Position numbers and translations under genes: made by a program. This document shows, one piece after another, positions 1 through 64,000 of a DNA stretch of 64,000 nt. Location of the stretch: NCBI GenBank assembly GCA_023053685.1, contig JALIGW010000003.1, positions 47,209,996 through 47,273,995 of the forward strand, read 5' to 3'. Origin of the DNA: Diadophis punctatus similis. Its lineage: Eukaryota; Chordata; Lepidosauria; Squamata; Dipsadidae. The notes below the pieces were generated by a model that made no database searches, was not told the DNA's origin, and worked only from the letters and a program-made list of their open reading frames with translations. Position 1 is the stretch's first letter; each line of letters opens with the position of its first letter.

Positions 1-64
1 GACCTCCCACTTGAGCAGGGGGTTGGACTAGAAGATCTCCCCCTTCAAACTCTGTTATTCTGTT
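1..64 (+). mobile_element. L3/CR1 LINE 3' end (truncated by window edge)
   Basis: The sequence GAGCAGGGGGTTGGACTAGA and the following lines match the 3' terminus seen at 50337-50405 and, in antisense, at 45807 and 57149. It ends in TCTGTTATTCTGTTAG, the start of the ATTCT-type tail. Confidence 0.75.
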
Positions 65-1270
65 AGTAAGTAACTTCAGGAACTACCAAGTTTGTTATTC
101 AACAGCACAGTTGAAAGAACTTTCTCTGGCCTTGTTGGGAAATGCTACTTGGAAAAGAAGGGGACTATTGCCATAGTAAAGACAGATGGCATGAAAAATA
201 CCTATAGTCCTTTGAACTATAAGTTACAGAACAAAATAATATAATAACCAGTCTTCTGAGTTAGTAGTTCACTCAATTATCAGCCTTGTTCTTCTCAGGG
301 GTTATCCTGCCTATTTTCCCTTTCGGTATTCTTCATTCCTTATTTTCCAAGTGTTAATCAACATTTTGTAACTAATCAACGTATGCAATTTTCATTGGGC
401 TAATTCCTCCCTAAAGCTTTTTTTTTCACCCATACACACAGTAAAAGAAACTTTCTATACTGATGCAAAACTGGGGTACCTTACATTTGTGCATGGAATT
501 TGCATTGATAAGATCCTAGTTAATAGGATGTTTGATAATCATTTATCTCCTCTACAACTGAAGAGAACCTCAAACGTTTTTAGGAATTATATCTGGGGCT
601 GTTACTGTTGTTCTTCAGCATCTGCTGCTTAAGGCAGTTATATTGATTTGCTGATCAGGAGGGCTACCAATATTTTGCTTCAATTAAAATCTTTCCTGGT
701 CAGCTTAACATGTTTGTCTGCTGTTCTGCTTTCTGAGGCCTATCTCAGAAAACAAGAGAGTTCTAGAATGTTTAGTCTTTGACAAACTAAAGAGATGCAC
801 AATCTGACGTGTAAGAAAGAGGATGCACCTGTGAGATTTCAGGAAAAGATTAAGGTTTTTTATGGAGCTGGTAATTAATAGAGGTGACTTGCATCCTCAT
901 GGACCCTCCTAATAACCTTTTCCTGTTCAAATCAAAATTGAGGTGCAGCTCCACAAGATAACAATCTAAAGCCCAGGGAGTTCAGTTTCACACGCTGCTA
1001 AAGTACCCAAAGTCCTCTCATGCTGAGACTCTTCCAAACAATCTCCTTTATGACACAAAATAAACTAATGGGAGGTAGGTGGGCAGGTAAACAATTGTGA
1101 CAAATCTTTACTACCAGGGCAAGCATGATATCAGAGCCAATTAAAAGAGGGAGAAAAACAAACAAAGGGGAAAGACTGTAAGAACCTACAAGATTGTTGA
1201 TGATTCTCTTGGCCTCCCATAGTGCTCCCTAATTTGAGACAAAAAGGCTCTGGATTCTACTCTATCATGG
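65..1270. other. No recognisable gene
   Basis: AT-rich sequence with short interrupted frames on both strands and no repeat family that I can name. Confidence 0.6.
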
Positions 1271-1419
1271 TTAGTTTCTCAGACTTGCAACTGTAAGATA
1301 TGTAGACTTCAACTCCCAGAATATTCCAGCCAGCGGAACATCCCATGGTAGGTTGGATTTGGAGAAATCTGGAAGCCGAAGTCCACAGATCTTAAACTTG
1401 CCAAGTTTGAGAAACACTG
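1271..1419. mobile_element. Short hAT-like MITE (fragment)
   Basis: It begins TTAGTTTCTCAGACTTGCAA and ends with CCAAGTTTGAGAAACACTG, which are imperfect inverted termini. Inside is the motif GACTTCAACTCCCAGAATATTCC, frequent in squamate repeats. Similar ends bound 2873-2945 and 14176-14274. No clean target duplication was found. Confidence 0.45.
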
Positions 1420-1894
1420 GTCTAGGTACTCAGTCACGTCTTAGAATAATTGCATAGAAATAACTAAACTGAAAAGGCAGCAGCAACAAAGTAAGCTTGT
1501 TTTCTCTTGGCTAAGTGGGGTATATTTAACATTTCAGGATTTGTTTACATTTCTGAAGATTAGTCAAGCAATAATTAGTCAAGCAACTTTTGACGGATCT
1601 GTGCTTAATCACTGTTTTATCACAATCTTTTCTACCCTAATAATAATTCCACTTTATTAATCCCCTTCAGCTACATCATATCTCAATAGCACGTTTCTCA
1701 TTACATATACCTAGGCTACTTCTTATTGACGTATTTAATTATAGCCTTAAATAAATCTACTTGCTCCCATTAGGCAAATAAATTCTCCAATGTCAGTGAT
1801 GTGAAGTTGGTTAAAAAAGATGAAAATTTTCTCAATTTGATCTCAGTCTTTGGAATTATGTTCCCTTATTAATGTTAAACTTCAAAAGACATTA

Positions 1895-2282
1895 CAAGTA
1901 ATCCTCGACTTACAACAATTCATACAGTGATCGTTCAATTGGCACTGAAAAAAGTGACTATGACCATTTTTCACAGTTACAACCTTTGTAGCATCCCCAT
2001 GACCATTTGATCAAAATTTAGACGCTTGGCAACTGGTTCATATTTATGACCATTGCTGTTTCCCAAGGTCATGTGATCCCCTTTTGCAACCTTTTGATAA
2101 GTAAAGTCAATGGGGAAGCCACGTTCACTTAACAACTGGGTTACTAACTTATCAACTGCAGTGATTCACTTAACAACTGTGGCAAGAAAGGTCATAAAAT
2201 GGGGCAAAACTCACTTAACAAATGTCTCACTTAACAACAGAAATTTTGGGCTCAACTGTGATTGTAAGTCAAGGACAACCTA
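1895..2282 (+). mobile_element. 388-bp palindromic TA-target MITE (TAGTCCTCGACTTA family)
   Basis: The termini CAAGTAATCCTCGACTTAC and GTAAGTCAAGGACAACCTA are inverted repeats flanked by TA dinucleotides at 1893-1894 and 2283-2284, consistent with a Tc1/mariner-type non-autonomous element. The body is shared with 33850-35349, 34843-35236 and 50592-50996. The open frame inside (2110-2316) is a transposon artefact. Confidence 0.8.
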
Positions 2283-3501
2283 TACTTATTGCAGTATCAA
2301 TCTAAAGTTCATATAATTCTGTACGTAAAATTAAGCATACAGTATATACACAATTAGAAGACTTTACTTTTCAATGTAAATAATCAAATGTAGTATTATT
2401 CATTGACTTCGAACAACAAAAAGTAACTTATGGTAGCTCCATGTAATAATTAAATTTATAGATCTGAAATAGCTAGTCTAATAGCTAGCTATGGCCAAAC
2501 TCAAATCAGACACCACTTAGTCAGGAAATGATGCTAGATGTTATGTGACTTCAACCTATGTGCTGCTTATATGCTCACAGCAGCATTAAAATAATGCAAT
2601 AGGCCTTAGTTGCTCAAGGTAGATAGAAAGGAATCAGTCATTGGGTCTTTGCACTTCAAAATTGCTTTGGGTTAATCGAAATGAACAACTAGTTTAAGAT
2701 ACTGTTCTAACGAGGAAAATTGTTTGTTTTACGTTTCTTTGTGTTTTATGTTTTTTAATGTTGAAAATGTTCAATAAAAATTATTTTTAAAAAAGATACT
2801 GTTCTAGATGCAGTTCATCAAATTCAGAGTTTTCAATTTGCCTATATACTGTCAACCATGGCACACCTGCTTCAGTGTTTCTCAGCTTTGGCAAGTTTAA
2901 AATGCTTAGACTTAAATTTAGGATTACCAAGATTTAGAAACACTGCCCTATTGTATCGCTTTTTACTCAAACCAGAGAAATGACTGAGTACTTAGGCCTC
3001 TCTTAACACCAAGCATCTTTGGGTTATCTCAAATCATGCACTCATATGTCCAGGAGAACAAATATTGATGTGATTGGGACTATAGGTTGATTAGACGAAA
3101 GCTTTTTAATGTACACAGTACCATAAACTATATATGCCCAAGGTCTTGGTTTGACCAGTAAAGTTCCAGTTTAGGACGGATCAAACAGCAACAATAATCA
3201 ACAACCTAGAAAAATTGCCATTTTTATAGAAGGTAAGGAAGAAGAGCTGAAATATAAACAAGTGATTTCCAGCATGCTGTTGCTGTTGCTGCTATCACCA
3301 CAGAGATAATGTTACTGTTGTACAGAAAGCTTTAGGCCAGACAAGAGGCAATCCCATCACAGCAAGGTAACAAGGATGTGTAGTGGCCCAAAACTGTTTG
3401 GGGATGTAAATATCCTGCTATTGATTTATCTCTGTTTTTGGTATGGCATGCTATTACTCACAGTGCTCCTAATACACCAAAATCTGTAATATAGACAGGT
3501 T

Positions 3502-3555
<54 letters not shown>

Positions 3556-4774
3556 ATCACGTTCCAGAGAGTCTATTTGACATAGACTGTTAGGTTAGAC
3601 TGTTCTGATTATGGGGATATATGATATGGTTTCAAATCTATATTTAATTTTAGATGTAATTTTTATATCAATGCTATCTTGATCATCACTTTGGTCACTG
3701 ATCTGTCTAGGTTTTGTATGAATACAGTAAAAAGCTAGGTATAAGTAACCAACATGAGTTGTGGAAACTCATAAAAAACATATCAAACAAAGTTGGACAT
3801 ACCCTGAGCCAGTTACCTCTGGAAAATAACTATCTATGGCAGATAAGCTGTGCGTCCAAATCACACATTCTTTTATAACATCTGTTCATAATACAGGCTA
3901 TCCTGCACTGTGGCATACTTGCAACTCACCACAAGGAAAATTAGTTCCAGCTTTATGGGCCAGCACACTTTAAGCAACACATCAATTCTTATGAGGAAGG
4001 ATGAAATGGGTTCACACTGCTCGCAACACATATCACTGCCTAATGAAATATGATTATTCCTTCAAGAGCAGCTAGACATGGCTACAACACTGGCTTTGCC
4101 CTTGAATTAGTCAAGGTCCTTATAAATAAATAGAACTGAGCACTCTGAATAAAAAAACCAAAATGAATAGATAATAATAGTGTATTACCACGGTTACTTC
4201 TCTAGGAAAGTCTAAGAAATTTGGTAGGGAAAGACTTATGCTGAGAATTAGTATATAATGAAGAATTTTCTCTTCTGAGAATTTCAGTTGTTACTAAACA
4301 GTCAGCTTATTGGTAGCCTTTTAATGCTATTTTACTGCTGAAGTTGCTGTACTATCCATTCATTATCTATATTTTTCAACCTGTTGTGCAACTTTTGGTT
4401 CTCTTAAAAATATGAGTAAATGTAAATTCAAACTATATTAAAATATCAAGAGTTATATATGTAGGACATTATTCTAAAACTTGGAATTATAATGTAAAGA
4501 ATTCTGAAGTGGTATGAAGAATTATTTGGAGGTAGTAAAACACCTTACTTCCTTAATAGAAAAGTCACTGTATCCTATTACCCACTCAGCCAGAATGGAA
4601 CAGAAAAACAACATTATCCAAATAAGGAGAAATGGCATTAAAATGGAAGACCCACCCTTCACATCCACAAGAAATCCTGAGTGAGCTGATACTCACTGAC
4701 CAGATGTGCTAGCGATAGTGACAAATCTTGCAGTCTTCTAAGACCATCTAATCCTAGGATGATTAAACGTGTGT
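2283..4774. other. Intergenic stretch without a gene
   Basis: AT-rich sequence with no coding signal. It contains a small hAT-like inverted-repeat fragment (2873-2945, CAGTGTTTCTC...GAAACACTG) and the (AC)n tract listed separately. Confidence 0.6.
3503..3553. repeat. (AC)n microsatellite
   Basis: About 25 uninterrupted CA dinucleotides. Confidence 0.98.
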
Positions 4775-5033
4775 TATTATTTATTTATTTATTTATTTAT
4801 TTGTGAGATTTATATACCGCCTCACAGTGCAAGCACTCTCTAAGCGGTTTACACCAGTAAGCAATGTAATTTACATTGCCCCCAACAATCTGGGTCCTCA
4901 TTTTACCTACCTCGGAAGGATGGAAGGCTGAGACAACCTTGAGCCAGTGAGATTTGAACCGCTGACCTGCAGATCACAGTCAGCTAAAGTGGCCTGCAGT
5001 ACTGCCTCTAACCGCTGCGCCACCTCGGCTCTT
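4775..5033 (-). mobile_element. Sauria-type tRNA-derived SINE
   Basis: Read on the minus strand, it starts GAGCCGAGGTGGCGCAGCGG with a tRNA-like A box (GCGCAGCGGTTAGAGG) and B box (GGTTCAAATC), continues through a unique body (CTTCCATCC, GGACCCAGATTGTTGGGGGC), and ends with TGAGGCGGTATATAAATCTC and an (AAAT)n tail. A second copy on the + strand is at 54055-54307. Confidence 0.9.
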
Positions 5034-6003
5034 ATCCCAGCAGGAACTGTTCAAACAGGCTGGATATGGGCCAAGACTCAGACGAGGTAACAGTAGCAAG
5101 TGGTCACTGTCCAGCCATAGGTCAACTGTAAAAAGGTCAACTGATTAAAAAGACCATAAAAGATCTAGACTTAACTGATCGACTTTTATGGCCCCCCTAT
5201 AGATAAACCCAATTAAGGTCACTATTTACTATGTAAAATTAAAACTTCTGATGATGAATAATAGATGCTTGCTTGCTGTGTTCATAACCTGTTCCTTACT
5301 GTAGTACAGCTGACCGCCAAAAAAATCTTTGTTTTACAGTTATTAAAATACAAGGAGAAAGTCTTATCAAGTCAAAGTCACCTGCCAGCATAAGACCAAA
5401 ACTTGGATATTCCTAAGTGAATTGAGAAAATTAGTTCTTTAATTTATCCCAGCATTTGGGGGGAAAAATCAACATACTGGGTTACATGGATATTTATAAT
5501 TACAATATTGCATTTGGCTAAATTAACCCCAACAGCTAACATCATGTGTATCAACACCTTCTCAGACCCAATCCCATGTGGCATTGCAAACAGCATTAAA
5601 GGGGTTCACTGAGTAATCATGTAATATTATATAATATGGGGTGAGGGCCTCCTGTAAAATAAAAGTTTCTTTACAATCTTATGTCTTGGAAATAAGGATC
5701 ATCCTTCTTTGGCCTTCTAACCAGCAATGTTGCAAGAAATCAGGAAGATTCCCCTTTGTCCCTTGCTCAGGTCTGAGAGTTGGCTCAAGACTGGGACAGT
5801 TGTTCTCTCAAAGGAGGCTCTGCCTGATAGGAATAGAATGGATTTGTCAGATCAGCTGTATAGCTAGCTTAGGTGGAGGTTGGAGTGATCTTCAATGGTA
5901 ATAGAACTTGAGACTCAACATGTGGTGGGAAAGATCACAACAGCAGAAAAAATTGCATTTCAATTGGACAAAAGCACTGAAATCACTGGTGAAGCGCAAT
6001 TAA
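5034..6003. other. No recognisable gene
   Basis: AT-rich unique-looking sequence; the 86-codon frame at 5641 lacks an ATG and shows no domain. Confidence 0.5.
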
Positions 6004-6253
6004 TTGTCTTTGTGCGTGTTCCTGATGAGAAGGAAGGACTCACCGGAGAAGAGCCTAATGCTGGGAAAGATTGAGGGCAAAAGAAGAAGGGGACAACAGA
6101 GAATGAGGTGGCTGGATGGAATCACTGAAGCAGTCGGCGTGAGCTTAAATGGATTCCAGAGGATGGTAGAGAATAGGAAGGCCTGGAGGAACATTGTCCA
6201 TGGGGTTGTGATAGGTCAAACATGACTTCGCAACTAACAACAACAACAACAAT
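6004..6253 (+). mobile_element. BovB/RTE LINE 3' end
   Basis: A + frame encodes RRKDSPEKSLMLGKIEGKRR followed by RMRWLDGITEAVGVSL and AWRNIVHGV, the typical C-terminus of RTE/BovB reverse-transcriptase ORFs. The frame ends with GACTTCGCAACTAACAACAA, i.e. a (CAA)n tail characteristic of squamate BovB. The copy is 5' truncated and not functional. BovB is known to move horizontally between squamates and mammals. Confidence 0.8.
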
Positions 6254-8129
6254 GGATGTCCAGGCCAGTGGGGGTAAAGTTATTGGAGTAGATCAGATAA
6301 TAAATAGTTCCCATGGGATGCTCAGTGAAATTGGTTTGAGAACTGTGACTGGGATCAGTTTGCACGGAGTTGGAATTTGTAGCCAGATGGAAGAAATACC
6401 AACTTTTATTATAATGTTTATTTGGATCTAAAACAAGGTTTGGGGGAGGGCATATAAAAGAAAACAAAAATCTTTCATACCAAAGCAGTAGATTATCTGT
6501 GATGCCACAACTAGATATCTCTCCTGTCTACATGAGGTTTCTGTTGAGTTTATGCCACTAGCTGGCATCAATGCAATGGAGAAGACATGAATGAATAATT
6601 TGTCTGGACTTGCAAGGACATCAGTTGGGGAGCTTCTTCTGTCATGCTCTCCTGGAAATGGAGCTATCCAGAAGTAGAGCTGCAGTCTGACAGTGGATGT
6701 TCACTATAGCTCTCCAGGTAGAACAGAACAATCCAGTCAATATTGGCAGGATTTAAATAGGAAGACTTCACAGCAAATTGCCTATTCACTCTTATTGGCC
6801 CAACACACTGTGGAACTTTTTATTTAGTCAATTTTAATGCCTTGTAACCCAAGAGGAGATATAACGATACCCCTTTTGCAGAGTGAACCTGAGGCTCTAG
6901 CCCACATGTTCATTCAATGTCCTTTCTACAGCAACTTCTGTTCTGTAGAACTTCTACAGCAACCTTCATATTGTCTTTCCACCTGCTCTGTTCTTTGTCT
7001 TTTTATTATTTACCTAACATTTCCAGGATGGTTGCAACATTTATGCCGGTTGCCATTGTTTTAAGCAAGGATTAAACATTATCCTACATTCTAGTATTTT
7101 ATAAATATACATTTTCTTATGCGTTCTATATTGTTTTACGTTTTCTGTGTTACATTTCACTGGTCACAGGCTGCAATAAAGTTACACATTCACATATATA
7201 CTATGTCTGGTTGCTGCCAGGTAGCAATGTGGAAATAAATAAATAAAATACATATATATCTTCCAGTGTAGTGGTTTTAGAACTTTACTCATAAAGAAGG
7301 GTTTTTAAAATTTATATTTATTAGTATTCTACCAGTATCTGTAGGGTTTTGCAGTTTGATCCATTTTCTTTCTATTAATCATCTCAACACCCAAGTCTTT
7401 GCAAACTTCTTAAAAAGTTTTTTTTATAAATCATGGTCACCGACCACAATAAAGATACAATACCAATATCTCAACCCCAGCTAATGGGAATTCTGAGATA
7501 TCAGAGGCAGAGCATTTTCCACATTTGCAAAGAAAGAAAGGGAGATTTTGGTAGGATCAGTAAAGGAGAACGTAGCTTGCTGTGATTCGTAAGTTTGTAA
7601 CTGAAAATAAGAAACATCCTTATGGTACATTATATAGCACATTTATAATGGAGTTGACACCCAGGAGTAAAACATACACTGTACCTATGGAAGTTCCCTG
7701 GTTTATTTCCCACCACTTCCAGCTGTGGTGTGAAACACCTGGATTCAGTAGGCTAGATGAATAGGAGAATAATAAAATGAAGGGTTCAAAATAATCTTGA
7801 AGATATTCTAGCCAAACCTAGGCCCAAGTATCCAGCCTTTGTTTGGGTAGGTCCACAAAGAACAGCCCACGTCTCTTGATTTGTAGAATACCTCTTATAG
7901 TCAGACCATTTTTCCTAATGTGCATCCAAAATCTGCTCCTTGAACTTAAACCCACTGGATTTGCTCTCTGATCTTGTGTGTAAAGTAACTTCCTCTGTGC
8001 CATAATCATTTATTGTCTGCAATTCACTCTTAGTATATATAACATGGAGTATTCCTTCTGGGGCAGGAATACTAACAAGTCAAAAAGAAACGAAATGCAA
8101 GGCATTAGTAGCAACAAGGAATCATAGCC
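6254..8129. other. Sequence upstream of the KCNC4 promoter, no gene
   Basis: At 6837-7064 a frame includes EALAHMFIQCPFYS, resembling the terminal Cys/His segment of LINE ORF2 proteins and followed by CAATAAAG at about 7154, so a decayed LINE 3' end is possible. The rest is unrecognised. Confidence 0.4.
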
Positions 8130-8233
8130 GTTGCCAGGCAACGCAGACAGCGATTGGCTGGCTGGACCAAAAGTATGGGCTCACTTCTTCTCTAAATCCC
8201 TCTCTCATGTTCTTTGTTGCCATTGGTATAAAA
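8130..8233 (+). promoter_or_regulatory. Candidate core promoter: X-box, CCAAT boxes, TATA-like box
   Basis: At 8130-8142 there is a perfect palindrome, GTTGCCAGGCAAC, fitting the RFX-family X-box consensus. An inverted CCAAT box (GATTGGC) follows at 8152-8158, a second (CATTGG) at 8221-8226, and a TATAAAA at 8227-8233. The cluster sits at the upstream edge of the CpG island and points toward KCNC4, so a start site near 8260 is plausible. That would imply a 5' UTR of up to about 1.8 kb unless a 5' intron is removed. Motifs are seen directly; function is inferred. Confidence 0.4.
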
Positions 8234-8269
8234 CTAACGCTCTTCTTCTCCTGAAACGATTCAAGATTT

Positions 8270-9800
8270 CTGATTTCTCATTTTCTGCATTCGATCGGGG
8301 GAGGATTAGGATCTCCTTTGGAACTAGCGCAGCGAAAGGGAGTCCCCCCCCCCCCGTTTCCCCCACTCCTTTGCTAGATAAAATGCAAAAGGAAACACGC
8401 AGCGAGCCTGGGCCATAATCGTCCGCCCGCCCCGATCGTGCAAAGGCAGAAAACATCTTGCCAGCTCCCGCTCAGCTTGGAAGAGGGCTGGGTAGGGCTG
8501 GGCTGGGCTGGGCCGGGCATACACGAGCCCGAGTATCCGGGCAACGGGCAAGCGCAAAGCCATTCCGAGGAAAACCGCCGGGGCTACCAAATCCGCGCCT
8601 CCCTGCAGCGAGCGCCCTCTCTGGGCTGCAAGAGAAACGCTTCTGTTTGGCTTTGCGCTTCCTATGGCTTTTCGCCTCGGCTTTGCAGTCCGGACGCCGC
8701 CGGCAACAGGCTGCTTTGTGGCAAAGAAGAGCCGCGCGGGCGCCCTTGCCCGCAGACTCTCTCTCTCCCTCCCTCCTCCCTCCTTTGCTCGCGCAGCAAC
8801 TTGTGGATTGCGCCGAGCTGCTCCTCGCGGCCAGCCTTTCCCGCCACAGCCCCTCCCAGTCCTGGAGGAGGGGAAAGCGACGCGAGCGCACGCGAGAGAG
8901 CCCAAGTCACCCGAGCGGTGCGCTCCTTCCACTCCCTCTTCGCCCTCCCACAGTTTGAAAATGAGACAGCGCCAAGCGGGCTCGGGTTCCTCCCGCTTTC
9001 TCGCCAGCGCACCTGACGGCCGACGAGCCCACCCGCCCCCTTTCTCCTCAGCCGTGGCGAGACCGCTGCTCTCCCGCTTAGACCCGATGGTCTCCGACGG
9101 GAAGCGGATCCCCCCGTCAGAAGCCTGAACCTCGGTTATTATCCAAGCCAGCCGGACGGAGAGACAGCCAAGCCCCGCTCGGAAGCCTCCCTGCCCTCTG
9201 CTGTCTGCCATTTGCGACGGCGGAACCATTCAGCCTAAGAAGCGATGCGCCTCGGTACATCGGCTTTTCTTACCGGCTCTTCGCCTCGTCCAGGGAAACG
9301 GCCCGCGGGCTTTGTGCTGCGCTGACGGGGGTCGTTGTTTTTGTGTCTTCCGGTTGCCTGGAAGGGAAAGGCGGGCCATCGAGCGAGGGGTTTGGGAACG
9401 AGGGGGAAGCAAAGGCGAGACCCGGCGAATTGGTTGCGTATCTCGGGCGGCGCGTGGGAGAGAGAGAAGCGTCTTTACCCGAGGAGGTCCTCCGAAGTTT
9501 AAAATCGTCTTGAAAGTCACGTCGAGCTTCTCTTCTCTACTTTGCAAGACGGGGCTGTTTACCAACCAGCGGCGGAAAGCAGAAAAGGCGTTTCTCCTAG
9601 GAATCTCTTCAGGTGGTGTTTTGTTCGCCGGTTCCTTTTGGCTTGGCCAGGAGCCTGTGCCCTGGATGAATTGCCCGCCCCGCCGCTTCAGGTCTGTGGC
9701 CATTGGCTTCCAGCCCGCCCAAAAGGTGATATAATCCTTCTGCTATCTTAGTTGGCCAGACAGGGCCGTTTCCTTCCACGTCGGGGCTTTGCTGCCGGCT
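8270..9800. promoter_or_regulatory. KCNC4: CpG island at the 5' end of KCNC4
   Basis: The sequence changes abruptly from AT-rich surroundings to GC-rich, CpG-dense DNA with many GC boxes, and returns to average composition shortly before the KCNC4 start codon. This is the expected position of the KCNC4 promoter and 5' untranslated region. Several long open frames occur on both strands here, but they overlap each other in five frames and show only Arg/Pro/Gly/Ala-rich composition with no recognisable domain, so I read them as by-products of high GC content. A run of about 17 C residues lies near 9952-9969. Boundaries are estimated by eye; island status would need a CpG observed/expected calculation. 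Confidence 0.8.
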
Positions 9801-10029
9801 CACCGAGGCACTTGTTGCAGCTCCTCGCTGGGGTTTGGGAAGGTTTGATAAGACTTCCTTTCCTCCCCCAAAAAATAACGGCGGGCGTTCAAACCAGCTC
9901 CATCTCACCAGCCCCCTCAGGGCACAACTGGGGCAGGGCCTCTCTCTGCTTCCCCCCCCCCCCCCCCCCGATTCTGGGCCAGAAGGAAAAGGGTTATCAG
10001 AAGCACTTCTGGCCCACCTAACCTAATCT

Positions 10030-10677
10030 ATGATCAGCTCCGTGTGTGTCTCATCTTACCGTGGGCGCAAATCAGGGAACAAGCCACCCTCCAAAACATG
10101 CCTGAAGGAAGAGATGGGCAAAGCAGAAGAGTCCGACAAGATCACGATCAACGTGGGGGGCACCCGGCATGAGACCTACAAGAGCACTTTGCGCACCCTG
10201 CCTGGGACCCGGCTGGCCTGGCTGGCAGATCCCGATGCCCAGACCAATTTTGACTTTGATGGGAAAAGCAATGAGTTTTTCTTTGACCGCCACCCAGGCA
10301 TTTTCTCTTACGTCTTGAACTACTACCGCACGGGCAAACTACACTGCCCGGCTGACATCTGTGGGCCCCTCTTTGAAGAGGAGCTGACCTACTGGGGCAT
10401 TGATGAGACTGATGTGGAGCCTTGCTGCTGGATGACTTACCGGCAGCACCGGGATGCGGAGGAAGCCCTGGATATCTTCGAGAGCCCTGAGCCTGGCAGC
10501 GGGCTGGCTGGGGAAGAGACTGAAGATGAAGGGGCCCGGGAGATGACCCTTCAACACCTGGGCATGGAGGATAGGCCTCCTGGAGCCTCAGGAGGAGGAG
10601 GATGTGGCTGTTGCCGGAACTGGCAGCCGAAGATGTGGGCACTTTTTGAGGATCCCTATTCATCAAAGGCGGCCCGG
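10030..10677 (+). CDS. KCNC4: KCNC4 (Kv3.4) exon 1: inactivation ball and T1 domain
   Basis: This exon encodes residues 1-216 of a Shaw-class voltage-gated K+ channel subunit. The first 29 residues ([16 protein letters not shown]...) are the N-type inactivation ball that distinguishes Kv3.4 from other Kv3 paralogs. They keep Cys6 (redox-sensitive in known Kv3.4) and Ser8, Ser9, Ser15 and Ser21, the known PKC sites. The T1 tetramerisation domain runs from about residue 38 ([14 protein letters not shown]) to about 140 and has the Zn-binding H-x5-C-x20-CC motif of Shaw channels at H105, C111, C132 and C133. Compared with mammalian Kv3.4, the Gly/Ser-rich insert before EFFFDRHPG is absent and a short Kv3.1-like linker is present. 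The exon ends after a [19 protein letters not shown] motif at a strong donor (CGG|gtgagt, phase 0). The ATG was chosen because the ball sequence must begin there. Confidence 0.97.
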
Positions 10678-11113
10678 GTGAGTCAGTAAGAGAGGGCAGG
10701 GAGACCAGGTTTCCTAGGGTGGGTGGGTAGGTGGGTAGGTATGTGCCCCACTTCTATTGCCTAGGATACAATTGGATGCCCTTCTGATATGTAGGACTAC
10801 AAGTCCCATCATTCCCAGGCAACATTACCAGTGACCAGCTTGGGCGACAGGCACTCTATTGGAGCGTATCTGATTGGGGAAGATTGAATTAATCACTTGG
10901 GTTTGGGGGCATGCAAAACAAAAAAGCCCTCCCCCCCTCCCTCAGTATGTTTCTTTGCAGATTTACTACTGTAGTTGCTTTACATTTCAAGCTCTCAAAG
11001 TTTTCAGTGTAGTTCTTCACCTGAGAGTGACCTCTGCTTCCTCTGCTGCTGCTTCTCTTATTTTCCCCTTTATTTGCCTTTTCTGATACAGGTAACAGGT
11101 CTTGCTCTTTTTC

Positions 11114-11115
<2 letters not shown>

Positions 11116-11200
<85 letters not shown>
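11116..11200. repeat. (GT)n microsatellite in KCNC4 intron 1
   Basis: About 42 uninterrupted TG dinucleotides, about 440 bp downstream of the exon 1 donor. It produces spurious poly-Val/Cys and poly-Thr/His open frames. Confidence 0.98.
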
Positions 11201-11202
<2 letters not shown>

Positions 11203-12204
11203 ATTGTGCATGGTGAAGACTTGGCTGTTTTATATTCCCCAGTTATTTATCAGTACTGCACACGAATACTCTCTGCAGGGAGAACAGAGCTTATATTTAA
11301 GGGTCTCTTTGGAGGTTTGGAAAAATCTGCTACCAGCACACCCTTGGAACAGATTTTTTTTCTCCCCCCATTGAATCCAACATTTGACAGAGTTTGGAGA
11401 AAGCCTAATTAGATCCCCCCCTTTTGTATATTCTATTATTCTAGCTGCAGGATTGCCAGGTGCTCTGAATTTACTAGTGGTATATGATGTAGTGTACCTC
11501 AGAAGAGGAATAGTACTGGTAGATACCTTGGTATTAGTTAGACATTTCTAATTCTCCATTATTAAAGAATAATAACAACAGGAAAATGATTTTTCCATTG
11601 AAATTAGGTAGCTAAAATACAAGTAAGTTTTGTGTAGTCATGAATGGGCTTTTGCATAAAAGAACTGTACTCTGAATTAAGTTTGGTACCGAAAATTTCT
11701 TCCTAAGCTGTGAGACATCCAACGGGCTCCATCAAGAAAGATTTCATTTGTCCAAGCAATTAAAGTTCTGTTGTGTCTACATATTTACATACACATACAC
11801 CCACACAACAAACATCAAAGAAACTTACTAGACTCACTTTTGTCCTGTATTTTTCTTTCTATTGTGCTATGTGATGTTTTCCTATAGTTTTCCCATATCT
11901 GAATTAATTTACCCTTAATATTTTCAATAACATGCAAACAAATTAGCAATACCTGACTGGTACAAATTGAGGTCTGATAGAAATCCCTGTATTAGTATTC
12001 TATAGATATTCTGTTTCCCCCCCCCCTTTTTTTAAAAAAAAACACTATGTGCATTTTAATAGAAATATATCATTTTTATTCCCAAGCAAGCCCATGTCCA
12101 CCCTTCTTTGCTTTTCCTTATACAGTATACATTTTTAACGTTCATTTTTGTGATACAAGCATACTTTTTATATTCAAGAAACAAATATCCATATATCTGC
12201 TTTA

Positions 12205-12870
12205 GAACATAGAATAACAGGATTGGAAGGGACCTTGGAGGTCTTTTAGTCCAACCCCTGCTCAAGCAGGAGACCCTATATCAGTGATGGCGAACCTTTT
12301 TTGGCTCGAGTGCCAAAAGGGTGTGTGCGCACGCGATAGTGTGCACGTGCGTGCCCACACCCATAATGCAATGCCCTCCGCCCGTGCATGCACACAATCC
12401 CCGCACTGCCCCTCACACATGCGCACAGGCCTCACTGAAGCCTCCAGACTTCTGGTAGGCCCGTTGGGCCGTTTTTCGCTGTTCCCAGGGTTTAGGAGGC
12501 TTTCCTGAAGCCTGGGGAGAGCGAAAACTGCCGAAAAGAAGAGCGAAAATCAGCTGACTAGCGCACACATGTGCACTGGAGCTGACATAGGGCAACGCCT
12601 CGCGTGCCCTCAGATATGGCTCCGCGTGCCACCTGTGGCACCCGTGCCATAGGTTCGCCATCACTGCCCTATATCGTTTTGGACAAATGATTGTCCAATC
12701 TCTTTTCGAAAGCTTCCAGTAATGAATTTCTTGTCACTGGTATATATACATTCTGCCATACGTATTCTGAGCTTTCCATCTTGTGTATAACACTTGGATG
12801 AAGAACATAGTAAGATTTAAAAGTGTAAACTCTGAATCTAGTTTTGCTTCTCATAAAGTTCACCTCAAAA
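12205..12870 (-). mobile_element. L3/CR1 LINE 3' fragment, split by a hAT MITE
   Basis: The fragment begins ATAGAATAACAGGATTGGAAG, the antisense of the L3/CR1 tail, runs to 12281 and resumes after the MITE (12667 onward: TATCGTTTTGGACAAATGAT). It predates the MITE. Confidence 0.75.
12282..12666 (+). mobile_element. hAT MITE, 8-bp target duplication CCCTATAT
   Basis: The termini are CAGTGATGGCGAACCTTTTT and AGGTTCGCCATCACTG. Exact 8-bp duplications CCCTATAT lie at 12274-12281 and 12667-12674. The body shares GGCACGCG/TGCCACCTGTGGCAC sequence with 25517, 35401 and 51769. It is non-autonomous with no transposase. Confidence 0.92.
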
Positions 12871-13989
12871 TGTATATTCCATAGGGAGGGTTAACTGGGA
12901 AGTGCCAATAAAGTGTATCCAAAATATTTTCTTTCACCTAAATTCAGACAATTTAGGCATTCATATCCACAAAAGATTCATTTTAAATAGAATTTATAAC
13001 TATTTAAGTCTCAAAAGTCTTAGATTTCCACAAGTACTGTTGATCAGAAGATATAAACAGATTTGTTGAAAACCATCTTCTGTATTTTTCTGTATCACCT
13101 TTGGTTGAATCTTGCCTACTTAAGAAAAAAAACCTGTGATTGTTCTTCATGGCCAGGTGATAAAAAGTTGATTGTAGGTGAGAAATAAACAATTTTGCTA
13201 ATAAGGATCACCGGTATCTAGCAAATGGAGAGTGAGGACAGCCTCATTCCAGCTTGTTATGAATCCATGAAAACATGGCTATTTCTGTTCAGTTTTCCCT
13301 CAGTAGCTAACTACCTTTTTAAACCTTACTTTTTCTTTTTTAAAGGAAAGAATCAGTGTTATTAATTAGGATGATATTTCAACCTGTTGGAGAAGATAAA
13401 AATAAGTGACCCAATGTCAAGGTCAGATAAAGAATTTGGAAAGAAACATGGATTTCCAGGGCACAGAGCCATTACATAAGAACATCCAACATTGCCTAAA
13501 TTAAAGGAGACAAAATATATATTAGCATCTGACCAGCCTGTCCTGGTTGATTCCACTGCACTCTAAAAGAATTGAGAACCGTTGGTAATTGAGGTTCAAT
13601 TCTTCTTCATTTCCGGGCTTCTTTCCAACTATGATAAGGATTAAAAAAAAAATCTAGAAAAAAAATCAGCAAAGTTATCTCAACATTTATCAAGTACCTA
13701 TTCTAATATCAGTACTGAATTCAAAAAGAATGTTTAAACAGTGAATAAAACATGAATGGGATATCTTGCAAAGTGCTTTTATAATTAGCTAGTGCAGAAA
13801 AGCCCTTTTTCCTAAGAAGTTCTATTGTAAAGGAAAATCATGTGAACACCTTGTTGTGACAGCTTCATCCCCAAAATATATCTATTTGTTCATAAACTCA
13901 CTACAGTCGTCTGCCTTCCATCCATCCATCCCTCATTACACAACAGCCATTTTGTTGACTCCCACCTCTCTTCATCTTCCTGTGGCCCC

Positions 13990-14168
13990 CAAACGTTTGG
14001 GCACCAGGGACCAGTTCCATGGAGAGAAGTTTTCCCATGGACCGGAGGGGGTGTGGTTTCACGTGCGGCCTGCATCCTGCAGATGGGGCTTCACTTGTTT
14101 GTGCGGCCCGGTTTCTGGCATGCCGCGGCCCTGTGCCAGTCCACAGACCTGGGGTTGGGGACCCCTGC
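13990..14168. mobile_element. Charlie-like hAT fragment
   Basis: It contains GGGCACCAGGGACCAGTTCC, GCGGCCCGGTTTCTGGCATG and, at the right end, GGTTGGGGACCCCTG, the terminal signature also seen at 43619 and 44612. No clean target duplication was found; the left end is degraded. A second small hAT-like inverted repeat (14176-14274) adjoins it. Confidence 0.65.
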
Positions 14169-15960
14169 TGTAGGGCACTCTTTTTCAAACTTGGCAACAT
14201 TAAGATACCGGCCTTCCAACTCCCAGAATTCCCCAGTTAGTTGATCTTAATGTTACCAAGTTCGAAAAGCATTGCAGTAGAACCACAAAGGGCATAATAT
14301 AACCTGCCAGGCAGAATCTCAAGAAGTCTCCATCATAAACCTGATTGTGGGGTAGTTTCTCCAAACTGGCCATGGGAAGAAAAAAACTGTCAGCCTCCTA
14401 GCAAGGCAAATAAACCCTTTCATGAGGGGAAAGAGCATCAGTGAAGGAAACAGCTGTCCTTAATCACAAGGAGCCCCCTAGGGAGTTGATGGAAGCCCAG
14501 TAGTGGAAAATGGCCGAGGACAGGAACTTAAGGCATATCTTTGGCATCCAGGACAAGCAACCAAGATAGGCAGACCACAGAAAAGAGAGCAGCAAACATC
14601 ATTCCACTCTTCCACCACGTATATCAACATGCAAGTAGGGCTCTTGTTGTTAGGAACCTCACTGTTTGTGTAGATATAGGAGCAAGTGTGTGGAGGATTT
14701 CAGAATTTCAGCATGAGAGGCACCTCGGACATTCCTCCCTATAGGTATCCTTGATGGTTGTGATGCCAGAACTCCAAGGGTGAATTCTGTAATGGAGAAT
14801 CATTTCAACAGACTGGTACACATCTGATTCACACATGATTTGCTTAATTGTAGTTTTTTGAACGGACCATATAAGCGTTGTCTTACATTTCAGTAAAAAC
14901 TGATTATCTATGGAATGATTTGAGAGCAAATGAGCAATGGTTACTTTTGGTAAAGGAAAGTGTCCAGGCGCCATTCTTCCTGGGGACATGACTTCTAATT
15001 TGCACAGTTTGCTCCTAATCCTAGATTATGTGAGTTTGTTATGGTCCCAGCAGGTAAGAATGTTTCTAGTAATCTAGTGCAATTTTGATACTTTTTGAGA
15101 ATAAAGCTTGACTTGAAGAAGGCTTTATTTTTATTTTATTTTTGTTATCATTTATTTTGTTATCAGATTTTGTTATCATTCTTTAATTTTGGTCTTCATT
15201 TTAAAACTCTTTGTAGTGTAGTTATTCTTATCCACTGAAATAGAAAGGCAACAAATAGCTGGATTAAACAGAAACAGTTAAGACTCATATGCAGAATACC
15301 ACTCATTTTAAATGTATACACAAATGTAGAGCTATATTTCTTCAAGAAAGTTAAAAACAATATTCCAGAATGATTTCAAGGTTGCAGTGATTACAGTGTT
15401 TGACTACACTAATCGTCCCTTTCTAAGTTCATAATGGAGACGGGGCAGCTATTACATCAATTCTGTCCAACTTTTCTCTTTAGTTCAAAAGCACCTCTGT
15501 AACACAATTTTTTTTTACAAGACTGATTTGCTAGATGTCCAGCACACCATGGGTAGTGGTAGTTTCACTGCTTATTTGTAAGTTAGAAAGCCTGCATGAA
15601 TTGACTTGGATAATTTATGCCATGGGGTTGTTATAATAGTAAGCAAATAGTCTCATTTGCCTCGTGCAAGCAGTTTGGGTGTCCATGGAACCACTGTGAG
15701 CCATGATGTGGGATGAAGCTTCTCCATTGTTGCTTCCAGGTTTTGGGACTACCCACTTCATAAGCCACTTAGACTAGCCTTTGGCACACAAAGTTTTTAG
15801 TAGATGGTTCAAAAGAGCAGGGAGCTTTGGATCGATTGCATCTTTCTTTGTGCAAGGGTATACGTTTGCCACCTCTGAATTACTCGCCAAAGTTTTTGAT
15901 CAGTAGTTTGTATGTGAGTGATGGGTCCTATGTAGTTTTGTTGAAAGAGGAGGCAAATGG

Positions 15961-16048
15961 CAGATTGTTGGGGACAATATGCTGACTCTGTAAACTGCTT
16001 AGAGAGGGCTGTGAAGCGGTATATAAATTTAAGTGCTATTGCTATTGG
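15961..16048 (+). mobile_element. SINE 3' end fragment
   Basis: The sequence GTAAACTGCTTAGAGAGGGC followed by TGAAGCGGTATATAAATTTAAG is the 3' domain of Sauria-type SINEs; the tRNA head is missing. Confidence 0.65.
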
Positions 16049-16403
16049 AGGAAGAGGGATAGTCCAGGCTAGTCTTCTTCAGCTGCCACTGCAGATAGTC
16101 TTTGCTGAAGCCACCCAGCTAGAATCATGATGGACAGGATTGAAAATTTGACAGGAGAAGGCAGAAGGAGGTTCTAAAGCAAAATGAGATGAGTTTAAGG
16201 AAACTAAAGCTATTTTAATTAATTGACAGGCTAATAATAACTTTTTATGGCAATTGAAATGGAACATTTCTCCCAAAGATACCTATAAGGTCCCATTTTG
16301 TACCTTATATAGAACATGATAGGCAACTTTTGCCTACCTGGTTTCACATGTCATGCCTAGTAGTGAGGGGACTATTTACAATATCTTTTGGAGGGATTGA
16401 AAC

Positions 16404-16848
16404 CAGAGGTGGGTTCCTCCCGGTTCAGACCGGTTCGCCTGAACCGGTAGCAACCCGCTGGTGATGTCACGGTCCTGGTTTGGTCAGTGTCGGTCCGTGG
16501 GCAGCGCCATCTTTTTTGTGGGTTTTTTTGTGGGGGAACTTTTTCCGGGTTGTTTTCTTCTGCACATGCAGAACTGGTTCTCCCTCCCTCAGCCCTCCCA
16601 CCCCTGGGTTTATACGGACCTTTATTGCTTCTTCCGAAACTCAGCTGATCAGCTCCGCAGCTGTTTTTCGTGCTAATTCCCTTGTTTGCAACATGGAAGG
16701 GCTTGTTTTCAACTATTGAGCATGCGCTGAAGCTAATTTGCACGATGGGATGCGTGTGTGTGTGTGACTGAAGCGAGCGCGTGCTAGCAAAACGTGCACT
16801 TCCGTCGCGATGCGAACCGGTGGGGAAGGTAAGTAGAATCTACCCCTG
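16404..16848 (+). mobile_element. hAT MITE (ACCGG-rich family), TSD ATTGAAAC
   Basis: Ends CAGAGGTGGGTTCCTCCCGG and GTAGAATCTACCCCTG lie between exact 8-bp copies of ATTGAAAC (16396-16403, 16849-16856). It shares termini with 21156, 23401, 28720, 38645 and 49825. Confidence 0.9.
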
Positions 16849-17323
16849 ATTGAAACCCTTCATCAAAGTACTCGTTTGAAACTTTGCTCCACCTTTAAAT
16901 TAAATTAAATTAAATTGATAACATTCTAAATTGATCACTGTAATACTACACTGTACTGGAGCTAAATAGAAAGGCTATCCATAAGCCCCTGTTGATTCAA
17001 AAGGGGACAACTAAATTATTGAGTGTGTAGGACCAATTTACACCAGAATTCTTCAGCTAATGAGGACTGGCCATTGCACCTGCCTCTGATTGTATGCTAT
17101 GTCTCCTCTTATAAACAAAGGTGGCTTAGAAATCACAGCTTTATCCAGTGTTTGTTTACAGTACTCTCTCTGGCTTGTTCATTTGGCTTTTGGTAGCTTG
17201 TTTTGACAGGAGAAAATCAAGGTCCCTGGATTAGGCAGCATGCCAAATTGCAGATGAATAGAATTGTCCAAGGTGTGTTAGTTGTACTACTTTAGGAGGA
17301 ACAAGTGGTTATTGTTTGTTTTG

Positions 17324-17780
17324 AAAAAAATCTGGTTTAGTGTGTCACATAAATATAATGGGTAGCTTGTTTCCAGATTCAAGAATTGAGTTTTGGTTTA
17401 TAAATGCTGTTTGTTTCGAGGTCAGGGAAGGAAAGAAAATTGGACCTCTAATATGCCATCATCTCATATCAAGTTATTTGTCTTTTCACTGAAAAGGGAA
17501 GAATCCCTTGGAAATGATCACAGAGAAGTCATAATGATTCATATTTTACTAATACTAAAACACAAGTTTTGCCAAAATTCTGTTTATTTTTGGGCTGCTG
17601 ATTTTAAATTAATTTTAAATTAAAAAATAATTTTATGGAAGTATGCTGTTACCTTAGCAGAATTATTTTGACCTGTCCTTTTATATGTGTATTTACTAAA
17701 GGAGAGAGAGAGAAAAAAAATCTGGTTCAGTGTATCAAATATATATAATGGGTAGCTTGTTTTCAGATTCAAGAATTGAG
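17324..17780 (+). repeat. Local 67-bp direct duplication
   Basis: Segments 17324-17390 and 17714-17780 are near-identical (both run AAAAATCTGGTT.., ATAATGGGTAGCTTGTTT.., CAGATTCAAGAATTGAG) and are offset by 390 bp. The sequence between is not repeated. Confidence 0.85.
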
Positions 17781-19504
17781 CTTAAGAATGCTCAATTAAG
17801 AATGAGTTGTTATATGGTTATTTTTTAGTAGGCTTTTTTGTGGGAGCTTGGAGGAAAGGATAGCACAGAGATAAGTAAAGTTACTGGCATTTCTTTCTGC
17901 ACTTGTACCTTCAGACTACCATGTCCATCCAGAACACATATATTTATATATTTATATTATATTAATGTCCTTTTGAGTTGATTTCCACAATATGCCACTA
18001 TAATGGTTATAGGTTAACCAATGCCGTAGAGGAGAATTGAAAACCTCTTGGCTTTTGCAACCTGTTGGTTACTAATTCAGTAAGAGTGTTTGGTAGACTG
18101 GTTTTTCAGTGGATTGATGAAAATGGTGCATATTTGTGTGCGTGTTCTTGTACTTGTTTTACATTTGCCCCAGTTAAGCAGGTTTTGAAATATCCTGCAT
18201 TTTGAGGAGCTGCAGCCAAGAATGTTTCTTTAGAAAACAGTCTGGAAATGCTATCATTGAGTAGGTTCAATGTCAAATGACATTTAAGCAAAGTAAATCC
18301 AAATGGACGGTTTTTTTGAAGTGTATTTAAGCATTATTTTCTTAAAGTCTCAGTGCAATGGATCATATTGAGTTAGATCCTGTATTTAATGGTGTTTTAA
18401 AATCAGATTAGATACAGAGTTTGCATTTGATTGTTCTGTTAATATAATCATTGACTGCATAATTGGAAATGGGACTTAGTTACTATAAGCCATAGGTTAT
18501 GATACCATGTAAGAGATCGTTGTGGGGAGAAGATAGAAAGCAGTTACTCTGTATAATAATACACATTGGCAATGATTCCCACAACATAGAATAAAACAGT
18601 TCTGTTCAATAGTTATCAGCATTTGCCTTTAAAAATTCTTCATTTTCAAAACTTGTTTGATATGTGATGTGGGTGATTCTTGATCAGAGGAGGCAAACTG
18701 CAGCTCCCTTGGGTAGTTAACTAGTTTTACTATATGTCCAAACATAATATATTTGCACACATACAGAAAAAAGCAAAATGAAAATACATTAAGTGATAAA
18801 TGATCACATATTATAAGTGATATGTAAGTTCTATCCCCTCACCCCCCAAAAAACCCATGTTGTAGGTTTGATTATGAAAGACTTTTAGATTATTATTGTA
18901 AGTAATATGAAAATTCCAATTAGTAGCAAATCAGTAAAACTATTATAGGTAGCAAATAGTCTCCTGGATTAACAAATAAGTAACATGACTTTAAACAATA
19001 GTCTCCTTATTCTTTCAAATCGTCAGAGCTTTTCTGCCACTGTTCATGAAATAAAGCAGAGAAGTAGCTATCTTGCATATTCATATAAGCGTTAATTCCT
19101 CCCTTTGTTGGCAAACTAATCTGCAGAGGAAAATGAACATAAATGAGGCTGGAGCACAAGCAAATGTAATCAGTCGCAGCTGGGCAATTGAATTTCTCTG
19201 TTTATTGTTAGTATCAGGGGAAGGTGTTAGATTAACCTTTGGGATAGAAGGTAAAACCAAATCTGCCAATAAATTTTATTGCTGACTGTGAGATTACAAA
19301 TTTCATGCTGCAAAAGAATTGAACTGAATTAAGAGAAGCTGAATCTCATTTTCTCAGTCTGTATCTAACACCTGGGTACAAATATATTTATTATTATTCC
19401 TATTACTGTTGCACACTTTAGTGAGCCTCAGGTAAAAATAAAATATATAGAATTAGAACATGAATCATTTGTTTTTTTGTATCTTATGATTTATGACTTA
19501 TCAC

Positions 19505-19596
19505 TTTGTTGTTTGTATGTACACTGAGAGCTTATGCACCGGAGATAAATACCTTGTGTGTCCAATCACACTTGGCCAATAAAGAATATTCTATGA
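19505..19596 (+). mobile_element. LINE 3' terminal fragment
   Basis: It contains TGTACACTGAGAGCTTATGC and CACACTTGGCCAATAAAGAA followed by TATTCTATGAAT, resembling a squamate non-LTR retroposon 3' end with a decayed ATTCT tail. Class assignment is tentative. Confidence 0.5.
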
Positions 19597-19880
19597 ATAC
19601 TTCTAATAGATGGGTAGATTGAAAACTGGGATCTTCAAATTTGATGGTCTACAATGGATCATAGGAAAGATAAACTGTGTAAGGAGTCATTCAATGATTA
19701 TTTCTCATCCTAGATTCAAATGAAGCATGCTTCTTTATTCCAAGCTTTCTTTGTAGTGATTAAAATGAAAAAAATGTAGAGAATAAAAGTTTTAAAACTT
19801 GTAATCTTGTTTCTTAGGTTGCTTTTCTTCTCCCATAGTTTATTTTTAATCTTTGAGCATATGTTTTCCTTCTTTTTCAG

Positions 19881-20823
19881 ATCATTGCCTTTGCTTCGCT
19901 TTTTTTTATTCTGGTATCCATCACAACTTTTTGTCTGGAGACACATGAAGCCTTCATCATAGACACCAATGTGACTGAGACCCTAATAGTGGGCAATACG
20001 ACTGAGATTGTTGTGATGAAAAAGATGGAGACAGAGCCTGTTCTCACCTGTATTGAAGGAGTTTGTGTGCTGTGGTTCACTCTGGAGTTTCTGGTGCGCA
20101 TTGTTTGCTGCCCAGATAAATTGATCTTCATTAAGAACCTTCTTAACATCATTGACTTTGTAGCTATTCTACCCTTCTACTTAGAGGTGGGACTCAGTGG
20201 CCTATCATCCAAAGCTGCGCGAGATGTGCTGGGCTTCCTGAGGGTAGTTCGTTTTGTCAGAATCCTCCGGATCTTCAAGCTGACCCGCCATTTTGTGGGA
20301 CTTCGGGTGTTGGGCCATACACTCCGGGCCAGCACCAATGAATTCCTCCTCCTCATAATCTTCCTGGCTCTAGGAGTTTTGATTTTTGCTACCATGATCT
20401 ATTATGCTGAAAGGATTGGTGCCAAGCCATCTGATCCTAGCGGTAGTGACCATACCCACTTTAAGAACATTCCCATTGGATTTTGGTGGGCAGTGGTAAC
20501 CATGACAACTTTAGGTTATGGAGACATGTATCCCAAAACCTGGTCAGGTATGTTGGTGGGAGCTCTTTGTGCCCTGGCTGGTGTTCTTACCATTGCTATG
20601 CCTGTTCCAGTCATTGTCAACAACTTTGGAATGTATTACTCATTGGCCATGGCGAAGCAAAAGCTCCCCAAGAAGAAAAAGAAGCACATACCCCGTCCAG
20701 CACCACTTGACTCTCCAACGTTCTGCAAATCGGAGGACAACTCGCCTCACAACAGTATTCAGAGTTACAACAGTCCTCTAGCGGCAACAACAGCAGCTGG
20801 GGTGATGGAGAGGAAAAGATCAG
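19881..20823 (+). CDS. KCNC4: KCNC4 (Kv3.4) exon 2: S1-S6 membrane core
   Basis: The exon encodes residues 217-530 plus the first base of codon 531. In order: S1 (about 217-237, starting [13 protein letters not shown]), an extracellular S1-S2 loop with two N-glycosylation sequons (NVT at 246, NTT at 255), S2 (about 270-291), S3 (about 304-322), S4 voltage sensor ([19 protein letters not shown]; charges at 337, 340, 343, 346, 349 and 352), S5 (about 370-391), the pore helix and filter TMTTLGYGD (GYGD at 428-431), and S6 (about 440-464) with the PVP gating hinge at 457-459. The basic [15 protein letters not shown] stretch follows. The start is set by the acceptor ctttttcag and the end by TCAG|gtgaga (phase 1). 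No frameshift or missing catalytic/selectivity residue is seen, so the channel core looks functional. Confidence 0.98.
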
Positions 20824-21155
20824 GTGAGATGTAAGATTTCAGACTAAACAAAACATATAAATAGTAGTGGTAGGAAGATTCTGGACATGAATTTGTGGAT
20901 GTATAAAGCAGTGGCTCTAGAAGAAATATATGTTATGTAAGATTATGGTGTATATGGTGTAGAGTTATCATCTGGATAAAGGTATGTTGTTTGGGGTGAG
21001 TGCAGAGAAATCTTCTTTTAATTATTAATCTTGCTGTATTTATAATGGTGTCCACAGGGAGAGAATTAGAAAAGTGGGTTCACTAGGCCAGACTGAGTTT
21101 TGTCCATTTTAGAAGAAGATGAATAAATACAAGTCTGTCTAACAAAGATAATATC

Positions 21156-21299
21156 CAGTGATGGGTTCTAAATCCCATCGCTACCGACGCATACGACGCT
21201 TCTGCGCATGCGCAGAAGCATCCGAGGTGGGTTGGCGGAACCTGCCGCCGCCGCTACCAGTTCATAGAACCGGACCATACCGGTAGCAACCCATCGCTG
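21156..21299 (+). mobile_element. Short hAT MITE, TSD ATAATATC
   Basis: The 144-bp element has ends CAGTGATGGGTTCTAAATCC and GGTAGCAACCCATCGCTG, with exact 8-bp duplications ATAATATC at 21148-21155 and 21300-21307. Confidence 0.9.
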
Positions 21300-21776
21300 A
21301 TAATATCCCACCCTACTTTGGACAACAGTTTGCATCCTACTACCATAAACTTCACCCAATGGCATACATAAGGTTTCCAGAGTCCAGAATTGTTTGGTGT
21401 CAACAAAGTTGGTGTATTGTGCGCCTCCGAACATAATTTGGCTTCTTTCAAGTTACCATTTGACATCAATGGTTTTGTTAAGTTCTTTGGTTTCAAAAAG
21501 AATTAACTTTAAAAAAACATGACAGTTATTGAAGACTGTTTTTTTAGGAAACTAAAGTTATTTTAATTAATTGACAGGCTAGTAATAATTAATCCTAGCA
21601 ATTGGAAACTGAGCATTTCTCCTAAAGAAACCTATAAGATATTTTGAACCTTATATAGAACATGATAGGCAACTTTTCCACCCTACATTTTAGACAATAG
21701 CACCTATAATTTCCAGATAGCCAGTATTCTGGCTAGAAAGCATCAAGTTATTTTCCAAAATATTTGGGGAATCATA

Positions 21777-22142
21777 CCGTATTTTTCGGAGTATAAGACG
21801 CACCTTAGTTTTGGGGGAGGAAAATAGGGGGGAAAATCTACCTACCAGGTATTCATCTGGCTAGCGTCCTTAGTCTGTTCAGCTTCAGCACATTATTTTA
21901 TCCTCTGGTTAGGGCTGAAAAAGCCTTTTTCAGAGGGAGTAGGAATGAAAACAAGCCTGCAAAGACTTAGGGCTGGAAAAAAACTTCTTTGGAGGGAATA
22001 GGAAGCTGGGAAGATCGTTAGCACCTTGTTAGGGCTGGAGAAAAAAGCTTCGAAAAAGCTACATTCGAAGTATAAGATGCACACAAATTTTCAGCCTCTT
22101 TTAGGGAGGAAAAAGGTGTGTCTTATACTCCGAAAAATACGG
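21777..22142 (+). mobile_element. TA-target MITE (CCGTATTTTTCGGAGTATAAG family)
   Basis: The termini CCGTATTTTTCGGAGTATAA and TTATACTCCGAAAAATACGG are a perfect inverted pair flanked by TA on both sides (21775-21776, 22143-22144). Other copies are at 27598, 47602 and 63058. Confidence 0.9.
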
Positions 22143-22286
22143 TAGTTGGCATTCATTGCACTGCACAAAGGATTAAATTAAAATTCTTTTAAATTTCGTG
22201 TCAAGTTTTTTTTTCTTTTTGTTTAAATTAAAATACCTTTTTCTCCATTAAAAAGGAATCCCCTACTAGAGATGCCATTTCTTCTA

Positions 22287-22421
22287 CCCTGTTTCCCCCA
22301 AAATAAGACATCTCCTGATAATAAGCCCAATCGGGCTTTTGAGTGCATGGCAATAAGGCCAAGCGCTTATTTCAGGGTTCAAAAAAATATAAGACAGGGC
22401 CTTGTTTTCAGGGAGACACGG
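22287..22421. mobile_element. Short TA-target MITE (CCCTGTTTCCCC family)
   Basis: Ends CCCTGTTTCCCCCAAAATAA and TTTTCAGGGAGACACGG are inverted and flanked by TA. A sibling is at 25209-25311. Confidence 0.8.
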
Positions 22422-23400
22422 TATTAAGAGCAGGATGAGCTAAGAGAATTCAGCAGGAAAACCCTGGGTATAGGAGAAAAAGGTTGAAAACCTATGCCAT
22501 GCTCCCGACATTGCTATGCCAACTTTAAAAACAAAAGAATCCCACTTGTGGAATCCAAAGATGTGTTTAGCATTTTGTGAAGCTTATGTGAAAGCTGACA
22601 GCTTGAGCTTAAAAGTGCCAAAGAAAATGCACAGTCTCTAAGTGCCTACCTCCTCTAATATGTAAAGTCACGCTCTTTGCAATCTAATGTTGCATTTAAG
22701 TGGTCTATCATGCCTGCTCTGTTTGAATGATCTCCATTCTTCTTAAGCATTGATTAACCGTCTGACCTTTTCTACAGCAATAAGTCTCTGGGGATTGTCT
22801 TTGGAATCCCAAAGTCAGTCAGGCAACCCATAATGGTTTGTTCTCTGGAGTGTGCAGCTAAGAGCCTTCCAGTAAGTAACTCCAGAATGAATTTAACGGG
22901 GTGTGGTTGCTATATACATAGTTGCGTATCTCAAACTCAGATGTGCAGTGCAGATGAGCAGCCCAAGGCATTTTGGTATCTGAAGCGGAAGAGGGAAATG
23001 GCTCCTCCTTTTCATATATCTAATCTAAAAGCTGCTCTTTTGACGCTTAATACAGGAAATCTCATGCTTCTTTTTTTCTCTAATTAAAACTATAATTATA
23101 TTAATAATGAAGTAAGACTGAGTTCATATGTTTTACAAGCTGTATGTTCACTTGATGTACTTGCTTACTCATCCCTACACACTAAACCATAAAGTAATCA
23201 CACGCGCTGGGTTTGTGCAACATTTAAATACTTGGCTCTTTTCTGGTTCAGTGTGTATGGTCGTGGGCATTCTTTTGGTTTTGTCTTAGTGTATTATGAC
23301 ACCTGAACCACGCCACCATGGCTTGTTCTACTAGCCATGGTGAAAACAAACTGTGCTTAGTGGGGTGGTAGATACAGGCTATATATCTATATATCTATCT

Positions 23401-23724
23401 CAGAGGTGGGTTCCTGCCGGTGCGGTTAATAGCTGTTGTTTGGCGCAGAGCCGAAGACGCTGCTGCCGTTCGCGGTGTGGGGGCTTTCCCCGGGTGCTGC
23501 CGCCACCCGCATGGACGCCACCAATTGCGTTATTTTGCCCTCTGCGCATGCGCAAAGCGTTCTGCATGCGCAGAGGGCAAAAGAACGCAATTGGCGGCGT
23601 CCATGCAGGCAGGGAAAGCGCCTGGGGAAAGCTCCCGCGCCACGAACGGCAGCAGCGTCTTCGGCTCTGCGCCGAACAACAGCTATTAACCGCACCGGCA
23701 AAAACAGGCAGGAACCCACCTCTG
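23401..23724. mobile_element. Palindromic hAT MITE inside an ATCT microsatellite, TSD ATCTATCT
   Basis: The two arms, each about 155 bp, are near-perfect reverse complements: they start CAGAGGTGGGTTCCTGCCGG and end CAGGAACCCACCTCTG, with TCTGCGCATGCGCA near the centre. Duplications ATCTATCT flank it (23393-23400, 23725-23732). The frames found inside on both strands are mirror images caused by the palindrome. Confidence 0.88.
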
Positions 23725-23805
23725 ATCTATCTATATCTGTATCTGTATCTGTATCTGTATCTGTATCTGTATCTGTATCTGTATCTGTATCTGTATCTGT
23801 ATCTG

Positions 23806-23891
<86 letters not shown>

Positions 23892-23953
23892 TATCTATCT
23901 ATCTCTATCTCTATCTCTATCTATCTACCTATATCTATATCTATATCTATATA
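23725..23953. repeat. Compound (ATCTGT)n/(CT)n/(ATCT)n microsatellite
   Basis: TATCTG hexamers give way to about 30 CT units and then ATCT/ATATCT tracts. The translated poly-Ser/Leu/Tyr frames are artefacts. Confidence 0.95.
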
Positions 23954-25208
23954 CTGAAAATAACAGGGTCTCATTTTAAAGAATTCAGTGTTGGAAAAGA
24001 TACTTTAATTGGTGGTAGAAAAAGAGAGTCAATGGAGCTAAGCATTTGTAACCTTTAGGACCTATAAGGCTTCTTTGCTACTATTAACCTGCTAGACTGC
24101 TTGAATCTTAGGGCAGAAGGATTAGAAAGTAAGAAAAAAACTGGACATTTCTTTTTTATATACTGGTTTATACTGGTTTGCTGGTCTGAGATGTTGTGGG
24201 AAGCAGCAAGGAGCAGAGATTGAAAACCACAGTTCTTCTTCAATATGTGAGGGTTTGGACAGAGAAGCACCATAATTTCTTCCTGAGGAATTCCCAGTGG
24301 CTGAGGGAACCTCTCCATCACCACCAGTTGTGTATAGGGTTTGATGGCATGGAACAGCAGCTTAGCAGAATTGTGAAGAAGGGGACTGATACGCTGATCT
24401 GGGAGATGGGATGGGCTAGGACTGCTGCGGCCCTTCAGGCCATCAAATGAATAGCAGCTAGGACAGCAGAGTATCAAGGGTGGGCTCAGGCCTAGGTCTC
24501 CATCTGCCACTCTGTCCTCACCTGCAGAGGTTGCTTCCTTGTATGCCTCATCATAGGGCCAGGCCTGAAAGGAGTTGGCTTGAATGGCTTTTCTCTATAT
24601 TTCAATAACAAACAAATTCAAAACTAAAAAAAAAAAATCTCAGCTCTAAGAAGCACTTTGTTTTTCCCCAGTGCAACTCATGTAACAGAAAGCAAATCTT
24701 CTCATTATTTTAAGTCTTCAGCTTCTTCAGTTTGTAATTGAAAACCAATGAAATAATTTCAGAGATTGGATTAACAGACTGTGCTACGTTGCTGGGTAAA
24801 CAAGGTGACTAAGCCATAGGTCTGATTCAAAAGTCACATTTAATCATTGTTTACTGAATAAGCCCCCGTTAGCTAGATTCATACTACGCTAAGGTACAAG
24901 CCATAATTTATCACTCACAAGGGCTGGTTTCACATAGGACATAAGTGAAAACTAAATAAAACACATTTGGGCTTAGTTCAAATTGTGTACTCAGTCTATA
25001 ACATCTTTCCCACCCATCTATTGTCTTCCCAGTGTGTTGGAACAGTAAACCTGATTTAGTGTTTTGCACAAGTCATAGGCAGATTGGCATCTCTTGTCAC
25101 TTGAAAGAAGGTTGATTCCAAATCCTAATGAAATCTTTTCTCATCTTATGGCTTGGCAGATGTGTTGGGATTAATTCAGTCTGGGATTTCAATACATTTA
25201 ATATACTA

Positions 25209-25311
25209 CCATGTTTCCCCAAAAATAAGACCTAACCAGAAAATAAGCTTTAATGCATATTTTGGAGCAAAAATTAATATAAGACCCGGTCTTATTTTCA
25301 GGGAAACACAG
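25209..25311. mobile_element. Short TA-target MITE (TGTTTCCCC family)
   Basis: Ends CCATGTTTCCCCAAAAATAA and TTATTTTCAGGGAAACACAG are inverted and flanked by TA (25207-25208, 25312-25313). Confidence 0.85.
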
Positions 25312-25516
25312 TAGGCTGAGGAAGGCTGCTCTGTTACTAAAAAGGGAACCAGGTATGGTACAACTTTCACCAGTTGCAAAGACTGAAGCTTCTGTATGAA
25401 TCTCCCAACAAGAAAACCAGGAAGTCTGAGACATGAGGTATGAGCAGGTTATTTGTGTCATTTTTTTCAGTGTCAGATAAGGAATATTTATAGAGATGTA
25501 AAGATTTAGCCTAGAA

Positions 25517-25899
25517 CCGTGATGGCGAACCTATGGCACGGGTGCCACAAGTGGCACGCGGAGCCATATCAGTGGGCACGCGAGCTCAGGTCCGGCGTGC
25601 ATGTGTGCACCAGCCGGCTGATTTTCGGGCCTTCTGGGCCCACTGGGAGTCGGGAAACAGGCTGTTTCCAACCTCCAGAGGGGGTGGGGAAGGCCGTTTT
25701 CGCCCTCCCCAGGCTCCTAGAAAGGCTCTGGAGCCTGGGGAGAGCGAAAAATGGGTGTGCCATTGCATGCTGGGAGCAGGGGGGTCATGCGTGCATGTGC
25801 GGGGGTGCATGGAATTATGAGTGTGGGCACGCACACACGTGATCCTCCGCATTCCCCCCCCCTTTTGGCACGCGAACCAAAAAAGGTTTGCCATCACTG
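25517..25899 (-). mobile_element. hAT MITE, TSD GCCTAGAA
   Basis: Ends CCGTGATGGCGAACCTATGG and GGTTTGCCATCACTG lie between exact copies of GCCTAGAA (25509-25516, 25900-25907). It is almost identical to 51769-52150, suggesting recent activity. Confidence 0.93.
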
Positions 25900-26367
25900 G
25901 CCTAGAACAACCTTATCAGTGCTAGAGTGTTAACATTTACTATATTATAAGTGATATCTGGTCATACGTTCATCATGAACAGAATGCTGTATCTAGAAAA
26001 CTTCAGTTTCTGTGGAAACCATACTGCAGTCACCATAGCATTAATGCACGGTATATGCTTATAGACATTTTCTGTAAGCTCCGTCTCTTGAAACATAGGG
26101 GTATATAGGACTGATGTTTTGACACTTCCCCCCCCCCCCTCAATATTGGTGGATTCACCAACATGTATTGCTGAAAGAACTGAATGCAAAACTCCAGTCA
26201 AGAAGGTGAGAAATTGATTCCAATATATTTTGGAAATGTCACTAAAAATGTCATATAATCTTTTATATCTACATAAATTATTCATCTTCCTGTTGGCAAA
26301 GCAGGTGCAGATTTGGCATATCCTGGCTCCAAAGGTTGATCTTTCTTTCTTTCTTTCTCCTTCTAAG

Positions 26368-26553
26368 ACACCAAGCAGAATGGAGATGCCAACGTGGTTC
26401 TGTCAGATGAAGATCAACCTCTTTCGTCACCCCAAGAGGAGAAGCAGCTCATGAGGGGCTCAAGTACCAGGGACAAAAACAAGAAAGCAGCAACCTGTTT
26501 TCTCCTGAGCACTGGAGATTTCTCTTGTGCTTCTGATGGTAGCATCAGGAAAG
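26368..26553 (+). CDS. KCNC4: KCNC4 (Kv3.4) exon 3: cytoplasmic C-terminal tail
   Basis: Joining phase 1 of exon 2 to this exon gives ...[22 protein letters not shown], matching the Kv3 C-terminal pattern ERKRADSKQNGDAN. It continues to the conserved [19 protein letters not shown] and [10 protein letters not shown], which aligns to the end of the shared Kv3 tail. The donor is AAAG|gtatga (phase 1), where Kv3 transcripts diverge into alternative C-termini. If this donor is not used, reading through adds KG plus 18 codons (MKEIPRSML... to a stop at 26612), a possible retained-intron isoform. About 592 residues are encoded through exon 3, somewhat fewer than in mammals because of the missing Gly-rich insert in T1. 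Confidence 0.95.
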
Positions 26554-27597
26554 GTATGAAGGAGATTCCAAGATCTATGTTGGTGAATGGAGGGAGATCT
26601 GTGAAATATTAAATAATGTATTTTTTTTACACATTAAGTTTTATTATAACAAAGCAACTTGTACACTTTTTAACATTTAAAACTGAGCATCTTTCTTTTT
26701 TCCCAGTGAAACAAAAAAAAGTTGGAAAAAAACCCCAAAGCAAGGGACAAAATTACAGTAGAGAATGTAAATTCCAAATAAGATCCTAGGGGGGGGGGGT
26801 CAGCTGATTCTCCATCAAGTGGAAGGGCTCATTAGGAGAGAATTTATAATTTTTTTGTTTTAAAGTGTCTTAAACTGCAAAGATGTTTGTTAAACATCAC
26901 GATTAAATATGCCGAAAGGAGAAGAATGCCCATTTAACCCACCCCAACATCTGAAACCCACCCCTTGCTTACCCTGTCTATAAACCCATCCCCATTTTTT
27001 AGCTTTTTCAGTTTTTTTTAAACAAGAGAAATAGACAGATACATGTTGGTAAATGCTAACTGTCCATATTCACATAGAGACACAGTGTAATCTCTGAACC
27101 CAATATACAGAGAAAGAAAGAAAAAGTTAGATTCTATGCACTAACCACACAGGGGGCCTAATGTATATGGGGCAAGTTTTGCAGTCGGCTATAACTGACA
27201 AACAATGTCAATGCTAGCTACTTTTGAAAGTTGACCTCTCTGCACTTTCTCGGTCTGTGATAAGAGTTGATCGGTAGAGACCCAAGCTATATTTCTACAA
27301 CCTGTCCTAAGCAATAGTAAACCTAAAAGCTATAGCTTTTCCCTCCCCATTTTGTTTTTGCCCTGGTTCTGTCGGTTGACTTCTTTTCGCACTGGCTCTA
27401 ACAAGCAAGAAGTTAAGAACTAAGATAAAAAAGGGTGGGAGAAGCGGCAGTTGCCTTCTTCCCTCTGCATCGTAAAGTTTAATTTATTATAATTTAAGCT
27501 TATACAATAAGGACCGTGGTTTGTGATGCCCACATGACACCCCCCCCAAACACATGTGATGACTGTGCTCATGGGAACAATACCTTCTTCTAGCCTA

Positions 27598-28055
27598 CCA
27601 TATTTTTCGGAGTATAAGATGCACCTTAGTTTTTGGGGAGAAAAATAAGGGAAAAAAATTACCTACCAGGTATTCATCTGGCTAGCGTCCTTAGTCTGGT
27701 CAGCTTCAGCACATTATTTTATCCCCTGGTTAGGGCTGAAAAAAACCTTCTTCAGAGGGAGTAGCAATGAAAAAAGCCTGCAAAGACTTAGGGCTGGAAA
27801 AAAACCTTCTTCGGAGTAGCAATGAAAAAATCCTGCAAGCCGGGAAGATCGTTAGCACCTCGTTAGGGCTGAAAAAACCTTTTTCAGAGGGAGTAGCCAT
27901 GAAAACAAGCCGGGAAGAGCTGGGAAGATCGTTAGCACCTAGTTAGGGCTGGAAAAAAAGCTTCGTAAAAGCTACATTCGGAGTATAAGACGCACCTAAA
28001 TTTCCAGCCTCTTTTAGGAAGGAAAAAGGTGCGTCTTATACACTGAAAAATACAG
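27598..28055 (+). mobile_element. TA-target MITE (CCGTATTTTTC family)
   Basis: Ends CCATATTTTTCGGAGTATAA and TATACACTGAAAAATACAG are flanked by TA. The longer body carries internal repeats of the GAAGATCGTTAGCACCTCGT module. Confidence 0.88.
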
Positions 28056-28719
28056 TATATCTTATTCAGAAGAAGAACCAATACATGGCTAAGGCATTCC
28101 TAAACCACTTATACCTACAATCTTTTGTTTCATCTTCAGCTATCTTGCTTGCTCTTTAGAAGTTCAGATAACCCTCATGATTCCCAACTTCATGCTGCTT
28201 GGGAATTCTGGAAGTTGTATACTATCCTTCACATCATGAAGTACCTGGTTGCAGAATGCTGGCTTTAAGTTGTATGACATCTAATGGAATTGAATAGTTC
28301 TTGTCTACCTCCTTTAGCCTTCATGAAACCTTGGGAGATAACATCTTTGATTATGAGATACCAAATGTATTTTTTCTTCGAATATCAAATCTCTTTTTCC
28401 ATTTCCATTTTTATTTTTAATGTCATTTTGCATTGCACTTTGGTGTATTTTAATCCTGTTAGATTAGACACATATCTGGCACTATTGTAAAACCCAGCAA
28501 AGTGGAGGGAGGAAAAATACTAGGGTTGGAAGATGGGATAATAGAGTAGAAACACTGCATTGTATGTACACAATCATGGGAAAAAATTAATGATTGTTTA
28601 ACAAAGCATTTTCTGATTAAAAATAAATCTGAAATTGCATTTTTAAACAAGCCAGCACACAGAATGAAACACAGAGGGCAAAAGTAAGTACAAAGTCATG
28701 TAAAGAGCTTAGAGTAGAT

Positions 28720-28871
28720 CAGGGGTGGGTTCCTCCCGGTTTGAACCGGATCGCCTGAACCGGTAGCGACCCGCTGGTGATGTCACGGATCTGATTCGGT
28801 CAGTGCCAGTCCGTGGGTGCTGCCACGTTGCGATGTGAACAGGTGGCGAAGGTAAGTGGAACCCACCCCTG
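28720..28871 (+). mobile_element. Short hAT MITE (ACCGG family), TSD GAGTAGAT
   Basis: The 152-bp element has ends CAGGGGTGGGTTCCTCCCGG and GTGGAACCCACCCCTG, and exact duplications GAGTAGAT at 28712-28719 and 28872-28879. It is an internally deleted relative of 16404-16848. Confidence 0.9.
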
Positions 28872-28998
28872 GAGTAGATATATTCTTGTCTTAGAGGCAA
28901 CATGTCACTGTTTTTTCACCATTTCTTTTTCTTTTTAACATCTAGTCTTACAAAGAAGCTTAATGTCTATGGAGATTCTCAGTCATCCAGGTCATGGT

Positions 28999-29159
28999 TG
29001 TCCCAAAGGTGCTTTTTTCAAGAAGCAACTGGACTTCCTTGTTTTTCTTTGGAGACGTTTGGCTTCTCATCCATTCCCATTTTTGGATGAGAAGCGAAAC
29101 ATCTTCAAAGAAAAGCAAGAAAGTCTAGTTGCCTCTTGAAAAAAAGCACCTTTGGGACA
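28999..29159. repeat. Inverted repeat with 74-bp arms
   Basis: Left arm TGTCCCAAAGGTGCTTTTTT... to GGCTTCTCATCC (ends 29072) and right arm GGATGAGAAGCGAAAC... to AAAGCACCTTTGGGACA (starts 29085) are complementary with few mismatches around a 12-bp loop. The units resemble a widespread vertebrate repeat containing GAGAAGCGAAACGTCTTC. Confidence 0.85.
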
Positions 29160-32100
29160 AAGAAGCTTAATTTTCTTTTTCTTGAAACATACTGTAGTTT
29201 TATGGATCAGGTGTGAATAGCCTAGCACCGTAGGATATATGTATTTCTATAAAATCCAGCTTAATTTTGGTATCTCCAGATAGGTCTGAGACAGATTTCC
29301 AATCCCAAAACCTAGAAAGTCTTTGCTGGTCAATATATATATTATTGAGCTAAATGAATTGATGGGTTATAAAATGGCTTTCTGAGTTCTATACAAAGCC
29401 TGTTTTAATATTTGCAACATCTAGATATGAAGCTCACTCTATGCTGGTCCTTTTGGATTCACACAGCAGACAGGGACATACATGATATGTGCAGTCATCA
29501 TAGATGGCATGTCACAATGGAGACGTACATGTCCTGGAAGAAACAATTTGTAAAGAAACTTTGTAGAATATATTAATACTCAGATGCAGGTGAGGGAAGT
29601 TGCAATCAAGTCAGAGTGGAACACACCAAAAACATACCAGCTTCCATGCTTCAAGTAGCCCTCAGCTTAAAAATGTTGCAAATAATCAGGTCAAACCTCT
29701 TGGCTGCTTGGAAGAGAAATATATGAGCTGCTTGATCCTGTTTATTTCAATGTTACTCCTTTCCCAAATTATCCCTAAAGAAATTAGGCTTTTAAGAGAT
29801 AAAACCTTGTCCATCCCTACTTTAACAGGTTGGCAGATGGGGGCAGGAGGTAAAAACTTACACTTTGGAAAGACTCTTTTATGGCCTCTGGCCATTTACA
29901 TAATTATCATTTCTAAAGGGCAGGTGAACAAACCATGAGAGTCATATGCAGTCAAATATACAATGAATGTGCTTATTTGCATAATCTAATGTACAATATG
30001 AATTGCTCAAATTCATGCCTATGAATATAGAAGGATCTGATGTAAGTAAATATCAGATAAGAGCATATGGATAGTCCTGGCTTCAAGCCATGATAGGCTT
30101 CCTATTTTCATAGTTATGTGGAATCATGAATTTCATCAGGTTCACATTCTCCCAACTGTTGATAGCTGCCCACTCTCATAAGTTTTAGCATTCATAAACT
30201 AAAGATAAATATGTGAGCAGACACGTATAGTTACTGAAATGAGTAATTGATCATAAGGCTAGGTAGTTCATTCCATGTGCATCGATTCTTATATTACCAC
30301 TTGTAACTGCAAGTAGCTGCACATGCAGAACGCTGAACGTCTAAAACAGTTGGATATGAGAGAATAATAACTCCTGTCTTTCTGTGATGCATCCAAACAG
30401 AAGATTCTTAGGAATACTAATGAAAAGACACATCTTTATATCTTCCTCTTTAATAGACTTCTTTTCATGGTTAAAAACATAGCAAAAATATGGGGAAAAC
30501 ACAGGAAGTTACTCAGCCTATGTTTGAGGCAGGACACTTACACAATAAAGGATGCATCTGAAAGCTCTAATGATGGCACAGATCTGTTTATGCAACCAGT
30601 TACTTGGCAACAAACAAATGCATTTTTTTGCACTTAGAATGACTTTAACTAGCATCTGTACATATTGCTGGGAAAGTTGCCTATCTAACTTGTGCTGTTA
30701 AAAATCAGCACAAAAATTATTAAAACGAACTCTTCATAATCATTTACCATTTGTATGTCAGCATAGCTTGCTACCAGACCCCATTGCTTCTGGAGTTTCA
30801 TTTTTGTTCCTCCTCTGAACATAAATTTCATTTAGAAAGATACAATTTGGTGCAATATGATGATCTGCCAACACCATACCTATATTTTCAGATTCTAGGT
30901 TAATTATAGTTTGCTCTCATCCTTTTTGAAACAAACCATACTTTGGAGGTGGTAGGCAACTTGTGGCACTCCGGATTATGCTGTATTACACAATTCCTAG
31001 AATTATTGGTCATGGTACCTAGAAGTGCTGAGAGACTGTATATTTCCACAGCATCTGGAATGTGCTGATTTCCATGGTTTGTACAGATGTAAAGATACAG
31101 TTGATTAGATATGAAGATAAGCTATTTTTCTATGATTCCGTGAAAGAGGACAGCTGCCTTTTCAAAACCTTTATTTCATCCATTTGCTTTGTGCGTTAAC
31201 AGGTTGCCTTATAAAACCTAACCCCAAAATACAAATATAAAACTTAATAGGATGCTTGTGATGCCAGAGCACAAAATGTTCTATTTTGTTCCTCTGCTGC
31301 TCTTCTTGCCCACCTTACTGTGCTGTGTACTGTTTGTTTGACCCAGGACAGACTTGGGAACAGACAAAGCAAGTTATCTTTTCTCTTCTTATGTTATTGA
31401 ACATTATTCAGACTTGGTGACGTTCTGTCAGCACTATTCACTCTTTTTCTTCTCCTCCTCAATCTTCTTCCCCTCTCTTGTCTTTCAGAAGGAAGGAAGG
31501 GATGATACTATGGGTCATGACATGACTCATCTGGCTTTAGGATGTAATCATTAAAGGATTCTTCTCCCTGAGAAACTGAAAGCTAGTGTTTTAAAGAAGA
31601 GCATAAGCTGTGTCTGGTTGTTATTAAAGTCAAGAAGCATACATAGCATTTTTACCTTGAAGTTATCATTGGGCAGAGACTTTCAATCCCAGAAAAAAAA
31701 ATCTGAAAATAATAATAAAAGTTTCTAGGAGATCTGAATGGAGGGTCTCTAATATTCTGTTCTCTGCCTGCCCTATCCTGTTTTGAAGGTGACCTATTTA
31801 CCTCAGGTTCTAAAGCATAGAAGGAGACAGATAAAAATGCAAGATTTTTACCACGTGTATAAGCCCTATGCTTTGATAGCTGTGAATGAATTCCTCTGCC
31901 TTGTACTGTGAGTAATATGCTGTTTAAATCCAGCAGGTTTGTGAGGCATTTGTTCCATAACGGTGTGTTTTGGCAATGTGCGATTTGACTAATTAAGTGT
32001 ATTCATTTGCTTATTAAGCTTTCAATTCTCAGTAGGTAATGAGTCATGCAATAAATATGCTGAATGCTGTGTACTTTATTCAGCTGTGGGAAATAATACG

Positions 32101-32759
32101 GTTTCAGATAATCGGTATACTGTAGTGATAAGGCACTGATATATGTAGCTCCTATTTTCATTGGGGTATCTGAGAAGAAAATATCATTATTTGTAATGGG
32201 CCCAGCTATGGACCAGACGCAGTGTGGGATACCGTGTGTCAGTTTTGCAATCTGAAAGCCACATAGCCTGCATTTCATTGCTTCATCGGTTTTGTGCGTG
32301 TGCAAGTTCCTTTTGTGGAGGCTTTATGGAACTAAATTGGATTGAAAATAGCAACACTGTAGAATGAAAACATTTCCTTTGGTAGAACCACAGTGTATAA
32401 ACATTTCTGCAAATATAAGGTTAAACATAACAAGTGGCCTAATTTAACACAAAGGGTAGATTCAGACTCCCCTTTATCTGAAAAGGTCAGTGAAATCTTT
32501 CTTTCAACTTTAGATTCAGCCAGCCCAAATATTCTGGTTAATCAAGGTGCAGGAAACTCTGTTCAAAACAGGAGGATAATATCATTAACCATTAAGATAG
32601 AATTTTACCTCCTGGAGTCATCTTTGCAATGTCAGTGCAAATAAAAGCAATAACTGGAATACAGAATCTAATTGCCTTTTATTTATAATTTGGTCTTGTA
32701 TTTAATATATCTTATTCAAAGAATGAAGATTATAATTCTCAAAATTATAATTCAGCATT

Positions 32760-33256
32760 CCATTATTTATTTATTTATTTATTTTTGCTGTTCTTATATG
32801 TCGCTCTACTCCCTGGGGACTCAGGGCGGCGTACAACAGAGTATAAGAACAATATAACAAAAACAGTAGCAAAATAATAAATGATTTAAAACATTTGATA
32901 CATTAAAAGATTAAAAAGCCTAACAACACATTCATACTTGGGGGAGACCTAAGATGTTAATCGGTCACATCACCCCGCCTGCAGGAAGAGCCATGTCTTA
33001 ATAGCTTTCCGGAAGGCCAGCAAGGTGGGGCTAGATCGGATCTCTGGGGGTAGTTGGTTCCAGAGAACTGGAGCCCCCACAGAGAAGGCTCTCCCCCTTG
33101 GTCCCACCAACTGACATTGTTTGGCTGAAGGGACCTGGAGGAGACCGACTCTGTGGGACCTAATTGGTTGTAGGGATGTATGAGGTAGGATGCGGTCCCG
33201 GAGATAAGCTGATCCTAAGCCATGTAGGGCTTTAAAGATGATAATCAGTTTTCCAG
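32760..33256 (-). mobile_element. CR1 LINE 3' end, antisense
   Basis: The minus strand encodes FKALHGLGSAYLRDRILPHT, then GLLQVPSAKQCQLVGPRGRA and AFRKAIKTWLFLQAG, the same ORF2 C-terminus as the CR1 at 40-45 kb. It ends in a TTTA repeat (antisense AAAT tail) at 32760. It is a 5'-truncated dead copy. Confidence 0.9.
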
Positions 33257-33979
33257 CCAAAGCCTACTGTTTCCTTCCCAACATCTTTGCAAATATGATT
33301 CTGCCAAAAAGACTAAAAACCAAAGAATTCATGAGGATTATTAATTCATGTCTACAGTACTCAAAAGGAAAATTCAGTCAGGTTAATCTAAGTATTATAG
33401 GATTGCAGCTAGAATATGCTAATAATGACTGACTACAAAAGAGAACAGGGCTTTTCAGTGCCTTAACTACAATTATTCTTGACTCCTCAAAACAAAGCAT
33501 ACTTCTTGCAATTCCATTTATTAAACAGAGTCTGTCCACTTGTGCATGACGGTGCAAAGTGGTTTCAGATGGCAGCTGCCACAACATCCTTGATTTAGTT
33601 TTAGAACAGTTTGAGTGTTCATTCTTTCTCACCCAATTATATTTAAATAAAATTAAATGTATTTTCCTAGGACATAATTGTCTTTAGAAAATAAATGTAA
33701 AAAATTCCCGGTGATTTTTTTAAAATCAATTCTGTTATCTGCCATGCACATCTTTATCCCAGAAACTTTAAAAGCAACTGATGTAAAAATAAAATAAAGA
33801 TTACCCGCTAATCTAAAGGAGATCATTCTACTTTGCCTCATTTTCGATACAGGTAGTCCTTGACTTATGACCACAATTGAGCCCAAAGTTTCCATTGCTA
33901 AGCGGGACATTTGTTAAGCAAATTTTGCCCCACTTGTGCAACCTTTCTCGCAACGGAGGTTAAAAAAATAATTGCAACT

Positions 33980-34673
33980 CAGGGGTGAAATTCAGCAGGT
34001 TCTGATAGGTTCTGGAGAACCGGTAGCGGAAATTTTGAGTAGTTCGGAGAACCGGCAAATACCACCTCTGGCTGGCCCCAGAGTGGGGTGGGAATGGAGA
34101 TTTTGCAGTATCCTTCCCCTGGAGTGGGGAGGGAATGGGGATTTTGCAGTATCCTTCCCCTGGAGTGGGTTGGGAATGGAGATTTTGCAGTATCCTTCCC
34201 CTGGAGTGGGGAGGGAATGGAGATTTTGCAGTATCCTTCCCCTGGAGTGGGGAGGGAATGGAGATTTTGCAGTATCCTTCCCCTGGAGTGGGGAGGGAAT
34301 GGGGATTTTGCAGTATCCTTCCCCTGGAGTGGGGAGGGAATGGAGATTTTGCAGTATCCTTCCCCTGGAGTGGGGAGGGAATGGAGATTTTGCAGTATCC
34401 TTCCCCTGGAGTGGGGAGGGAATGGAGATTTTGCAGTATCCTTCCCCTGGAGTGGGGAGGGAATGGGGATTTTGCAGTATCCTTCCCCTGGAGTGGGGAG
34501 GGAATGGAGATTTTGCAGTATCCTACCCCTGGAGTGGGTTGGGAATGGAGATTTTGCAGTATCCTTCCCCTGGAGTGGGGAGGGAATGGGGATTTTGCAG
34601 TATCCTTCACCTGCCACGCCCACCAAGCCACGCCCACAGAACCGGTAGGGAAAAATTTTGAATTTCACCCCTG
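33980..34673 (+). mobile_element. hAT MITE containing a minisatellite, TSD TTGCAACT
   Basis: Ends CAGGGGTGAAATTCAGCAGG and AATTTTGAATTTCACCCCTG lie between exact TTGCAACT copies (33972-33979, 34674-34681). Its terminal parts match the larger element at 58287-59572. The centre is the 41-bp tandem array. Confidence 0.92.
34084..34608 (+). repeat. 41-bp minisatellite, about 13 copies
   Basis: The unit starts GGAGTGGGGAGGGAATGGAG and ends CAGTATCCTTCCCCT. Copies differ at a few sites (GGAGATTTT versus GGGGATTTT; GGGGA versus GGTTG). Because 41 is not divisible by 3, all frames stay open and cycle every 123 bp, producing long repetitive false ORFs on both strands. Confidence 0.97.
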
Positions 34674-34842
34674 TTGCAACTGTTGTGTTAGTAACACAGT
34701 TGTGAAGTGAATGTGGCTTTCCCATTAATTATGTTTGTCAGAAGGTTGCAAAAGATGATCACATGAGCCAGGACACTGTAACCATTATAAACACATGCCA
34801 GTTGCCAAGCATCTGGATTTTGATCATATGACCACTGAGATA

Positions 34843-35236
34843 CAGATAGTCCTCGACTTAACAACAGTTCATTTAGCGACCAAAGTTACAACGGCCCTGA
34901 AAAAAAGTGACTTATGACAGTTACGACCTTTGCAGCATCCCCATGATCGTGTGATCGAAATTCAGATGCATGACAACTGGTTCATACTTATGACCGTTGC
35001 TGTGTCCCGATTTCCAAGGCTATGTGATCCCACTTTTGCGAACCTTTCTGACAAGCAAAGTCAATGGGGAAGCCAGATTCACTCAACAACCGGGTTACTA
35101 ACTTATCCACTGCAGTGATTCATTTAACAATCGAGGCAAGAAAGGTTGTAAAATGGAACAAAACTCACTTAACAAATGTCTCACTTAACAACAGAAATTT
35201 TGGGCTCAATTGTGGTCATAAGTCAAGGACTACCTA
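34843..35236 (+). mobile_element. Nested TA-MITE (394 bp)
   Basis: Ends CAGATAGTCCTCGACTTAAC and ATAAGTCAAGGACTACCTA are flanked by TA (34841-34842, 35237-35238). It is inserted in opposite orientation into another copy of its own family. Confidence 0.9.
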
Positions 35237-35400
35237 TACTGCAACGGTTGTAAGGGGGAAAAAAACCCAGTCATAAGTCCCTTTTTTTTCAATGCCTTTG
35301 AATCTTTGAATGGTCACTAAACAAATGGTTGTAAGTTGAAGACTACCTGTATACAGTGCTTGAAAAAGTGAGTGCTTATCCTTGTTGATAATGTATAGAG

Positions 35401-35754
35401 CAGTGATGGCGAACCTTTTTTGGTTCGTGTGCCAAAAGGAGGGGACACAGGGGGGTCACGCGCATGCGTGCCTACACCCATAATTCCATGCACCCCCCCG
35501 CATGACCCCTCCTGCTCCCAGCACTCGATGGCACACCCATTTTTTGCTCTTCCCAGGCTTCAGAGCCTTTCTAGAAGCCTGGGGAGGGCAAAAACGGCCT
35601 TCCCCACCCCCTCGGAGGCTGAAAACAGGCTGTTCCCAACTCCCAGTGGGCCCAGAAGGCCCGAAAATCAGCTGGCCGGTGCGCGCATGCGCACCAGACC
35701 TGAGCTCGCGTGCCCACCGATATGGCTGCGCGTGCCACAGGTTTGCCATCACGG
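35401..35754 (+). mobile_element. hAT MITE, TSD GTATAGAG
   Basis: Ends CAGTGATGGCGAACCTTTTT and GGTTTGCCATCACGG lie between exact copies of GTATAGAG (35393-35400, 35755-35762). Same family as 25517 and 51769, in the opposite orientation. Confidence 0.93.
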
Positions 35755-36506
35755 GTATAGAGCCATTACAGGAATTCCTTAGGACCCTTCCTGCTATTTC
35801 TGATTGAGGAAATGTTATTTTAGGAACCCTGTTTGCTCACACTTTTCCTTTGTGCAGCTTCACTCAAATAATACCCAAACCAGCAGTGCCCTTTAGACCT
35901 TTATGTCTGACCAGGATAATAGGATTCTGTGGAACAGAGAAAGTACAGTAGGCGCCATCTAGAAATCAAGTAGCTAACTCATATAATAATCTGAGACTTG
36001 TGCCTGGAAATTAAATATTGTAATGTTTTCACTTTGTAGGATATCAGAGAGCAATTGAAGGAGGCAGGAGCAAAAATTTCTATCTTTCTCATTCATATGG
36101 AAAGATACATTTTTGTCTTTCCCGCAGTTTGAAAAAATAGTTTTGCACAAGCTTAAAGTTGGATTCTGATTTGAAAGTTGCCGTTTTTAATTTTACAACA
36201 TTTTAGCCTGGGGTATTGTAGATTTGTCATACATTATTTTATACATCTTTAGATCCCATTGATTCATAACAAGTTCCTTCAGGAATCTGCATTTTTAATT
36301 GTCAGCTGTTAGAGAAAACAGCAAAAACAGTTGTCAGCTGCTCTTACATTAAAGCAATCCTATGATTGATTGATCAATTGATTAATTTTTTATGCTGTCC
36401 ATCTCCCCTACAGGGTGCTTGTTTTGCAGCAATATCTCCCTCTTCTATGTCAGACACTGCCTTTTGGTCTTGAGTCCTAGTGCACTAAATGCTCAGCTAA
36501 TTTTTG

Positions 36507-36830
36507 CTTTGGAGTCTTTGGTGGTCTCTCAGTGTGGTAGTTTGGTTGCAGACATTTCATTACCTACCTAGGTAACATCATCAGTCCTAGTGGGTGTGAG
36601 GTTTGCTCTCATGTTATATACGGTAGTTTGACCTACCAGGTGTAGTTTTTTTTCCTTTGGCAGTTCTTATCAGAAACTATAAAGGAGAAAACCACACACC
36701 CCACCAATTCTGGCACGACTACTGCATATAAACAGGAAGCGAACCCACAGATGCTAGCACTGATGTTACCTAGTTGGATAATGAAACATCTGTAAACAAC
36801 AATAAAACTTAGAAAGCACCAGAGACTCCA
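36507..36830. repeat. Inverted repeat around 36.5-36.8 kb
   Basis: Left arm GGAGTCTTTGGTGGTCTCTC ... ATTTCATTACCTACCTAGGTAACATC and right arm GATGTTACCTAGTTGGATAATGAAACATC ... CACCAGAGACTCC are imperfect complements. It is likely an interspersed repeat of unknown class. Confidence 0.6.
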
Positions 36831-37819
36831 TTGTTCAATTCTGGGCTACAGATACTCTCTTCCATTGGAAGCTTTGCTTTTGTAGGCTGGCTCAGGTAGG
36901 CAGGATGTAAGGCAAAGAGAGATTTATGAATGATTGGATAGCTAGTACACCTAAGTAGTGATGGTTTAATGGCCAGCAGCTGTATAGATTTGGGCTTTCG
37001 CTATTCCTTGATTGGTATCCAGTGATTTGCACAAAATTGTTTCTTATACTATTTGAAAGCAGGTTTCTCATCTTCCAATAGGTAAGTAGCAATTACCTAT
37101 TTTTATAGCATTCAACAATAAAATAGAGGGTATGCACATGCTCTTAAGACCTGGATTGAATTCAGCGGCAGTCATCTTACTCATTTCTGATTAGACAGCT
37201 GTGGCCTTTTCTAAGACAGGAAGTTTAATCAAATTACCCCAGTGAGATTTCACCATTCCATATATATGTTTTACAGACAATTTCCTCATACTTATGCAGG
37301 AAGCTTGTAAGGAAGCCAGTAAAAAAACACACACACAAGAATGATTTTGTTGTGCTAAATGATTTGCCAATCTTTTTAAAAGCAACTTGGATTGTGGGTT
37401 GAAGAGGGGTGCATGATGGTGGGTAGGGGAATAATTAGGCTCCACAGAGGTAAACATAGGTAGACAGGTTGTTACTTCCTTGGAATCAGGCACCAGGCAG
37501 AAGTTGGGTGTGAATCTGATCTCTCCTTAAAGCAAGGATGAGTCTTGACCCTTCTGACATTAAGAAACCTTAGTGCACCAAGTATTTTTAATCAGCAAGG
37601 ACAATATTGTTTGAGCCAGTGTTTATTAGAAGTGACATGTAGCCCCACTATGCAATTTTTAGACTTGGCATTATGCAACTTAGTGTACAAAGCATGACTA
37701 ATATCCCTGCTGCTTTGAGAATAAAAACTAGAATTAGGAAGTAAGACACCAGAAAGCTTAGCAGAAGCTTTTCAATAGTGGTAAGACCAGCCTTGATAAG
37801 TGAAGAAAGCACTGTTAGA

Positions 37820-37976
37820 TATTTATTTATTTATTTATTTATTTTGTCAAGTACGTGTTGGTAATACACATAGATATAACATTGTTTATATACATAAGAT
37901 GGGTACTGATAAGAGGGAACATTAGGACAGGGACGGTAGGCACGCTGGTGCACTTATGCACGCCCCTTACTTACCG
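37820..37976 (-). mobile_element. Retroposon 3' fragment with (AAAT)n tail
   Basis: The sequence from a TTTA repeat through GTCAAGTACGTGTTGGTAAT to GCACGCCCCTTACT is nearly identical to 46226-46389, which is nested in a LINE; a + strand relative lies near 59640-59797. Family unknown to me. Confidence 0.7.
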
Positions 37977-38644
37977 TAATCAAATGGATTCTGCTAACTC
38001 TTAGAAGTGTTCTTTGAATTGTTATAAGAAAAGAATTGTTGGAAAGCTGATGGTTGTTGAATCCTAAAGCTCTTGAACTCAGATCTCAGTTCATTCTGGT
38101 ATTTCCTTCTTAAAATAGGAAGGAGGGCAAAACTATATGAATGAATATTTCCACACTACCACTATTTTTGTTCTCCAGTTTTCCCAAAACAATTCAAAGA
38201 CAACTTGTGATCATCTTAATTTCTGTTCTCTTCACATTCTGAAGGCACAAGAACACCTTGAGTCATTCAGAGTTCATTTCTAGGAAATCAAAAGGATGGT
38301 ACAAAAATATGAACAATGTCCCATTCCCTGAGCTATCATCATCAGTCCTAGATCAACAAACATGCTTTCATCTCTACTCCACACAAAAGAGAAATGAGTT
38401 AAATTGATGGTGCCTGCATCCAGCTATATTTTCAGCCGGTGTTCTGTACATTTGATTGTTTACAAATAAATACTGAATGGTTGACCTTAAGGAAAAATTC
38501 TTAGCTGCAAAGATGCTGTTCCTCCGTTGCTCTGAAAAGCCTCCTGCACATTACCACGATGAAACTATAGCATGTTAGCATTTCTGTAATCTGGGGTTTC
38601 TCCATTATTTTTAAGCATTCTTGCAAATTTACTAGGGTAGCTGG

Positions 38645-39285
38645 CAGGGGCGGGTTCCTAATTTTTTTACTACCACTCTGTGGGCGTGGCTTATTTTGTG
38701 GGTGTGGCTTGCCAGCCATGTGACCATGTGGGCGTGGGCCTCGGGAGCTTGGCAGCGGCCGGAGAAGCAGGGGGCATTGCCCACCCGCAACACAGCCCCC
38801 CTCAGTGGGAGCAGCAAGACCGCGGCAGTGGTTCTTCTAGGAGGCTCCGTCCGGCCTGAATGCTTCTCCCCATTCGATGATCCTAAGCTCCTGCTGCCCG
38901 TTCCCCCTCCCCTCAGCAGCTCGAGAAGCCTCTAACGTGCAAAAATGCCTGGGATCATCACCGCGCGTTCGTGGCTTCTCGGACTGCTGAAGGGAGGGGA
39001 ATGGAGATAGCTCCTGCCGCCCGTTCTTTCAGCGTCTCACGCACTCCCTCAGCCATCCTCCCCTGCTTGGACTCACTGTGGGGTAGGAAGGCAGCGCATG
39101 CGCAGTGCCGAAAGCTCGGCTTCTGGGCATGCGCAGAAGAATTTTTTTTTAAAATGTAAAAACATTTTTTTATAAAAAATGGTGGCGCCCAGGAACCAGC
39201 AACCGACCGCACCGGTACTGTGACGTCACCAGCGGGCCGCTACCGGTGCTATAGAGTGGACCGCACTGGTAGGAACCCACCACTG
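38645..39285. mobile_element. hAT MITE (ACCGG family), TSD GTAGCTGG
   Basis: Ends CAGGGGCGGGTTCCTAATTT and TAGGAACCCACCACTG lie between exact copies of GTAGCTGG (38637-38644, 39286-39293). About 200 bp of its GC-rich interior (38735-38940) is absent from the sister copy 49825-50328. Confidence 0.92.
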
Positions 39286-40827
39286 GTAGCTGGAGTGGGG
39301 TTGGGAGTAATTGTCTGGAATGCTTACAGAGAAGTACCATGAACATAATATAGAAGCTGCACAAGGGAGGAGCTGTAGAATTATGGCTGCTTTGAGATGT
39401 AGTGAGACAAGGCTTCCCAGCAACAGAAAAGTAGGCTACCTATAGAATTAAAACATTACAAATGGAAATTTTAGCTGTAGCTGAGCCAGCGACACAGATG
39501 ACTGTGTGGGATTGTACAGGCACAGAGTTGATTTTTGGAATGGTGCAAAGACACTGTATAAATCAATTGTACCCATATACATACACTGTTTTATGTTGAT
39601 CTCTAGTAGGAAAGCAAGGCAGATATGAATTGACATGCTGGTCTAGTGAAGAGATGCAGAGCATCTGTTGATTTGAGAGGCCCCAGCATGCTTTGCCTGG
39701 CCCGTTGAAGGCTATGCTTCAAAAGTGAGTGTTCCTTAGCCCTCCATAAGTTCTACAATATGCAAAAAAGATGCAACATTTTCAAACAGGGTGTGCCCTG
39801 TTAGAGAGATCAGCTGTGGTCTGCGTGTCGGGTGCCGCTCTCTAGTTTTGACCAGGAAGATCGATGGCGATTCTGTGAGCGTCTTTGGAGCAGACCGATT
39901 AGGTGTGAGACGCCACTGAGAGCGGTACGGATTATCAGGAGCTGGCTCTGCGCTCGGGAGTGAGAACGGGAGCGAGAACGGCAACTAATTAGACCTTTAA
40001 TGCTGACTATGGAGACCGCCGCCATTTCTTTATGGTGGAGGCTTGCTTCCGGAAATTAGTCTCACTCTTTGATGTCCTAAGGAACGTTTGAAGAATCGCT
40101 ACAACCGCTGCCATTACTGCCTGTTTTATTATCATCTAGGTGGTTTTGGTAGGTGTCTGACTTTGTGTTAATGGCGCAGGAGTATTTTCCCAAAAGCGCT
40201 ATAACCTCCATGGCTGCTATTTAAACCAAGGGAGACTCTGGACGTGAAGCTGATTTCTGTCCCTTGGGACCCCCCGTCGTTGCTATCGAGGGGGCGTAGA
40301 TACATCTTGTGCACTTAACGTCTGTCCTTGGAGGCTTGTAAAAACTTTTTTTCTCTGGAAAGATCGTGAGAAGCCGCCATTACTGCCTGCCTGTCATCTG
40401 GAAGGCAGTTTCTGGAAGGTACAGTGACTATAATTATCCCAGATGCTTCTTTTAATACCACCTTGGCTCCTGTGGACGCTTCTAGTCGCTCTATCAATCA
40501 AAGCAACCAAGGCGAAGATGTGGAACCCCCCCTCGGCCAGAATTCGATCAAGCACCGAGGGGTATAGGACTTTAGACTTTCAAAGCCACCATTGTGATTT
40601 TGCCGCCTTTTTAGAACTTTTTAGAAACCGTTTTAAATTGTATCCTCCCCTCTGAGATGTGATATGGGTGTGGTTGAATGTGGGTAGAATGAGATGAGTG
40701 TCTGAGTATTAGAAAGTGTGTGAAAATGGAAAAGCTAGGGACTGGGATTTTGCCGCCCCCCCCCCGCTGAGTGTAAAAACAGAAGTGGGGGGGGGGAGAC
40801 CCGGCTACCCTTTCTTGTGAGAATGGT

Positions 40828-43125
40828 ATGTATGGCCTGCAGGAAGGGAGGGAGACCAGCGGGGGAGGGGAGGGGGTCTCTGGTGTAGGCGAGAGCCGGA
40901 CCATCTCGGTCATAACGGGAAGAGGCAGCTATGGCGGGAGCAGAGGGGTGGGCCGCTCTCGGGGAATAAGACCTCGCTGTTTACAAGCGATCCCTTGTTC
41001 TGGCCCCTCCGATCCGGTTCCATCTTGCTCAACCCGGATACCTGGCAACCAGGGCTTTCAGGGCCCTGGGCTCAGGATGCTGCTGCTTAACGCCAGGTCA
41101 ATCGTCAACAAAGCCCCCTTGATACGTGATTTAATCACAGAGGAGGGGGCAGACCTGGTGTGTGTTACCGAGACCTGGCTGGGGCAGGAGGGGGGAGTAG
41201 CTCTCTCCGAGATATGCCCAGCCGGTTTCTCGGTGCAGCACCATTCTCGACCCCAGGGAAGGGGGGGAGGAGTGGCAATAATAACGCATGGAAATCTGCA
41301 TCCTCGTAGGATCCCTGCCCCGGAGATTGTTGGGTGTGAGACGCTCCTTTTGAAGTTGGACTTAGGGGTACAGGTGGGCCTTTTCTTAACGTACCTGCCT
41401 CCCAGCTGCGTAAGCAAGGCCCTGCCTGAGCTGCCCGAGGCAGTAGCCGGCTTGGCAGTTGAGTTCCCCAGGCTTATGGTGCTGGGGGACTTCAACTTGC
41501 CATCTGCCGGCGAAACCTTTGGGGCGGCCCAGGAGTTCATGGATTCCATGACAACCATGGACCTGTCCCAAGTAATCCAGGGTCCGACTCATGAGGGCGG
41601 TCACATGCTCGACCTAGTGTTTCTTTCGGGGCAGTGGAGAGATGATCTGAAGATAAGGGACTTAGTCATCACCCCACTGTCATGGTCAGATCATTTCCTA
41701 CTGAGGTTGGATTTCGCAGCCCCATTCCTCCCCCGCAGGGAGGCGGGACCGACTAGGTGGTTCCGCCCCAGGCGCCTAATGGAACCGGAAGGATTCCAGA
41801 GGGAACTTGGGGAAATACCTGAAACCCTGGTACACAATTCGGCTGACTCCCTGGTGGCTGCCTGGAACACCGCAGCATCAGGGGCTCTAGGCCGAATTGC
41901 ACCTAAGCGACCTCTCTATGGCAGTGGATTCCGGAAAGCTCCCTGGTTTACCGAGGAGCTCCGGGAGATGAAACGCCAGAAGAGACGTCTGGAGCGCCGC
42001 TGGAGGGCCAGAAAAACCGAGTCTGATCGAACACTATTAAGAATTTACATCAGATCTTATTTAGTGGCGATAAGGGCGGCAAAACGATCCTATTTTTCCG
42101 CTCTTATTGCGTCCGCAGATTCTCGCCCAGCCGCCTTGTTTAGGGTGACTCGCTCCCTCCTTGCTAAAGGGGGGAGCGAGGAAGACTTACAAGGCAGAGC
42201 TGAGGAATTCGCTGAGTTTCTGTCGGATAAAGTCGCTCAGATTCGGTCAAATCTGGACTCCGGCTGGGCAGAGTCCATTGAGTTGACAGGGGCTAGTCTT
42301 AGTCCATCATTATGGGAAGAGTTTGGGCCTGTTTCTCCCGAGGATGTGGACAGGGCTGTGGGAGCGATGGGTACCTCCACCTGTTTATTGGACCCGTGCC
42401 CCTCCTGGCTGGTTTCGGCTAGCAGGGAGGTAGCACGCGGCTGGATCCAGGCGGTGGTCACCGCTTCTTTGAGAGAGGGATCCGTACCGCAGTCGTTAAA
42501 AGCTGCGGTGGTGCGACCCCTCCTGAAGAAGCCTTCCCTGGATCCAGCCGACTTGAAGAACTATCGTCCGGTCTCCAACTTACCTTTTTTAGGGAAAGTT
42601 GTGGAGAAGGTGGTGGTTACTCAACTTCTGCAGCTCCTGGATGAAACAGATCATCTAGATCCTTATCAGTCGGGTTTCAGGCGCGGCTACAGTACAGAAA
42701 CTGCCTTGGTCGCTCTGATGGATGATCTCTGGCGGGCCCGGGATGGGGGGAACTCCTCCATCCTGGTGCTACTTGACCTCTCAGCGGCTTTCGATACCAT
42801 CGACCATGGTATCCTTCTGCATCGTCTCAGCGAGTTGGGAGTGGGAGGCACCGTTTTGCGGTGGTTCTCCTCTTATCTCGCTGATAGGATGCAGTCGGTG
42901 CTGGCAGGGGGGCAGAGATCGTCCCCTAGGCCCCTATCATGTGGGGTGCCTCAGGGGTCGGTTCTCTCGCCCATCCTGTTCAACATCTACATGAAACCGC
43001 TGGGTGAGATCATTCGCAGACATGGGGTGTGTTTCCATCAGTACGCTGATGACACCCAGCTGTACATCACCACCCCGTCTGACTTCAGTGAGGATCTGGA
43101 TGGGGAGGAACAGACTCAGACTTAA
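40828..43125 (+). pseudogene. CR1 ORF2: endonuclease and reverse transcriptase (disrupted)
   Basis: A 765-codon frame encodes an APE-type endonuclease (from about residue 84, MLLLNARSIVNKAPLIRDL; LMVLGDFNLPSAGE near 217; SWSDHFLLRLDF) and then the reverse transcriptase (NYRPVSNLPFLGKVVEKV; LDLSAAFDTIDH; GVPQGSVLSPILFN; and the catalytic HQYADDTQLYI with YADD at 739-742, nt 43042-43053). These enzymes nick target DNA and copy LINE RNA in place. The frame ends early because of a small deletion and +1 shift near 43.11 kb; the rest of the protein continues in another frame (next entry). The catalytic core is intact, suggesting a fairly young copy. Confidence 0.93.
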
Positions 43126-43618
43126 TCCCGACAAGACTGAGTGGCTGTGGATATTGCCTCCTAAGGACTATGACAACTGTCCCTCCTTGGTCCTTGAGGG
43201 AGCGAAATTGACTCCCTCGGACCAGGTCCGCAACTTGGGGGTCCTTCTAGATCCACAGCTAAAATTGGACCATCATCTTTCTGCTGTGGCTAGAGGGGCC
43301 TTTGCACAGGTTCGCCTGGTGCACCAGTTGCGGCCATATTTGGAGAAGGAGGCTCTACTCACGGTCACTCATGCCCTTGTCACCTCTCGTTTGGACTACT
43401 GCAATGCGCTCTACATGGGGCTACCCTTGAAGAGTATCCGGAAACTTCAGTTGGTGCAAAATGCGGCTGCGCGTGCTGTGGTGGGTGTGCCAAGGTACAC
43501 CCACGTGACATCGATACTCCGCCAGCTGCATTGGTTGCCCATCGGTCTCCGGGTCCAATTCAAGGTGTTGATCACCATCTTTAAAGCCCTTCATGGCTTG
43601 GGACCAGGTTATCTACGG
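43110..43618 (+). pseudogene. CR1 ORF2 C-terminal part 1 (shifted frame)
   Basis: The frame resumes as RLRLNPDKTEWLWI, then RNLGVLLDPQLKLDHHLSAV, RLDYCNALYMGLPLKS and FKALHGLGPGYLR, the RT thumb and C-terminal region of CR1 ORF2. It is cut at 43618 by the hAT insertion and resumes at 44621. Confidence 0.9.
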
Positions 43619-44612
43619 CAGTGGTCCCCAACCTTTTTATTGCCGTGGACCGGTCAACGTTTGATAATTTTTCCGCGGCCCACTGGGGGGGGGGGGTTAC
43701 GGCGTCGCGTTGATTATTAAATCAAAACAATCTCAAATATAAACAATTTTAATTTACAGTGTAAAGCACACAATCACCAACTGGTTTGGGTCTCATTGCT
43801 GAGAAGTCACAGATGATTACATGCCAGTCGCCAGAAAACTCTAATTATGCCTTTACAGAGAACATATTCGTAATTGCTGCTTTACATGAACAGGTTGCCA
43901 TCCCAGATGAGAGACCATTCATGTAAAAATGTACTGAATTAATTAACCTCTAATTCTTTCTACTCATTTTTCAGCCCTAAGGTTTTGGGGGAATTATTTG
44001 TAGGTGAAAAACTTTCCAAGTAAAGATGTGGTATTGGGCGGGATAAGCAGAAGCCCTTCCTCGGTGAGGATGCAACGCTTCTTTTTCCAGAGCTGCAGCA
44101 AGCCGTCGCTGCGTTTCTCCAGCACGCCCTCCTTCACCGGCTTGCCACCGCTCTCCAGCATCCTCCCGCCGCCGCCGCCGCCAAAAACTTCCGAAAGGAG
44201 TGAAAAGGCGCGCGCTCGAGGGAAGCGGCACACGGACGAGCGGGATTTCCCGGGACGCGCCGGAAAGGCTTCGCCTTCTGCCGAACGACGGCCAGGTTTA
44301 GCCGCGCGGCTTCTGGTCCCGCCGGTCTTTCCTCAGAACCGCTGGAGGAAGCGCCCTCCGTCCCCCTCTCGTTGTTTTTGAAAGCGGCTTTTTCATTTCA
44401 GCGACACCAGGTTTTCGGGGAGGGGCGAAGAAAAGGCAGGGCGGCGCCTGCCGAAGAGGCTGGCCGAGGAAAGCCCGGCCGTTTCATCCTCGCCTGCCCG
44501 TCTTTAGGGACGGAGGCGGAGGCTCAAGTCGCAGGACCAGTAGCAGGGCGGCCCGGTACCATTTGTTCTGCGGACCGGTACCGGGCCGCGGACCGGGGGT
44601 TGGGGACCACTG
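43619..44612 (+). mobile_element. hAT element carrying a captured PHLDA1 fragment, TSD ATCTACGG
   Basis: The ends CAGTGGTCCCCAACCTTTTT and GGGGGTTGGGGACCACTG are inverted and flanked by exact 8-bp copies of ATCTACGG (43611-43618, 44613-44620) within the CR1 ORF2. No transposase is present. The left 400 bp is AT-rich transposon sequence. About 44036-44530 is CpG-rich and encodes, in antisense, the beginning of a PHLDA1-type PH domain. The right about 80 bp (GCGGCCCGGTACC..., CCGGGCCGCGGACCG) is hAT sequence again. The element is non-autonomous. Confidence 0.93.
44036..44161 (-). pseudogene. PHLDA1: Captured PHLDA1 exon fragment (42 codons)
   Basis: On the minus strand, 42 uninterrupted codons encode [17 protein letters not shown], then [19 protein letters not shown] and LLLIPP, matching the first part of the pleckstrin-homology domain of PHLDA1 (TDAG51), where the known order is [43 protein letters not shown]2 and PHLDA3 differ in this segment. 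Similarity stops sharply after IPP at 44036, where AT-rich hAT sequence ([17 protein letters not shown]) begins. Upstream in the gene sense (44162 to about 44530), GC-rich DNA including a Gly-coding GCC repeat is probably the PHLDA1 5' region. The fragment lacks the rest of the domain and is not a functional gene. Confidence 0.85.
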
Positions 44613-44620
44613 ATCTACGG

Positions 44621-44857
44621 GACTGCATTCTGCCTCATACTTCCCTTCGACCGGTTAGGGCCCACAGAGTTGGCCTCCTCCAGGTCCCGTCGGCCAAGCA
44701 ATGCCAGCTGGCGGGCCCAAGGGGGAGAGCCTTCTCTGTGGCTGGCCCCGTGCTCTGGAACCAACTTCCGCCAGAGACCCGAACTATCCCCACTCTGCTG
44801 GCCTTCCGGAAAGCTGTTAAGACATGGCTTTTCCTGCAGGCGGGGGGTAGAGCTTAA
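44621..44857 (+). pseudogene. CR1 ORF2 C-terminal part 2
   Basis: After the hAT target duplication the LINE frame continues DCILPHTSLRPVRAHRVG, QVPSAKQCQLAGPRGRAFS and AFRKAVKTWLFLQAGGRA, with a stop at 44855-44857. It is continuous with 43110-43618 when the insert and one TSD copy are ignored. Confidence 0.9.
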
Positions 44858-45427
44858 TTCACTCGAGCTCACCCCCCAAGTATGTATGATATTGAATGGT
44901 TGGTGATGATTTCTATATTATGTTTTAATTTTTATATTTGCTTTTAATTAACTTTTTAGATTTTGGTTATTCTTGTATTTTCTTACTGTTGTACGCCGCC
45001 CTGAGTCCTTAGGGAGTTGGGCGGCATATAAGAATTCCAAAATAAATAAATAAATAAATAAACTGGTGGGTCATTCTGGTGGGTCCACAGAGGGAATGCC
45101 GATAGACAATATTTCCAGCAAATTATTTAGCCACAATATATATTACAGCAGACATATCAGCAGGACATGCTAAAATTGCTTGGCTGCTTTGTCTCCATCA
45201 TATTTATCAATCAGAAATACATTGATTCTAATCATGAAGCCTCCTTTGACATGAGTGACACTGACAGACCAGGCTCCTGGAAAATTAGTCTGATCCTTTT
45301 AAAACACAGAATGCAGGATTTATACAATATATACTGTTGGGTCAAGTTACTTTGTCCAAAGACACAATGGACATGTGAAATAGTTTGCATATGAATATTT
45401 AATTCTTAAATACCTTTGTTTTCTCAG

Positions 45428-45477
45428 AGGGGCACAAGGAGAGTGGAGAAAATGGAAATTACGAGGGTGTTAGCTAG
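45428..45477 (+). CDS. KCNC4: Candidate KCNC4 terminal coding exon
   Basis: A good acceptor (tacctttgttttctcag) is followed by 2 bases that complete the split codon from exon 3 and an open frame, giving ...SIRK-EGHKESGENGNYEGVS-stop (stop TAG 45475-45477). The tail is hydrophilic, as expected for a Kv3 cytoplasmic terminus, and the full protein would be 608 residues. An AATAAA lies at 45609-45614, about 130 bp downstream, before the next transposon. I do not recognise this tail in known Kv3.4 isoforms, and short open frames after an AG are common by chance. Alternatives at 31489 and 52421 are also in phase. RNA evidence would decide. Confidence 0.4.
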
Positions 45478-45608
45478 CCAATTTGCTTAAATGTCATAGC
45501 AGTAATTGAGCTGCCCAGAAATCATCTTTGCTAGTGGTTTTTCTGCCTTGCCAGTAAGATTCCTTTTGTGCTTAAAAACAGGACATCAGTTAAGTGTTTG
45601 CTTATTGT

Positions 45609-45614
45609 AATAAA
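45609..45614 (+). terminator. Candidate polyadenylation signal
   Basis: This is an AATAAA hexamer about 130 bp after the stop of the candidate terminal KCNC4 exon, in apparently unique sequence upstream of the AGAAT microsatellite. It is relevant only if that exon is real. Confidence 0.25.
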
Positions 45615-45748
45615 TAGATATTTGGATCAAGTATAATCTTAGCAGAAAAAGCAAACCTTTAATTCCTGCAGCATTTATGGAAACACAGAACTGTCAATCT
45701 GAGTTGTCTCTCAAATGTTCATCCAGTTTTACCCCTTTCAGCAAATAA

Positions 45749-45806
45749 CAGAATAGAATAGAATAGAACAGAACAGAACAGAACAGAACAGAACAGAATA
45801 GAATAG
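45749..45806. repeat. (AGAAT/AGAAC)n pentamer microsatellite
   Basis: About 11 pentamers abut the antisense 3' end of an L3/CR1 LINE, the arrangement reported for snake genomes where the LINE tail seeds pentamer microsatellites. Confidence 0.93.
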
Positions 45807-46830
45807 CAGAGTTGGAAGGGACCTTGGAGGTCTTCTAGTCCAACCCCCTGCTTAGGCAGGAAACCCTACACCACTTCAGACAAATGGTTATCCAACATAT
45901 TCTTTAAAACTTCCAGTGTTGGAGCATTCACAACTTCTGGAGGCAAGTTGTTCCACGGATTAATTGTTCTAACTGTCAGGAAATTTCTCCTTAGTTCTAA
46001 GTTGCTTCTCTCCTTGTTTAGCTTCTACCCATTGCTTCTTGTTCTACCCTCAGGTGCTTTGGAGAATAGCTTGACTCCCTCTTCTTTGTGGCAACCCCTG
46101 AGATATTGGAACACTGCTATCATGTCTCCCCTGGTCCTTCTTTTCATTAAAGTAGACATACCCAGTTCCTGCAACCGTTCTTCATACTGTATGTTTTAGC
46201 CTCCAGTCCCCTAATCATCTTTGTTTTATTTTTTATTTTTTATTTATTTATTTTTGTCAAGTACGTGTTGGTAATATACATAGATATAACATTGTTTATA
46301 TACATAAAATGAGTACTGATAAGAGGGAACATTAGGACAGGGACGGTAGGCACGCTGGTGCACTTATGCACGCCCCTTACTGACCTCTTAGGAATCGGGT
46401 GAGGTCAACAGTGGACAGTCTAAAGTGCTCTTCTCTGCACTCTTTCTAGACTCTCAACATCTTTTTTACATCGTGGCGACCAAAACTGAATGCAGTATTC
46501 CAAGTGTGGCCTTACCAAGGCATTATAAAGTGATATGAACACTTCATGTGATCTTGATTCTATCCCTCTGTTAATGCAGCCTAGAACTGTGTTGGCTTTT
46601 TTGGCAGCTGCTGCACACTGCTGGCTCATATTTAAATGGTTGTCCACTAGGACTCCAAGATCCCTCTCGCAGTTACTACTGTTGAGCAAGGTACCACATG
46701 TACTGTACCTGTGCATTTTGTTTTTCTTGCCTAAATGTAGAACCTTACTTTTTTCACCATTGAATTTCATTTTGTTAGATAGCGCCCAATGATCAAGTCT
46801 GTCAAGATCCTTCTGTATCTTGAGCTATAT
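45807..46830 (-). mobile_element. L3/CR1 LINE 3' part, antisense, with nested retroposon
   Basis: The minus strand encodes MKFNGEKSKVLHLGKKNKM, RDLGVLVDNHLNMSQQCAA and LEYCIQFWSPRCKKDVESL, the RT C-terminal region of the snake L3/CR1 family. A (AAAT)-tailed retroposon (about 46226-46428) interrupts it between TTTGTT and GCTCTTCTCTGC. Confidence 0.88.
46226..46428 (-). mobile_element. (AAAT)n-tailed retroposon nested in L3/CR1
   Basis: It is near-identical to 37820-37976 over GTCAAGTACGTGTTGGTAAT to GCACGCCCCTTACT. The interrupted LINE sequence resumes with GCTCTTCTCTGCACTC, so this is the younger insertion. Confidence 0.75.
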
Positions 46831-47601
46831 ACCCAAAATATACCCAAAAGATTAGGCTACAAAGTGATATGTGTGCAAATGCCTTGGTCTGAATGGAATG
46901 TATTAATTTTGTATATGAGTTACTAGGTATTGTTTTTAAAAAAAGGTTCAGGATTAAAATAGAAATCAGTTCAGTTTGGGGAGTGGATTCTGAAAAATAC
47001 AATTTCCTGTATACTTATTAGGGAATATCCTGCAGAACTTATTTTTGAAGGGATATGCAGAAGTTCAGCTTGCAAGTTCCTTATTCTTGCAATCTCCACT
47101 CCCTCTTCTGTCTCTGTAATAAAGTAATAGCTTAGAGAGAGGCACCTGGTTGATACATGTCAAAAATCCCAACAGATTCAACTAAGATTGGAAAGACTCC
47201 AGCCTGGCATTCTAGATTGCTGCCGGTGGCCTGTGCAGATAATGAACTATGTAGACCAATATCTGACTCAATATAAAAACAGCTTACTGAGTGCAGTGAC
47301 CTCATGTATCAGCCACCTGAGTTTCGCAAAGCTCACCCTCCAGCAATTCTATGTGAAAGTTTAAAATCAAGGCAAATATAATTAAGTTACTTTTGGTTCT
47401 TATTCTCATTGTAGATTACTTGAATTTAATTGTTCCTAGATGTCTCCTTTCAGTAAAACAGGGACATGATGAAAGGAACTGAGGGCTGGTTCACTTTTAT
47501 AGCACATGCTTTGCCTGTCTGTGTGTAGTTATGTAGGAAGCATTTGTGTACTCTATTGTGTATAAAAAGTACAGTGTACTGCTATGGCTAAATAACATTT
47601 A

Positions 47602-48002
47602 CCGTATTTTTCAAAGTATAAGACGCACCGGAGTATAAAGCGCACCTTAGTTTTTGGGGAGGAAAATAGGGGGGGGAAATCTACTTACCAGGTATTCATC
47701 TGGCTAGCATCCTTAATCTGGTCAGCTTCAGCACATTATTTTATCCCCTGGTTAGGGCTGAAAAAAATCATCTTCAGAGGGAATAGCAATGAAAACAAGC
47801 CTGCAAAGACTTAGGGCTGGAAAAAAACCTTCTTTGGAGGGAGTAGAAATGAAAAAGCCTGCAAGCCGGGAAGATCGTTAGCACCTCATTAGGGCTGGGA
47901 AAAAAAAGCTTTGAAAAAGCTACATTCGGAGTATAAGACGCACCCAAATTTTCAGCCACTTTTAGTGGGGGAATGGTGCGTCTTATACTCCGAAAAATAC
48001 GG
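47602..48002 (+). mobile_element. TA-target MITE (CCGTATTTTTC family)
   Basis: Ends CCGTATTTTTCAAAGTATAA and TTATACTCCGAAAAATACGG; TA precedes the left end, and GTA follows the right end. The body matches 21777, 27598 and 63058. A short duplication of the left end (GGAGTATAAAGCGCACC) follows the terminus. Confidence 0.88.
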
Positions 48003-48029
48003 GTATATTGTTTTTATGCAAGGTAGGAT

Positions 48030-48420
48030 TGTCAAGGTTCCGACTGACGAACCCAACCACGCCAGCAAATCGAGACAATCAGATCTCTTTAAGCATAACT
48101 TTATTGAGTACATCATTTCAGCAAGGGTGAAACAAAATCAAACCATTCCTGCGGTTTTCGCCTAATTAAAGAATGAATTCTTTCCTCCCCTCCCTCGACC
48201 AGGTCATATTGTCCAATTAGGTGTTCTGGTGTCACTATGGCAACTCCTTCAAGCCCTTGCCAAGCATCTGTTGAGATGACCTTGGTTCCCATGGGATGGT
48301 TTCTTGTTGTTGTCTGGGCTGGCATTCCAAACCTCTCCCCCCCCCCCAATAGTCTGTGGCAAGCTGAGAAACGAAAGGATGGCTGCGACAGCAGGGCACG
48401 TTTCGAAGTTTGACAAGGGC
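48030..48420 (-). mobile_element. LTR-like sequence (right boundary unknown)
   Basis: It begins TGTCAAGGTTCCGACTGACG, resembling the start of the solo LTR at 59006 (TGTCAGGGTTCC). A minus-strand AATAAA (antisense ACTTTATTGAG near 48101) lies about 75 bp from the end, as in that LTR. No target duplication or second terminus was identified, so the end coordinate is approximate. Confidence 0.4.
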
Positions 48421-49206
48421 CTTCTATGTATTTTGAACTGGTTGACTATTCCTGTTTTATACTCCCCCCCAATCTATCTATTACAAGCTGCTCTACTAAC
48501 TTGGAGTTTTAAGATCTCAGATGCTAAGTTAGTGCTTTGATTGCCAAGGACTGAAAGTTCAGATTGCTGGGAAATGACCTGATATACCTGTTTCATCCCT
48601 AATTCCCCCCCCCACCCAAGATTTGCCCTTTATTAGGGCTGTGAGATTTTAGAAGCAATATTAGATTTGCATAGATTTCCTCTTTCATAGAGATGTTCCA
48701 GTCTGCTTATAGCAAGCTCAATATAGCTGTCCACTGCTTAGCTTGTGCCTTGTATAAGTGAAACAGCTATTAGAGATTAAACATTTGTCGTTAGAACTAA
48801 TGTGCTTTTTAACTGAGGCACTTCCAGCTGCAAGACAGAGTGATTAATCATTGAGTGATGTAGTGTTGACATACATATGTGAATCAGCTGGAGTTATTTC
48901 TGATCATAACGTGGCTATAATAAAGAAAACCACAGAAGATACTGTGCAATAATATGAAAGTCTGGAGGGCTCAGTTCCCCTTCAACTGGCTTTGCTATTT
49001 TTTTCCAAGTCTAACAGCAGCTGTTTAACAGGATGAAATTTAACAAATAAACTTTTTTCCCAACAAGGGACTCCAGTTCTGAAGAGAGATGGATTTGTTC
49101 AGCCCCTTGAGGCATATTGTTCCATCAGGAAAAACTTAGGTTCAGAGCATTGCCTTCTCATAAGAGATAATGCTATAATATCAGCAATGGGTTCCTTTTA
49201 ACTACT

Positions 49207-50405
49207 TGCTCAACAGTAGTAACTGTGAGAGGGACCTTGGAGTCTAGTGGACAACCATTTAAATATGAGCCAGCAGTGTGCAGCAGCTGCCAAAAAAGCC
49301 AGCACAGTTCTAGGCTGCATTAACAGAGGGATAGAATCAAGATCACGTGAAGTGCTAATACCACTTTATAATGCCTTGGTAAGGCCACACTTGGAATACT
49401 GCATTCAATTTTGGTCACCACGATGTAAAAAAGATGTTGAGATTCTAGAAAGAGTGCAGAGAAGAGCAACAAAGATGATTAGGGGACTGGAGGCTAAAAC
49501 ATATGAAGAACGGTTGCAGGAACTGGGTATGTCTAGTTTAATGAAAAGAAGGACTAGGGGAGACATGATAGCAGTGTTCCAATATCTCAGGGGTTGCCAC
49601 AAAGAAGAGGGAGTCAAGCTATTCTCCAAAGCACCTGAGGGTAGAACAAGAAGCAATGGGTGGAAAGTAAACAAGGATAGAAGCAACTTAGAACTAAGGA
49701 GAAATTTCCTGACAGTTAGACCAATCAATCAGTGGAACAGCTTGCCTCCAGAAGTTGTGAATGCTCCAACACTGGAAGTTTTAAAGAAAATGTTGGCTAA
49801 CCATTTGTGGTGTAGGGTTTCCTGCAGGGGCGGATTCCTAATTTTTTTACTACCACTCTGTGGGCGTGGCTTATTTTGTGGGTGTGGCTTGATGGCCATG
49901 TGACCAGGTGGGCGTGGTTTCTCGGACTGCTGAAGGTAGGGGAACTGAGATAGGTCCTGCCGCCCATTCTCCCTCCCCTCAGCAGCTCGAGAAGCCTCGA
50001 ACGTGCAAAAATGCAGAGGATCATCACTGCGCGTTTGTGGCTTCTCGGACTGCTGAAGGGAGGGGAATGCAGATAGGTCCTGCCGCCCGTTCTTTCAGCA
50101 TCTCACATGCTCCCTCAGCCATCCTCCCCTGCTTGGACTCACTGTGGGGTAGGAAGCTCGGCTTCTGGGCATGCGCAGAAGAAATTTTTTTAAAAAAACT
50201 TAAAAACATTTTTTTAAAAAAATGGCGATGCCCAGGCACTGGCAACCGACCGCACCGGTACTGTGACGTCACCAGCAGGCCGCTACCGGTGCTATAGAGT
50301 GGACCGCACCTGTAGGAACCCACCACTGGTTTCCTGCCTAAGCAGGGGGTTGGCCTAGAAGACCTTCAAGGTCCCTTCCAACTCTGCTATTCTATTCTAT
50401 TCTAA
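49207..50405 (+). mobile_element. L3/CR1 LINE 3' part, split by a hAT MITE
   Basis: The + strand encodes MDNHLNMSQQCAAAAKKAST, LVRPHLEYCIQFWSPRCKK, RRTRGDMIAVFQYLRG and RPINQWNSLPPEVVNAPTL, the RT C-terminus, then the 3' UTR. Its tail (CTAAGCAGGGGGTTGGCCTA ... ATTCTATTCTATTCTA) resumes after the MITE. It is 5' truncated. Confidence 0.9.
49825..50328. mobile_element. hAT MITE (ACCGG family), TSD GTTTCCTG
   Basis: Ends CAGGGGCGGATTCCTAATTT and TAGGAACCCACCACTG lie between exact copies of GTTTCCTG (49817-49824, 50329-50336), which restore the LINE 3' sequence when collapsed. It is a shorter sister of 38645-39285. Confidence 0.93.
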
Positions 50406-50591
50406 CTTCAAAGAAGAGGCTGGCCTGCCAATTAAAGCTATGAATTAAAAATCCACTCATTTAATTATCAGCTGGATGTTCTTAAACTTAGACATACCAC
50501 TCCATTTGTCTACACCCATTTTTAAACTGGTAATATAAGACTAATCTGCTTTCTCCTTTTCCAAACTGTGAGTATGAATATGTATCCTGTA

Positions 50592-50996
50592 CAGATAGTC
50601 CTCACGTTACAACCATTTGTTCAGTGATTGCTGAAAGTTACAACGGCACTGAAAAAAAATGACTTATGACAGCTCCTCATACTTATGACAATTGTACATC
50701 CTCAAAGTCACAGGTTCAGAATTCAGGCACTTGGCAACTGGCATGTATTTATGATCGTTGTAGCATCCCAGGGTGCTACATCATCATTTGCAAGCTTTCC
50801 AGCTGGCTTCTGACACGTAAAATCAATGGTGAAATCCAGATATACTTTATAACTGCATGATTGACTTAGTAACTGCAGTGATTTGTTTAATAACCATGGC
50901 AAAAAAAGTTACAAAATCAGGTGCAACTCACTTAACCACCCTGCTTAGCAATGGAAATTCTTTCCCCAATTGTGGTCATAAGTTGAGAAACACCTG
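50592..50996 (+). mobile_element. TA-MITE (TAGTCCTCGACTTA family), diverged
   Basis: Ends CAGATAGTCCTCACGTTACA and CATAAGTTGAGAAACACCTG are inverted and diverged; TA precedes the left end only. It is an older copy than 34843-35236. Confidence 0.8.
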
Positions 50997-51051
50997 AGTA
51001 GCTTGGGTTACAGTTTCTTCAAAAGGAAAGGATACTTTCAGGGACTAAGTA

Positions 51052-51130
51052 GCCCTGATGATGCAGTGGTTAGAATACAGTACTGCAGGCTAACTCTGCC
51101 CACTTCCAGGAGTTTGATCCTGACGGACTA
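51052..51130 (+). mobile_element. tRNA-SINE head fragment
   Basis: It reads GATGATGCAGTGGTTAGAAT, ACAGTACTGCAGGCTAACTC and GGAGTTTGATCCTGACGG, i.e. tRNA-like A and B boxes. The 3' part is missing. Confidence 0.6.
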
Positions 51131-51768
51131 TATATGGTATTTCTGTAAACATTAGGTCCCATATTCTACATAACCTTCATTGCTGAAGGCTGTGTTATAA
51201 GTCTGTTTGCTGTTTTTTACTTCATTGATACTGAAATGTTTTGAAACTACATGAATTAGTTATCCCCTCTTTATTAAGCCTCAAGAATGGCATTCTTACT
51301 ATATCCTTTGATTTAATTTCCAAGGTCCTAAACTTTTATTAAACTAAAGCTAAAGTAAATGGTCACTCTGCAGATTTAATGTGTTAGCCAGAAACACATG
51401 TGTTCCAGAACAATATCCGTACAGTCAAAAATGTGTGTGTGTGTGGGGGGGGGGTGTCACCTTTCTTTTTGTGAGCCTTGTAATGATCTGATCATTACCT
51501 TGTAATGATCTGATGATCCTTCTACTGGTAGGAGATGGAAATGTAGTATGATAGAAATTTCTAGATATTAGCTACCTAGAGCTAATAATGAAAATGCTCT
51601 ATGTGTAGTTGGTCAGATATGGTGCTCTCAGTTTCCACTGTGCTTTTATCTTATTCTTCTCGGTCAGCCAAGCCACCCTATGTGCATCTGGACATTTTCT
51701 GAAGCCTTTAAAAAGCTGAATGAATCATCACTGCTTTTCACTTTGAAGCAGCTTTGGAACCTCTAGAA

Positions 51769-52150
51769 CCGTGATGGCTAACCTATGGCACGGGTGCCAC
51801 AAGTGGCATGCGGAGCCATATCGGTGGGCACGCGAGCTCAGGTCCGGCGTGCATGTGTGCACCAGCCGGCTGATTTTCGGGCCTTCTGGGCCCACTGGGA
51901 GTCAGGAAACAGGCTGTTTCCAGCCTCCAGAGGGGGTGGGGAAGGCCGTTTTCACCCTCCCCAGGCTCCTAGAAAGGCTCTGGAGCCTGGGGACAGCGAA
52001 AAATGGGCGTGCTATTGCATGCTGGGAGCAGGGGGGTCATGCGTGCATGTGCGGGGGTGCATGGAATTATGAGTGTGGGCACGCACACACGTGATCCCCC
52101 GCATTCCCCCCCCTTTTGGCACGCGAACCAAAAAAGGTTCGCCATCACTG
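51769..52150 (-). mobile_element. hAT MITE, TSD CTCTAGAA
   Basis: Ends CCGTGATGGCTAACCTATGG and GGTTCGCCATCACTG lie between exact copies of CTCTAGAA (51761-51768, 52151-52158). It is about as long as, and nearly identical to, 25517-25899. Confidence 0.94.
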
Positions 52151-52420
52151 CTCTAGAAGAAAGGTTTTTCCCCATTTTTCTCATTTCATGTAGCTATAAA
52201 TACGTTTATTTTAAATCCGTTCAAGTCCCAGTAGTCAATGGGAAGCAAAAGGTATTTAATAGTGTGTCAGTGCCAGCTCTATTCAATCAAAACTAACCCC
52301 AAGGCAAACTTTGGTCATGAGACAGAGACCAACTTAAAAGGGGATTGGTTGGATTTTATTTTATTGCCTGCTTGTAATCTTTTACTGTGAAAAAAAATCT
52401 GAAAATCCTTGTTTTTTCAG

Positions 52421-53110
52421 GACTCTTGAATCCTCAGTGACTGTCACTAGAAGCTGGGATTGGCTCAAGAAATTTTCCTGTTAAAAATGTATACAAGGAG
52501 AATGTCAGCTGGAAGGACCCATCTATTTGCTGTAATCCTGCTTGCTGTGTATTCAATATATAAAAATGTATCCGAGACATCCAGGGTTACTCCATACTAT
52601 CAATGTCGAGATGGGCTGTCAACCAGTACAAGCATTTGAACTGTTTCACAATCAACGTTTTATTGTGTGGACCAACTTGTTGGCCAACATTGCTGCTATT
52701 TCACTGTAGAAATGTGAATGGTTCCTGGACTTCATTACAGATGGACACTGCTAATCTTAGATACCTTCCAGCAGACTCCTGCAGATGCTTCAACATGTAA
52801 GTGCCAACCTAGCATTGTCTGCAGATAGTATTTTGTTTTAGACTCTACTGTGTGTATTCCTGGCTTCTTCAGTAGGAAATTCCCTTTCTGTATATGATAT
52901 TCATGGAACTATTTGGGAATTTGAAGCCACAAGATGTTGCAAGGTAGCTTGTGGATGTATTTAAGGAAAAAGAAGAACCATTAGACTGTTTTCCCCCCAG
53001 TGCTGTTACTGCATTCCCAGACAGTATTTAGTACTATTATCTTCTGTGCTGTACACATGGCTCTTCTTGTCAAACTATAAAAAAAGTCTTAATAAAAAGA
53101 TCTGGGAACT
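52421..53110 (+). other. Alternative candidate KCNC4 last exon and 3' UTR
   Basis: After the acceptor ATCCTTGTTTTTTCAG the phase-compatible frame reads G-LLNPQ-stop (stop 52438-52440). The following about 650 bp is repeat-free, UTR-like sequence with AATAAA at 53091-53096 and a T-rich downstream stretch. The short tail matches nothing I know, so this is only a candidate. Confidence 0.2.
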
Positions 53111-54054
53111 GAATTACAACTTTGGGTATTTTTCTGTGGCCTTTTTAAAAAATAACTTGTTTGATGAACCACCACAACTAGCATAAGGTTTCACTGGATT
53201 GTCATGTCAGTGATATGGATCTTGATTATCTACACAAGACCCTTTGCATTCGTATCATAGCCTCTCACACTCTCCAGCACTCCCTCAGGAATCAAGTCTC
53301 AGAAATCTCAATGCTTTATTAACTGCTCGATAGCCCCTTTAATTGAAAGTGCTTGTATGCCTCTATATGTTAGCTCTTTCTGAAATAGCCAACAGAAGTT
53401 AGGTCTTCAGCCAAGATTCTCAAAAATGAGACCCTCAGTATGAACAGCTCCAGTGGGACTGCCATAAGTCATCCAGGAAACAACTGTCCCTTTCCCATCC
53501 CATAATACAAAGTATTTCACTTTGATTTTCTTCCAGCATGGCCAATTGCATTAAGTGGCTATGCCAGGGGGGTAATAGAGAATCCTGCTTTGGGTATGGT
53601 TTGTATATCATGTACTTCCCCAAATAAAAACTTTCAAAATGCCACGTGTGCATTATTCCTTCCGGTAGACAATGCATCCTCATGTTTTGGATGAAAGTGA
53701 GCCCTGTCAATTACTCTCCTCTCCCAGAAATGACATTGTCTGTCTCTTAGGTATAATCTCTCTGATAAATCTCTGAACAAGATATCTCCACTTTTTTTAA
53801 AAAAAATTAACAATAGTTGCATAGGTTTTGGGAGACTTAGCCTAATCTTTCCCACTCTGGCAATTTTCTTTCAGAAGCTACAATTTCTTTAATTAAGGGT
53901 AGGGGACAGGTAAGTATAAAGTTATCTGCAGATTTTCCCTATTAGAACAAGAAGCAGTGAGGAATTATTTTAACCAGAAAAACAGCTTGGTATGGAAAAA
54001 GTAACCCTTGGTTGCTACGTCTACAATTAATATAAAAACAAAAGACTAGATTAA
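53111..54054. other. No recognisable gene
   Basis: Unique-looking AT-rich sequence. The frames on the minus strand (53435-53855) have no recognisable domain. Confidence 0.5.
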
Positions 54055-54307
54055 GAGCTGAGGTGGCGCAGCGGTTAGAGGCAGGTACTGCAGGCCACTT
54101 TAGCTGACACTGATCCGCAGGTCAGCGGTTCAAATCTCACCGGCTCAAGGTTGACTCAGCCTTCCATCCTTCTGAGGTAGGTAAAATGAGGACCCAGATT
54201 GTTGGGGGCAATATAAATATACATTGCTTACTGGTGTAAACCGCTTAGAGAGTGCTTGCACTGTGAGGCGGTATATAAATCTCACAAAATAAATAAATAA
54301 ATAAATA
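54055..54307 (+). mobile_element. Sauria-type tRNA-derived SINE
   Basis: It starts GAGCTGAGGTGGCGCAGCGG, has the B-box-like GGTTCAAATC and ends GGCGGTATATAAATCTCAC plus (AAAT)n. It is a full-length counterpart of 4775-5033. Confidence 0.92.
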
Positions 54308-55174
54308 GATGCACAGTGCAGGGGTCTTCCAAATTACTTCTAATTTAGTCCATCTAAAGATATATAATCTTCAGTTTGCATATGTTGGCAATAGTAATAA
54401 TAATAAATTTATATTTTTTACAAGGAACTTAAAGAATTATAAATGCCATACTATTGTTATCCACAAGGCCATTGGGAAGAAAAGATTAAGCACATTGCTT
54501 AACCAAAGATCACCCAGTATTTATTTATTTTCAGTTATATTTTGCCTTGGCTCAAGGAGATCACGGCTTCTGTGCTTCATTATTCTCAAAACAGCTGTAA
54601 CCTAAAAAAGGTAGGTTAGATTGAGAAACAACTTGCTCCCAATCTTTGTATGGGCTTCCTGGCTTTGTGGGGATTTCTCTGGATTTCTGGATCTAATCAA
54701 ACATGTCGCATTAACTTTTTGACCCATACAGTAGAATTGTTTCCTGTTTTGAAATATTCAACAAAAGCTTGCTCTGTAGGTGCTTGGTTTCATATTTCAG
54801 CCAATCAGAGTTGCATTCTAAGCTATTTGATTCTGCTTGCTTGCATAACCAGCATCCAGATGCCATTGAGCATGCTTAGTCTTCACTTGATTGTTTTGGA
54901 AAATGTCCTCTCAATTTTTATTCTTAAAGATGTGTTATTATTCTGAAAAACTTGCAACTCTGCCAATGCTGTGGATACCCTGTCTGGCTGCAAAAAAGCA
55001 AGATCACACACACCTTTAAAGTCTGGTAGAGGAAGGGATTACCCTCTAAGAAATAAATACTGACTTTACATGTAGAAGTATAAACGTTGTTTCCATTAGA
55101 TGGGTTCACTGTGATTTCCATTGACTAGAATAATCATATAGAGAGTTATGAGAGACATACTGTATATGAGAGAT
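54308..55174. other. No recognisable gene
   Basis: Two roughly 98-codon frames (54309, 54650) are hydrophobic and lack domain similarity; no repeat was recognised. Confidence 0.45.
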
Positions 55175-55390
55175 ATATTTGGTCCAGTGATTAAAATACC
55201 AAGATAGGAACCAGGAGACTCTGAGTTCTAGTCCTGCATGAAAGCTGGCTGGGTGACTTTGGGTCACTCAGCCCAACCCGCCTCACAGAATGGTTGTTAT
55301 GGGGAAAATAGGAGAAAGGAATATTAGATGTGTTTGTCACCTTGAGTTATTTATAAAAATAATAAAGGTGGAATATAAATGTCTGTAAAT
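55175..55390 (+). mobile_element. tRNA-SINE copy (CTGGCTGGGTGACTTTGGG family)
   Basis: It contains TTGGTCCAGTGATTAAAATA, GAGTTCTAGTCCTGCATGAA and GGCTGGGTGACTTTGGGTCA, then CACCTTGAGTTATTTATAAA and AATAAAGGTGGAATATAAAT, the body and tail of a common reptile tRNA-derived SINE. Confidence 0.7.
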
Positions 55391-56226
55391 CCTTACAGAA
55401 TATACACAAAATAAATATGAAAAGTTGAAAACAAATTACTCCCTTGTGGATCAGGGAGAAGATTATATTGCTCTCTGTCAAAACAAAAGTGAAATGAAAT
55501 GTTTTAAAGCATGTAAACATTTAAAACTGATTCCCTCCCAGCTTGCTGAACCCATCATTCCAAGCCATCATGGCAATGGATGGGAGCTATAGTCCAACAC
55601 TGCTGGAGAGTACCAGATTGAGGAAAGCTAATTTAGTGAAATATCAGGTTTCAGCTCTTCATCAAAGGCAACAAAATCAAGCTGCACTGCCAGCTGCATG
55701 TTGCAGCATTGGTACATTATTATTACAGCAGTTTATATACCTTCCAAAGCTACTATATCATACTGTTTGCCAACCAGGAGGTCCTTTTGCATAATAACAT
55801 GAACCCAAATTGCTAAGTAAGATGATTGCTTGTTTGCCTGTATGTTAAATGCAGAGTCATCCAAGCAAATGGGATTGAACCACTGGGGAGCATTGCCTTT
55901 TCAACTCCCCACTCAACTGCTTTTTATATTATGACTTGAGAGATGTACATTCCGTGGCAGGCATTATTTTCCCTATAGCCTCCTCCTGTCTGGGCTACTA
56001 CCATTAAAACCCCCATTGTTTTGAGGGACACTGCTGTTCCTCAATCTGCTTCAGTTATGCTTGGTAGCCTGACTGAAGAGAACTCTATGGAAAAGGTCAG
56101 GAGGAGGATAACTGAGCTACAGGTGGGATACAGGAGAACTGTTAGCTTCACAAGGGTCCAATGTGAGATGGTGCATCCTACTAAAGCACCAATTCTTGGC
56201 TAAGAGAGCAATATAAACCTTCTATT

Positions 56227-56574
56227 CCAGGGGTGTCAAACTCAAGGCCCGTGGAGTGCTTAGATCTGGCCCGTGGGGCCGCCTTGAAAACAGCAAAGGA
56301 CAGGCCTGCAGTGCCTCTGCAGCAAAAATGGAGCTCGTGAGGGCCGCATGCAGCCCTCCCGAGCTCCATTTTCCCTGACAGAGAGTTGCAGGAGGCCATT
56401 GCAGCCGAAAATGGAGATCGGGAGCCCATTTTCGCTTTAAGAGCACTTGGGCCACCACAGGTGGCCCTAACACAAGTAACATCAAGCTGGCCATGCCCAC
56501 CCTGGTCACCCCAACCCCCTGAGGTCAAACACAACCCTGATGCGGCCCTCAATGAAATCAAGTTTGACACCCCT
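56227..56574 (+). mobile_element. hAT MITE (GGGGTGTCAAACTCAAGG family), TSD CTTCTATT
   Basis: Ends CCAGGGGTGTCAAACTCAAG and CAAGTTTGACACCCCT lie between exact copies of CTTCTATT (56219-56226, 56575-56582). The 143- and 95-codon antisense frames inside are not genes. Confidence 0.92.
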
Positions 56575-56582
56575 CTTCTATT

Positions 56583-57148
56583 CCAATTCTCCTGCTGTAA
56601 TATTCTTCTCATCTGTTCTCAGTTGAGACGTTAAGACGGGCAGAATTGAGTTGTCTCTCAGTTCTGATTTAAGCTTCATATTTTAGCAACAGCGAGTAGG
56701 CTGAAATGAATTCTTTCTGTATCCCATTGCCTTAAAAACCCAACACTTGGAAAGCTACACAGTTTGGCTGCTGGCACCAAGCACACTCATCTGAAACTCC
56801 AGCCATCAATCTGGGGGAAAAAACAACAGCATCAAATCCTAAACAATTGCACTATGGAACTGGGCCAAGAATCAATTACAGATAAAACTTCTCTCGGAAG
56901 TACAAAAAGAAACAATATAGTTCCACTGAGATGAGGAACAGCCATTTGTAAGTCAGGATGTCGTGAAAACGATGTCACTGCTGAATCTGTAATGGCTTTG
57001 ACTGCTTTTCTTGGGCACTAATCATATTATATTGCAGGGCCTCTTTCTAAGTTTGCTACTGATCAATAAGAACAGCTCAAGCTGTCTGTATTTTGAAGAG
57101 ATTAGAATCATTCTGCATCTGGGACCAGACTCCTTGATGGCTGAGACA
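56583..57148. other. No recognisable gene
   Basis: Unique-looking sequence between two transposons; no feature seen. Confidence 0.5.
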
Positions 57149-58286
57149 AAGATATAGAATAACAGAGTTGGAAGGGATCTTGGAGGTCTTCTAGTCCAAC
57201 CCCCTGCTTAGGCAGGAAACCCTACACCACTTCAGACAAATGGTTATCCAACATCTTCCTAAAAACTTCCAGTGTTGGAGCATTCACAACTTCTGGAGGC
57301 AAGCTGTTCCACTGATTGATTGTTCTAACTGTCAGGAAATTTCTCCTTAGTTCTAAGTTGCTTCTCTCCTTGTTTACTTTCCACCCATTGCTTCTTGTTC
57401 TACCCTCAGGTGCTTTGGAGAATAGCTTGACTCCCTCTTCTTTGTGGCAACCCCTGAGATATTGGAACACTGCTATCATGTCTCCCCTAGTCCTTTTCAT
57501 TAAACTAGACATACCCAGTTCCTGCAACTATTCTTCATATGTTTTAGCCTCCAGTCCCCTAATCATCTTCGTTGCTCTTCTCTGCACTCTTTCTAGAGTC
57601 TCAACATTCTTTTTACATTGTGGCGACCAAAACTGAATGCAGTATTCCAAGTGTGGCCTTACCAGGGCATTATAAAGTGGTATTAATACTTCATGTGATC
57701 TTGATTCTATCCCTCTGTTTATGCAGTCTAGAATTGTGTTGGCTTTTTTGGCAGCTGCTGCACACTGCTGGCTCATATTTAAATGGTTGTCCACGAGGAC
57801 TCCAAGATCCCTCTCACAGTTACTACTATTGAGCAAGGTACCACATATACTGTACCTGAGCATTTTGTTTTTCTTGCCTAAATGTAGAACCTTATTTTCA
57901 CCATTGAATTTCATTTTGTTAGATAGTGCCCAATATTCAAGTCTGTCAAGATCCTTCTGTATCTTAAGCCTATCTTCTGGAGTGTTGGCTATTCCTGCCA
58001 GCTTGGTGTCATCTGCAAATTTGATGAACTCCCCATCTATCCCCTCATCCAAGTCATTGATGAAGATGTTGAAGAGTACTGGGCCTAAAACAGAACTCAC
58101 TGTATACTTCCCTCCATGTAAATGCAGTTCCATTGAGGACTACACATTGAGTGCGGTTGGTCAGCCAGTTATGAATCCATCTGGTGGTTATACTATCTAA
58201 CCCACATTTTTCTACTTTATCTAGTAGTAGGTTATGATCTACTTTATCAAATGCCTTACTGAAGTACAAGTAAATTATATCGACAG

Positions 58287-59572
58287 CAGGGGTGAAATGC
58301 TCCCAGTTAGGACTGGTTCGTGTGTACTGGTAGTGGTGGGCACCTGTCATTCGGAGAACTGGTAGTGACAGCTGGCTGACCACGCCCCCGAACCCGTCCT
58401 CCAGTCGCCGCTCGCTCGCTCTGCCCTACCCCGCCCAGTCTCTGCTCTCCAGCTTGCCTGCCTGAAGCGCTGCACCCCTAATCTGCCTGCAAAGCCTACA
58501 AAGTTGCGGTCTACTTAGCTGCCCCTGCCCCCACCACCATCCCAGCCTGTCTTCCATACTCCATTCTCCATGGCCTGCAGCCCCAACAAGCTTGCCTGCC
58601 TTCTACGCGGCCTTCCCGGTGTCCATGTGGCCAGCTTGTGAAGGCAGGCAAGCGGAAGGCTGCGTGGAAGGCAGGCAAGCATGTTGGGGCCAGCTGGCCG
58701 CGAGGAAGGGAGCTAGCAGCCTTGCCCATGCCCACTTGCCTTCCAAGGTCTGCGGCCCTTGGAGGAGATGCAGCTACTGCTCTGGAGCTGAGAAGGGGGG
58801 TGGCAACAGTGGCATGGCTTTGGAAGGCAAGCAGATGTCCTACGGCTGCACATGCACTCTCAGACCCCCCCTCGGAACGAGAGGAACAGCCGCAGCAGCT
58901 GCCGCCAGCCTCTCAGGGGCCTCGTGGTGATGGGCTTCGCTGCAAGCTGACCCGACTGCAGGCTTTGCGACACCCATCCTGGTGCTTCCCCTTAAATAAG
59001 TCGCCTGTCAGGGTTCCAAATAGCATCCAAAACCAAATCAGAGTCCGAGGCAAAGTATTCCTTAAAGTTCCAATTTATTATCAAAACCATGTTGGCACAT
59101 CTGGGAGAAACCCGAATCTGAAGTCCCAGGGGTTTCTCCACCCAGTTGGAAGTTCAAGCCCTTGTCCCCACACCCCCAAGTCCATCACGTTGACCAATCT
59201 TCATCTGCCAACTTGGCAGCAACTCCCATCTCCTTACGTGCAGGTGCAGAAGTGCGAAAACAAAGAATGACCTTTACCATCTAGAAGGAATTTGTTATGG
59301 CTACATGCAGACATCCTTCATGCAATTACCCCTCCCAAATTTTCACAGCTAAGAATACATTTTAAAATAGCATAAAGTGTGGCAGGCCAAAGACCTCAAC
59401 TAAAATGGCTTCGGCCTGACATCGCCTTTTCCTAAGCGCTCAACTGGAACTCGAAGCCTGACCACCAAGCCACGCCCACCTGAAAGCCATGCCCACCTGA
59501 CCTCCAAGCCATGCCCACAAAATAAGCCACACCCACAGAACCGGTAGGGAAAATTTTAAGATTTCACCACTG
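58287..59572 (+). mobile_element. Large hAT-type MITE nested in L3/CR1
   Basis: Ends CAGGGGTGAAATGCTCCCAG and AATTTTAAGATTTCACCACTG match those of 33980-34673. The interior is GC-rich (tracts of GCCTGCCTTC/GGCAGGCAAG form partial inverted repeats). Flanks ATCGACAG and ATAGTATT are not identical, so the target duplication is decayed or lost. A solo LTR is nested at 59006-59421. Confidence 0.8.
59006..59421 (-). mobile_element. Solo LTR, 5-bp TSD TCGCC
   Basis: A 416-bp unit begins TGTCAGGGTTCC and ends GGCCTGACA, with TG...CA termini and a 6-bp inverted end (TGTCAG/CTGACA). Exact 5-bp duplications TCGCC lie at 59001-59005 and 59422-59426. A minus-strand AATAAA (antisense ATTTATTATC near 59075) suggests minus orientation. 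No internal retroviral or Gypsy genes remain, so the family is undetermined. Confidence 0.88.
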
Positions 59573-59639
59573 ATAGTATTCCTCTTGTCCACTAATTTTG
59601 TCACTTTGTCAAAGAATGCAATAAGATTTGTCAAAGATG

Positions 59640-59797
59640 CAATAAGAATGCATAAGCGCACCATCGTGCCTACTGTCCCTGTCCTATTGTCCAAATTTAC
59701 CTATACCTACTTTGCTTTTGTTTATGTTTATACCATACCTGTTATCTTGTACACGTTTTGACAAATAAAATAAATAAAAATAAATAAATAAATGATC
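59640..59797 (+). mobile_element. (AAAT)n-tailed retroposon fragment nested in L3/CR1
   Basis: GCATAAGCGCACCATCGTGC through TTGTACACGTTTTGACAAAT to an (AAAT)n tail is a relative of the antisense copies at 37820 and 46226. The host LINE resumes with GATCTGTTTTTGACAAACCC. Confidence 0.7.
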
Positions 59798-60410
59798 TGT
59801 TTTTGACAAACCCATGTTGGCTTTTGATTATTACCTTGTTTGCTTCTAGGTGTTCATTGACTATCTTTTCCAAAATCTTCCCTGGTATTGAGGTCAGTAG
59901 GTCTGTAGTTTCCTAGATCTATTTTTTTTTTCCTTTTTTGAAGATGGGAACTACATCAGCTCTTTTCCAGTCCTCTGGCAGTTCCCCAGTTCTCCAGGAT
60001 CTTTGAAAGATATAATTCAGTGGTTCTGAGATCTCGTCTGCCAGTTCCTTCAGAACCTTGGAGTATAATCCATCTGGTCTTGGTGATTTGAACTCGTCTA
60101 GGGTAGACAGGTGTTCACTTACCATTTTCTTCCCTATTTTAACTTGTGTTCCTAATATGTTTTTTGTGGTGCTGTTTTTGATAGGTTGGACTGTTTTTTC
60201 CCTTTGTGTAAAGACAGATGCAAAAAATGAGTTAAGAAGTTCTGCTTCTCCTTGTTGCTTGTCACCTTCTTGCCACTTTCTCCCAGCAATGGACCAATTG
60301 TTTCTTTGACTTTTTTCTTTTTTTATATATGTTGGTAGAAGCTTCTTTTTTGTTATTTTCTCCTTTTATAGCAAGCCTTTGTTTATTATGAGCCTTAGCT
60401 TTCCTCACTT

Positions 60411-61195
60411 CATTTATTTATTTATTTTATTTATTTGAATGGATTTCTATGCCGCCCAACTCCCGGAGGGACTCTGGGCGGCTCACAACATATTAGAATC
60501 CATTACAAAATATAAAAGACAGCAATTAAAAATTATAAAAAATACAAAGTACAAAAGTTAAAAGAGTATCTCACAATCACAAACAAGGGGGGAGACCCAT
60601 ATCTAATCTAGTTGGTCCCACTTTCACCCCGCCTGCTGGAAGAGCCAAGTTTTTATTGCTTTCCGGAAGGCCAGTAGGGTGGGGATGGTCCTGATCACCG
60701 GGGGAAGCTGTTCCACAGGGAGGGAGCTCCCACAGAGAAGGCTCTCCCCCTCGGCCCAGCCAACCGACATTGTTTGGTCGATGGGACCTGGAGGAGGCCG
60801 ACTCTGTGGGCCCTGACCGGTCGTAGGGAGGTATGCGGCAGGATGCAGTCCCGAAGGTAACCTGGCCCTGAGCCATGTAGGGCTTTAAAGGTAACGACCA
60901 ACACCTTAAATTGGATCCGGAGACTAATGGGCAGCCAATGCAGCTGGCGGAGGATCGGTGTTACGTGGGTGTATCTGGGTACACCCACCACAGCTCGCGC
61001 AGCTGCATTTTGCACCAATTGCAGTCGCCGGACACTCTTCAAGGGTAGCCCCATGTAGAGCGCATTGCAGTAATCCAGCCGTGAGGTGATAAGGGCATGA
61101 GTGACTGTGAGAAGTGCCTCCTTCTCCAAGTAGGGTCGCAATTGGTGCACAAGACGTACCTGTGCAAAGGTCCCCCTAGCCACAGCTGAAAGATG
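60411..61195 (-). mobile_element. CR1 LINE 3' end nested in L3/CR1
   Basis: The minus strand encodes RGTFAQVRLVHQLRPYLEKE, SRLDYCNALYMGLPLKSVRR and PTKQCRLAGPRGRAFSVGA (its last residues frameshifted), the same C-terminus as the 40-45 kb CR1, and ends with the antisense AAAT tail at 60411. It separates two parts of the older LINE. Confidence 0.9.
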
Positions 61196-62233
61196 TTGCT
61201 TGGGATATTTGCTGATATTCTGCCTTAGTTATTTGCCCCTCTTTCCACTTTTTACACTTGTCCTTTTTGTCTTTCAATTTGTCAGAGAGTTCTTTATGCA
61301 GCCATGCTGGTTTCTTTTGAGAGCTATTATTTTTCTTCTTCATTGGTATTGTGCTAGACTGAGCTTTTATAATCTCACTTTTCAAAATTTCCCAAGCTTC
61401 TTGAGTTGTTTTTCCCTTGAGGATTCTCATCCATGGAATCCTTCTCAAGTTCTCTCTAAGTTTATTGAAATTAGCTCTCTTAAAGTCCAAGACTCTAATT
61501 TGACTTTGTTCTACTACTTGTGCTTGCATAATGTTGAATTCCAATATTGCATGATCACTTGCCCCCAAGGTTCCTGTAGCTTCAACACCTTCTATCATTT
61601 CATCTCTGTTAGTGAGAATTAAGTTCAATATGGCTCATCCCCTTGTTCCCTTCTCTACTTTTTGGGAAACAAAGTTGTCCACTAGGTTTGTTAGGAACCT
61701 GTTGGATCTTCCACTTGGTGCAGTTTGTCTCCCAGTTGATGTCAGAGTAGTTAAAATCCCCTATTACTATTGTGATGTGCTTCCTACTTACCTTAGTTAG
61801 CTGACTAGCAAAAAGTCCATCTATTTCCTGTTTGGTTGGGTGGCCTATAGTATAGATCTATGGCAATGTCATCCCCCCCTTTAATATTGACCTAAATGCA
61901 TTCAAGCGAATTTTCATCATTATTGTGCTCATTTCTGTAGAGATGTAGTTATTTCATATGTATATAGTGTAACTCCACCTTCTCTTTTATTTGATCTATT
62001 TCTTTTAAATAATTTAAGTCCTTCTAGCTGTATGTTCCATTTGTGGGTTTCATCCCACCAAGTTTCCGTAATGGCAACAATATCATATCTATAATTGTAG
62101 GTAGGTCTAAATAGCTCTTTAGCACTGAATGCAGCTCACAGGAATTCTAGTACAGCTGGGTAACCAAATGGAGTTCCAGGGTCCTCCTGTCTATTTCTCA
62201 CATCTTTATTCTTGGATGGTATTTTATATAAAG

Positions 62234-62735
62234 ACTAGCTGATAACCCGGCGTTGCCTGGATATTTATAGACGTCGAAGTGTTTGTCTGACAGGGAGCCA
62301 TTGGGAGGGGCCTTTCTTCCCCTTACTCCCATGCCCATCATCCCAGCTCTCCCTTCCCCCTCCCATGCGCTCCTCTTTCCCGCCCTTTCTATGATCCTGG
62401 CACTTTGCCCCAAATCCACCAGGGGGATGCCATCTGCCTCTGACAGGGAGCCATTGGGAGGGGGCTTTCTTCCCCCTACTCCCATGCCCATCAACCCTGC
62501 CCTCTCCCTTCCCCCTCCCATGCGCTCCTCTTTCCTGCCCTTTCTACAATCCTAGCACTTTGCCCCAAATCCACCAGGGGTGCCATCTGCCTCTGACAGG
62601 AAGCCATTGGGAGGGTCCTTTCTTCCCCCTACTCCCACGCTTATCATCCCTGTCCTCTCTCTTCCCCCTCCCATGGGCTCTAGGATGCCGCACTCGCTCT
62701 CCTTAATGGCCCAGGCCTTTCAGAGTTATGCTGGA

Positions 62736-62766
<31 letters not shown>

Positions 62767-62870
62767 CACACACCTAGAGGTGTCTTACCACCACAGTATT
62801 TGTTTCCAGAGGGTAAGTCATCTGTGTACCAAGTTTGGTTGAAATTGCTCGAGCTGTTCCAGAGTTATGC
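62234..62870 (+). mobile_element. Interspersed repeat (GATAACCCGGCGTTGCC family) with internal tandem units
   Basis: It begins GACTAGCTGATAACCCGGCG and contains ACCAAGTTTGGTTGAAATTG and TCCAGAGTTATGCTGGAACA, motifs of a repeat found in many animal genomes whose class I cannot name with certainty. Inside, three units of about 153 bp start at 62285, 62439 and 62592 (each TCTGACAGGGAGCCATTGGG or close). A short (AC)n lies near 62738-62772. Confidence 0.6.
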
Positions 62871-62879
62871 TGGAACATA

Positions 62880-62957
62880 CACATATATATCTATATATCT
62901 ATATATCTATATATCTATCTATATCTATATCTATATCTATATCTATATCTATATCTA

Positions 62958-63036
<79 letters not shown>

Positions 63037-63052
63037 ATATACACATACATAC
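62880..63052. repeat. (ATATCT)n/(ATCT)n microsatellite
   Basis: TATATC hexamers are followed by about 20 ATCT tetramers. The Ile/Tyr/Leu/Ser-rich frames are artefacts. Confidence 0.95.
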
Positions 63053-63057
63053 ACACC

Positions 63058-63672
63058 CCGTATTTTTCGGAGTATAAGACGCACCTTAGTTTTTGCGGAG
63101 GAAAATAGGGGAAAACAATCTGCCTACCAGGTATTCATCTGGCTAGCATCCTTAGTCTGGTCAGCTTCAGCACATTATTTTATCCCCTAGTTAGGACTTA
63201 AAAAAACCTTCTTCTGAGAGAGTAACAATGAAAGAGCATGCAAGCCAATAAGAGCTGGGAAGATCGTTAGCACCTAGTTAGGGCTAGAAAAAAACTTATT
63301 CAGAGCAAGTAGAGCAATGAAAAAAACCCTGCAAAGACTTAGGGCTGGAAAAACCTTCTTCTGAGAGAGTAACAATGAAAGAGCCTGCAAGCCAGTAAGA
63401 GCTGGGAAGATCGTTAGCACCTGGTTAGGGCTAGAAAAAAACTTATTCGGAACAAGTAGAGCAATGAAAAAAAATTCTGCAAAGACTTAGGGCTGGAAAA
63501 ACATTCTTTGGAGAGAGTAACAATGAAAAAGCCTGCAAGGTAAGAGCTGGGAAGATCTGTTAGCACCTAGTTAGGGCTGGAAAAAAAGCTACATTCGAAG
63601 TATAAGATGCACCCAAATTTTCAGCCACTTTTAGGGAGGAAAAAGGTGTGTCTTATACTCCAAAAAATACGG
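63058..63672 (+). mobile_element. TA-target MITE (CCGTATTTTTC family) with internal duplication
   Basis: Ends CCGTATTTTTCGGAGTATAA and TTATACTCCAAAAAATACGG; TA follows the right end but not the left, where it abuts the microsatellite. A block of about 155 bp (CTTCTGAGAGAGTAACAATG ... AACTTATTC.GA.CAAGTAGAG) is present twice, making this the longest copy in the window. Confidence 0.85.
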
Positions 63673-64000
63673 TATATGAAAGAAGAAGATGATGATTAAC
63701 AAAGGCCAAGTCCATACATTATGTTAACTCACGACTTCATTAATTGTCATTTGTTGAACAACCCCTGCAAAGAACGATATTGCTTCGTATATTGCATGAA
63801 CTCATGTATAATCTTCACCAAACTTGGCTATTGTCTAACAAATGTATCCTAGATTTTAGGCTAGTGCCATGCTAGCTAATAATTATCATGATCCTAACCC
63901 TGAAAGGACATTGCATTGGGAACTCTGATTATGGAAGACTACAAGATTTGGCCAGCAAATATTATGCAACCAAGAACTGGTTGCTCTAAATTATAAGGTT
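63673..64000. other. No recognisable gene
   Basis: AT-rich sequence to the window end; nothing recognised. Confidence 0.5.

Follow-up and report, generated by a model that had tools for sequence, protein, structure and literature searches.

Helitrons move by a rolling-circle mechanism and are not known to leave TSDs, and the Pack-TYPE elements of plants belong mostly to superfamilies other than hAT. Among animals, the closest described systems are the Pack-TIRs surveyed by Tan et al. (2021; PMC8277862), and that survey reports 370 of them in 100 animal genomes, of which 208 belong to hATs. No more than four families were multicopy, two of them with three and five copies, GC-rich filler was favoured in the multicopy cases, and a frog Pack-TIR carries the 5′ UTR of CAPSL on three chromosomes (PMC8277862). 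According to the same survey Pack-hATs are already known in vertebrates, mostly as single copies, and capture by hATs in vertebrates is better documented than in the original prediction for the locus described here, which held that gene capture by DNA transposons is seldom described in vertebrates. In bats, HelibatN3 Helitrons have spread the NUBPL promoter, and promoters of 15 genes were amplified to 4,690 copies, as Grabundzija et al. (2016; PMC4778049) report.

The snake element analysed in the present work resembles these systems in several respects. With the Pack-hATs of the animal survey it shares hAT ends and a TSD around a piece of host gene, an identifiable parent and microhomology (PMC8277862). 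As in the case of HelibatN3, a vertebrate transposon family has amplified a host promoter and first codons, although HelibatN3 captured a splice donor whereas the carrier here is a cut-and-paste hAT (PMC4778049). Pack-MULEs and Pack-TYPE elements likewise move by cutting and pasting and take up and reshuffle coding sequence, in plant hosts rather than in a snake (PMC8903248). Drosophila Ssk-FB4 is similar in that almost an entire host gene, together with the region upstream of it, was captured and moved to several sites; it is, however, a long-TIR, MULE-like element at three loci, polymorphic and backed by protein evidence, whereas the comparable form in the snake (form B) is frame-shifted (PMC8277862). 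Unlike the families of PMC8277862, the snake elements number 25, 10 and 3 copies of three forms (A, B and C), apparently represent two captures of one gene, include one capture that spans the whole coding region, and comprise three elements that bear a transposase gene.

Results

A hAT transposon with host PHLDA1 inside

The window, by which we mean the whole 64,000-nucleotide stretch of Diadophis punctatus similis DNA that was analysed, corresponds to G000:C217:47209996-47273995 of a 1.78-Gb assembly. Genome searches covered this assembly, and all counts are for this one assembly. Positions 43619-44612 of the window were confirmed as a hAT transposon with host PHLDA1 inside. The features of the locus are as follows.

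43619..44612, no strand: form-A Pack-hAT element, 994 bp, with exact TIRs and TSD; 25 form-A copies genome-wide, 24/25 with both limits
43611..43618, no strand: left TSD ATCTACGG, exact 8-bp duplication
44613..44620, no strand: right TSD ATCTACGG, exact 8-bp duplication
43619..43633, + strand: left TIR CAGTGGTCCCCAACC, 15/15 complementary to the right TIR
44598..44612, − strand: right TIR, 15/15 complementary to the left TIR
43619..43759, no strand: hAT left end, its initial 138 bp common to elements without PHLDA1
44527..44612, no strand: hAT right end
43636..43641, − strand: AATAAA on the PHLDA1-sense strand, inside the hAT left end
43760..44036, − strand: captured piece of the PHLDA1 locus that in the parent (C313:42688305-42688581) lies ~1 kb past the coding region, 274/277 identical (98.9%)
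44034..44526, − strand: captured PHLDA1 5′ piece, made up of the 366 bp before the ATG and the first 42 codons; parent C313:42686417-42686910, 479/497 columns identical (96.4%)
44034..44036, − strand: CAA, 3-bp microhomology at the joint of both PHLDA1 pieces (overlap of the parent alignments)
44036..44161, − strand: PHLDA1 codons 1-42, identical to five advanced snakes at 42/42 residues
43994..44161, − strand: chimeric ORF of 55 codons plus stop, 42 of them PHLDA1 codons and the remaining 13 supplied by the joint and the downstream piece
40828..45062 (limits approximate), + strand: host LINE, with the element inserted in its 3′ coding part

The original prediction had recognized inverted hAT ends with an exact 8-bp duplication, had read the 42 antisense codons at 44036-44161 as the first part of the PHLDA1 PH domain and had noted CpG-rich sequence upstream. 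The ends, duplications and residue identities listed above agree with it, and the CpG observed/expected ratio is 1.19 in 44162-44505 compared with 0.38 for the whole window. The host LINE retains a 765-codon frame at 40828-43125, with a frameshift thereafter; when the element and one TSD (1002 bp) are removed the LINE frame is rejoined, and the joint contains no stop.

In Pfam and PDB searches the 42 codons gave weak PH-domain matches only, so that a PH domain could be assigned but not PHLDA1, and the identity was settled by the vertebrate PHLDA1 proteins recovered in a protein search; no other gene fits better. All 42 residues are found in PHLDA1 of Erythrolamprus, Protobothrops, Crotalus, Pantherophis and Vipera. 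Thamnophis differs by one extra G and Ahaetulla by one substitution, and Candoia and Python have GC where the element has GG, plus one other change each. Codon 43 is N in the element and K in all five matching snakes, hence the PHLDA1 homology ends at codon 42/43. None of the proteins among the matches listed (best 120 of 207 and best 120 of 172) runs through the chimeric tail. One match, P0001 (a 60-aa fragment that also reads IPPN), was considered as a shared junction and rejected, its tail being different.

The parent PHLDA1 gene is whole and open at G000:C313:42686783-42687253, on another contig than the window element, and no meaningful hAT-end match was found in the 8.5 kb around it. We had considered the AT-rich part at 43760-44036 as hAT interior, a reading that was abandoned when the genome search matched it to the PHLDA1 locus; nearly everything between the hAT ends is therefore captured. 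The proposal that the element picked up PHLDA1 5′ sequence and spread it is upheld by the 25 copies and the intact parent, but has to be amended in that the capture consists of two PHLDA1 pieces, one 5′ and one downstream. The outer PHLDA1 junction, predicted at about 44530, is placed at 44526 by alignment to the parent. Approximately 1.39 kb of the parent is absent between the two form-A pieces. Since this stretch has no GT-AG intron borders in the parent and no poly-A was seen at the form-A joints, the filler is best regarded as genomic DNA joined by template switch or deletion and not as a retrocopy. Form A departs from the parent at 3/277 positions in the downstream piece and by 7 substitutions in the ~490 bp elsewhere.

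Measured against the Pack-TIR definition of PMC8277862, TIRs of one element lie on both sides of an insert within the range of 100-5000 bp. There is also a unique best parent of at least 90% identity, namely one PHLDA1 locus at 96.4% and 98.9%. The form-A insert of ~770 bp derives from a 2165-bp parental stretch and so lies outside the 80-120% size range, which is a filter of the PMC8277862 survey and not of the Pack-TIR idea.

Several other features of the window were observed. A much diverged relative with similar ends is present at 13980-14167. Four further hAT-like units (12282-12666, 23401-23724, 28720-28871 and 33980-34673) are each bounded by exact 8-bp duplications and by inverted ends no shorter than 12 bp, and the last of these contains a 41-bp minisatellite in 13 copies. 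A search for the hAT end in viral contigs gave no match. Exons of a Kv3 potassium channel gene, presumably KCNC4, lie at 10030-10689 and 19971-20834, Rfam reports a potassium-channel RNA editing signal at 20511-20624, and a tandem repeat of the TTAGGGCTGAAAAAAACC type occurs at three places (27730-27958, 47752-47864 and 63202-63587).

Number, insertion sites and age of the copies

A DNA search revealed 24 further form-A copies with 94-99% identity to the window copy, and 58 matches in all (best 40 of 2307 candidates). When snake PHLDA1 protein was used, with 73/73 candidates scored, 49 matches were obtained, comprising the parent, the 25 form-A copies (that of the window among them), 10 form-B loci as two rows each, and three weaker rows that are taken to be paralogues. 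PHLDA1-bearing elements thus occupy about 38 places in the genome (25 A + 10 B + 3 C). Matches from genome searches that scored the best 40 of 2307, 40 of 545, 74 of 2688 and 40 of 412 candidates are lower bounds.

To describe the insertion sites, we used the fetched sequences of the 24 other A copies, 10 B copies and 3 C copies. Both chimera limits are carried by 24/25 form-A copies. Exact 8-bp TSDs border 23/24 of the fetched A copies and the window copy (24/25), 10/10 B copies and 3/3 C copies; nine of the ten B duplications were seen in a first pass and the tenth, at L063, was found after the fetched stretch had been widened. L031 lacks both the left end and a TSD. Among 44 TSDs tabulated, seven of them from relatives without PHLDA1, 40 are distinct, and TA occupies positions 4-5 in 43/44. 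A TA in the middle of the TSD (nnnTAnnn) is the pattern of the Buster/Charlie branch of hATs, to which the element may belong. The 8-bp TSDs, the short TIRs (15/15 here) and the same ends in relatives are those of a hAT; hAT TIRs measure 10-25 bp (PMC8961557) and the Ac TSD pattern is given as nTnnnnAn. Comparison of the 100-bp flanks of 32/34 A and B copies (L031 and L041 omitted) gave six matches, which correspond to shared repeats at other registers or orientations, the flanks being otherwise unrelated.

The original prediction had proposed that a mobile chimeric family would appear as multiple copies with the same junctions and different duplications, and had named a unique locus with an insertion signature of its own as the contrary case. 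A search of the window's genome found the former: the same chimera recurs with nearly all duplications different, as in a multicopy Pack-TIR, and there is no poly-A or separate signature.

The 25 A copies differ from their consensus by a mean of 0.66% (range 0.1-1.8%; 0.26% outside CpG), and the window copy by 1 substitution in 988. Divergence from the respective consensus is 0.73-1.17% for nine B copies and 0.27-0.57% for the three C copies. With a substitution rate near 2e-9 per site and year, we infer a form-A age of the order of 1-3 million years. A recent capture had been predicted from the preserved reading frame; the low divergence sustains the recent date, whereas the open frame by itself is weak evidence of age. 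Where both ends are present, form A is 944-994 bp long.

On the basis of the parent gene, the identical junctions in many copies, the exact and differing TSDs and the low divergence, we conclude with a probability of roughly 0.93 that the window element is one copy of a young, multicopy and recently active Pack-hAT.

Form B carries the PHLDA1 coding region

Form B is ~1.37 kb long in most copies (1187 bp in L039 and 3759 bp in L063) and has 70 bp of the hAT right end and 100 bp of the left end around PHLDA1 sequence that begins ~180 bp before the ATG and continues for ~740 bp beyond the stop. The PHLDA1 coding region is present in 10 B elements and whole in nine of them. An 11-nt, frame-shifting deletion in the alanine run is common to 9/9 aligned B copies, and the two protein-search rows of each B locus (10/10) are in different frames. 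In addition, a 168-bp deletion after the stop is common to 8/9 aligned copies, while L039 has also lost the end of the coding region. This 168-bp gap was considered as an intron and rejected, as it has no GT-AG borders in the parent. With 168 bp missing of ~1.4 kb, the form-B insert lies within the 80-120% range. L063 (G000:C1:294767986-294772986) is a form-B element with an insertion of ~2.4 kb inside the PHLDA1 part.

Form C combines PHLDA1 sequence with a transposase gene

Form C is represented by three copies (L060, L061 and L062) of 2611-2612 bp, which have both hAT ends and a transposase gene, with PHLDA1 located between the right end and the transposase and pointing in the same direction. 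The PHLDA1 segment runs from 366 bp upstream to codon 19 and contains 423/423 bp of the parental stretch, in keeping with the 80-120% range. When the genome was searched with the inner junction of form C, three full matches ranked first (best 40 of 412 candidates). The transposase frame is open for 591 codons in L061 and, from the same start, for 174 in L060 and 344 in L062, and is thus interrupted in 2/3 C copies. The L061 transposase is 42% identical over 541 aa to human FAM200A, a hAT-derived gene. Pfam detected no hAT domain in the transposase, the best match being a zinc-finger model at residues 25-58 (E 0.11), and a PDB search with it gave no match. From its resemblance to FAM200A, it seems that an element with these ends encodes a hAT transposase.

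Three long transposase copies elsewhere start their frame ~30 residues earlier, 2/3 of them without stops (best 74 of 2688 candidates), and the form-C transposase lacks these ~30 N-terminal residues. No hAT end was found within the 811-821 bp fetched before the long copies. L095 and L099 (on G000:C2 and C112) are shorter-start transposase copies without PHLDA1. Both have the 8 bp CCATAACC next to their right ends, unlike the 8 bp found at the left ends of these loci, L094 and L077; L095 and L099 are perhaps copies of one older composite.

In L060 and L061 a frame of 63 codons begins at the PHLDA1 ATG and overlaps the start of the transposase in a different frame; in L062 the codon is CTG. The arrangement of form C allows a tentative and, in our judgement, doubtful reading, in which the PHLDA1 upstream region, leader and ATG plus 19 codons replaced part of the hAT 5′ region. 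The transposase would then lie under a host CpG-island promoter and could have powered the recent A/B/C burst. The position and direction of PHLDA1 in form C and the CpG-rich filler favour this reading, whereas the out-of-frame 63-codon ORF, the finding of only three C copies and the single open transposase argue against it. The loss of a GGGGCGGGG stretch in form C at first seemed to favour promoter replacement, an argument that was discarded since the plain elements L095 and L099, without PHLDA1, also lack GGGGCGGGG.

PHLDA1 was apparently captured twice

Forms A and C have in common the right junction, 26 bp missing in comparison with the plain relative L085, and five substitutions and two 3-bp deletions relative to the parent, and are therefore assigned to one capture. 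Over ~297 aligned bp, 2 substitutions and two 3-bp deletions are confined to A with respect to B (both deletions being also in C), and 5 substitutions are found in B only. None of the tested A/C derived changes occurs in B. An unlikely alternative is that A, B and C arose from one larger PHLDA1 chimera via later internal deletions, in keeping with the identity of gene, orientation and hAT ends across the three forms; the A/B split may then have come right after capture. What speaks against a single origin is that A and B share neither outer junction and that no column in the ~297 bp unites them against the parent. On the same two grounds form B is most simply a second capture, and the alignments suggest that PHLDA1 was apparently captured twice, B independently. 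Form C may be the founding capture, with a small gap in a plain hAT and a 423-bp filler, or else A and C may derive from a longer capture.

Another filler points to a second host locus. The 715-bp filler of L089 is found in L101 and L102 as well, each of the three elements having exact duplications, and once more at G000:C79:3552287-3552990 (L100), in a CpG-rich stretch with 89.5% identity and without recognisable hAT ends. Given this 89.5% identity, C79:3552287-3552990, near a possible first exon, looks parent-like for a putative second host capture. L093, a relative with the same ends, is filled by a long CCCCTGCYCAYCAT minisatellite.

Discussion

We propose that a hAT with CAGTGGTCCCCAACC ends and a FAM200-like transposase would have taken up host PHLDA1 DNA when a broken or stalled copy was repaired or replicated with a template switch into PHLDA1. 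The switch points may be marked by GAC, shared at the C inner junction, and by CAA at the A inner joint. The chimera would then have been cut and pasted genome-wide by transposase acting in trans on the shared intact ends. The microhomology and the genomic, unspliced filler suggest template switching, and it is the shared ends that point to probable mobilisation in trans by this transposase.

It is improbable that the captured peptide or promoter is under selection, in the sense that the 55-codon ORF, the PHLDA1 5′ sequence and the AATAAA together give a functional product. The ORF is open in 25/25 form-A copies, the ATG is kept in 24/25 and AATAAA lies within the last 60 nt in 24/25, but with a mean divergence of 0.66% the copies are too young for an open frame to mean much. 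Furthermore, 13/25 depart from the commonest peptide or start codon, only the first part of the PH domain is present, and form B has spread even though its coding region is frame-shifted in 9/9 aligned copies. Still less credence can be given to a separate filling of individual hAT copies by template switching. This is the main published route for single copies (PMC8277862), and the microhomology at the PHLDA1-PHLDA1 joint and the C inner junction fits it; however, one chimera is common to 25 copies, 24 of which have an exact TSD of their own, and identical breakpoints are not expected from separate events. Template-switch filling may describe the founding event. The chance that a LINE made a processed PHLDA1 retrocopy, with flanking or carrying by a hAT added later, is close to negligible: a nearly open LINE does lie in the window and form B lacks the 168-bp stretch downstream of the coding region, but the filler reaches 366 bp beyond the ATG on the upstream side and takes in DNA from ~1 kb past the coding region, and the marks of a processed copy (poly-A tail, introns removed, start at the transcript) are missing, the joints being free of poly-A and the absent stretches of ~1.39 kb (A) and 168 bp (B) lacking GT-AG borders in the parent.

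Having set these alternatives against a recently active Pack-hAT, we retain the latter. A literature search that covered top matches and few subscription papers returned no report of PHLDA1 capture and none in which a captured host promoter controls a hAT transposase. The apparently new points are the copy number for a vertebrate hAT, the capture of one gene more than once, the form that spans the whole gene, and the placement of a host 5′ region ahead of the transposase.

The presence in one genome of a young burst, an intact parent, three architectures and a transposase relative makes capture, rearrangement and spread readable and testable. Transcription of form C from the PHLDA1 promoter, if it occurs, would mean that a DNA transposon has taken over the promoter of a host gene to express its transposase. 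Moreover, the copies scatter CpG-island sequence and PHLDA1 pieces through the snake genome, where they could be promoters or sources of small RNAs.
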